Origin: Candidatus Gastranaerophilales bacterium | GTDB lineage: Bacteria; Cyanobacteriota; Vampirovibrionia; Gastranaerophilales; Gastranaerophilaceae | Length of the DNA: 38,919 nt | Reading direction: 5' to 3' | Assembly (NCBI GenBank): GCA_947588785.1 | Contig: CANPZN010000011.1 | Location: 1-38,919, forward strand | In this document: positions 1-38,919 of the stretch, piece after piece | Layout of the letters: each line of letters begins with the position of its first letter | Position numbering within the stretch: position 1 is the stretch's first letter | Made by a program: the position numbers and the translations under genes | Notes under the pieces: generated by a model | Database searches by the model: none | What the model saw: only the letters and a program-made list of their open reading frames with translations | What the model was told of the DNA's origin: nothing

Positions 1-455
1 GAATCAGGTTTAGTTACCTGATTATTTTCATCATCACCTGTATTTACATCCGGGTTTTGTTCCGGTACTACATCATCACCTTTTTTATCATCATTACAAT
101 CTGTTGATGGTGTTACACTCGGATTAGGTTTTTCACTCGGTTGAACTTCTTGACTTGCATCAGGTTTTACATTTGAGTCGGTGCCAGATGACTGATTTCC
201 ATTCTGTTCTTCATCGGTAGCTATATCAGGTTGTTGCTCTTGGTTTACATTTCCGCCTTGATTTTCATTATTATAGTCTGTTGACGGTGTTTTACTTGGA
301 TCGGGTGTTTCATTCGGTTTAACTTCTTGTGTTGAATCAGTTGTTGTACTTGAATCAGGTTTAGTTACCTGATTATTTTCATCATCACCTGTATTTACAT
401 CCGGGTTTTGTTCCGGTACTACATCATCTTCTTCTTTATCATCATCACAATCTGT
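1..455 (-). repeat. Nested 351-bp / ~176-bp coding repeats
   Basis: Bases 1-77 recur almost exactly at 352-428, an offset of 351 bp or 117 codons. Inside this, the word CTGTTGA(T/C)GG recurs at 101, 278 and 452, offsets of 177 and 174 bp (59 and 58 codons). This shows an older half-unit duplicated and then re-duplicated as a pair. The encoded peptide is rich in D, E, N, P, S and T and is probably disordered. The array continues past the left edge. Confidence 0.85.
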
Positions 456-2615
456 TGATGGTATTTCACTTGGATCGGGTGTTTCACTCGGATCTGGTGT
501 TGGTGTTGGCTTCGGATCCTTGTTAGGATCTAATGTTGGATCCTCAGGTGGTACATCAGTAGCACCATTTGATGGATTTACAGCAGGAGGAGTAGGGGCA
601 GAAGTCGGATTTGGATCTAATGTTGGTTCTTCTGGTGGCACATCAGTAGCTCCGTCTGTAGGATCAACGACAGGAGGTGTTTGAGTTGGATCTGGAGTTG
701 GATCCGGCGTTGGTGTCGGAGTTGGATCCGGCGTTGGCGTCGGTGTTGGATCTGGCGTTGGCGTCGGAGTTGGATCCGGCGTTGGCGTCGGAGTTGGATC
801 CGGTGTTGGCGTCGGAGTTGGATCCGGCGTTGGCGTCGGAGTTGGATCCGGCGTTGGCGTCGGAGTTGGATCCGGCGTTGGTGTCGGAGTTGGATCCGGT
901 GTTGGTGTCGGAGTTGGATCCGGCGTTGGTGTCGGTGTTGGATCCGGCGTTATATCTGGTATAATTTGAGGTTGAACTATAGGTTTATCTATTGTACAAT
1001 TATTAATTCTATAATTAAATTGCGGAAGTTTTACTGATACACCTTCTTCAAATATGCTTTTTCCACTATTATCCACAAAGCTGTATTTAAGCATTCTACT
1101 CATATTTATTGTAGAGTTATTAATAATTTCTTCTAAACTTTTATCTGTTGTATCATATCCTTCATTAACATCAAATACACCATAAGGATACGCTCCATCT
1201 TCATCCGCATATGAAGCCGCAAAAACATCAGGATTTGCAAGTACAACCTGTTCTAATATTTGAATTCCCATTTCTCGGCCATATTCTACATTTTCATTTA
1301 TTGTCAATGAACCGTCAATAACTTCAGCATATCTGCCATTTCCATCCGGAGACACATAGTATTGGAGAATATCCATCAATTTATTAACATCACCGGCATT
1401 CATATACGAATCACTCTGATCTTTTAATATTATTTCTCTATCATTACTTCCGTCTTTTACTGCAACGGGTGAAATCTGATATACTATACCATTACTTGTT
1501 GAATTAGAAATATCTACATTATTTGCTACAGTTTTTATTGTTCTTACAGTAGGTAAAAATACCCCTACCATCATTTTATCAATGTTTTCATCTAAAGTTC
1601 TGTTTAAATCATTTATATTTTCACTTCCAATGATTTCATAAAAATTCATTTCATCTATTACTTTTTCAAATTCTCTTGCATTTTCAGGTGCGTTTACAAT
1701 TCCATACAATATATTTCTATAGGAATCTTCACTTAAATTTTCACCATATTCTGCAGCAATTAAATCTTCTATACTTGCATATTCTCCATCCATTAATGTA
1801 CTACCATCTTTTATAACACTGGCATTGTTATTTTTAGGTGCATACACTTCACTGTATGTCTTATATGTAGTTTCTTCAATATTTTCAGGTTGAACTTGAT
1901 ATACTACAGCAGTTGGCATTGTTAAAAACCTGCTATCCATCAATTCTTTTGATGAATTTTGTCCGTCATATAAATCAAGACCGCCAATTTTTTCGTAACT
2001 TCTTGCTTTTTCACCAAGTTCTTCTTTAATATAATCACTTAAAGAAGGATTCGCTTGTATAATTTCATCTATGATTTTATGCTTTGCCGCATCTCTATCC
2101 TCTTGATTAGTATATTCTTTTAAAGCATTTTCATATACTTTTTCAACAATTTCATTTAATGTATTACCTTGATCTATTTCATCATTTCTATTTTCAGTTA
2201 TAGTTACAATGATAGTACCGTTATCATTTATACTTAAGCCTTCATTAGGTGTTAACACTCTTTCTCTTGAAGTTCCGTTTACATAAAAATCCGATACTGG
2301 GATCTCTCTACTCTCAATATCTACAGGTTGCCTTTTCTGGCTATTACTTTTTGCTATATCTATTTGGTCTAAATTAGCTGTCATGTCATCTGCCACTGTT
2401 ATATCAGTTTGGACATTTATATTATCATTTTTTACTGAATCTGCATTTACTTGAATAGGATTAGTAGCCATCAATGCCGCACTCATCAGTGCTGCTGCTT
2501 TCATAAAATCTTGTTCACCCCTAAAGGCAATACCATTTTTCACTACTTTTTGTTTTGTTATTTTCTCGTTATTATTTTTTATTTGATAATTTGAACTAAT
2601 TTGACCAATTTTCAT
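1..2615 (-). CDS. Large secreted/surface repeat protein, partial (C-terminus beyond window)
   Basis: An open frame of 871 codons runs from ATG at 2613-2615 to the left edge without a stop. AAGGAG lies just upstream; a nearer ATG at 2618-2620 reads ATG-AAA-TGA and is dead. Residues 1-37 are polar and end in a tag-like FRG (31-33). Residues 38-58 ([21 protein letters not shown]) look like a signal peptide, so M38 (2504), preceded by GGGGTGA, is a possible second start. Residues ~60-545 form an acidic, mixed region that seems to contain a degenerate duplication ([10 protein letters not shown] and [10 protein letters not shown], each followed by VYQ(V/I)(Q/S)P). From ~550 onward comes a DPTPTPTP stalk, then D/E/P/T/S-rich repeats of about 58-59 residues. 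I do not recognise the folded part. Likely a surface or secreted adhesin-like or wall-spanning protein; function unknown. Confidence 0.85.
691..953 (-). repeat. 24-bp tandem repeat encoding DPTPTPTP
   Basis: About eleven head-to-tail copies of a 24-bp unit, most containing GGATCC, encode the eight-residue unit DPTPTPTP on the minus strand. Differences between copies are mostly third-position changes (GGC/GGT, GTT/GTC), so the amino acid repeat is kept. It forms an extended proline stalk between the folded N-terminal part and the acidic repeats. Copy number is likely to vary between strains. Confidence 0.9.
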
Positions 2616-2726
2616 TTCATAACTCCTTAGTTTTATTTATTATCTATCAAATTTTAATACTCTTGAATATTATTTTTTGCCTTTTTTTATTTTTCTTTAC
2701 ATATATTTTTACATTTTTTAATATTA

Positions 2727-2775
2727 TGTCCGAAAAAATTTTTCCGTTCGGAATGTGAGCGAAATTTTCTCGCTC
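2727..2775. repeat. Intergenic palindromic element
   Basis: Two adjacent small inverted repeats lie between the divergent surface-protein gene and the small gene at 2903: CCGAA (2730-2734) with TTCGG (2747-2751), and GAGCGA (2757-2762) with TCGCTC (2770-2775). The words TGTCCGA(G/A)AAAATT and GGAATGTGAG(C/T)GAAA recur in other intergenic regions of this window (10889, 14186, and the complement of 30328-30352), so it looks like one member of a dispersed family. Role unknown. Confidence 0.5.
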
Positions 2776-2902
2776 AATATATTGTTTTTATACTTAATTC
2801 ACTTTAAAATAAAAACTATCCAAAATCTTACTAAAAATTTTACTTTTACCTTCTTGCTTATCGTAAAATTTTTTCAGACAATCTTATATAAGGAATTTTT
2901 TA

Positions 2903-3130
2903 ATGGGGAAGTCTAAAAAAAGAATTTTAAATAAAAATACAGAAGATTTAGGTTTAACTTTAAAAAGAAAAGAAGTTATCCTAAAAATTCTCACGGATAT
3001 TAAAAATAATAAAATATCTGATGAAACACAAAAACTTATTTGTTTGTTTGGAATAACTATTGAAGAATTACTTGAAAATGGTGCAGGATATGAAGAAATT
3101 TCTGCATTAAAAGATATCTTTTTAATTTGA
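2903..3130 (+). CDS. Small hypothetical protein (75 aa)
   Basis: ATG with AAGGA eight bases upstream supports translation. The product has a basic N-terminus (residues 1-24, many K/R), then predicted helices (KEVILKILTDI and an acidic IEELLENGAGYEEISAL segment). No signal peptide, membrane segment or cysteine cluster. I do not recognise a family. It stands alone, divergent from the big surface protein and convergent with hisS, so context gives no function. The good ribosome site and codon use like neighbouring genes make it probably real. Confidence 0.6.
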   Translation: MGKSKKRILNKNTEDLGLTLKRKEVILKILTDIKNNKISDETQKLICLFGITIEELLENGAGYEEISALKDIFLI

Positions 3131-3225
3131 TCCAGTGTTGTGATTTATCTCAGCTTGTCTTTAGATTGTTACAGCTGAACCTTTAGTTTTGGTTTTTACT
3201 TATTTATATTTTTTTCGCAGATAAT

Positions 3226-4443
3226 TTATAAATCTTCTATAGTTTTCTTTTCTTGTTTTGATGTTAAAAGATCTTTTACTGTTATATAGTTATTTTTAAG
3301 TTCATCTTCTCCTATTATAATAGCTTTATTTGCTACCTTAGCTGCCTTTTCAAATTGTTTGGAAAACTTTCTGCCATTATAATCAAATTCCGCACTATAG
3401 CCCTTTTCTCTCAGCTTCGCTGTATATTTAATTGCTTCTGCTATATTATCAGATACTACAAAATAATCTATCTTTCTATCTTCAATTTTTGGTATTAAAG
3501 AATTTAATCGTTCTACACCCATTGCCCATCCTACAGCCGGGGTATGAGGCCCACCTAATGTTTCAACTAGACCGTCATATCTACCGCCTCCGCATACGGC
3601 ATTTTGAGAGCCTAAATTATTTGATTTTATTTCAAAAACTGTTTTTGTATAATAATCTAATCCTCTTACCAAAAAAGTATTTTCTTTATATTTTATATTT
3701 AATTTTTCTAAATATCTCTTTAAATTATTATAATGAGATGAACATTCTTCACATAATTCGATCCCTGAAACAGATTCTTTTAAATTATATTGCTCAAATA
3801 ACTTATTACAAGTTTCATTTTTACAATCAAGTATTCGCAGCGGATTCTTTTCGTATCTGCTTTTACAATCTTCACACAATCCTTCTAAAAATGGGGCAAT
3901 TGCTTGCTTTAATTTTTCCTTATATGATTTCCTGCATGTACTACAACCCAATGAATTTATTTCTACAACAAGATCACTCAGTCCTAAACTTTTGAGAAAT
4001 TCAGAAGCAAGCATTATTACTTCTGCATCGGCACTCGCATCTTGAATACCAAACATTTCTACTCCTATTTGATGAAACTGTCTTTGCCTTCCTGCTTGTG
4101 GTCTTTCATATCTGAACATTGAACCTTTATACCACAATTTTACCGGAGCACTTTCTCTGTATAAATTATGTTCCAAATACGCACGTACAACTCCTGCAGT
4201 ATTTTCAGGACGCAATGTCAAACTTCTGTCGCTTTTTATAAATGTATACATTTCTTTATTTACAATATCTGTAGTATCACCTACTCCACGTTCAAATAAA
4301 TTTGTATCCTCAAATATCGGTGTTCTTATCTCTTTAAAATTAGCTTTTGTAAATACTTCTTTTGCTTTATTCTCTATATATTGCCAATTTATTACTTCTT
4401 CAGGAAGTATATCTTTTGTTCCTTTTGGTGCATTTATTACCAT
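3226..4443 (-). CDS. hisS: Histidine--tRNA ligase
   Basis: Class II aminoacyl-tRNA synthetase that charges tRNA-His in the cytoplasm. The 405-residue length is close to the usual ~420. Visible motifs: N-terminal PKGTKDILPEE, motif 2 (FRYERPQAGRQRQFHQIG, ~111-128), the histidine-specific LVRGLDYYTKTVFE box (~259-272) and motif 3 (GWAMGVERL, ~307-315), then an anticodon-binding domain. The insertion domain carries CxxC-like cysteines (CSTCRKS and CEDCKS), a possible zinc site. ATG at 4443 is preceded by GTGGAGAG. It is last in a five-gene leftward operon, 37 bases after the histidine kinase gene. Confidence 0.97.
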   Translation of the reverse strand: MVINAPKGTKDILPEEVINWQYIENKAKEVFTKANFKEIRTPIFEDTNLFERGVGDTTDIVNKEMYTFIKSDRSLTLRPENTAGVVRAYLEHNLYRESAPVKLWYKGSMFRYERPQAGRQRQFHQIGVEMFGIQDASADAEVIMLASEFLKSLGLSDLVVEINSLGCSTCRKSYKEKLKQAIAPFLEGLCEDCKSRYEKNPLRILDCKNETCNKLFEQYNLKESVSGIELCEECSSHYNNLKRYLEKLNIKYKENTFLVRGLDYYTKTVFEIKSNNLGSQNAVCGGGRYDGLVETLGGPHTPAVGWAMGVERLNSLIPKIEDRKIDYFVVSDNIAEAIKYTAKLREKGYSAEFDYNGRKFSKQFEKAAKVANKAIIIGEDELKNNYITVKDLLTSKQEKKTIEDL

Positions 4444-4480
4444 AATTTTCTCTCCACAGAAAAATTATAATATAAAAATA

Positions 4481-6247
4481 TCATATGTGTGAAATCTCTT
4501 TTATTAATGGTATACAAACTGTAAATTCACTGCCTTTACCTTCTTTAGAAGTAAATGTTATACTGCCTTTATGTAATTCTACAATTTTTCTTGATATTGC
4601 AAGTCCAAAACCAGTACCAATTTTTTTTGTTGTAAAACCTACATTAAAAATTTTTGATTGATTCTTTTTTGAAATACCGGCTCCGTCATCTTTTATTTTT
4701 ACAACTAATTTATTATTCTCAATTAGTGTTGTAATTTCTATTTCTCCGTTCACTTTAAACTCTTTTATTGCATGACAAGCATTTATCAATAAATTCATAA
4801 ATACCTGATTTAACATATTTACGCTGCAATATATCGGAGGTAAGTCAGAATAATTTCTTATTATATTTATTTTATCCTTAGTTTCATGCACTATTAATTT
4901 TAAAGTTAAATCAATTTCTTTATTAATATCAGCCTTTTGAAATTCAGCTTCGTCCAATCGTACAAACTTTTTCAATGATTTTACTATGTTTGATATTCTT
5001 ACTGCCGCTTCTATATCAATGTTATTTAGTTCTTTTAATATATTATGTTTTACCGTATCAATATTTGTTGAAGAAAGGATTTTTTGAATCATGGCATTAT
5101 TTGAACTGATAGAGGCCAAAGGTGTATTTATTTCATGGGCTACTCCGGATACTAATTGACCTAAAGATGCCATTTTCTCCGAATTTATCAATTGTAATTG
5201 AGTTTCTTTTAACTCTTTTAATGCCTTTTCTAATTTTTTATTTTTATTATTTAACTGACGTATTAATTCTGCTTGAATTATAGAACTTGCAAGCTGAACA
5301 GATATTGATTGCAAAATTTCTTTATTATCATCCGGATTAAACCGCTGTTTTGTTAATGTAACTATTATACCTAGCAATTTTTTCTTATTATAGACCGGAA
5401 TAATTATCCTTTTTACACCTTTTGGAAAAATTATCTCACAATTCAGATATTCCTTTAAACAAGCTGCAACTGATATATTTTTATTATTAATTGTATTAAT
5501 AACATCTTCTTCATAAGCAGAAATTGTACCGATTTGAGATTTATCATTCAATGAATATTTTATTTTAAAATTCTTTTTTTCAGGTACAGAAAAATATGTC
5601 TTAAAAGATCCTAATAAGTTATGTATTTCATAAAGTGCAGAATCTAATATTGTATCAATATCATTAGTTTCTCTGATAATTAATGATATTTTATTAATTA
5701 TCCCCATTTTCAGAACTTCTCTTTGAGAATTTTCCTGTAATTTTAAAAATTTTTTATTAGATTCATTAACTTTATTATATTTTTCCTTTAAATTTTCATA
5801 TTCAAATTTTACACTGTTCAACTCATTTTGAATTGATATATTTTTAAATATAACTACTTTATATTGCTCAAGCTTATTTTTTCTACATTCTGTATTATTA
5901 TAACTTTCTTCTTTCTTATATAATGAATTAATTGATGAATCCAACAATAAATTATACGAATAAATATACAAAAAAATATATTCATCTTTAGAATTTTGAT
6001 ATGAACATATAGTATGAAAATTTTCCCCGGAATTTAATAACATTTCTATTGGAGTTATGTTTATTAAATTTTCTGTTGTTAAGGGACATATATCAAAATT
6101 AAATCTGTTTTTAAATCTTTTTAAAGATTTTACGTTTGAAAATAAAGAATCAAATATTTTATTTTTAAAAACAATCTCCCTGTCAGCGGAAAATATACAA
6201 ACCGGTTCTTCATAATTATTAAAGATTTCAAATTCAATATTATTCAT
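4481..6247 (-). CDS. Cytoplasmic PAS-GAF sensor histidine kinase (588 aa)
   Basis: Domains in order: a PAS-like segment (~5-100), coiled coil (~140-180), GAF-like sensor (~190-325), coiled coil (~330-355), dimerisation/phosphoacceptor helix with LGQLVSGVAHEINTPLAS (His371), and an ATPase domain with N box (FMNLLINACHAI), G1 (KDDGAGI) and G2 (GTGFGLAISRKIV). All catalytic boxes are intact. No transmembrane helices are evident, so it should sense an internal cue. No response regulator is adjacent, so its partner is elsewhere. Six bases after the DUF212 gene and 37 before hisS, so co-transcribed with housekeeping genes, which is unusual for a sensor kinase. Confidence 0.9.
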   Translation of the reverse strand: MNNIEFEIFNNYEEPVCIFSADREIVFKNKIFDSLFSNVKSLKRFKNRFNFDICPLTTENLINITPIEMLLNSGENFHTICSYQNSKDEYIFLYIYSYNLLLDSSINSLYKKEESYNNTECRKNKLEQYKVVIFKNISIQNELNSVKFEYENLKEKYNKVNESNKKFLKLQENSQREVLKMGIINKISLIIRETNDIDTILDSALYEIHNLLGSFKTYFSVPEKKNFKIKYSLNDKSQIGTISAYEEDVINTINNKNISVAACLKEYLNCEIIFPKGVKRIIIPVYNKKKLLGIIVTLTKQRFNPDDNKEILQSISVQLASSIIQAELIRQLNNKNKKLEKALKELKETQLQLINSEKMASLGQLVSGVAHEINTPLASISSNNAMIQKILSSTNIDTVKHNILKELNNIDIEAAVRISNIVKSLKKFVRLDEAEFQKADINKEIDLTLKLIVHETKDKINIIRNYSDLPPIYCSVNMLNQVFMNLLINACHAIKEFKVNGEIEITTLIENNKLVVKIKDDGAGISKKNQSKIFNVGFTTKKIGTGFGLAISRKIVELHKGSITFTSKEGKGSEFTVCIPLIKEISHI

Positions 6248-6253
6248 TATTCC

Positions 6254-6703
6254 CTATTGAAATAAAAAGAAATGATTCGCATAAGCTATATAAATACCCA
6301 ATAAAGCACCGACAAAAACTTCAAAAGGAGTATGTCCCAATAATTCTTTTAATCTTTCTGCAGGAACTTGACCGTGTGCATAAAAATCATCACAGATTTT
6401 ATTTAAACAAGCTGCTATTTTACCTGTTGATCTTCTTAATCCTGCTGCATCATACATTACAACTAAAGAATAACCTAATGCAATAGCAAATTCCACAGAT
6501 TCAAACCCGCAAATAAATCCTACGGTAGATGATAAAGAAATAACACCTGCAGTATGTGCACTTGGCATTCCGCCAGTTGTAGCAAGAACTTGGAAATCTA
6601 CCTTTTTTGTTTTTATTAAATGTCCTATAAATTTAAGTAATTGAGCTACTAAAGCTGCTTCTATTCCGTTTATTATTATCTCATAGCTTGTATTTAATAA
6701 CAT
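6254..6703 (-). CDS. Divergent PAP2 family membrane protein (DUF212)
   Basis: A 149-residue small membrane protein of the DUF212 family, distantly related to PAP2 acid phosphatases/vanadium haloperoxidases. Family marks seen: GGMPSAHTAGVISL (~44-57), YDAAGLRRSTGK (~84-95) and LLGHTPFEVFVGALLG (~121-136), with hydrophobic helices between. The SAH and GH elements resemble the PAP2 phosphate-binding signature. Start supported by AAGGGG upstream. It overlaps the prenyl synthase gene by 10 bases; as far as I recall this pairing also occurs in cyanobacteria. A role in prenyl-diphosphate dephosphorylation is a guess from context. Confidence 0.88.
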   Translation of the reverse strand: MLLNTSYEIIINGIEAALVAQLLKFIGHLIKTKKVDFQVLATTGGMPSAHTAGVISLSSTVGFICGFESVEFAIALGYSLVVMYDAAGLRRSTGKIAACLNKICDDFYAHGQVPAERLKELLGHTPFEVFVGALLGIYIAYANHFFLFQ

Positions 6704-7587
6704 TTTTTAACCCCTTCTGCCAGGTCAGAAACAATTTCAACTAAAATTTCAGATTTTATATTATTAGAATTAAGTATATCACATGCTCTTTCACAAAGAA
6801 ATAGAACTTGATCTTTTGCTTGTTTCATTCCATACATTGAAACATAAGTTGATTTTTGGACATCAGCATCTTTGCCGGGAGTTTTACCAAGATCCTCAAG
6901 AGTTGATGTAACATCGAGAATGTCATCATATATTTGAAAAGCATGACCATAATATTTTGCATACAGCGTTAAACAATCCAATTGTGAATCAGATGCAGAA
7001 CCTAAAATTGCACCTGATCTCACTGCTAATTGAAATAATTTTGCAGTTTTATATTCATAAATAAACTCCAGAGTTTCTTTAGATATTTCTTTTTTTTCAG
7101 AATCAATATCTACTATTTGCCCTGATATTATGCCATCTACACCGGCAGCTAAGAAAAATTCTTTTAAAACTCTGAGAATTATTTCTGAATTAACATTATG
7201 GGTATTATCAATAATAATTTTAGGAGCATAACTTAAAAGTGCATCACCTGCCAATGTCGCAGTAGCTTCACCAAACACTTTATGATTCGACAACTTACCT
7301 CTTCTGTAATCATCATTATCCATACAAGGTAAATCATCATGTATCAGACTCTGGCAATGAAGCATTTCTATGGCACAAGCAATTGGAATAATATTTTCTA
7401 TTTGAACTCCAAACAGAGATGCTGTTTCCATTGCAATGACGGGTCTTAACCTTTTTCCTCCAGAGAGAACAGAATATCTCATTGATTCATATATACTTTC
7501 AGGATAAAATACTCCGATATATTTATCCAAATGTTCATCAATTATTTTTCTGTATTCATTATACTTTAATTTAGTTTCTTTATTCAT
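6694..7587 (-). CDS. ispA: Polyprenyl (farnesyl/geranylgeranyl) diphosphate synthase
   Basis: Cytoplasmic trans-prenyltransferase condensing IPP with allylic diphosphates. The 297-residue length suits FPP/GGPP synthases. First Asp-rich motif DDLPCMDNDD follows SLIH (~86-99); second is FQIYDDILD (~217-225); GGKRLRP (~43-49) binds IPP. Chain length cannot be fixed from sequence alone: the residues before the first motif fit either a bacterial FPP synthase or a cyanobacterial CrtE-like GGPP synthase, so ispA is tentative. Overlaps rsgA by 8 bases and the DUF212 gene by 10, implying translational coupling. Product likely feeds undecaprenyl lipids and quinones. Confidence 0.93.
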   Translation of the reverse strand: MNKETKLKYNEYRKIIDEHLDKYIGVFYPESIYESMRYSVLSGGKRLRPVIAMETASLFGVQIENIIPIACAIEMLHCQSLIHDDLPCMDNDDYRRGKLSNHKVFGEATATLAGDALLSYAPKIIIDNTHNVNSEIILRVLKEFFLAAGVDGIISGQIVDIDSEKKEISKETLEFIYEYKTAKLFQLAVRSGAILGSASDSQLDCLTLYAKYYGHAFQIYDDILDVTSTLEDLGKTPGKDADVQKSTYVSMYGMKQAKDQVLFLCERACDILNSNNIKSEILVEIVSDLAEGVKKCY

Positions 7588-8596
7588 TTTCCCATTCTTC
7601 TTTATGTTTAATATTTTGATTATTCATTTTTCTTGATGCAATTCTTTTCTTTGAAGAAATTTTCGTCATAATTTTATTTTTATTATACTTTACTTTTGTT
7701 TCTACTTTTAAAGATTCTTTTGAAATTTTTTCTTCATAAAGTTTCGCTTCCAAAATAAATTTTTCATAACTTTTATATCGTGATTCATGCATATTTTTAA
7801 GAATTTTAACTGCGTCACATCCATCTTCGCCGATATGAAGACAATTTTTAAATTTACAATTTAATGACTGATTGGAAAATTCTATAAATAATTTTTGAAT
7901 ATCAACAGGCAGAATAAAATCAAATTTTAAATGTGAGAATCCCGGCGTATCAACAATAAAAGAATCTTTATCTAAAGTAATCAATTCGCAATGACGTGTA
8001 GTATGAACACCTTTTTGGGTTTTATCACTAACAGGCGAGGTTTTAAGTCTTGAAGAATTTACTAGTGCGTTTATTAAAGATGATTTTCCGACTCCTGAAG
8101 CACCACATAATATAGATGTATTGTAATTTAGAATCGGTCTTAATTCATCTATACCAGTTTTTTCAAGTGCGGATGTAAATATTAAATCATACCCCAATTT
8201 TGCATAGATATTATAGATTTCATTTTTAAATTCTAAATCATCATTTATATCTTCTTTGTTAAAACAAAGAACAGGCTTCATTTTGTGGTACTCACAAAGA
8301 GCAATATATCGATTTAATTGTTCATAATCAACAGTCGGATTTTTAAGAGCAGAAACAATTATAACTTGAGTTACATTAGCTACCTTTGGTCTTGATATAA
8401 GGTTATTACGATTTACAACACTTGAAATAAAAGCCTGCATTGAGTTATTATCAAATTGAATCAAATTAACATAATCACCTGTAAAAACTTCAGTATTTTG
8501 TTTTTTTAAAACAGTTCTTAATTTTGATTCAACAATTCCAAGATCTGTTTCTACGTAATAAAAATCTGAATATATCTTTACAACTCGCCCTATCAT
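7580..8596 (-). CDS. rsgA: Ribosome small-subunit assembly GTPase RsgA
   Basis: Circularly permuted GTPase that acts late in 30S maturation. An N-terminal OB-like domain (GRVVKIYSDFYYVET) is followed by the permuted G domain: G4 region NKED, G1 GASGVGKSSLIN, G3 DTPGFSHL, then the zinc knuckle with CKFKNCLHIGEDGC. The tail is long and basic. The frame stays open upstream to 8686, but those 30 residues are a hydrophobic AT-rich translation that overlaps the pnp start, so ATG at 8594-8596 is chosen. No Shine-Dalgarno is seen there; instead TATAAT sits seven bases upstream, suggesting a leaderless message. First gene of the leftward operon. Confidence 0.93.
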   Translation of the reverse strand: MIGRVVKIYSDFYYVETDLGIVESKLRTVLKKQNTEVFTGDYVNLIQFDNNSMQAFISSVVNRNNLISRPKVANVTQVIIVSALKNPTVDYEQLNRYIALCEYHKMKPVLCFNKEDINDDLEFKNEIYNIYAKLGYDLIFTSALEKTGIDELRPILNYNTSILCGASGVGKSSLINALVNSSRLKTSPVSDKTQKGVHTTRHCELITLDKDSFIVDTPGFSHLKFDFILPVDIQKLFIEFSNQSLNCKFKNCLHIGEDGCDAVKILKNMHESRYKSYEKFILEAKLYEEKISKESLKVETKVKYNKNKIMTKISSKKRIASRKMNNQNIKHKEEWENE

Positions 8597-8603
8597 ACAA
8601 AAT

Positions 8604-8634
8604 ATTATACATAAAAATATATTTAAGTTATAAT
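8604..8634. promoter_or_regulatory. Divergent promoter region of rsgA and pnp
   Basis: Only 77 bases separate the two starts. On the minus strand TATAAT (8609-8604) lies seven bases before the rsgA ATG, with no good -35. On the plus strand TATAAT (8629-8634) has TATACA (8606-8611) 17 bases upstream and a leader of about 33 bases before pnp. The two overlap, so transcription in one direction may compete with the other. Read from sequence only. Confidence 0.45.
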
Positions 8635-8673
8635 AAATTTTGAAATTATAAGTGAAAAAGAAAAGAGAAAAAC

Positions 8674-10809
8674 ATGGTAGAATCAAAAAAAATTGAAATA
8701 CCTGTAGGTGACAAAATAGTTACTATAGAAACAGGTAAATATGCGAAATCAGCTACCAGTTCAGTTACGGTAAGATGTGGAGATACAATGCTGTTTATTC
8801 ATGCCGTAGTAAGCCCTGAACCAAGAGTAGGTATAGATTTTTTCCCATTGCTGATTGATTATGAAGAAAGAATGTCCGCTATAGGGAAAATACCGGGAGG
8901 CTATAACAGAAGTGAAGGTAAAGCATCCGATAAAGCAATACTTATTTCAAGATTAATAGATAGACCTATAAGACCTTTATTTCCTAAAGGTTATAGGAAT
9001 GACATACAAATAGTAGCCCAATTATTCAGCTATGATCAAATTAACCAACCTGATACATTAGCAATGCTCGGAGCTTCTTGTGCATTAATGCTTACGGGTG
9101 CACCTTTTGAAGGGCCAATTGGTGCAGTAAGAGTTTCAAAATTAGATGGAAAACTAATTGCAAATCCAACACATCAGGAAGCTGAAAAATCTGCATTAGA
9201 TATAGTTGTTGCAGGAACTCATGACAGTGTAATAATGGTAGAAGCAGGCTGCAAATTTGTAACAGAAGATGAAATAATGGAAGCAGTCGAATTTGCACAA
9301 GTTGAAATTAGAAAACAATGTGAATTACAAATTCAATTTACAAAAGAATGCGGTGTTGAAAAAGAAACATTTGAAGATCCATATGATACAACCGAATTAA
9401 AAAACATAATCAACGAAACCGCACACGATATGATTTTTGATGCTTATCATAATTTTGACAGAAAATACAGACAAGATAAGCTTGAAGAAGCAAAAAAACT
9501 TGTAAAAGAGAGAATAGAAGCTCTTCCGGAAGATCATTATATACATAAAATAATGGAAGAAACAGGTATTGATTTTGTGGCAGAAGAATTTAAAGCAGCA
9601 GAAAAGAAAATTATGCGTGCAATGATTCTTGATGAAGGTGTTAGAGCTGACGGAAGAAAACCAAATGAAGTACGTCCTATATGGTGTGAAGTAGGTGTAA
9701 TTCCAAGAGCTCACGGAAGTGCGGTATTTACAAGAGGACAAACACAAATTTTATCAGTTGCAACTCTTGCCGGGCCGGGAATGAAACAAGAAATAGATGG
9801 GGTAGACCCTGAAACCGAAAAAACATATATGCATAAATATATATTTCCGGGATTTTCAGTAGGAGAAGTAAAAGCATTAAGAGGCCCCGGAAGAAGAGAA
9901 GTAGGGCATGGACATCTTGCAGAAAGAGCTAATATTCCAGCACTTCCATCTCAAGAAGAATTCGGTTATACAATAAGAGTTACATCAGACGTACTTGAAT
10001 CAAACGGATCTACCTCGATGGGCTCAACCTGCGGAAGTTCAATGGCGTTAATGAACGCAGGAGTTCCGGTAAAATGTATGATCGGTGGTGTAGCAATGGG
10101 AATGATCACGGAACCAGGAAGAGAACCTGTTGTTCTAACTGATATTCAAGGGATAGAAGACTTTTTAGGTGATATGGACTTTAAAGTAACAGGAAATGAT
10201 GATGGAATTACAGCTCTTCAAATGGATATGAAAGCAAAGGGCATTGCTAATGACACATTAAGAAAAGCATTGGCTCAGGCAAAAGAAGGCAGATTACATA
10301 TTCTGTCAAAAATGAGAGAAGTAATATCAGAACCGGCAAAAGAACTTTCACCTTATGCACCAAGAATATTCACAATGACAATACCTGTAGAAGATATCGG
10401 AGCAGTAATCGGCCCCGGAGGGAAAAATATTAGAGGAATAATAGATGCATCAGGTGCAGAAATAGACATACAAGATGACGGTAGAGTTACAATTACTTCT
10501 AATGATAAAGAAGGTGCCGATATTGCAATGAAAATGATAAATCAAATTACTTTTAAACCGGTAGAAGGAATGGTTTGCAGAGGTAAAATCGTAAAAATTG
10601 TTCAATTCGGTGCATTTGTAGAACTTGCTCCGGGTAAAGATGGAATGGTGCATATATCTCAAATATGTAAAGAAAGAATCGATACAATCGAAGGACGCTT
10701 AAATATCGGAGATGAAGTTATAGTAAAAATAATTAAAATCGATGACAGAGGAAAAGTTAGTCTTACAATAAAGGGCGTAACAGAAGAAGAAGCAGCACAT
10801 TGTATATAA
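8674..10809 (+). CDS. pnp: Polyribonucleotide nucleotidyltransferase (PNPase)
   Basis: Phosphorolytic 3'-5' exoribonuclease of the RNA decay machinery, 711 residues, full length. Two RNase PH-like domains are present (first with RLIDRPIRPLFPKGYRNDIQ; second with RGQTQILSVATLAG and VTSDVLESNGSTSMGS), separated by an all-helical linker, followed by a KH domain with IGPGGKNIRGI (~575-585) and an S1 domain (~630-705, GKIVKIVQFGAFVELAPG). ATG is preceded by AAGAGAAA. Alone in its transcription unit and divergent from rsgA. PNPase messages are often autoregulated, but the short leader here shows no obvious structure. Confidence 0.98.
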   Translation: MVESKKIEIPVGDKIVTIETGKYAKSATSSVTVRCGDTMLFIHAVVSPEPRVGIDFFPLLIDYEERMSAIGKIPGGYNRSEGKASDKAILISRLIDRPIRPLFPKGYRNDIQIVAQLFSYDQINQPDTLAMLGASCALMLTGAPFEGPIGAVRVSKLDGKLIANPTHQEAEKSALDIVVAGTHDSVIMVEAGCKFVTEDEIMEAVEFAQVEIRKQCELQIQFTKECGVEKETFEDPYDTTELKNIINETAHDMIFDAYHNFDRKYRQDKLEEAKKLVKERIEALPEDHYIHKIMEETGIDFVAEEFKAAEKKIMRAMILDEGVRADGRKPNEVRPIWCEVGVIPRAHGSAVFTRGQTQILSVATLAGPGMKQEIDGVDPETEKTYMHKYIFPGFSVGEVKALRGPGRREVGHGHLAERANIPALPSQEEFGYTIRVTSDVLESNGSTSMGSTCGSSMALMNAGVPVKCMIGGVAMGMITEPGREPVVLTDIQGIEDFLGDMDFKVTGNDDGITALQMDMKAKGIANDTLRKALAQAKEGRLHILSKMREVISEPAKELSPYAPRIFTMTIPVEDIGAVIGPGGKNIRGIIDASGAEIDIQDDGRVTITSNDKEGADIAMKMINQITFKPVEGMVCRGKIVKIVQFGAFVELAPGKDGMVHISQICKERIDTIEGRLNIGDEVIVKIIKIDDRGKVSLTIKGVTEEEAAHCI

Positions 10810-10815
10810 AAAAAT

Positions 10816-10851
10816 ATGAAATACAGTCCAAATAATTGGGCTGTATTTCAT
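10816..10851. terminator. Inverted repeat downstream of pnp
   Basis: A 14-bp stem (ATGAAATACAGTCC at 10816-10829 with GGGCTGTATTTCAT at 10838-10851, one G-T pair) and an 8-base loop start six bases after the pnp stop. On the plus strand the tail is AAATAAAAC rather than T-rich; the T run lies on the minus-strand side. It may end pnp mRNA as a stability hairpin, or terminate leftward transcription. Confidence 0.6.
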
Positions 10852-10886
10852 AAATAAAACTATCAAAAGTATAATCATAGAAAATT

Positions 10887-11110
10887 AAATGTCCGAGAAA
10901 ATTTTTATTGATTTTCCGATTGTGTAAGCTAAAAAAAAGAATCGCCTGTCTAGTGTGATACGTTTAATAAAAACAATAAAATGAAAAATTAAACGACGGG
11001 GGGGGGGAAAAAAAAAAGAGCAAATCCCCGATAATAAAGGGGCTTGAATGAGCGACAAGCGAGCAAATGATAAGCATAAAAAAACAAATTTAATGGCGGT
11101 CGGCTGCAAA
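10887..11110. repeat. Non-coding island with G10A10 tract and dispersed-repeat words
   Basis: The 385-base gap between pnp and the patatin gene holds no convincing gene. It contains TAAATGTCCGAGAAAATT (10886-10903; the same word is found at 14182), then ten G followed by ten A (10998-11017), then a GC-richer block with CCCCG...GGGGCTTG and ATGAGCGACAAGCGAGC (about 11036-11065). The latter resembles the islands at 35240 and 38460. A minus-strand frame of 74 codons crosses it but looks like translated repeat. The tail (11125-11160) is T-rich. Confidence 0.5.
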
Positions 11111-11194
11111 ATGAAACACTAAACTATTTTTTTGTTGTTTTTGTTTTTTTCTTTTTTCCCCATTCACAACCCAAAAACTTTATAAGAGGTAAAT

Positions 11195-12403
11195 TTGATA
11201 AATAATTATACATATAATTGTATTTTTGGAGGCGGCGGTATCAGAGGCATGTGCTATATTGGTGCCATAAAAGCATTAAAAGAATGCAATATAGAATTAG
11301 GTTCAATAGCAGGTTCTTCTGTAGGAGCTGTATTTGCAGCGTTAATTGCAGTAGGATACAGCGAAGATGAAATAAAAGAATTTTTTTATGATTTTAATCT
11401 AAATATGTTTAGAGATCTAAATATTTCAATGTTTACTACAGATATATCCATCAGTAAAGGAGAAATTTTTCTTGAGTGGTTAAAAGAAAAAATAGAGAGA
11501 AAATATTACAAAGACAAATATAAGCGAGGTAAAAATCAACCTGTTAAGTTCAAAGATATAAAAAAAGATTTATATATATTAACAATAGATATAAATACCA
11601 ATACGCCATATATTTTTTCAAAAGAGAATACACCTGATGCTGAAATAGCCTTTGCGGTAAGAGCTTCAGCGAGTTTGCCGGGATTAATGAAACCTGTGAT
11701 AAAAGATAATGCATTATTGGTTGATGGTGATTTGATAAAAAGTTGGCCTGCTTGGAAAATTTTTAATTCGTTCGATAATGAAAATTCAAGAATATTAGAG
11801 TTTAGATTAGAAGGTTCACGAAGAAATAGCGATATAAAGAATCCAATAGATTACGTAAATTCAATAATAAATACAATTTGGTATCTATCAACCGAAAATG
11901 TATTTAATTTATATAACAGAAATGACAGATATGATTATATAGTAATAGATACAAAAGAAATAATACTGTTTGATTTTAATATAGATAAAACAACAAAAGA
12001 TGAATTGATAACAAAAGGATATAATGATACAAAAACATATTTAACTAAAATATTACCTGAAAAAAAGAAATTAATACTAGAAAAGTATAAATATCTATAC
12101 AAAGAATTAAATATGTTAAAAAATTATACAATATCTTCAAATTATGAAAAAGCTATAAACAAAATAAATGAAATAATAACAGAAATAACTGAAAATAAAG
12201 AAATATCAGACAAATATTTTGAAGAAGAACTAAGGAATATAAGAAAAGAAATAATAGCTAATGAAAAGAAAATATATATATTTTCTGCAAAAATAAAAGA
12301 CATAGAAAAAATTTCAGTTAAAATTAATATAGTAAATAAAATGTTAGAAAACCGTATAGAAGATATAAATAAATTTATTACAAGATTTGGTAACAAAAAT
12401 TAA
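11195..12403 (+). CDS. Patatin-like phospholipase with C-terminal coiled coil
   Basis: Predicted Ser-Asp dyad acyl hydrolase acting on membrane phospholipid or related esters. Oxyanion loop GGGGIRG (12-18), nucleophile elbow GSSVG (40-44, Ser42) and catalytic DGD (Asp177) are all present. The patatin fold ends near residue 260; residues ~285-402 are Lys/Glu/Ile-rich and look like a long coiled coil, which is not usual for the family. No signal peptide. Start is TTG at 11195 with AAGAGG five bases upstream; the next in-frame ATG (encoding M20) lies beyond the oxyanion loop. Stands between pnp and a P-loop kinase gene, 73 bases from the latter's start. Substrate and role are unknown; intracellular effector or lipid turnover are both possible. 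Confidence 0.88.
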   Translation: MINNYTYNCIFGGGGIRGMCYIGAIKALKECNIELGSIAGSSVGAVFAALIAVGYSEDEIKEFFYDFNLNMFRDLNISMFTTDISISKGEIFLEWLKEKIERKYYKDKYKRGKNQPVKFKDIKKDLYILTIDINTNTPYIFSKENTPDAEIAFAVRASASLPGLMKPVIKDNALLVDGDLIKSWPAWKIFNSFDNENSRILEFRLEGSRRNSDIKNPIDYVNSIINTIWYLSTENVFNLYNRNDRYDYIVIDTKEIILFDFNIDKTTKDELITKGYNDTKTYLTKILPEKKKLILEKYKYLYKELNMLKNYTISSNYEKAINKINEIITEITENKEISDKYFEEELRNIRKEIIANEKKIYIFSAKIKDIEKISVKINIVNKMLENRIEDINKFITRFGNKN

Positions 12404-12476
12404 GAATATATACATGTACTAACAAATTATTTTATAATTGTTGTTTATACAAGAGGAGAAAAGAGCGGAGAAAGAC

Positions 12477-13331
12477 ATGACTGGCGAAAGTACAATAGAA
12501 AAAAATACCAGTAAGAATTCACCAATATCAGAAGAAAAAAATATAATTGTATTTAAAATTATTGACGGAATAAAAGAAATATTAGAAGAAGATCAAACAC
12601 AGAAACAGCCGTTATTTCTTTCTGTAAATGAGAATATGCTAATAAAAGCTGTTAAAAATTTTCTAACAATAGAAAATAAACATTATTTAATTGGAATCAC
12701 GGGAGAATCAGCTTCAGGAAAAACAACTCTTGTTAATTACGTATCAAAAGCATTAAGGAAAAAGCTATTCAATGAATCATATACATCATTATGTTGTGAT
12801 GATTACTATAAAGATACATCAGAAGAACTAAAAAGAGCCGGAAGTTATGAAGAATTATACAAAACGGGATTCAGCTTTGATAAACCGGATGCAATAAACC
12901 TTGAATTAATGAGAGCACATTTAATCAGCTTAAAAAACGGATGCGGAGTAAATGCACCTGAGTATGATTTTGTAACTTGTGAAAGTATTCCGAACAGAGC
13001 CTACAAGAATCCGACAAAAGCGATACTTGCGGAAGGTTTGTATGTATTAGGGGATGAATTAGTTGATTTATTTGATATAAAGGTATACGTATATACACCA
13101 TTTGATAAAATAAAAGAGAGATGGTTTACAAGAGCAATATTAAGAGGGAAAACAGGAGCAGCAGCTGAACATCAATTTAATGATGTAAATACAACAGCAC
13201 AAATATACATAAGACCGACAATGAAAAATGCAGATATAATTATAAATGGGTTATCATCAGCAGAATATATAGAAGAAATCACAACAAGAATAATAAATTT
13301 AATAAATGATGTAATTAATTTTTACATTTAA
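12477..13331 (+). CDS. Uridine kinase/phosphoribulokinase-family P-loop protein
   Basis: 284 residues from ATG at 12477, which has GGAG six bases upstream. The frame opens earlier at a TTG (12438), but that start has no ribosome site. Residues 1-68 are an acidic extension not found in standard Udk. The P-loop core follows: GESASGKT (76-83), then CCDDYYKD, the FDKPDAINLELMRAHL element typical of uridine kinases, LAEGLYVL, and an arginine-rich lid (RWFTRAILRG). This predicts phosphorylation of a nucleoside or related small molecule in the cytoplasm. The cysteine pair before the DDYY motif and the extension set it apart from Udk, so substrate is uncertain. Confidence 0.85.
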   Translation: MTGESTIEKNTSKNSPISEEKNIIVFKIIDGIKEILEEDQTQKQPLFLSVNENMLIKAVKNFLTIENKHYLIGITGESASGKTTLVNYVSKALRKKLFNESYTSLCCDDYYKDTSEELKRAGSYEELYKTGFSFDKPDAINLELMRAHLISLKNGCGVNAPEYDFVTCESIPNRAYKNPTKAILAEGLYVLGDELVDLFDIKVYVYTPFDKIKERWFTRAILRGKTGAAAEHQFNDVNTTAQIYIRPTMKNADIIINGLSSAEYIEEITTRIINLINDVINFYI

Positions 13332-13356
13332 AAAGAGCGAGAGAAATTATTAAGTT

Positions 13357-13393
13357 AATTTACATTTTTGTAAAAAAATGTAAATTTTTTTTT
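13357..13393 (+). terminator. AT-rich hairpin terminator
   Basis: A perfect 13-bp stem (AATTTACATTTTT with AAAAATGTAAATT) around a GTAA loop is followed by seven T. It lies 25 bases after the stop of the P-loop kinase gene. The stem has only two G-C pairs, in keeping with the genome's composition. Confidence 0.75.
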
Positions 13394-13470
13394 AGAAAAA
13401 TAGAAAAAAAATTAAAGAAAAAATAGGAGAAAACCGATATATATATAAAATAGAATAAAAAAAGAGAGAA

Positions 13471-13533
13471 AAGACTACAAAAAAAAACATGGCAATTTTT
13501 AGGAATAAAATGTTTTTATAAATATGTAGTCTT
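13471..13533 (+). promoter_or_regulatory. Hairpin leader before small-protein operon
   Basis: AAGACTACA (13471-13479) pairs with TGTAGTCTT (13525-13533), a perfect nine-bp stem. Inside it AAAACAT (13484-13490) pairs with ATGTTTT. The structure ends nine bases before the AAGGAG site of the gene at 13555, so it would form in the 5' leader. There is no T run, so it is not a plain terminator. A leader regulator or mRNA-stability element is an inference. Confidence 0.5.
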
Positions 13534-13554
13534 GTCATAGCAAAGGAGAAAAAA

Positions 13555-13839
13555 TTGGCAAAACCTACAGCTGCGACAACGCTACAACATGAAATCAGTA
13601 AGGTAATAAGTTTTTTGAATTTTACAAGATCATTTCTAAAAAGAAAAAATCCTGTAAAAAAATTTATCAGTGATCTAATTCTAACAGTACAAGAACTGAT
13701 AACAATAAAAGATAAACTTAAAAACATTGAAAACAGAATTAATTATGAAAAATATAAACTAAAAAAGACAGAATTAATTCTGGCCCAAAATTCAGAACAC
13801 TTATTCCTGAAAGGCAGATCACTTAATCAAACAAGGTAA
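13555..13839 (+). CDS. Small basic hypothetical protein (94 aa)
   Basis: Start is TTG at 13555 with AAGGAG six bases upstream; no in-frame ATG occurs near. The product is helical and strongly basic (residues 20-75 rich in K/R with heptad-like I/L spacing), with no signal, membrane segment or cysteine. I do not recognise it. It is followed after five bases by a coiled-coil protein gene, so the two are very likely translated together and may form a complex. A hairpin leader precedes it. Confidence 0.7.
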   Translation: MAKPTAATTLQHEISKVISFLNFTRSFLKRKNPVKKFISDLILTVQELITIKDKLKNIENRINYEKYKLKKTELILAQNSEHLFLKGRSLNQTR

Positions 13840-13844
13840 TAGAA

Positions 13845-14183
13845 ATGGGATTTTTAGTATCGTTTAACAGAAAATTATATTTAACAAATTTCATTCACAA
13901 ACTTGATGTTGAGCTTAGTGACATAACAAGTCAGAAATTGAATTTAGCGGAAACAATAAGCCAATTTGCATCAGAAATAAGCGATATAGGTAATAAAGAA
14001 TCACCTGCCGTCAAGAAACTTGAAGCAAGAAAAGCGGAATTAGAAGCATTAGAAAAACAAATGGATAACAGGCTTCAAAAAGTTCAGGCACAAATGCAAG
14101 CAGCAAATACCGAATTACAATCAGTAGATCAAATGCTTCAGCAAAGTATACAAAGATCATTTTCATATAATATAGGAAGATAA
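13845..14183 (+). CDS. Small coiled-coil protein (112 aa)
   Basis: ATG lies five bases after the preceding stop, with an AAGG run in the end of the upstream gene serving as ribosome site. Residues ~18-105 are almost wholly helical with heptads (LEARKAELEALEKQMDNRLQ, then QAQMQAANTELQSVDQMLQQ), so a coiled-coil dimer or hairpin is expected. The N-terminus MGFLVSFNRKLYL is mildly hydrophobic but too short for a membrane span. No family recognised. Size and shape resemble small chaperone- or rod-like components of secretion systems, but nothing in the neighbourhood supports that. Confidence 0.75.
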   Translation: MGFLVSFNRKLYLTNFIHKLDVELSDITSQKLNLAETISQFASEISDIGNKESPAVKKLEARKAELEALEKQMDNRLQKVQAQMQAANTELQSVDQMLQQSIQRSFSYNIGR

Positions 14184-14230
14184 ATTGTCCGAGAAAATTC
14201 AAAATAAAAGAAACTCTCGGACAATTTATT
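14180..14230 (+). terminator. Long hairpin after coiled-coil gene
   Basis: A perfect 15-bp stem (ATAAATTGTCCGAGA at 14180-14194 with TCTCGGACAATTTAT at 14215-14229) includes the stop codon of the upstream gene. A short T stretch follows and overlaps the next promoter's TTGACA. The left arm carries the word TAAATTGTCCGAGAAAATT, also found intergenically at 10886 in near-identical form, so the terminator seems to derive from, or belong to, a dispersed element. Confidence 0.75.
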
Positions 14231-14257
14231 TGACAAAAAACATCTTCAATTTAAAAT
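14230..14257 (+). promoter_or_regulatory. Promoter of the DUF177-rpmF-fab cluster
   Basis: TTGACA (14230-14235), a 16-base spacer and TAAAAT (14252-14257) make a near-consensus sigma-70 promoter. Transcription should start near 14264, and the DUF177 ATG is at 14266 with no Shine-Dalgarno before it, so the message is probably leaderless. Confidence 0.75.
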
Positions 14258-14265
14258 AAAAAAAT

Positions 14266-14760
14266 ATGAAGATAAAAATATCAGAAATAGAGAAAATAGA
14301 AAATAAAACAAAAACAATAAATTTTTCGGAAATAATAGAAGAATTTAATCCGAAAGTTCCTGTTAATGCGAGTTTAGAAATAAAAATTCTCACAGATATA
14401 ATAAAAATTTCAGGGGAAATCGAAGCAGAAATTAATTTAACATGTGATAAATGTTTAAAAGAATTTACAAAAAATTTAAAATTTACAGTTGAAGAAATAT
14501 ATAATCGATATAGCCTACAAGACAGTTATAATCAAGAATTTGAGATAAAAGCAGATAATTTTTCTCAAGATTTAAATGGTGAAGATGAAATAGATATTAC
14601 AGATTTTGTTTACCAAAGTATAATATTACATATACCAAATAAACTTGTTTGTGATATAAATTGTAATGGAGATGAAAATATAAATAAATATATTAAAACA
14701 GATTATTCAGATCCGAGATTAGAAATATTTAAAAAAATAAAAATAGAAAAGGATAATTAA
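14266..14760 (+). CDS. yceD: DUF177 (YceD) family protein
   Basis: 164 residues. The gene immediately before rpmF in very many bacteria; linked to 23S rRNA accumulation/50S biogenesis in the studied members. Family marks: an N-terminal beta region, LTCDKCLKEF (~64-73) followed later by IPNKLVCDINCNGD (~126-139), giving a CxxC plus CxxxC cysteine set that may bind a metal. Acidic overall. Two bases separate its stop from rpmF. No ribosome site precedes the ATG; the promoter placement suggests leaderless expression. Confidence 0.9.
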   Translation: MKIKISEIEKIENKTKTINFSEIIEEFNPKVPVNASLEIKILTDIIKISGEIEAEINLTCDKCLKEFTKNLKFTVEEIYNRYSLQDSYNQEFEIKADNFSQDLNGEDEIDITDFVYQSIILHIPNKLVCDINCNGDENINKYIKTDYSDPRLEIFKKIKIEKDN

Positions 14761-14762
14761 TT

Positions 14763-14963
14763 ATGGCAGTACCAAAGAAGAGAACAGGCAAATCAGCACA
14801 AGGACACAGAAGAGCAAATTGGAAAGGCAGTGTACCCGAGACAACAATATGTACAAATTGCGGAGCAACTATATTAACACATACAGTATGTACTGAATGC
14901 GGAACATATAAAGGTAAACAAGTAAGTAAAAAAGCTTCAAAACCGGAGAATAAAGCTGAATAA
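14763..14963 (+). CDS. rpmF: Large ribosomal subunit protein bL32
   Basis: 66 residues, start MAVPKKRTGKSAQGHRRANW is diagnostic. A four-cysteine zinc ribbon (CTNCG at 36-40 and CTECG at 49-53) marks the zinc-binding form rather than the cysteine-free paralogue. AAAGGATAA from the end of the DUF177 gene serves as its ribosome site. Placed between DUF177 and plsX, the standard gene order. Confidence 0.98.
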   Translation: MAVPKKRTGKSAQGHRRANWKGSVPETTICTNCGATILTHTVCTECGTYKGKQVSKKASKPENKAE

Positions 14964-14991
14964 TAAAACAAAAATGGGGATATAGAGTAGT

Positions 14992-16053
14992 ATGACTAGG
15001 ATAGCTATAGATGCAATGGGGGGAGATAATGCTCCTAAAGCAATAGTAGAGGGGGCTGTATGGGCTGCAATGGAATATAATATTCCCATAGAGCTGGTTG
15101 GAAAGCTATATGACATAGAAAGAGAACTGGATAGAATTGATCAGGAAGGTATCTTATGTTCAGTAGCAGGCGGAATTTTACCACCCAAACGAATAAAAGT
15201 TAATACCAAAAATCTTGATATAAAGAAAACAGCAGCTTCAGAAGTAATAGAAATGGGCGAAGCTCCCGGTCAAGCTATAAGAAAAAAAAGGAACTCATCA
15301 ATAGTACTTGCAGTAAATGCAGTAGTAACAGGCAGTTCAAATGCAGTTGTTGCAGCAGGGTCAACAGGTGCAGCAATGGGAGCAAGTTTATTTGGGCTTG
15401 GAAGACTTCCCGGCATTGAAAGACCTGCAATAGCAACCGTATTACCAACAATGAAGGGACCGTTAATTTTAATAGATTCCGGAGCTAATACAGATTGTAC
15501 ACCGGAAATGTTATATCAATTCGGGCTAATGGGTTCAACCTATGCAAAATCCGTACTTGGAATAAATAATCCGAGAGTGGCATTGTTAAATATAGGTGAA
15601 GAAGCCGGAAAAGGTGATGAATTAGCAAAAGATACCTACAAATTATTTGATGAAAATAAAAATAAATTAAATTTTATAGGAAATGCAGAAGGAAAAGAAA
15701 TATTCTTAGGTAATTGTGATGTAATAGTATGTGATGGTTTTGTTGGAAATGTCACACTAAAAACTATAGAAGGCGTTGCAAAAATGTTCTTTTATATGAT
15801 TAAACAAGAATTTTATCATGATGTATTTTCAAAAATGATTGGTGTTTTAGTAAGACCAATATTAAAAAAGATGTACGCAAAAATAAACTATGAAGAATTT
15901 GGCGGAGCTTTATTATTAGGGGTAAAAGGGATTACAGTAATATGTCATGGCAGATCAAGTGCATATGCAATAAAAAATGCTGTTAAAGTTGCCTATAATG
16001 CCGTTAAATCAGGAGTAAATGAAACCATAGCATCATACTACGGGGAGATATAG
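14992..16053 (+). CDS. plsX: Phosphate acyltransferase PlsX
   Basis: 353 residues. Converts acyl-ACP and phosphate to acyl-phosphate, feeding phospholipid synthesis at the membrane. Contains the IAIDAMGGDNAP motif near the N-terminus, the VVAAGSTGAAMGAS glycine-rich loop (~118-131) and ALLLGVKGITVICHGRSSA near the C-terminus. Follows rpmF by 28 bases; GGGGATATAGAG precedes the ATG. Two bases before fabH. Confidence 0.97.
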   Translation: MTRIAIDAMGGDNAPKAIVEGAVWAAMEYNIPIELVGKLYDIERELDRIDQEGILCSVAGGILPPKRIKVNTKNLDIKKTAASEVIEMGEAPGQAIRKKRNSSIVLAVNAVVTGSSNAVVAAGSTGAAMGASLFGLGRLPGIERPAIATVLPTMKGPLILIDSGANTDCTPEMLYQFGLMGSTYAKSVLGINNPRVALLNIGEEAGKGDELAKDTYKLFDENKNKLNFIGNAEGKEIFLGNCDVIVCDGFVGNVTLKTIEGVAKMFFYMIKQEFYHDVFSKMIGVLVRPILKKMYAKINYEEFGGALLLGVKGITVICHGRSSAYAIKNAVKVAYNAVKSGVNETIASYYGEI

Positions 16054-16055
16054 AA

Positions 16056-17054
16056 ATGAGTATTCCGATAAAAATTGCGGGGATCGGATTTCAGGTACCT
16101 GAAGCCGTTATTACAAATAATGACTTGACTAAAATTATTGACACATCCGATGAATGGATAAAAACAAGAACCGGAATAGAAAGAAGACATGTATTATCCG
16201 GTAATGAAACAGCAGTTGAAATGGGTATTAAAGCTGCAAAAAAAGCTATTGAGAAATCAAAAATAGATACAGATAAAATTGATTATATAATAGCAGCTGC
16301 CAGTGTTGAAACACATGCATATCCATCAACGGCATGCGAAATACAAGCAGCAATAGGTGCTATGAATGCCGCTTGTTTTGATATTACAGCAGCTTGTTCA
16401 GGTTTAATATACGGAATGGGAATAGCAAGAGCTTTAATTAAATCAGAAACAGCAAAAACAGTACTTATAGTAGCTACGGATGCCGTATCAAGATGTCTTG
16501 ATTGGACAGACAGAACAACTTGTGTATTATTTGGAGATGGGGCAGGAGCAATGTTACTTACAGTTTCCGATGATAATCAAGATGATATACTTGCTGTAAG
16601 TCTAAAATCAGAAGGACAATATGGTGATTATATAAAAATGCCGTTTTCAGGTAAAAATTGTCCTTTAGTTACTCCAAATGATGAAGAAAAAATGTTTATA
16701 AAAATGGACGGAAAAGAAGTTTATAAGTATGTAGTTACAAAACTTCCGGGATATATTGAAGAATGTGTTGAAAAATCAGGCTTAAAATTAAATGAAATAG
16801 ATTATTTAGTTCCACATCAAGCAAATATGCGAATTATTGAAGCCCTGGAAAAAAGACTTGAATTTAAATCTGAAAATGTTATTTCAAACATTAAAGATTA
16901 TGCAAATACATCAGCAGCTTCAATACCAATAGCATTAACAGAAGCTATACAATCAGGAAAAATAAAATTACCGTGCAGTGCAATACTAACCGGTTTTGGT
17001 GCAGGCATGACGGTTGGTACTACAGTAGTAAGGTTAAGAGAAGGAATTGCTTAA
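16056..17054 (+). CDS. fabH: Beta-ketoacyl-ACP synthase III
   Basis: 332 residues. Starts fatty acid chains by condensing acetyl-CoA (or other primer) with malonyl-ACP. Catalytic triad is visible: Cys114 in TAACSGL, His254 in VPHQANMR, Asn284 in ANTSAAS. C-terminal GFGAGMTVG is typical. Starts two bases after plsX and its stop TAA shares its last A with the fabD ATG. Confidence 0.98.
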   Translation: MSIPIKIAGIGFQVPEAVITNNDLTKIIDTSDEWIKTRTGIERRHVLSGNETAVEMGIKAAKKAIEKSKIDTDKIDYIIAAASVETHAYPSTACEIQAAIGAMNAACFDITAACSGLIYGMGIARALIKSETAKTVLIVATDAVSRCLDWTDRTTCVLFGDGAGAMLLTVSDDNQDDILAVSLKSEGQYGDYIKMPFSGKNCPLVTPNDEEKMFIKMDGKEVYKYVVTKLPGYIEECVEKSGLKLNEIDYLVPHQANMRIIEALEKRLEFKSENVISNIKDYANTSAASIPIALTEAIQSGKIKLPCSAILTGFGAGMTVGTTVVRLREGIA

Positions 17055-18004
17055 TGAAACAATATGCATTAATATTTCCGGGTCAAGGTTCACAATATTC
17101 CGGAATGGGCAAAGATCTATACGATAATTCATCAGCTGCAAGAAATGTATTTAAAACAGCCAATGAGGTATTAGGATATAATATTTCAGATTTATGTTTT
17201 AACGGATCTGAAGAAGAATTAAAAAAAACAATAAATTCTCAGCCTTGTATTCTTACAGTATCATTAGCCGCATTTGAAGCATTAAAAGAAAAAACAAATA
17301 TAGAAATTAACTGTAGTGCAGGTCATAGCTTAGGTGAATATGCTGCATTATACACAGCAGGAGTTATAGATTTAAAAACAGTATTAAAACTAATACAAAA
17401 AAGAGCAAACTTAATGAATGAAGCAGCCGAAAAAACAAAAGGTTCAATGGCTGCAGTACTTGGACTTTCCGATGAATCCGTAATTAATATAGTAAACACA
17501 ATAAATAATGTATATGTAGCAAATTTCAATTCACCTGGACAAGTTGTAATAACGGGAGGTCAAGAAGAAATTAATTTGAATCTTGATAAATTTAAAACGG
17601 CAGGTGCAAAAAGAGTATTACCCCTTGCAGTATCAGGAGCATTTCATTCTCCGTTAATGCAACAGGCAGGAAAAGAATTTGTTGATTATATAAGAGAATT
17701 TACATTCAAGAATGCAAAATTTCCTGTTTATACAAATGTTGATGCAACAGCTACAATAGATTCTGAAAATTTTAAAAAGAAACTACCGCAACAAATATAT
17801 TCATCAGTTTTATGGACGAAAACAATAAAAAATATTATGGATACAGGTACAATAGATTTTATAGAAATTGGCCCGGGAAAAGTTTTAGCAGGTTTAAATA
17901 AAAAAATTAGCTCAGAAATTCAAACATTAAATATATTTGATACAGAATCATTAAATACCGTTGTAAATGCAATAGAAAATAATAAAGAAAAGGAGCTCGT
18001 TTAA
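17054..18004 (+). CDS. fabD: Malonyl-CoA:ACP transacylase
   Basis: 316 residues from ATG at 17054; the frame is open 27 codons further up inside fabH but those residues are shadow sequence. Loads malonate onto ACP. GQGSQ (10-14), nucleophile Ser92 in GHSLGEY and His198 in SGAFHSP are all present. Overlaps both neighbours by one base (TAATG), so fabH, fabD and fabG are translationally coupled. GAGAAGGAA at the end of fabH acts as ribosome site. Confidence 0.98.
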   Translation: MKQYALIFPGQGSQYSGMGKDLYDNSSAARNVFKTANEVLGYNISDLCFNGSEEELKKTINSQPCILTVSLAAFEALKEKTNIEINCSAGHSLGEYAALYTAGVIDLKTVLKLIQKRANLMNEAAEKTKGSMAAVLGLSDESVINIVNTINNVYVANFNSPGQVVITGGQEEINLNLDKFKTAGAKRVLPLAVSGAFHSPLMQQAGKEFVDYIREFTFKNAKFPVYTNVDATATIDSENFKKKLPQQIYSSVLWTKTIKNIMDTGTIDFIEIGPGKVLAGLNKKISSEIQTLNIFDTESLNTVVNAIENNKEKELV

Positions 18005-18732
18005 TGTCAGAAAATAAAGTTGCACTTATTACAGGAGGTTCAAGAGGAATAGGAAAAGCCTGTGCTATAGAACTTGCAAAAGCCGGTTATAATATAGCAA
18101 TAAGCTATGCAGGTAATGAAGAAGCCGCAAACAAAACAATAGAAGAATTAAAAGCATTAAATATAAAAGCAAAATCATATAAATTTGATGTTTCAAATAA
18201 AGAAGATTGTACAAAAGCAGTAGATGAAATAATAAAAGATTTTGAAAAAATCAATGTTCTTGTAAATAATGCAGGAATTACAAGAGATGGACTATTTTTA
18301 AGAATGAATGCAGAGAATTGGGAATCTGTAATAAACACAAATTTAAATAGTGCATTTTATATGACAAGCCCAATTATAAAAACAATGATAAAACAAAGAA
18401 ACGGCTGTATCATAAATATGAGCAGTATTGTAGGAATAATGGGTAATGTGGGACAAGCAAATTATGCTGCGGCAAAAGCAGGTTTAATAGGATTTACAAA
18501 ATCTTTAGCAAAAGAATTAGGTTCAAGAAATATAAGAATTAATGCAATAGCCCCTGGTTTTATACAAACTGATATGACAAAAAATTTAGATACAGAAAAA
18601 ATAGCAGAACATATTCCGTTAAAAAGATTAGGTCAGCCGGAAGATATAGCAAAAACCGTAAAATTTTTAGCAGAAGATGCACCTTATATAACAGGACAAA
18701 TTATAGGTGTAGATGGTGGGCTTGTTATTTAA
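18004..18732 (+). CDS. fabG: 3-oxoacyl-ACP reductase
   Basis: 242 residues, short-chain dehydrogenase fold. Reduces beta-ketoacyl-ACP with NADPH. Cofactor loop GGSRGIG (11-17), NNAG (88-91) and catalytic Ser141, Tyr154, Lys158 are present; the C-terminal ITGQIIGVDGG is typical of FabG. AAAGGAG lies upstream in the fabD tail. Confidence 0.98.
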   Translation: MSENKVALITGGSRGIGKACAIELAKAGYNIAISYAGNEEAANKTIEELKALNIKAKSYKFDVSNKEDCTKAVDEIIKDFEKINVLVNNAGITRDGLFLRMNAENWESVINTNLNSAFYMTSPIIKTMIKQRNGCIINMSSIVGIMGNVGQANYAAAKAGLIGFTKSLAKELGSRNIRINAIAPGFIQTDMTKNLDTEKIAEHIPLKRLGQPEDIAKTVKFLAEDAPYITGQIIGVDGGLVI

Positions 18733-18741
18733 TTTATAAAT

Positions 18742-18769
18742 TTGCAAAATTATATGTAAATAGTATAAT
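18742..18769 (+). promoter_or_regulatory. acpP promoter
   Basis: TTGCAA (18742-18747), 16-base spacer and consensus TATAAT (18764-18769) lie just after fabG and give a start near 18776, about 40 bases before the acpP ATG. A separate promoter fits the need for much more ACP than enzyme. Confidence 0.75.
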
Positions 18770-18815
18770 AAATTCATAATAAAAAATAAGTATTAGTTAA
18801 AATGAGGTAGAAAAA

Positions 18816-19049
18816 ATGAGTGACATTCTTGAAAGAGTAAAAAAAGTTGTTGTTGAACAATTAAGCGTAGATGAAAACGCAGTTACTCCGGAAGCTAGTT
18901 TTACAGCAGATTTAGGTGCTGATTCTTTAGATACAGTAGAGTTAGTTATGGCATTTGAAGAAGAATTTGGTTGTGAAATTCCGGATGAAGAAGCAGAAAA
19001 AATAGCAACAGTTCAAGATGCAGTTAATTATATAGAAGCAAATACATAA
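18816..19049 (+). CDS. acpP: Acyl carrier protein
   Basis: 77 residues, acidic. The phosphopantetheine site is Ser37 in [17 protein letters not shown]. Carries growing acyl chains to FabD, FabH, FabG, FabF and PlsX. GAGGTAG precedes the ATG. It has its own promoter and is followed by hairpins, so it may be made from a short abundant transcript as well as by read-through from fabG. Confidence 0.98.
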
Positions 19050-19060
19050 TCGCTCAAATA

Positions 19061-19113
19061 ATAATTAAATGTTTTTAATTATGAGGGGTTCTTGCGGAAT
19101 AAGTTCTCCTCAT
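19061..19113 (+). terminator. Two adjacent hairpins between acpP and fabF
   Basis: ATAATTAAA (19061-19069) pairs with TTTAATTAT (19074-19082). A second hairpin uses ATGAGG (19081-19086) with CCTCAT (19108-19113) and inner pairs CTT/AAG, followed by TCTTTAT. The two share two bases, so they may exclude each other. Probably a partial terminator or stabiliser that sets the acpP to fabF ratio. Confidence 0.55.
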
Positions 19114-19138
19114 TCTTTATAAGATATATAGGTGAAAA

Positions 19139-20401
19139 ATGATGAAAAAACGTGTAGTAATAACAGGTATGGGGGTAGTATCTCCTTTCGGAGTCGGCTC
19201 TGATAAATTATGGAATAGCGTTGTATCTGGAAAAAGTGCTATTTCAAGAATAGAGAATATGGAAGATATGAGCGGACACACTGTATTAATAGGCGGTGAA
19301 ATAAAAGAATCAGTTTTTAATCCTATTAATTACTTTGAACCAAAAGAAGCAAAAAGATTAGATAAATTTTTACAATATGCCGTAGTAGCAGCAAGAGAAG
19401 CTATTGAAGATTCCAAAATAAAAGAATCAGGTATTGATCCTTATAGGTTTGGAGTTATTGTCGGTTCTGCTGCGGGGGGATTTCATACTATAGAAAAAAG
19501 TTATACGGCAATGGTTACCAAAGGTCCTACAAAATGTAGTCCATATACTATTCCTATGCTTATATGTGACATGGCGGCAGGAAGAATTTCTATGGAAGTT
19601 GGTGCAAAAGGACCAAACAAAGCAATTGTTACGGCATGTGCAACTGCTGCACATTGTATTGGCGATGCTTTTAGAACAATTCAATATGGAGAAGCTGATG
19701 CAATAATTGCAGGTGGTAGTGAAGCTGTTATATGTACTATTGGTCTTGGCTCTTTTACGGCAGCAAAAACATTATCAAAAAGAAATGATGAACCGACTAA
19801 AGCCTCTCGCCCTTATGATAAAGACAGAGATGGTTTTGTTATGGCTGAAGGTGCCGGTATATTAATTTTAGAAGAACTGGAACACGCTAAAAAACGTGGT
19901 GCAAAAATATATGCAGAAATAATCGGTTATGGTCAAACCGGTGATGCTTATGATGTTGTTGCTCCGTTACCTGATGGTTCAAGTGCTGCAAAAGCTATGG
20001 AATTCGCTTTAAATGATGCAGGAATAAAGCCTGAAGATGTGCAATATATAAATACCCATGGTACAAGTACTCACTTAGGAGATATAGCAGAAACTTTAGC
20101 AATAGCAAAAGTTTTTGGCGATAAAACTAAAAATTCCAATTTAAGAGTAAGTTCAACAAAATCAGAAACAGGACATATGCTTGGTGCTTCAGGAGCTGTT
20201 GAATCAATTATTTGCATTAATACTATCAGAAACAGTATGATTCCTCCTACAATTAACTTAGATAATATTGATGAGGAAGTTGCTAATTTAAATTTTGTAC
20301 CAAATAAAGCTGAATCAAAATCTGTAGATATTGCTCTAACAAATTCTTTTGGATTTGGCGGACATAATGCCGTGCTAATTTATAAAAAATTTAAACAATA
20401 A
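19139..20401 (+). CDS. fabF: Beta-ketoacyl-ACP synthase II
   Basis: 420 residues. Elongates acyl-ACP. Catalytic Cys167 in VTACATAAH, His307 in NTHGTSTH and His346 in KSETGHMLGA, the FabF/FabB arrangement; length favours FabF. Two ATG codons lie in tandem (19139 and 19142) after GGTGA. Last gene of the cluster; no fabZ or enoyl reductase follows. Confidence 0.98.
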   Translation: MMKKRVVITGMGVVSPFGVGSDKLWNSVVSGKSAISRIENMEDMSGHTVLIGGEIKESVFNPINYFEPKEAKRLDKFLQYAVVAAREAIEDSKIKESGIDPYRFGVIVGSAAGGFHTIEKSYTAMVTKGPTKCSPYTIPMLICDMAAGRISMEVGAKGPNKAIVTACATAAHCIGDAFRTIQYGEADAIIAGGSEAVICTIGLGSFTAAKTLSKRNDEPTKASRPYDKDRDGFVMAEGAGILILEELEHAKKRGAKIYAEIIGYGQTGDAYDVVAPLPDGSSAAKAMEFALNDAGIKPEDVQYINTHGTSTHLGDIAETLAIAKVFGDKTKNSNLRVSSTKSETGHMLGASGAVESIICINTIRNSMIPPTINLDNIDEEVANLNFVPNKAESKSVDIALTNSFGFGGHNAVLIYKKFKQ

Positions 20402-20426
20402 AAGAGGAAGTTAATACTTCCTCTTT
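20401..20426. terminator. Bidirectional terminator after fabF
   Basis: A perfect 10-bp stem, AAAGAGGAAG (20401-20410) with CTTCCTCTTT (20417-20426), loop TTAATA, followed by TTAT. It sits exactly between the convergent fabF and Hcp-like genes and can serve both, though the T tract favours the plus strand. Confidence 0.85.
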
Positions 20427-22019
20427 TTATATCTTTTTTATGTCATCCCCGGCATTTGATATATGATTTATTCCGAATAAATCTTTTAATCCCTGGAATA
20501 ATAAAGGATTTATTATATTAGGGCAACAATAACCGATAAAAATATCCTTTATTCCCAAATATATAAGATTAAAAATATGAGAAACCGTCCTATTATTACA
20601 ATCGAGGATAATTATACTAATCATTTCAATAATATCTTCTTTTATATCTTTTAATTTTTCTATTATTTCATATAAAATAATAAAATCGTAAAACGAATTA
20701 ACATTCCAAAGATTTTCATTATTTGTTTTATTTGAAAATGATATGATAAATGTATCATTTGAGATATTTTTTATAAAATCATTAATATATTCTTTTGTGT
20801 TTGAAAATATATACATACTTCCAATAATTACAATTTTTTTAATTTCTTTATTATTTATTTTTTTTAAGATTTTATCAATATTATAATTAATTTCATCTAC
20901 ACAACAGCCAACAGAAATATCCATTGATGACTCATCATTTTCAAAACCATTTGATTTTATAGCATAATCTATTAATGGTTTAAAATTATTGTTTTCGATT
21001 TTTGAGATTCCAAATGCCGGGTATTTAGCTGATGTATATATTTGTCCTCGAATAACATCTATTTTTGGAATTGAATTACCTGACATATAAATTGGCCCAG
21101 GGAAATATGCAAAATCCAATGGGAAGTTATTAATTGAGCGTTGATAATGACCTTTTAAATTTTTAAATTGTTTTAATTTTTCATATTGAAATGCACTTAT
21201 CATTTCATGATGAGTATAAATATTTATATCAGTATTTTCTACAGCTTTTAAAATATAATATAAATCTCTAAGACTATTGCCTGAAACAAGTATTGCTTTT
21301 CCTTTATATTTAGATGTTGAAACAATTGAATTCCTTATTGGGCCATATTTTTCAATAATTTTTTTATATAATTCACGTGTAATTTTATAATTACAATGTG
21401 AAAATTCTTTTATTTTTTCTTTCCATTCTTCATCCGAAAGTTGAGGGAAATTTGAACTATTTAATAACTTTAAAACTTCTTTTTTAGCTTCAATATAATC
21501 TATACCAAAATTTTTAAGTTCTATTAAACAATTACAAGCATTCAAAACCAAACTTATAATTATATCAGATAAATTTTTTTTATTTAAAGAATAGTCAATA
21601 ACCTCATAATCATTTTGTCGTTCATATTCATTTAAAATTTTTAAAATATCATCTTTAGTTTTCAAGACATAAGATTTTTGAGCAAATAACTCCGGAGTTA
21701 ATGAATTATCACTGCAATATTTTTTATAGATTTCTTCTAATTTCAATTTATTATCATTTAAATCCTGTATAATTACAAAAAAACTTTCTTTGTTAAAATC
21801 TAAATTAACAATTAATAGAGAAATAAATTCAATAACTTTATCTCTATATAAAGACATGTCAAAATTTAAATTTGTTAATTTTTCAATATAAAATACAATC
21901 TGTTTTAATTCTTCTACCAGCATTTTTTTTATTGAAATTACGAGAGGATCAAAGGTAAATACACTTGATGTATTTATACCGGTACACAATGCAGAATAAT
22001 AACTAAAAAACTTATTCAT
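20427..22019 (-). CDS. Hybrid-cluster-protein (Hcp) homologue lacking metal ligands
   Basis: 530 residues. The C-terminal half follows hydroxylamine reductase/Hcp closely in layout: GKAILVSGNSLRDLYYILKA (240-259), THHEMISA (269-276), FPGPIYMSGNS (306-316), then IVIIGS (396-401) and YLGIKDIFIG (487-496). At the places where Hcp has its cluster ligands this protein has Pro226 for His, Ser316, Ser401 and Ser429 for three Cys, Asn/Ser (439-442) for the last Cys, and Asn475 for Glu; only Glu272 remains. The N-terminal cubane cysteines are also gone. It should therefore be unable to hold either iron cluster: a pseudoenzyme or a repurposed fold. Alignment was done by eye against remembered Hcp sequence. 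Eight bases after a glutaredoxin gene. Confidence 0.82.
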   Translation of the reverse strand: MNKFFSYYSALCTGINTSSVFTFDPLVISIKKMLVEELKQIVFYIEKLTNLNFDMSLYRDKVIEFISLLIVNLDFNKESFFVIIQDLNDNKLKLEEIYKKYCSDNSLTPELFAQKSYVLKTKDDILKILNEYERQNDYEVIDYSLNKKNLSDIIISLVLNACNCLIELKNFGIDYIEAKKEVLKLLNSSNFPQLSDEEWKEKIKEFSHCNYKITRELYKKIIEKYGPIRNSIVSTSKYKGKAILVSGNSLRDLYYILKAVENTDINIYTHHEMISAFQYEKLKQFKNLKGHYQRSINNFPLDFAYFPGPIYMSGNSIPKIDVIRGQIYTSAKYPAFGISKIENNNFKPLIDYAIKSNGFENDESSMDISVGCCVDEINYNIDKILKKINNKEIKKIVIIGSMYIFSNTKEYINDFIKNISNDTFIISFSNKTNNENLWNVNSFYDFIILYEIIEKLKDIKEDIIEMISIIILDCNNRTVSHIFNLIYLGIKDIFIGYCCPNIINPLLFQGLKDLFGINHISNAGDDIKKI

Positions 22020-22027
22020 AATAAAAC

Positions 22028-22294
22028 CTAATCTTCTAATAATTTATCTAACTCACCGGCATTATTCAATTTATCAAGGACATCAAAGCCCCCGATTCTT
22101 TTTCCTCCGATTATTATCTGCGGTACGGTTACTTTTCCTTGAATATCATAATATTCACCTAATTTTTTTCTATATTCATCTTCATTTTTTGTAATATCTA
22201 TTTTTTTATAGTCTATATTTTTACTATTTAATAACATTTCCGCCTTTTTACAAAAAGGGCAGTAATCAACTGTATATATAACAACTTCTTTCAT
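22028..22294 (-). CDS. grxC: Glutaredoxin
   Basis: 88 residues, a compact dithiol glutaredoxin. Active site CPFC (Cys12, Cys15), TVPQIIIGG with the cis-proline, and GGFDVL glutathione-binding loop. Reduces disulfides or glutathione mixed disulfides in the cytoplasm, or passes electrons to a partner. Strong ribosome site GAGGTGAT. First of a two-gene operon with the Hcp-like gene, suggesting a joint redox role or joint stress control. The symbol is by class resemblance. Confidence 0.93.
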   Translation of the reverse strand: MKEVVIYTVDYCPFCKKAEMLLNSKNIDYKKIDITKNEDEYRKKLGEYYDIQGKVTVPQIIIGGKRIGGFDVLDKLNNAGELDKLLED

Positions 22295-22365
22295 ATAATC
22301 ACCTCATTTAAACAAAAATATTATTATGTGATTATAAAGAGAATTTATCAGTCAAAAGAATAAAG

Positions 22366-23073
22366 CTATTTACTTATTCGATTAATAATCTTTTCTATAT
22401 TATCTTTTTCATCTTTAGGAAGATCAAAATTTAAGTAATCCTGAAAATATTCAATAGCACTTTCATTGTCATTTCGTGCCATAAATAAAATACCGAGTTT
22501 TTTATATGATGGATGAAAATTTTCATTAACAGAAATTGCCTTTAAATGATTAGAAATTGCCTTGTCTATATTATCATTTGCTTCATAAGCCAATGCCAGC
22601 TGATAATACAAAATTGAATTATCTTGAATTTTTTCAACAACATTTTCATAATTATCTACAGCACTGTCATAATCACCCAATTCATATTGAATGTTACCAA
22701 GATCCCAATAAGCATCAAGATTATCAGGATCAATATCCAAAATTTCAAATAATTGATCCATAGCCAAATCATATCTGCAATCTTCAAGATAAAATCTTGA
22801 TAAATAGTGTTTGAGAGCTATTTCTTTAGGCATTAAAGTAACACCATTTTCAAGAAGATTAATAGCATCAATTATATTTTTATTTTTATAATAGACATCA
22901 GACAAATTAATATAAGCCAATTTATAATAACATAGACCTATATTATTTAGAATATTAGGGTTATTATTGTCAATAACAAGAACTTTTTTAAAAGCCTCAA
23001 TAGCTTCTTCATACTTTTGAGCCTTAAAAAAATCAAGTGCTTGCTGAAGTTCATTATTTATTTCATTTTCCAT
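22366..23073 (-). CDS. Tetratricopeptide repeat protein
   Basis: 235 residues composed of about six TPR units (for instance residues ~8-38 with AQKYEEAIEAFKKVLVID and ~122-150 with YWDLGNIQYELGDYDSAVDN). Acidic and soluble, no signal peptide, so a cytoplasmic scaffold for protein-protein contacts. Partner unknown. No Shine-Dalgarno is seen before the ATG; TAATAT sits six bases upstream with TTGTTT a further 16 bases away, so the transcript may start at the ATG itself. Divergent from the YebC gene. Confidence 0.9.
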   Translation of the reverse strand: MENEINNELQQALDFFKAQKYEEAIEAFKKVLVIDNNNPNILNNIGLCYYKLAYINLSDVYYKNKNIIDAINLLENGVTLMPKEIALKHYLSRFYLEDCRYDLAMDQLFEILDIDPDNLDAYWDLGNIQYELGDYDSAVDNYENVVEKIQDNSILYYQLALAYEANDNIDKAISNHLKAISVNENFHPSYKKLGILFMARNDNESAIEYFQDYLNFDLPKDEKDNIEKIINRISK

Positions 23074-23079
23074 ACTTTT

Positions 23080-23107
23080 ATATTACAATAAAAGAAAAAA
23101 TAAACAA
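23080..23107 (-). promoter_or_regulatory. Probable leaderless promoter of the TPR gene
   Basis: On the minus strand TTGTTT (23107-23102), 16 bases, TAATAT (23085-23080), six bases, then the ATG at 23073. The predicted +1 is the A of the start codon. Confidence 0.45.
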
Positions 23108-23131
23108 TATATACAATGAAAGGAATTATAT

Positions 23132-23884
23132 ATGTCAGGACACTCAAAGTGGTCAACAATCAAACATAAAAAAGCAGCGATAGATGCAGCCAGAGGCGTT
23201 ACATTTCAAAAGTTTTCAAGAGAATTGATAGTAGCAGCAAAACTTGGCGGTGCTGATCCTTCAGGAAATTTCAGATTAAGAACGGCTATTGACAGAGCAA
23301 AAGCTGCAGGTTTACCAAATGATAACATAAAACGTGCAATAGAAAAAGGTGCCGGATCTTCAGGTGCTGATAACATGGAAGAATTAACATATGAAGGATA
23401 TGGAGCAGGAGGTACTGCAATCTTTATTGAAGCAATGACTGATAATAGAAACAGGACTGCCGGTGATATAAGAAGTTTCTTTTCTAAATTCGGTGGTAAC
23501 TTAGGTGAAACAGGCTGTGTTGGTTGGATGTTTAAACAAGTCGGGGCTATTGAATTTGATAAAGAAACTACAAATTTTGATCAATTATTTGAAGCCGCCA
23601 TTGAAGCCAATGCACAAGATGTTATAGATGAAGATGAAATTTACAAAGTTATTACATTACCGGAAGATTTTCAATCTTGCGTAGAAACGCTTGAAAGTAA
23701 AGGATTTAAAGGTAAAACTGCCGAACTTACAAGAATAGCTGAAAATCTTGTTGAAGTTACTGATGAAAAAACAGCTACTAATATTCTCAGATTAATGGAA
23801 AAATTAGAAGAACATGATGATATTCAAAATGTATACTCTAATTTTGATATATCTGATGAATTAATGGACAAAATTGACATATAA
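23132..23884 (+). CDS. yebC: YebC/PmpR family transcription or translation factor
   Basis: 250 residues, standard length. N-terminal MSGHSKWSTIKHKKAA is diagnostic, followed by DNIKRAIEKG and the ALMTDNRNRT-like EAMTDNRNRTAGDIRSFF segment. Members have been described as DNA-binding regulators and, more recently, as ribosome-associated factors that ease stalling; sequence alone does not decide. AAAGGAA precedes the ATG. Single-gene unit with its own terminator. Confidence 0.96.
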   Translation: MSGHSKWSTIKHKKAAIDAARGVTFQKFSRELIVAAKLGGADPSGNFRLRTAIDRAKAAGLPNDNIKRAIEKGAGSSGADNMEELTYEGYGAGGTAIFIEAMTDNRNRTAGDIRSFFSKFGGNLGETGCVGWMFKQVGAIEFDKETTNFDQLFEAAIEANAQDVIDEDEIYKVITLPEDFQSCVETLESKGFKGKTAELTRIAENLVEVTDEKTATNILRLMEKLEEHDDIQNVYSNFDISDELMDKIDI

Positions 23885-23928
23885 AATATAAAAATAGTCC
23901 ATTGATTTCTCATAACATTTTTATAACA

Positions 23929-23960
23929 AAAAAGAACCTTTTAAATTACAGGTTCTTTTT
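23929..23960 (+). terminator. Terminator of yebC
   Basis: An 11-bp perfect stem, AAAAAGAACCT (23929-23939) with AGGTTCTTTTT (23950-23960), ending in its own T run. It is 45 bases past the yebC stop and symmetric enough to act also on the convergent gene at 24003. Confidence 0.88.
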
Positions 23961-24002
23961 GTTAAATTAATTTCGCATTAAAAAAATTTTTGAAACAATA
24001 AT

Positions 24003-24614
24003 CTATGCTTCTTCAGAGAGTATCTGATATTGTTTTGCTTGAGCATCATATAATTTTCTTTTTGCAGCATTCCATAATGCTCTTTTTTGATAATCTTCAC
24101 ATTCTTTTAATGTTGAAGGCGTTCTTTTATCAGCGGAAGCACATATTCTTTCCATTAAATTAATTCTGTTAAAGAACTTTCTATTTGTAGCTTTAAATGC
24201 TTCTTTGGGATTAATTTCTGAATTTTTTGCAATACTTGCAGCAGTATAAAAGATATCGCCCATTTCTTCTTCCATGTGATCATAATTTTGCTTTGTAGAA
24301 TCTAACTCATATTCTTTTCTTGCAACATTAAATTCTTCAATTTCTTCAAGTAAACAATCATTCCACGCTTCAGCAGATTTTGTAAAATCAATTTTTCTGG
24401 TAACGTCATCTATTTTTACAAAAGTATCAAATACATCATTATTATTTGGATTAATTCCCCGCATTAAATTTAATGGCGGAATCTTTGCTGCTTTATTTAT
24501 TGCAAAACTATCTAAATATCGTTTTAAATCATGTTCGACTTTTACGGCATTTGTTTTATCTGAGTGTTTTCCTCGCATAGATGGAACATATTCCATACAG
24601 TTATTAATTTTCAT
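24003..24614 (-). CDS. MazG-like nucleotide pyrophosphohydrolase-domain protein
   Basis: 203 residues. Residues ~85-155 match the all-alpha MazG fold: EEIEEF (90-95) gives the ExxE metal site, EEEMGDIFYTAASIAK (115-130) the ExxD site (Glu117, Asp120), then the amphipathic INPKEAFKATNRKFFNRI. It should hydrolyse (d)NTPs to monophosphates, perhaps damaged nucleotides. An unfamiliar N-terminal ~80 residues (with MRGKH at 13-17 and a basic helix KVEHDLKRYLDSF) is not part of typical MazG. Ribosome site AAGGAGT is strong. Single gene. Confidence 0.8.
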   Translation of the reverse strand: MKINNCMEYVPSMRGKHSDKTNAVKVEHDLKRYLDSFAINKAAKIPPLNLMRGINPNNNDVFDTFVKIDDVTRKIDFTKSAEAWNDCLLEEIEEFNVARKEYELDSTKQNYDHMEEEMGDIFYTAASIAKNSEINPKEAFKATNRKFFNRINLMERICASADKRTPSTLKECEDYQKRALWNAAKRKLYDAQAKQYQILSEEA

Positions 24615-24716
24615 TTTTACTCCTTTATTTGCATTAAACCTTATAATTTTATTTTTTGCTAATGTTTTAAAATAAAGAAATAAAATTTTTTAATAAACTG
24701 TCGTAATTACACTTAT

Positions 24717-24799
24717 ATAAATTTTGGAGTGGCGTTTTTAAAAGGTGAGCAACTTTACGGCTCAGATGAGCAAGCGGAAAGCGGCGACACTAGATTAAA
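24717..24799. repeat. GC-richer intergenic island
   Basis: Between the MazG-like and zinc-ribbon genes. Contains nested small inverted words (GAGC...GCTC twice, GCGGAAAGC) and ends in GCGACACTAGATTAAAT (24784-24800), which recurs with one change at 35306-35322, both times next to the 3' end of a minus-strand gene. TAGATTAAA (24791-24799) can pair with TTTTAATCTA across the downstream stop codon. Function unknown. Confidence 0.5.
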
Positions 24800-25312
24800 T
24801 TACTTCCGTTTTAATCTAATCATTTTTGTTAGAATACTTGGTCTTTTCATTTGCTGATTATATTTTTCTTCAAATTCAGGAAGATAACTACCTGTTGCAC
24901 TATATAACTCCTTTATTACATCAGAAGCTTTTTCTTCTTCTGTATTATATTGACTGCGGATTTTTTCTAATTCTCCATAATCTAAGAATTTGCCGCCACA
25001 ACTGTAGCATTCATCAACTTCCACTTCATGTTTAGTGCTGGCATAATTTTTAACCATTTTCATACCGCAAACCGGACATTCTCTTTGAATCGAAGAATCT
25101 ACTTTTTTAAATTCTTTATTTTCAAATAAATCAGATAAGATAGAAATATCCTCATGTTTTTCATCGAATTTTTCTAATTCCCTGTTATCAAAAAAAATAC
25201 CGCCGCAACCTTTTAAACAAATATCCAAGTTAATTTTTTGATCAGGAAAATATATTTTTTCCATTTCTTCTCCACAAGCCGGACAAATTATAGTTTCTTT
25301 ATTATCTGCCAT
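24800..25312 (-). CDS. Protein with two TFIIB-type zinc ribbons
   Basis: 170 residues. Two zf-TFIIB domains: residues ~9-50 with CPACGEEM...CLKGCGGIFFDNRELEKF, and ~78-118 with CPVCGMKM...CYSCGGKFLDYGELEKI. Each gives four cysteines for one zinc. The C-terminal tail is basic (MKRPSILTKMIRLKRK). Such small bacterial proteins have no settled function; nucleic-acid or protein binding is an inference. Ribosome site AAAGGAG. Between the MazG-like and SLH genes, separated from the latter by a terminator. Confidence 0.88.
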   Translation of the reverse strand: MADNKETIICPACGEEMEKIYFPDQKINLDICLKGCGGIFFDNRELEKFDEKHEDISILSDLFENKEFKKVDSSIQRECPVCGMKMVKNYASTKHEVEVDECYSCGGKFLDYGELEKIRSQYNTEEEKASDVIKELYSATGSYLPEFEEKYNQQMKRPSILTKMIRLKRK

Positions 25313-25362
25313 ATTTTACTCCTTTTTGATTGATATTTTAGCATATTTTTTAATTAAATACA

Positions 25363-25389
25363 AAAGCCTTTGATTTCTCAAAGGCCTTT
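25363..25389 (-). terminator. Terminator of the SLH gene
   Basis: Stem of CAAAGGCCTTTGA type with TCAAAGGC on the other arm (AAGCCTTTGA at 25364-25373 and TCAAAGGCCTT at 25378-25388), loop of four, one bulge. On the minus strand it is followed by a TTTG then AT-rich tail. Lies 22 bases past the stop. Confidence 0.75.
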
Positions 25390-25411
25390 GTTACTTAAAA
25401 AAGGATATGAG

Positions 25412-27448
25412 TTATTGTTCATGGCAGCCAAAAGCAATAGTAACTTTTTCTTTTGGATTTACAGAAGAAACTCTCATTCCGTTAGGATCAATTAAGTAAG
25501 TAATTTCATCACCGGTATATTGGAATAATCCCATAGTACCTGATAAAGCAGTTCTTGTAACATCTATAGGAGCTTTTACAATAGCTTTACCTACATCTAC
25601 GTAGCTTCTTCCTGCTGCTTTAAATTGTCCCTGGAATATTTCTCCGGTACCTACACCGACTCCGCTAACAGTTTGTTCAACAGCATTACTTGCACTAACT
25701 ATAGCACCACCTACTGTTCTACCTACATCACCAAGTAAACCGCCTACCCAAGTAAATGGGAATTCAACTAAACGAGCTACAGCATTTGGTTTTTTAACTC
25801 TATTAACCTGAGCGGTAAGTATTTGATTAGGTAATTGTGCTTTACATTTTTTAAATTTAATTGTATTAAATGATAATTTTAAAGCACCTTGGCAATTTTT
25901 TGTAGGTCTTACAACTTCAAGAACTTTACCATCTACTCTGGATCCTGCGGGGAATTCTACACCGCCGATCGTAACTGAATCAATTGTAGTTGCTGCAAAT
26001 CTATCACCTACATTTGCGGATTTTGCACTAATTTCATCATTAAACATTAATTGTAATGTTGGAATAGTAACAATTTCTTCATTTTGATAAAATGCTTGTT
26101 TTGTTTCACATCCGCAATCTGATGCAACTGCATCATCTTTACTATAACCCAATGCTACTCTTACTGTTTCAAGCATTGAAGCTATTTCAGCACGGCTTGC
26201 ATCTTTATTCGGAGAAATTGTATTAGCTTGTGGGAAATCATTCATACCACCTGTTTCTAATACTTTTGCAACAGGAATTTTTGCCCAGTTCGGAACTGAA
26301 TCTCCATCACAATAATTACTCAATACTTCATTTGCTTTACATTCATCCATTGGACAATTTATACCTTTTGCCATTATAGAAAATGCTTCAGCTCTTGTTA
26401 TCGGTTGATTAGGTTTGAAAGTATTATTTGGATATCCTGCCATTAAACCATTTTCAACTGCTTTTGCAATTGTTTTATTTGCCCAATGAGATTGAGGAAC
26501 ATCATTAAATATTGAGCTTGTTTGAGTATAATTATCATCTAAATTAAACCCTTTTACTACTAAAGTAGCCATTTCAGCTCTTGAAATCGGTAGATTGGGT
26601 TTAAATGTTCTATCAGGATATCCGGCAATAATATTATTTGCGGTTAAATTATTTATATCGCAACTTGCCCAGAATCCATCCGGTACATCTTCAAAAGCAC
26701 TAACTATCGGTGCAGCTCCACCTGTTGCAGATGAAGAATATTCAAAAGGCTCAATAGTCTTTCTCATAGCTTCCATGCTGGTATTCGTATGAATTTGAAC
26801 AGGACAGCCCATTCCGTCTATATTTCTGCTATTTCTATCAACAGGAATACCTTGCATATATGGTGCATTATCTAAACATGGAATTGGGGCTGCTGCTCCG
26901 GTCATATTTCCGTCTTCACATCCGCAGCCACAAGATTTTGAAGCATAATTATCTGAAGCAACAGGTACTCCGGAAAAACCGGGTAATGAACCATCACCTA
27001 AATATAATCCATTATTTCTTTCTCCTACTACCTGGTTATTACCATATATTGCATTCGGGTATGCATATACTTGTTGTTGAAATTTCTTCGCATCGGATGG
27101 TTGAGGACAAACTGCACATGTTGGCTCTGAAGGCGTTGGACATTGAGCTATCGGTGGGCAAGGATTGCAATCTTCCGATATCTTGTTACAACTGTCACAA
27201 CTTCTCTTTTTTTCTTCACACGGATTACATGTTGTTTTTTCTTGACAAGCACAACTATCTATTTCATTATGACAATTAGGACATGTTGCTGTTTGTGGTG
27301 TCACAGGAGAATGGCATCCAGACAAAGGGCAAGCGGCTAATAGTTCATTTGACGTCTCAGTTGCTGTTTCTTGTGAAAAACCTGCATTCGTACCTGCTAA
27401 TACACCGATTGTTACTACGGCGGCAAGTGTCATTTTGTTTAATTTCAT
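25412..27448 (-). CDS. Secreted SLH-domain protein with Cys-rich head
   Basis: 678 residues. Signal peptide ~1-25 (hydrophobic LAAVVTIGVLAGTNA). Residues 40-114 hold 15 cysteines, many as CxxC pairs and Pro-flanked; CGCGC follows at 173-177. Two clear SLH domains (~252-302 FEDVPDGFWA...GYPDRTFKPNLPISRAEM; ~314-363 FNDVPQSHWA...GYPNNTFKPNQPITRAEA) and a third weaker one (~372-435) should bind cell-wall polymer. The remaining ~220 residues are a beta-rich region with a hydrophobic, glycine-rich stretch, unrecognised. Ribosome site AAGGAGG is near-perfect, so expression is likely high. Probable envelope-anchoring or S-layer-like protein. Confidence 0.9.
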   Translation of the reverse strand: MKLNKMTLAAVVTIGVLAGTNAGFSQETATETSNELLAACPLSGCHSPVTPQTATCPNCHNEIDSCACQEKTTCNPCEEKKRSCDSCNKISEDCNPCPPIAQCPTPSEPTCAVCPQPSDAKKFQQQVYAYPNAIYGNNQVVGERNNGLYLGDGSLPGFSGVPVASDNYASKSCGCGCEDGNMTGAAAPIPCLDNAPYMQGIPVDRNSRNIDGMGCPVQIHTNTSMEAMRKTIEPFEYSSSATGGAAPIVSAFEDVPDGFWASCDINNLTANNIIAGYPDRTFKPNLPISRAEMATLVVKGFNLDDNYTQTSSIFNDVPQSHWANKTIAKAVENGLMAGYPNNTFKPNQPITRAEAFSIMAKGINCPMDECKANEVLSNYCDGDSVPNWAKIPVAKVLETGGMNDFPQANTISPNKDASRAEIASMLETVRVALGYSKDDAVASDCGCETKQAFYQNEEIVTIPTLQLMFNDEISAKSANVGDRFAATTIDSVTIGGVEFPAGSRVDGKVLEVVRPTKNCQGALKLSFNTIKFKKCKAQLPNQILTAQVNRVKKPNAVARLVEFPFTWVGGLLGDVGRTVGGAIVSASNAVEQTVSGVGVGTGEIFQGQFKAAGRSYVDVGKAIVKAPIDVTRTALSGTMGLFQYTGDEITYLIDPNGMRVSSVNPKEKVTIAFGCHEQ

Positions 27449-27691
27449 TTTTCCTCCTTGTTCATAAAAGAAATGTTACAGGCAAACATTTCCTTATCTA
27501 TTTTCTATATTTATTATTTCTTTCTATGGCATTTCTATCTTTGAATTATGATATGTTATGACCTCTATATTCATTACCTTTTTTATTAATTTATTCAGGC
27601 TATTATTTTATTTTTTACAATTTGAATATTTCTTTATTTCCTCATCTTTTAAGCTGATGTCTCAATTTAAATAAATGATAGAATTATATTT

Positions 27692-27817
27692 ATGAATATG
27701 AATGAATGTTGTTTATTAAAATTTTTAATCAATCCTGACGAAATAAAAGAATTGTCAGAATTTTTCTTTAAAAATATTGAAGAAATTGAAAAAAATTTAA
27801 ATATTGATAATAATTAA
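27692..27817 (+). CDS. Possible 41-aa small protein
   Basis: An ATG frame encodes MNMNECCLLKFLINPDEIKE followed by an acidic amphipathic helix ending NIDNN. No good ribosome site is seen upstream, but the codon use and composition resemble nearby genes. It is the only coding-like item in the 528-base gap between the SLH and cyclase genes; the rest of that gap is AT-rich with TATAAT at 27863-27868 and no other structure I can name. Low certainty. Confidence 0.3.
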   Translation: MNMNECCLLKFLINPDEIKELSEFFFKNIEEIEKNLNIDNN

Positions 27818-27976
27818 TATATTATCCAAGAAAATTTTGCCATAAGTAACATGAGTAAATTTTATAATTGGTGTATATTGAAAAGGTGGGTAAATTTTCA
27901 TTTACGATTAGTTTTATTAATACAGTAAGTATTAGTTTCATTACCAAATTAAATCTTTTAATTACCGGAGAAATTC

Positions 27977-29848
27977 ATGAATAATTTTTTTAGCTTTATA
28001 TATCGACACAGGTTTGACTTCTTCTATTCGTTCTTACTTTTTTTCTTTCTTGTAGCTACAATTATTGTCTTACCGAAAGAAGAAACTAAAAATATTTTTA
28101 CTGCACTCGAAAATAAAACTTTTGATATTCGGCAAAATATCATTGCAAAAGATAAAAAAGTTAATAAAGACATTATTATTATCACCGTTGATGATCCGTC
28201 TTATGAATATCTTATTGAAACTTACGGTGATTGGCCCATCCCAAGAAGTGTTTATGCAAAAATCGTAGATTATGTTCAAGCACAACATCCTAAATATATT
28301 GCTTTCGATCTCTTATTTATTAAATCTCTTAACAGAATTCCTCAAAGTGATAATAAATTAATTGAAGCATTCAAAAAATATGATAATGTATATACCGCTA
28401 TCAACTTTGACGATTACTCTTCTAATCTCCGAATACCACCTCATATTGATGACAAATTAAAATCAAATATTAGTTTTGATAAAAATAAACTAACTCCGCT
28501 TAAATTCCAAAATTGCAGAATAATTATGAATGAAATTATCAATGCTACCGATAAAATCGGTCATATAAATACTCCTAAATCAGATGACGGATTTATTAGA
28601 ACAATCCCCATTATTGTTAATTACCCTAAATTTGATAAAAATAATTTTTCTGAAATTGAAGACAATTTTTATCTGTATATGACTGTTAAACTTGCTATTG
28701 ATTATTTGAATAAATACGAACATCAAAATATTCATGAATTAAAAATTGACTCTAAGAATAATTTATTATTAGGCTCAAGAAAAATTCCTCTGACTCAAGA
28801 TGCTCAAACCATCTTAAATTGGTATGGTGAAAGCGGACTTAATGACAATAAAACATTTACTTATGTCTCTTTTTGGGAAGTTTTAAAATCGATTGAGGCT
28901 AAAGCCTTAGGAAAAAAAGAACTTATCCCTCAAGATTTCTTTAAAGATAAAATAGTTTATATAGGAACTAATATTTTTTCACTTTCTGATATAAAAACCG
29001 TTCCAACAAGTAAATATCTACCGGGAGTAGAAATTCATGCAACTCTTTTAAATAACATACTTGATAATAATTTAATTCATAAAGCCGATTTCCCTTACAA
29101 TCTTATTATCTCAATTACTCTTGCCGTAGCTGCAGGTTTTACTGTTTTTAGAATACGTTCTGTTGTTATTTCTACTATATTATTCCTTTCTTTAATATTT
29201 TTATATCTTTATTATGCAACTTATATTATGGCAAAATATAATATTTGGGTTTGGATTGTTATTCCACTTTCCCTTGCTTTATTTGTTTTTATCTGTTCTT
29301 TCATAATAAAATACCTTATTAAATCAAGAGATTTTGAGTATACCTATAAACTGGCTACAACAGACGGGCTGACAGAACTCTATAATCACAGATATTTTCA
29401 AGAACAAATGAAACTTCATATAGCCAATAATGAAAAAACTAAAGACAATTTCTCTCTTATATTAATAGATATTGATTTCTTTAAAAAATTTAATGATAAA
29501 TACGGACATCAAGCCGGTGATGCAGTTTTACGACATGTTGCAAAAACACTTAAAAAATCGGTAAGAACTCAAGATTTTGTCTGCAGATATGGCGGTGAAG
29601 AAATGACAATAATTCTTAATAAAACTGATAAACCTAATGCTGTTAAAATTGCTGAAGATATTTGTAAAAATATTGCTTCTAAGAAATATGAATTAAATCC
29701 TGATTTGGAAGTTAATATTACTATTAGTCTTGGTGTTTCCACATTCCCTGAAAATGGAAAAACACCTACTGAATTAATTGAATATGCTGATAAATGTCTT
29801 TATAAAGCTAAAGAAAACGGAAGAAATCAAGTCGGTAAACTTGACTAA
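27977..29848 (+). CDS. CHASE2-domain diguanylate cyclase
   Basis: 623 residues. One N-terminal membrane helix (~14-33), an extracytoplasmic CHASE2 sensor (~40-370, with VDDPSYEYL, YGDWPIPRSVYAKIVDYV and YIGTNIFSLSD), three helices (~373-450), then a GGDEF domain (~460-620). The active site reads GGEEM (539-543), a functional variant, and RTQD (530-533) five residues earlier is a product-inhibition I-site. Predicted to make c-di-GMP in response to an external signal. GGAG precedes the ATG; ends at a bidirectional terminator. No EAL or PilZ protein is in the window. Confidence 0.93.
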   Translation: MNNFFSFIYRHRFDFFYSFLLFFFLVATIIVLPKEETKNIFTALENKTFDIRQNIIAKDKKVNKDIIIITVDDPSYEYLIETYGDWPIPRSVYAKIVDYVQAQHPKYIAFDLLFIKSLNRIPQSDNKLIEAFKKYDNVYTAINFDDYSSNLRIPPHIDDKLKSNISFDKNKLTPLKFQNCRIIMNEIINATDKIGHINTPKSDDGFIRTIPIIVNYPKFDKNNFSEIEDNFYLYMTVKLAIDYLNKYEHQNIHELKIDSKNNLLLGSRKIPLTQDAQTILNWYGESGLNDNKTFTYVSFWEVLKSIEAKALGKKELIPQDFFKDKIVYIGTNIFSLSDIKTVPTSKYLPGVEIHATLLNNILDNNLIHKADFPYNLIISITLAVAAGFTVFRIRSVVISTILFLSLIFLYLYYATYIMAKYNIWVWIVIPLSLALFVFICSFIIKYLIKSRDFEYTYKLATTDGLTELYNHRYFQEQMKLHIANNEKTKDNFSLILIDIDFFKKFNDKYGHQAGDAVLRHVAKTLKKSVRTQDFVCRYGGEEMTIILNKTDKPNAVKIAEDICKNIASKKYELNPDLEVNITISLGVSTFPENGKTPTELIEYADKCLYKAKENGRNQVGKLD

Positions 29849-29882
29849 ATTAAAGAGTGCATTTTTATGCACTCTTTAATTT
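29847..29882. terminator. Bidirectional terminator
   Basis: A perfect 16-bp stem, AAATTAAAGAGTGCAT (29847-29862) with ATGCACTCTTTAATTT (29867-29882), loop TTTT. Lies between the convergent cyclase and ferritin-like genes and includes bases of both stop codons. Confidence 0.92.
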
Positions 29883-30178
29883 TACTCATTTATTACTTTT
29901 TTTGCTTCTTCAAAACCATCCATATAATATTTTTCTTCTTCAGGCTCCAACAATTTTAAAAGATACAAAAAATTTCCGACATGTTCTTTTTCATCTCCTG
30001 CAACTTCCGTCAGCATTTTTTTTGCCTGCTCATTATCTATTGAATCTCTAAGTTCTTCGTACAATTGTATTGCTTCAAATTCTGCGGCAATACTATATCT
30101 TATTGCTCGTATCAATTCATTTTTTTCTAATATCCTTGGAAATTTATTTCCGTTAAACGGTTGTGAAAATTCAGGCAT
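29882..30178 (-). CDS. Ferritin-like protein, encapsulated-ferritin type
   Basis: 98 residues. Helical di-iron protein: Glu33/Glu35 in IAAEFEAIQLY and DEKEH (62-66, Glu63 and His66) fit the Glu, Glu-x-x-His set of the small encapsulated ferritins, as does the length, about half a classical ferritin. Such proteins dimerise to build the iron site. The N-terminal PEFSQPFNGNK is typical of a family I recall beside encapsulin genes, but no encapsulin shell gene is in this window. Likely role is iron oxidation/storage or oxidative-stress defence. Ribosome site AAAGGAG. Confidence 0.82.
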   Translation of the reverse strand: MPEFSQPFNGNKFPRILEKNELIRAIRYSIAAEFEAIQLYEELRDSIDNEQAKKMLTEVAGDEKEHVGNFLYLLKLLEPEEEKYYMDGFEEAKKVINE

Positions 30179-30228
30179 ATTTATTTACTCCTTTTATAAT
30201 TTAATTTTTCAATATAATCCGGTATTGC

Positions 30229-30380
30229 AACACTAAAGTTGTTTAAGACTCCGCTTCGTTACACATACAAACATCTATAGCTCATTTTTTGTTTGCTTGT
30301 TTTGTAATCTTTTCAATATGAGAGTCAAAACTTTTCACTCACATTTCCCGTGAATCGGTGAAAATTTATCCGGTTACTTT
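30229..30380. repeat. GC-richer intergenic island
   Basis: Upstream of the ferritin-like gene and downstream of the secreted-protein operon. Holds GACTCCGCTTCG, TTTTCACTCACATTTCCCGTGA and CGGTGAAAATTTATCCGG. The complement of 30333-30350 resembles 2750-2766 (GGAATGTGAGCGAAATT). No open frame with a ribosome site. Assigned to the same dispersed family as the islands at 2727, 24717, 35217 and 38419. Confidence 0.4.
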
Positions 30381-30437
30381 AAGTTTATAAAATAATAAAT
30401 ATTATTTATTCCACAACGGTATATAATCATTCTAATA

Positions 30438-30803
30438 TTAAAATTTATCAATCTTATATAAAGTTTCTTTTTTAGTAATAATAAAAGTTACAGGTATTTG
30501 TACTTTTTGACCGCAATAGTCTATACTCCAAAGTTCTTTCCAATACCCTTCAACATATTTATTGTTTTTCTTTTTTACATCGTAAGGAAAATGTATTATT
30601 TGTGTATTTACTACTTTTTGATTACTACATAACGGATTTAATTTCAATGTTATTTGATAAATATCTTTTAATAACTTCAACTGTAATTCATCACTCGCTA
30701 TAGACATACCTTCAACAGGTACACTTGAACTGTATACATTTGCGAATACGGTTGAATGTATATTTATAATACATAATAAAAGAATTATTATGATTTTTTT
30801 CAT
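30438..30803 (-). CDS. Secreted hypothetical protein (121 aa)
   Basis: Signal peptide ~1-21 (KKIIIILLLCIINIHSTVFA). The mature part has two cysteines (~59 and ~97) able to form a disulfide, and looks beta-rich with HFPYDVKKKNNKYVEGYWKE and a YKIDKF end. No family recognised. It starts one base after the stop of the 349-residue protein, whose end supplies the AAAGGAA ribosome site, so the two are translated together and probably act at the same place. Confidence 0.75.
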   Translation of the reverse strand: MKKIIIILLLCIINIHSTVFANVYSSSVPVEGMSIASDELQLKLLKDIYQITLKLNPLCSNQKVVNTQIIHFPYDVKKKNNKYVEGYWKELWSIDYCGQKVQIPVTFIITKKETLYKIDKF

Positions 30804-30804
30804 T

Positions 30805-31854
30805 TTATTCCTTTACGAGATAAGATATATCATCTATTTTTACTGCGAAATAAGGTTTATTTTTTTCTTTTTCTTTTAGAAATAATATGAATTTTTTATC
30901 AAAATTATAATTTCGTATATGCTCTTTATAACTTGGCATTGACATTCTCATCATACCTAAAGCAGCTTCACTTTTTAAAGATCCGCCTTTATTATTCATA
31001 TTAAATTTTATTGTTTGCATTGCTGCCGTTATTTTTTTATTAGTTCCCTTTATTCTTTTATTACATAATTCATTATAATTAATTAATTCATTTATACTTA
31101 TTTCAGGTATTTTTATAGTATCATTTGAACCCATTTTTTCTATATTTGAATTACTAACAACATATTCATATAAACTTAAAAATGTATCATTCTTATTCGT
31201 TCTATATAGAATAACATCTTCATTTTCTTTTGTTTGTAATTTTACGGCATATTCATCAGGAGATTCATAAAATAATACATCAATTTGTTTTCTTAATAAT
31301 GTATCCTCATTTTTATCAATTCCAAAATATTTAACATTTGCACTTGAGTTATTAAATGGAGTATTTGCCAATATTTTAAACGGAGTTAAAAATTCAAAAT
31401 CTTTTTTTAATAATGCATAAAATAAATATGAATTTTCCGCATTCCAATCTATCAAATTTAAAATATCACTTTTTTCTTTGAATTTTCTGTATATATCTTT
31501 TTCTATCTGTTTTTTTAATTTTAAAGATATTTCACCTTGCGTTATATAATATGAATCATTTGATAAAATATTTCGATCATATAATCTTTTGTTCAACTCA
31601 TCTACAAATAAAGAATTTCCGCCCTCAAATATAACAGGTTTTGAATCCATAAATTTATCCATAAAGTCATTCCAAACTAATTGAAATGTCACACACCAAA
31701 CTTTATCATTTGTTCTTGAATAATCCGTTGTATTTAAAAGCTTTTCAGATTCTGTATTTCTATTCTTTTTAAAAAACGTAAAACCCGTTGTCATAAAACA
31801 CAATGTTAAAAATACTATTATTAATATAAATACACTTAATTTTTTTACTTTCAT
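30805..31854 (-). CDS. Membrane-anchored/secreted protein, possibly serpin-like
   Basis: 349 residues. Hydrophobic N-terminus (~5-27) acts as signal or anchor; a cysteine at 19 is not in a clean lipobox. The body has WCVTFQLVWNDFMDKF (~53-68), FEFLTPFKIL and VKLQTKENEDVILYRT. Near the C-terminus TIKFNMNNKGGSLKSEAALG (~287-306) and FDKKFILFLKEKEKNKPYFA (~322-341) echo the serpin hinge/reactive loop region and the final F-x-F strand pair. The resemblance is suggestive only; overall length also fits a serpin. Function otherwise unknown. GGGAG precedes the ATG; operon with the next small secreted protein. Confidence 0.75.
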   Translation of the reverse strand: MKVKKLSVFILIIVFLTLCFMTTGFTFFKKNRNTESEKLLNTTDYSRTNDKVWCVTFQLVWNDFMDKFMDSKPVIFEGGNSLFVDELNKRLYDRNILSNDSYYITQGEISLKLKKQIEKDIYRKFKEKSDILNLIDWNAENSYLFYALLKKDFEFLTPFKILANTPFNNSSANVKYFGIDKNEDTLLRKQIDVLFYESPDEYAVKLQTKENEDVILYRTNKNDTFLSLYEYVVSNSNIEKMGSNDTIKIPEISINELINYNELCNKRIKGTNKKITAAMQTIKFNMNNKGGSLKSEAALGMMRMSMPSYKEHIRNYNFDKKFILFLKEKEKNKPYFAVKIDDISYLVKE

Positions 31855-31918
31855 AAATTCTCCCGTTATTTAATTCTGACTACCATATTAAAGGTATAAT
31901 GAAACTCTTTTATTTTGT

Positions 31919-32935
31919 TCAAATTAATTGATTCAAATATTTTTCTGATATATATTTGTTATACAAATTATTTATATACTCTTTATTATACACCGATCTT
32001 TCTTTTAATTCGATTAATGATAAAATTTTTTGAATATCTCTTGTTTTTAACATATTTTTTGATAATAAAAATTCGACATATGTTCTATGAATTTTATATT
32101 CTGCTGATAAAGCGTAAGGCAATGAATATCCCCAGTTATTATATTTTTTTATTGGCATAATATAATCATCAATAGCATCATAAACATACGTTAAATCATA
32201 ATTCTTTTTATAATTTTTATTCAGATAGTACATAATTAATTCAATACATAAATTTCCGGGGATTCTTCCCATTCCGTTTAATGAAGCATCTACGGATATA
32301 TTTCTGCTATTAGAAATTAAATTTAAAAAAGTTTGTGCCAGAGAATATGACAGACTTAAATGTTCATGCAAATGAAGACCAATAGAAATTTTTTGCCGCA
32401 GATTTGAAGAAACTATATTTAAAATTTCAGTTAAATCTTTTTCCTGCATACAACCAAGAGTATCGACTATAGTAAATGTATCAGGATTAATATCATTCAC
32501 TGCTTCAATAAGATACATTAGTTCTTTTTTTGAATAACACAATAAATTAATCGGATTAACATGGCATTTATATCCTTTATTTTTAACATTTATGCAGAGT
32601 TTTAATCCCTCTTTAATGTCATAGTGATGAAATGCACATCTTATATGTTTTACTGTACCATCACAAGGTTCTAATCGGTTTACATTATATTGATCTTGTT
32701 GCAACATTAAAGCAAATTCTGATTCACAATCTTTATAAAATTCTTTGAATTCAGACACCAAACTATATACGGTTTTACTGTTTTGAAATTCATCATTTCT
32801 CAGAAAACCTGCTTCAATTATATCAACTTTTGAATTAATTAAATTATTAATAATTCCGATTATAGAATTTTGACCGAACTCAAAATTATTAATATAACCG
32901 CCATCTCTAAGCGTACAATCAATTAATTTTATCAT
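31919..32935 (-). CDS. DRE-TIM metallolyase (HMGL-like aldolase)
   Basis: 338 residues. TIM barrel of the HMG-CoA lyase/4-hydroxy-2-oxovalerate aldolase/isopropylmalate synthase group: CTLRDGGYINNFEF (7-20, Arg10-Asp11), EAGFLR (41-46), HLHEH (188-192, metal ligands) and NGMGRIPGN near 220. No C-terminal regulatory or communication domain, so a stand-alone aldolase or synthase; this type is often seen in surface-polysaccharide clusters. Substrate cannot be told. It begins three bases after the mscL stop with no ribosome site of its own, so translation is likely coupled to mscL. Confidence 0.85.
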   Translation of the reverse strand: MIKLIDCTLRDGGYINNFEFGQNSIIGIINNLINSKVDIIEAGFLRNDEFQNSKTVYSLVSEFKEFYKDCESEFALMLQQDQYNVNRLEPCDGTVKHIRCAFHHYDIKEGLKLCINVKNKGYKCHVNPINLLCYSKKELMYLIEAVNDINPDTFTIVDTLGCMQEKDLTEILNIVSSNLRQKISIGLHLHEHLSLSYSLAQTFLNLISNSRNISVDASLNGMGRIPGNLCIELIMYYLNKNYKKNYDLTYVYDAIDDYIMPIKKYNNWGYSLPYALSAEYKIHRTYVEFLLSKNMLKTRDIQKILSLIELKERSVYNKEYINNLYNKYISEKYLNQLI

Positions 32936-32938
32936 AAA

Positions 32939-33403
32939 TTATTGTAAAGACGAAGCACAATGCGGACATTTTGTTGCTTTTATATTTATTACGGAACAAC
33001 AATAAGGGCATTCTTTTGTAGTAACTTCAACATTTTCTTTAATTTCTTCTTTCTTTTCAGCTTTCAATTTATTTATAAATTTTACGAGAAGGAATACTGA
33101 AAAAGAAACAATTAAAAAACTTATTAAAGTATTAATAAAAAGACCGTAATTAACAGTAACTACCCCTGCTTCTTGAGCAGCTTGCAGAGTATCATATTTT
33201 TGTGCTCCTGGGGTAACGGGAAGATATAAATTTGAAAAATCAACATTTCCCATAATGAAACCTATTGGAGGCATTATTATATCTTTTACAAGAGAATTAA
33301 CTATAGGAGAAAACGCCCCACCTATAATAATACCCACTGCCATATCTATTACATTACCTTTAACTGCGAAATCTTTAAATTCTTTTAATATATTTTTTAT
33401 CAT
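32939..33403 (-). CDS. mscL: Large-conductance mechanosensitive channel MscL
   Basis: 154 residues. N-terminal amphipathic helix and TM1 ([20 protein letters not shown]), a periplasmic loop (~50-85), TM2 (~87-108) and a charged cytoplasmic helix. Releases solutes on osmotic downshock. The C-terminus carries a zinc ribbon (Cys132, Cys135, Cys146, Cys149), a variant seen in a subset of MscL proteins. Ribosome site TAGGAGC. First gene of a two-gene operon with the aldolase. Confidence 0.95.
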
Positions 33404-33530
33404 AAAAGCTCCTATAATTAATTATTTAGTCTGATTTTTATATTGAAATTCACATTAATATGAGATTAATTTTCTTTATCTTCTTTTTTATATTTATATC
33501 ACAAGATCTTCTCTGAATTAGACCTGTTAT

Positions 33531-33866
33531 TTAGAATATTTTATTTAAAACGTCATTTAATTTCATTTTATTTGCCTCATAAAAAGATTCTATACGAGGT
33601 AAAATTAACTTAATATCATTCCAGCCTTTTTCTTTTTTTTGAACTTTTGATACATCAGACCCTGTTATATATATACTAATTGAATTTCCTCTTCTTGCAG
33701 CCTGGGACAATAAACCTCTAGTAGGAGAACAGCGATAAATATCCGTAACATCTTTTATCATTAATTCATTCGGGCTGACATATCTCTGCAATTTAGTGTT
33801 AAGTTTTTCTATTTTTGACGGTTTTGCAGAAAGAGCGATAACTCTTCCAAACGAAACTCCAGACAT
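33531..33866 (-). CDS. Small hypothetical protein with SFG tag (111 aa)
   Basis: Start supported by AAAGGAAA. Begins MSGVSFGRVIALSAKPSKIE; the SFGR at 5-8 resembles the short N-terminal tag seen on several unknown proteins of this type of genome. The rest is basic and mixed alpha/beta, with SISIYITGSDVSKVQ, ending in a helix. No signal peptide, no cysteine pair, no recognised domain. Stands alone between mscL and the broken kinase. Confidence 0.75.
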   Translation of the reverse strand: MSGVSFGRVIALSAKPSKIEKLNTKLQRYVSPNELMIKDVTDIYRCSPTRGLLSQAARRGNSISIYITGSDVSKVQKKEKGWNDIKLILPRIESFYEANKMKLNDVLNKIF

Positions 33867-34064
33867 ATAATTTCCTTTTTTAGTAAATTCTATTCTGACA
33901 TTTATAGTATTACATAAATATAAAAAAATAAATCAAATTAACAAAAATTTTTAATTAATTTAATATTTTTAAAAACAAAAATTTCAAAAAGCAATTAGCC
34001 ATTTGACTTATAGCGATATTCTTTAAATTATATTATTTTATATAGCAGGAGAAATTATTTAATA

Positions 34065-35177
34065 ATGATTAGACATCTTTTTAAATTAAAAAATAAAAAT
34101 GATGAAGTTTTTAAACTAATTGATAATTTACCGATACCGGCATTTTTAAAAAATGCTCATAATATAATAATTTTTGCAAACAAAGCATTTTTTGAATTAT
34201 TAAAAATAGAAAATAAAAATGACTACTCTAAATTAAGTGAGAAATTTTACTCTTCATTAAATATTGAAGAAATAACAAAAGAAGATTACAAAATCTTAAA
34301 TTATGGCGGCAACATTATTACTAACAAAGAAATTTATAATGTAAATAAAAAAGTTAAAAACACTTATACTATTTATAAAACTGCAGTATCAGAACGAAAA
34401 AAGGAAATAGCTGTTTTCATCAAAAATTGTGAAAATAATAATTTGGAAGAAAACAATAAAAATATTATTGCTACATTAACTCATGATTTAAAAACCCCGG
34501 CAATTGCACAAATAAGAGCAATTGAATTATTATTAAAAGGAAATTACGGTGAAATAAATGAAACTCAAAGAAGTTTTCTTAACGATATTCTCAATTCTTG
34601 TAATAATATGCTGGATATGCTTATAAATATGCTTTGGTTATATAAATTTGATAATAAAAGAATTGCTATTAATATTACTTCATTTAACATCAATGATTTA
34701 ATTAAAGATATTTTTAAAGAGAATAAACTTATTCTCAATTCTAAACAACATAGATTTAAATTCAACTATAGAGCTTAAAGAATTTATATAAAAGCTGACA
34801 GAATGCATATAAAAAGAATAATTTCTAATTTAATAATGAATGCCATAAATCATAGCAGTGAGAACTCAAATATATACATTGAAACTGATATAGAATGCGG
34901 TAAATTTATATTTAGAGTTAAAAATGAAGGAAATTATTTAAATGAAGAAACTTTAAATTGTATTTTTGATAAAGATAAAGTATTCACACAGAAAACAGAT
35001 GGTTTATCAACAGGATTAGGACTTTATCTTACAAATTCACTTTTAGAACTTAACGGAGGTCATTTATTATATAGTTCTTTACCTGATGGAATTAATATGT
35101 TCGGTTTCTCAATTAATCTTTCTTGTAAAAATAATTCTTCGGACTTAAATAATCAAATATCAAATTATAAATTTTAA
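34065..35177 (+). pseudogene. PAS histidine kinase interrupted by one in-frame TAA
   Basis: Residues 1-237 (34065-34778) hold a PAS-like domain (~14-120) and the phosphoacceptor helix with TLTHDLKTPAIAQ (His140). The frame then meets TAA at 34776-34778. Eight sense codons later, still in frame, a second 124-residue frame (34803-35177) gives the ATPase domain: IISNLIMNAINHS (N box) and TGLGLYLTNSLLELNGG (G2). Without the stop it would be one 370-residue kinase. The G1 box is weak (VKNEGNYL in place of DxGxG). Either a recent nonsense mutation, a sequencing error, or two separately made halves. GCAGGAG precedes the first ATG; the second ATG has no clear ribosome site. Confidence 0.8.
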
Positions 35178-35216
35178 AAGAATTAAAATGATAGTCAGTT
35201 AATATGATTTCAAAAT

Positions 35217-35322
35217 ATTGTCAGAGAAAATTTCACAATAAGGAAAGAGCTGAAATGAGCTACAGCGATAGCGAGCGAATAACAAGCCTCCAACAAGCAC
35301 TGGTTGCGACACCAGATTAAAT
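35217..35322. repeat. GC-richer intergenic island
   Basis: Lies between the kinase remnant and the convergent gene at 35324. Contains TTGTCAGAGAAAATTTCACAA, GAGCTACAGCGATAGCGAGCGAATAACAAGC and GCGACACCAGATTAAAT. The complement (GCTTGTTATTCGCTCGCTATCGCTG) closely matches 38463-38483, and the last word matches 24784-24800. No ribosome-site-backed frame. Confidence 0.55.
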
Positions 35323-35323
35323 A

Positions 35324-35986
35324 TTAAACAACTTTATTTATAAAATTTTTCAAAATTCCGTTATCTATAATACCTGTATAAGTATAAGTTGCTCCATTCG
35401 ATCTATATGGATATTTAAGATATTCTATATTCGGATTATTTTGAAATTTTGTTAATATTAAATCCTTATATTCCTTGAATACACTATCTATACTTCCATT
35501 TTTTAAGACAGGCGAAATAAAAACAACTTGTGCATCTTTATTTGCATCAAAATTTTTAAGAGCAGATGTAATAGCAGCTTTCATTCTATTCTTCATAAAA
35601 GGCGGGAAATGAGCAAAAAATATCTTATTATCAGAATATATTCCCACCCCATGACATCCGTTAAATTTTGGTGAAATAATTTTTTCATAATTGCCTACAG
35701 GTTTCATTAATGAATGAAATACATCAACAATATTTTTAGAATCTAAAATTTCTACGACATCTGTTTGTTTATAATTTAATCCGGAGGCACAATCTTCTGC
35801 CTGCTCTTCACAAAATTTTCTCGGACAATTTAAAGAATGGCTGTTTTTCTGATTATTTGTAATTGCAATTTTTATAGGAACATTTATTTTTGTTTGAATT
35901 TTATTCAAATTTATTGTCATACTTATATAACGTTTTTTCATAAAAAAAATTACCATAAAATTCAAATTCATTTTACCATGTGTCAC
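35324..35986 (-). CDS. Hypothetical protein with CheD/CNF-like Cys-His motif
   Basis: Up to 220 residues. The longest start is GTG at 35986 with AGAGG six bases upstream; ATG codons at 35941 and 35920 give 205 or 198 residues and a more natural N-terminus (MTINLNKIQTKINVPIKI), so the start is uncertain. Cysteines at 54, 59 and 66 form a small cluster. The central FNGCHGVGIYSDNKIFFAHF (Cys111, His126) has the pattern of the CheD/CNF1/YfiH superfamily, where Cys and His form a deamidase or related catalytic pair. C-terminal half is mixed alpha/beta. No other family recognised. Confidence 0.65.
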   Translation of the reverse strand: MTHGKMNLNFMVIFFMKKRYISMTINLNKIQTKINVPIKIAITNNQKNSHSLNCPRKFCEEQAEDCASGLNYKQTDVVEILDSKNIVDVFHSLMKPVGNYEKIISPKFNGCHGVGIYSDNKIFFAHFPPFMKNRMKAAITSALKNFDANKDAQVVFISPVLKNGSIDSVFKEYKDLILTKFQNNPNIEYLKYPYRSNGATYTYTGIIDNGILKNFINKVV

Positions 35987-36129
35987 AATATGCCTCTGCT
36001 GGAATTATTTACAAGAAACAAGCAAAAAATTAGTCACTGAATTAAATATTGTATTTTATAATGTTTTTAATAATAGCACGTCCGAAATTGACGAAGTAAA
36101 TAATTATAATAATAAAAAAAGGTAATAAT

Positions 36130-37248
36130 ATGAAAGAAATACAAGGAAAATATACATCGGCTAAAATATTCACTGATAATATTGAAGATAGTGCAATAAA
36201 ACAAGTGGAAGATATTTGTAATCATCCTATTTTTAAAGATTGCAAGGTTAGAATAATGCCTGACGGTCATACGGGAAAAGGCTGTACAATCGGGTTTACT
36301 TCAACTCTGCCTAAAAATGATGAAATCATACCCAATATTATAGGAGTTGACCAATCTTGCGGAATGCTTACCATTAAACTCAAAGAATGCAAAACTATAA
36401 GAGATTATCTGAAATTAGATAAAGTAATAAGAGAATTTATTCCGACAGGTTTAAGGGGAAGAAAAACCATATCGAATTTAGTTCCTGAAGAATTAAAAGA
36501 AGAAGTAATCCGATATAATAAAGATTATTTAAAACGAGGTGCTAATGATGACCTGTTAAAAATCGGCTCACTAGGTAGCGGTAATCATTTTATTTCAATA
36601 GAAAAAGGTCAAACAGGCACTTATTTAATTATCCATAGCGGAAGCAGAGATTTCGGAAATAAAATGGCTGTTTATTTTCAACAAAAAGCTATTGAAACCA
36701 ATTTATATATGCAAGGTGAACTAAAACAACTTTCATATTTAAAAGATAATGATTCATATGATTATCTTAAATGTGCAAAAGTATGCAGAGATTATAGTCA
36801 TTATAGCAGACTTATTATGGCAAAAGAAATCTTGGACAATATGGACTGGAGCGAAATTGAATCTTTTGAAACAATACATAACTATATAGGAGAAGATAAC
36901 ATAATAAGGAAAGGGGCAATATCAGCTAAAAAAGACGAGAAATCACTAATTCCGATTAATATGGCTTACGGAAGTTTTATTGTAACGGGTAAAGGAAGTG
37001 AAGATTGGAATAATTCAGCACCACATGGTGCAGGAAGGTTATTTTCCAGGACAAAAGCTAAAGAAGTATTAACAATGAAGGAATATAAAGAAAGTATGAA
37101 AGGTATTCATAGTATTTGTATTACAACTGGAACAATAGATGAAAGCCCTATGGCATATAAAAACGGAGATGAAATAAAAGAACTGATAACTCCGACAGCT
37201 GATATAATCGACCATCTAACCCCCGTATATAATTACAAAGCAAGTTAA
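36130..37248 (+). CDS. rtcB: RtcB-family RNA ligase
   Basis: 372 residues, the short RtcB form. Joins 2',3'-cyclic-phosphate or 3'-phosphate RNA ends to 5'-OH ends using GTP and Mn. Metal ligands are kept: Asp74 and Cys77 in GVDQSCGM, His153 in GSGNHF, His169 in IHSGSRD, His250 in ETIHNY. The guanylylated His is His299 in PHGAGRLFSR. No archease or RtcA gene is adjacent. GGTAATA precedes the ATG. First of three genes in one operon with an HTH-like protein and a DnaB-like ATPase. Likely an RNA-repair enzyme. Confidence 0.94.
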   Translation: MKEIQGKYTSAKIFTDNIEDSAIKQVEDICNHPIFKDCKVRIMPDGHTGKGCTIGFTSTLPKNDEIIPNIIGVDQSCGMLTIKLKECKTIRDYLKLDKVIREFIPTGLRGRKTISNLVPEELKEEVIRYNKDYLKRGANDDLLKIGSLGSGNHFISIEKGQTGTYLIIHSGSRDFGNKMAVYFQQKAIETNLYMQGELKQLSYLKDNDSYDYLKCAKVCRDYSHYSRLIMAKEILDNMDWSEIESFETIHNYIGEDNIIRKGAISAKKDEKSLIPINMAYGSFIVTGKGSEDWNNSAPHGAGRLFSRTKAKEVLTMKEYKESMKGIHSICITTGTIDESPMAYKNGDEIKELITPTADIIDHLTPVYNYKAS

Positions 37249-37270
37249 TTTAAAAAAAGAGGAAATTAAA

Positions 37271-37615
37271 ATGAAATATTTAATAAGAGCAAATAAACTT
37301 GTATTTTCAGGAAATAAAGAAATGATAGTTAAATATATGTCTGATTTTTATAAATCCGAGTCAAAAGAATGGCTTGATAGAAACGGTATATGCACTGATT
37401 TTGGGAAATTTAAAACATTTATTTCTTCAATGGGTTATGAAATAAAAGATAAAATACCAGGTGAATGCAGATGTGAAGGAACAGCAGTAAGTATATCTGA
37501 CTTTAAACGTGTATTTGGAGAAGAACATTTTTCTGTTAAAAATACTGCTGAAAGATTGCATATAACTGAAAGAATGGCGGCACAGCTTGCCAGAAAGTTA
37601 AAATTAAAAAAGTAA
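37271..37615 (+). CDS. Small hypothetical protein, HTH-like C-terminus (114 aa)
   Basis: GAGGAAATTAAAATG gives a good start 22 bases after rtcB. Residues 1-60 are mixed (MKYLIRANKLVFSGNKEMIV) and the middle has GECRCEGTAVSISDFKRVFG. Residues ~89-112 (SVKNTAERLHITERMAAQLA) read like the recognition part of a winged or simple helix-turn-helix, so it may bind nucleic acid. No family recognised. Lies between rtcB and the RecA-type ATPase gene, five bases from the latter. Confidence 0.7.
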   Translation: MKYLIRANKLVFSGNKEMIVKYMSDFYKSESKEWLDRNGICTDFGKFKTFISSMGYEIKDKIPGECRCEGTAVSISDFKRVFGEEHFSVKNTAERLHITERMAAQLARKLKLKK

Positions 37616-37620
37616 ATGTT

Positions 37621-38418
37621 ATGATTAATAAAAAAATATTAGAAAAAACCTATGAACGCATAATTAACGGAACTCCAAATGTATTAAAAACAGGTTTTGT
37701 TGAACTGGATAAATGGCTTAACAATGTTGATTTTGGAAGTTTAATTTTAATTAGCGGCAGACCTGCAATCGGAAAGACCGCATTAATGCTTAGTATAATG
37801 TATAATCTATCTAAACAAAATAAAAGTTGTATGTTCTTTTCTCAAAGTGACGGAATGGAATATATTATAAGGCGTATGTTATCTGATATTTCAGAAGTTT
37901 CAATGTTTGATATAGAAAGATTTGAAAATTTAACACCGGAAAAAACAGAGAATCTAAAGCTGGCAAAAAAAGAACTTTCAACTTTAAATATAATGCTTTT
38001 TGAACATAAATTTTATATTGAGCAAATAAAAAATGAAATTGAAAATTATTCGCCTGAATATATTTTTATAGATAACGCGGATTTAATGAATAACTTTAGC
38101 GATGGAAAAAGAATCGATACATTTTCAGAACTAAAAAATATAGCACGTGAAAATAACTGTATTATTTTTACAACCTGTTATCTTTCAAAAACAGTTGAAC
38201 AAAGAGAAGATAAACATCCAATATTATCTGATTTAAAAGAAACTTTAAAATATATGGTTCCTGATGTAGTTATGTTTATCTATAGAGATTCTTACTATAA
38301 TATTGCAGAAGAAAAAGACAGAAACAAAGCTGAAATTATAATAGATTCTAACAAAAACGGATATTTAGGGCGTTTTAATCTGACATTTAAAAATGGGAAA
38401 TTTTATAATTCGATCTAA
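37621..38418 (+). CDS. Stand-alone DnaB-C-like RecA ATPase
   Basis: 265 residues corresponding to the C-terminal motor of replicative helicase DnaB, without its N-terminal primase-binding domain. Entry TGFVELDKWL (~24-33), Walker A GRPAIGKTA (~46-54), Walker B-like YIFIDNADLM, then SKTVEQREDKHPILSDLKET (~194-213) and VVMFIYRDSYYN (~218-229), and a final NKNGYLGRFNLTF. DnaB's DLRES is changed to DLKET. Could be a hexameric translocase or a regulatory ATPase on RNA or DNA. Co-operonic with an RNA ligase, so an RNA-linked task is inferred. Confidence 0.85.
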   Translation: MINKKILEKTYERIINGTPNVLKTGFVELDKWLNNVDFGSLILISGRPAIGKTALMLSIMYNLSKQNKSCMFFSQSDGMEYIIRRMLSDISEVSMFDIERFENLTPEKTENLKLAKKELSTLNIMLFEHKFYIEQIKNEIENYSPEYIFIDNADLMNNFSDGKRIDTFSELKNIARENNCIIFTTCYLSKTVEQREDKHPILSDLKETLKYMVPDVVMFIYRDSYYNIAEEKDRNKAEIIIDSNKNGYLGRFNLTFKNGKFYNSI

Positions 38419-38919
38419 TGTTGCATTTTATTGCCGACACTGCCTTAAACCTGCTATCTTGGGGCTTGTCATTCGCTCGCTGCCGCTCATTTTAGCCCCA
38501 TTTTTACTCGGGTTCACTTCGTTTCACCCTTTCGTAAATTTCATTCTCTTAAATTTTCCTTTATCTCACTTCAGTTCGCTACGGATACAGGCTCATTGAT
38601 TTCGCCTATCGGCTCAATAATTCGCTTTGTATCGCTCGAGTGCTTCACAGCACTTCGTTTGTCGTTCAGCTCGCACTCACATTCTCGGGTTCAGTGCAGC
38701 GGCACCTTTTAAAATTTAGGCAGTAGGGTATATCTTTCTTTTGTTTTTATTTTATTCATTTGATAAATAGTAAAGTTTAAAAATGTAGGGTAGTTAGTAG
38801 GGTAGACTTTAGTCTACCTCTCTTTGGTTTTTATTTCCTTGATAAATTAAAAACAAAGTATCGCTTTGAAAACTTTATTTGTTTATTTAATTTATTTTTT
38901 TGTAAATAATAAAAAATAA
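38419..38919. repeat. Right-end non-coding region with GC-richer island
   Basis: No supported gene in these 500 bases. 38430-38708 is clearly richer in G and C than the genes and full of TTCGCT/TCGCTC/TTCGTT words, with hairpin AGTGCT-TCAC-AGCACT (about 38639-38654) and GGCTCATTGA...GGCTCAATA duplicates. From 38720 on it becomes AT-rich again, with GTAGGGTA-type words at 38723, 38785 and 38798. Confidence 0.5.
38801..38818 (+). terminator. Small hairpin, possible terminator
   Basis: GGTAGAC (38801-38807) with GTCTACC (38812-38818), loop TTTA, followed by TCTCTTTGGTTTTTATTT. Far from the nearest gene end (38418), so it may end a transcript that is not protein-coding. Confidence 0.45.

Follow-up and report, generated by a model that had tools for sequence, protein, structure and literature searches.

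A clade of ligand-less Hcp paralogues with a co-varying cysteine pair and a recurrent glutaredoxin neighbor in Candidatus Gastranaerophilales

What becomes of a protein with the fold of Hcp once most of the residues that hold its metal clusters are gone? The question is raised by a gene pair on a contig of a Candidatus Gastranaerophilales bacterium (GenBank assembly GCA_947588785.1, contig CANPZN010000011.1, positions 1 to 38,919 of the forward strand), a stretch of 38,919 nucleotides that we refer to in full as the window. The source assembly comprises 2.1 Mb and is 93% complete. Both genes lie on the minus strand. The upstream gene encodes a glutaredoxin-3-like protein of 88 amino acids (22028–22294) with a CPFC active site and the VPQ and GGFD glutathione-site motifs. 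The downstream gene (20427–22019, start ATG at 22017–22019), characterized by homology searches, alignment and a structural model, encodes a ligand-less Hcp paralogue of 530 amino acids in a reading frame unbroken over 530 codons. The two are separated by 8 nt, as the original prediction had noted. The pair is convergent with the fatty-acid gene fabF, and a bidirectional terminator-like hairpin (20400–20427) between fabF and the Hcp-like gene forms the 3′ end of the two-gene unit; the terminator scan found two sites against 0.7 expected. Directly upstream of the glutaredoxin gene in the window is a gene for a TPR-repeat protein (22366–23073, minus strand), which adjoins a yebC-like gene, a position kept in most of the genus. 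A protein with a MazG/PRA-PH-like nucleotide pyrophosphohydrolase domain is encoded near the yebC-like gene (24003–24614, minus strand), and in one other genome (G066, locus L157) a glutaredoxin occupies the TPR/yebC-like site without an Hcp-like gene.

The resemblance to Hcp, proposed from the reading of the letters, was borne out by profile search and structure prediction. The 530-residue protein matches TIGR01703 (E = 2e-52, residues 12–530), the Prismane family PF03063 (E = 1.8e-19) and PDB entry 7de4 (E = 1.7e-32). An AlphaFold model built from 59 clade members (pLDDT 85, pTM 0.86) finds its good fold matches among Hcps of classes I and II only (TM up to 0.79), followed by CO dehydrogenases (CODHs; TM 0.44–0.50), values that set the protein apart from the Ni,Fe-CO dehydrogenases. 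Profiles and model together indicate a full-length Hcp fold and a homology beyond chance. The TIGR01703 score of 178 bits nevertheless falls below the curated equivalog cut-off of 360.8, as do those of other clade members (165–192 bits); canonical Hcps of the same genus and order, used as controls, score 708–774 bits. Judged by these scores together with the ligands, cubane motif and gene neighbors described below, the clade protein does not count as a functional Hcp and is instead a variant inside the Hcp fold family.

The seven ligands of the hybrid cluster are conserved in all Hcp classes (PMC10502027). For comparison, 126 members of the clade and 24 canonical Hcps of the same class were placed in one alignment, with the ligands numbered after D. 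vulgaris. None of the eleven ligand columns varies in the canonical set, as far as the sequences reach. The window protein, by contrast, lacks six of the seven hybrid-cluster ligands: in this alignment His244 is replaced by N248 (21276–21278; this and every codon below is on the minus strand), Cys312 by S316 (21072–21074), the persulfide ligand Cys406 by M402 (20814–20816), Cys434 by N430 (20730–20732, uncertain by one residue), Cys459 by F443 (20691–20693, locally uncertain) and Glu494 by N475 (20595–20597). The seventh, Glu268, is retained as E272 (21204–21206), yet only 34/126 clade members have Glu there. All seven columns are unconserved in the clade, where S, N, T or D stands at His244, E, D, N or G at Glu268, S, I, L or T at Cys406, Y, A, F or G at Cys459, and D or N at Glu494; the Cys312 column holds mainly Ser (68 members), followed by Ala (17), Phe (14) and Glu (13), and that of Cys434 mostly Tyr (77/126). 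Overall, of the 201 columns that are invariant in canonical Hcps, only 24 are retained by 80% or more of the clade.

The original prediction was therefore right that most ligands have gone, but several of its residue assignments do not stand: it had placed His244 at Pro226 rather than N248 and Cys406 at Ser401, the neighbor of M402, and had assigned residues other than N430 and F443 to Cys434 and Cys459. The Glu ligand that it gave as lost, at Asn475, is Glu494. It had also read three Cys-to-Ser changes at fixed places as a sign of selection, whereas a single Ser (S316) occupies a Cys-ligand position, and the variation of the ligand columns across the 126 orthologues rules out a fixed ‘Ser set’. 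The four-Cys N-terminal cubane motif is incomplete. Neither C3 nor C6 remains; C15 persists in 123/126 members, as C12 in the window (21984–21986), and C21 in 86/126, although it is absent from the window’s genus. The cubane cysteines said to be missing are thus gone at C3, C6 and C21 in the window, but not at C15.

The ligand-less paralogues form one side of a branch with support of 100 in our tree. A match to the clade profile was found in 255 of the 264 genomes of the window’s family that remain when 22 from other families are set aside from the 286 searched; among these matches one is canonical only and a few weaker ones were not individually checked, which leaves the clade gene in roughly 250/264. 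Outside the order, in the sampled phylum and scored by profile alone, there are only weaker matches of up to 286 bits, and GTDB contigs, when scanned for close relatives, yielded just one locus. Frames are intact in more than 140 clade members from many assemblies, synteny is conserved, and close orthologue pairs have dN/dS values of 0.04–0.19, as in canonical Hcp. The view that the gene is not simply decaying is upheld by these data, and long selection for a new role, also put forward at the outset, is strongly supported by near-universal presence in a single clade under purifying selection as strong as that on canonical copies. Moreover, no canonical Hcp was found in the window’s own 93%-complete assembly, so the paralogue is not an accessory subunit of one there; with many relatives likewise lacking a canonical copy, such a role is ruled out as a general one.

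Divergent Hcp homologues also occur in sister families. Three of them (loci L069, L082 and L085) fall outside both the clade and the canonical group, with ligand loss that ranges from partial to near-complete: L069 keeps the cubane, C312, C406 and Glu268, and the other two keep fewer. L163 and L164 are likewise sister-family homologues of the order with partial to near-complete loss. Despite changes at His244, Cys434, Cys459 and Glu494, L069 passes the TIGR01703 cut-off, so automatic annotation would call it a hydroxylamine reductase. Within the clade, ligand-less paralogues stand almost end to end in tandem arrays of three (L037, G051:C145, 3620–8485) and two (L039, G055:C41, 429–3688), the members of which differ in their N-terminal cysteines. 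A shorter ligand-less subfamily of about 474–504 amino acids is found in a few genera (L087, L088, L089, L137–L144, L176 and L177), most of its members retaining the cysteines C474 and C498 described next.

The residues that the clade conserves and canonical Hcps lack number just four: D302, R324, C474 and C498. C474 (20598–20600) stands at D. vulgaris Tyr493, beside the lost Glu494, and C498 (20526–20528) at Thr517 in the GPT/SLP motif; all 24 canonical sequences lack both, having Tyr beside Glu494 and the Thr or Ser of the GPT/SLP loop instead. The two cysteines are present together or absent together. Both occur in 118/126 aligned members, neither in 8, and one alone in none; 20 further members added after the alignment, several of them picked for low profile scores, all carry both, for totals of 138, 8 and 0 among 146. 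Among 5632 column pairs tested, this is the sole pair with perfect correlation (r = 1.0). On the tree it undergoes six changes, with 5–6 independent joint losses, and the five independent comparisons are all concordant, although with only five strictly independent joint losses a sign test cannot fall below p = 0.06. The eight members without the pair are otherwise intact.

In the model of the window protein C474 and C498 each lie three residues past the end of a strand (467–471 and 492–495) in a strand-helix-strand unit. A second model, of a distant member 26% identical to the first, has matching strands (471–475 and 496–499) and the same placement of the cysteines, which makes it likely that the two are adjacent in the structure. 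Additional cysteines are conserved. C102 (21714–21716), in the helical domain, is present in 117/126 members, and the N-terminal tail carries in most members a C-X5-C motif that is the second half of the cubane motif. The tail is modeled with low confidence in both proteins (pLDDT mostly <50) and is probably flexible. The window’s genus and its near kin have an extra cysteine, C499 (20523–20525), that never occurs together with C21: among the 126 members, 86 have C21 only, 37 C499 only, 3 neither and none both, a swap that corresponds to about 2–3 changes on the tree. The original prediction had named ligand cysteines elsewhere in the chain as an objection to itself, and the objection partly applies: a new Cys pair is conserved, and the number of conserved cysteines in the clade as a whole is four to five. 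We therefore consider the absence of any metal likely, and no more than that.

The neighboring gene offers a second line of evidence. The window glutaredoxin is an ordinary family member, scoring 72.7 bits against PF00462 (cut-off 22.9), and it is the one glutaredoxin above the Pfam cut-off in its genome. A glutaredoxin-type gene stands directly upstream on the same strand, within 60 nt and in some cases overlapping, at 83/125 clade loci but at 0/22 canonical Hcp loci. Canonical copies in the order often neighbor an Rrf2 regulator, with a ferredoxin-domain gene as well in cases that lie mostly outside the family; neither cluster was seen beside clade members. The linked glutaredoxins belong to two subfamilies, 39 being Grx3-like, as at every locus read from the window’s genus, and 44 short and GST_N-like. 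Since Grx3-like genes and weaker matches of GST_N-like length co-occur in some genomes (G059 and G161), the two look like separate paralogues, and the coupling to the Hcp-like gene probably arose more than once. The proposed tie to thiol redox is strengthened by this recurrent, operon-like linkage to two subfamilies.

The co-occurrence is nonetheless incomplete. At 42/125 clade loci the gene is unlinked, with a glutaredoxin elsewhere in the genomes checked, and one genome (L152, G002:C13, 2945–4861) lacks the Hcp-like gene but has glutaredoxin, TPR and yebC-like genes where they are normally found. The glutaredoxin must accordingly have other clients, and a strict dependence on the Hcp-like gene is ruled out. 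Whether a member has lost the Cys pair does not correlate significantly with whether its gene is unlinked (p = 0.12). The nucleophilic Cys of the CPFC motif (22259–22261 in the window) is present in 83/83 linked glutaredoxins, and the second active-site Cys is Ser (CPYS) in 8/83. A CPYS glutaredoxin reduces mixed glutathione disulfides and does not carry out classical dithiol exchange. We also considered a connection of CPYS variants with pair loss and rejected it, as they coincide in one genus only (L038 and L107) and the six other CPYS loci keep the pair. As for glutathione synthesis, gshA-type genes were found in 24/24 and gshB-type genes in 23/24 genomes tested, adjacent to each other in G000.

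Our preferred reading, put forward tentatively and at somewhat short of an even chance, is that these proteins are a clade of Hcp paralogues that have lost both metal clusters and work by cysteine chemistry. C474 and C498 would be next to each other in the cavity left by the hybrid cluster, switching between dithiol and disulfide. The flexible N-terminal tail, with one or two of the old cubane cysteines, would hand reducing equivalents to them, and the glutaredoxin with glutathione would re-reduce the tail or the pair. The old path from ferredoxin through the cubane to the hybrid cluster would in this way be replaced by one from glutaredoxin through tail thiols to core thiols. In its favor, a coupling of the tail region with the Glu494 loop is documented in Hcp: variants of a class III Hcp in the cubane ligands lose the Glu coordination of the hybrid cluster (PMC10502027). 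Hydrophobic tunnels reach the hybrid-cluster cavity in Hcps (PMC10210160), so a small substrate is plausible; the likeliest would be a small oxidant or nitrosothiol arriving through the old gas tunnels, or else a protein thiol. The more ambitious form of this proposal, which we regard as rather doubtful, is that in these non-photosynthetic Cyanobacteria of the gut the whole of a CODH/Hcp-superfamily metalloenzyme fold has gone over to metal-free thiol chemistry, Cys pairs taking the place of clusters and glutaredoxin that of ferredoxin, to give a thiol-dependent reductase, possibly of NO-derived or peroxide substrates.

The main rival to the thiol model is a relocated metal site, in which C15 (window C12), C21 (or C499 in the window’s genus), C474 and C498 would bind one Fe-S cluster or zinc, the old cubane and hybrid sites having merged, with the glutaredoxin inserting or protecting the metal. 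Such a four-cysteine set is present in 114/126 members (patterns CCCCC., C.CCCC and CC.CC.), and C499 is confined to members without C21, as though standing in for it. The structural coupling of the N-terminal cubane region to the Glu494 loop in a solved Hcp (PMC10502027) speaks for this rival too, and CooS-V (PMC9311411) sets a precedent for an altered cluster on a CODH/Hcp scaffold. However, C15 and C21 both persist in 7/8 members without C474 and C498, a pattern that favors two distinct pairs over a single site with four ligands; the exchange of C21 for C499 amounts to those roughly 2–3 events only, and there is no conserved His, Glu or Asp column that could supply a ligand. On balance we find the relocated site unlikely, though it is to be taken seriously.

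The thiol model must also be weighed against a protein without turnover, a pseudoenzyme or binding protein that uses the Hcp shell as a scaffold or sensor, for example of NO, glutathione or a partner protein, and in which C474–C498 is a structural disulfide or a regulatory switch. The lost hybrid-cluster ligands and the small share of canonical-invariant columns still kept (24/201) speak for such a protein, and the tandem paralogues of some genomes fit a binding role. The cytosol of an anaerobe is reducing, though, and a structural disulfide would be out of the ordinary there; the glutaredoxin linkage is conserved, and the conserved cysteines appear to sit at the old active site and not at the surface. 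We judge this explanation unlikely, to nearly the same degree as the relocated site. It is very unlikely that the protein is mainly a target of glutathionylation recycled by the linked glutaredoxin; this would suit the glutathione genes in nearly all genomes tested and a monothiol mechanism, in which the first glutaredoxin Cys is always kept and the second can be Ser, but it leaves the large enzyme fold and the strict pairing of two cysteines unexplained. The ligand losses alone could be taken for decay, but a gene that is degenerate, chimeric or the product of misassembly is scarcely credible and is ruled out by the intact members from many assemblies, their dN/dS values and their synteny.

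To our knowledge, Hcps and CODHs are regarded as metal enzymes throughout. Among open-licence papers we found none on an Hcp paired with a glutaredoxin or on Hcp in this lineage. A clade present almost throughout a gut lineage that has their fold without those ligands would be one of the few instances in which the rebuilding of an iron-sulphur enzyme around cysteine chemistry can be traced, with apparent intermediates in sister families that have lost the ligands in part. One consequence would be that the label ‘hydroxylamine reductase’, when assigned automatically in these genomes, can mislead on nitrogen metabolism.

Among known systems, class I Hcp, a hydroxylamine/NO reductase (PF03063, TIGR01703; D. 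vulgaris 1E2U, M. thermolithotrophicus 8CNR), is the best match in both sequence and fold. The clade shares its full-length three-domain fold with the outer helical bundle, and half of the cubane motif is kept in most members. It differs in lacking the hybrid-cluster ligand set, in its incomplete cubane and new Cys pair, in scores below the curated cut-off, and in having glutaredoxin rather than ferredoxin or Rrf2 genes as neighbors. CooS-V of Carboxydothermus hydrogenoformans has lost one Cys ligand and still holds an Fe-S-O cluster (PMC9311411). Like the clade protein, it is a member of the CODH/Hcp superfamily with an altered active site and a changed function; the clade protein, however, is without cluster ligands and is Hcp-like rather than CODH-like. 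The partner genes are ordinary members of the glutaredoxin 3 and GST_N-type mini-glutaredoxin families, with which they share the CPxC, cis-Pro and glutathione-site motifs, and what is unusual about them is their linkage to an Hcp paralogue. In class I ribonucleotide reductase, a flexible C-terminal tail carrying cysteines relays electrons from glutaredoxin to a buried Cys pair. The relay proposed here would follow the same plan in an unrelated fold, a likeness of analogy and not of homology.
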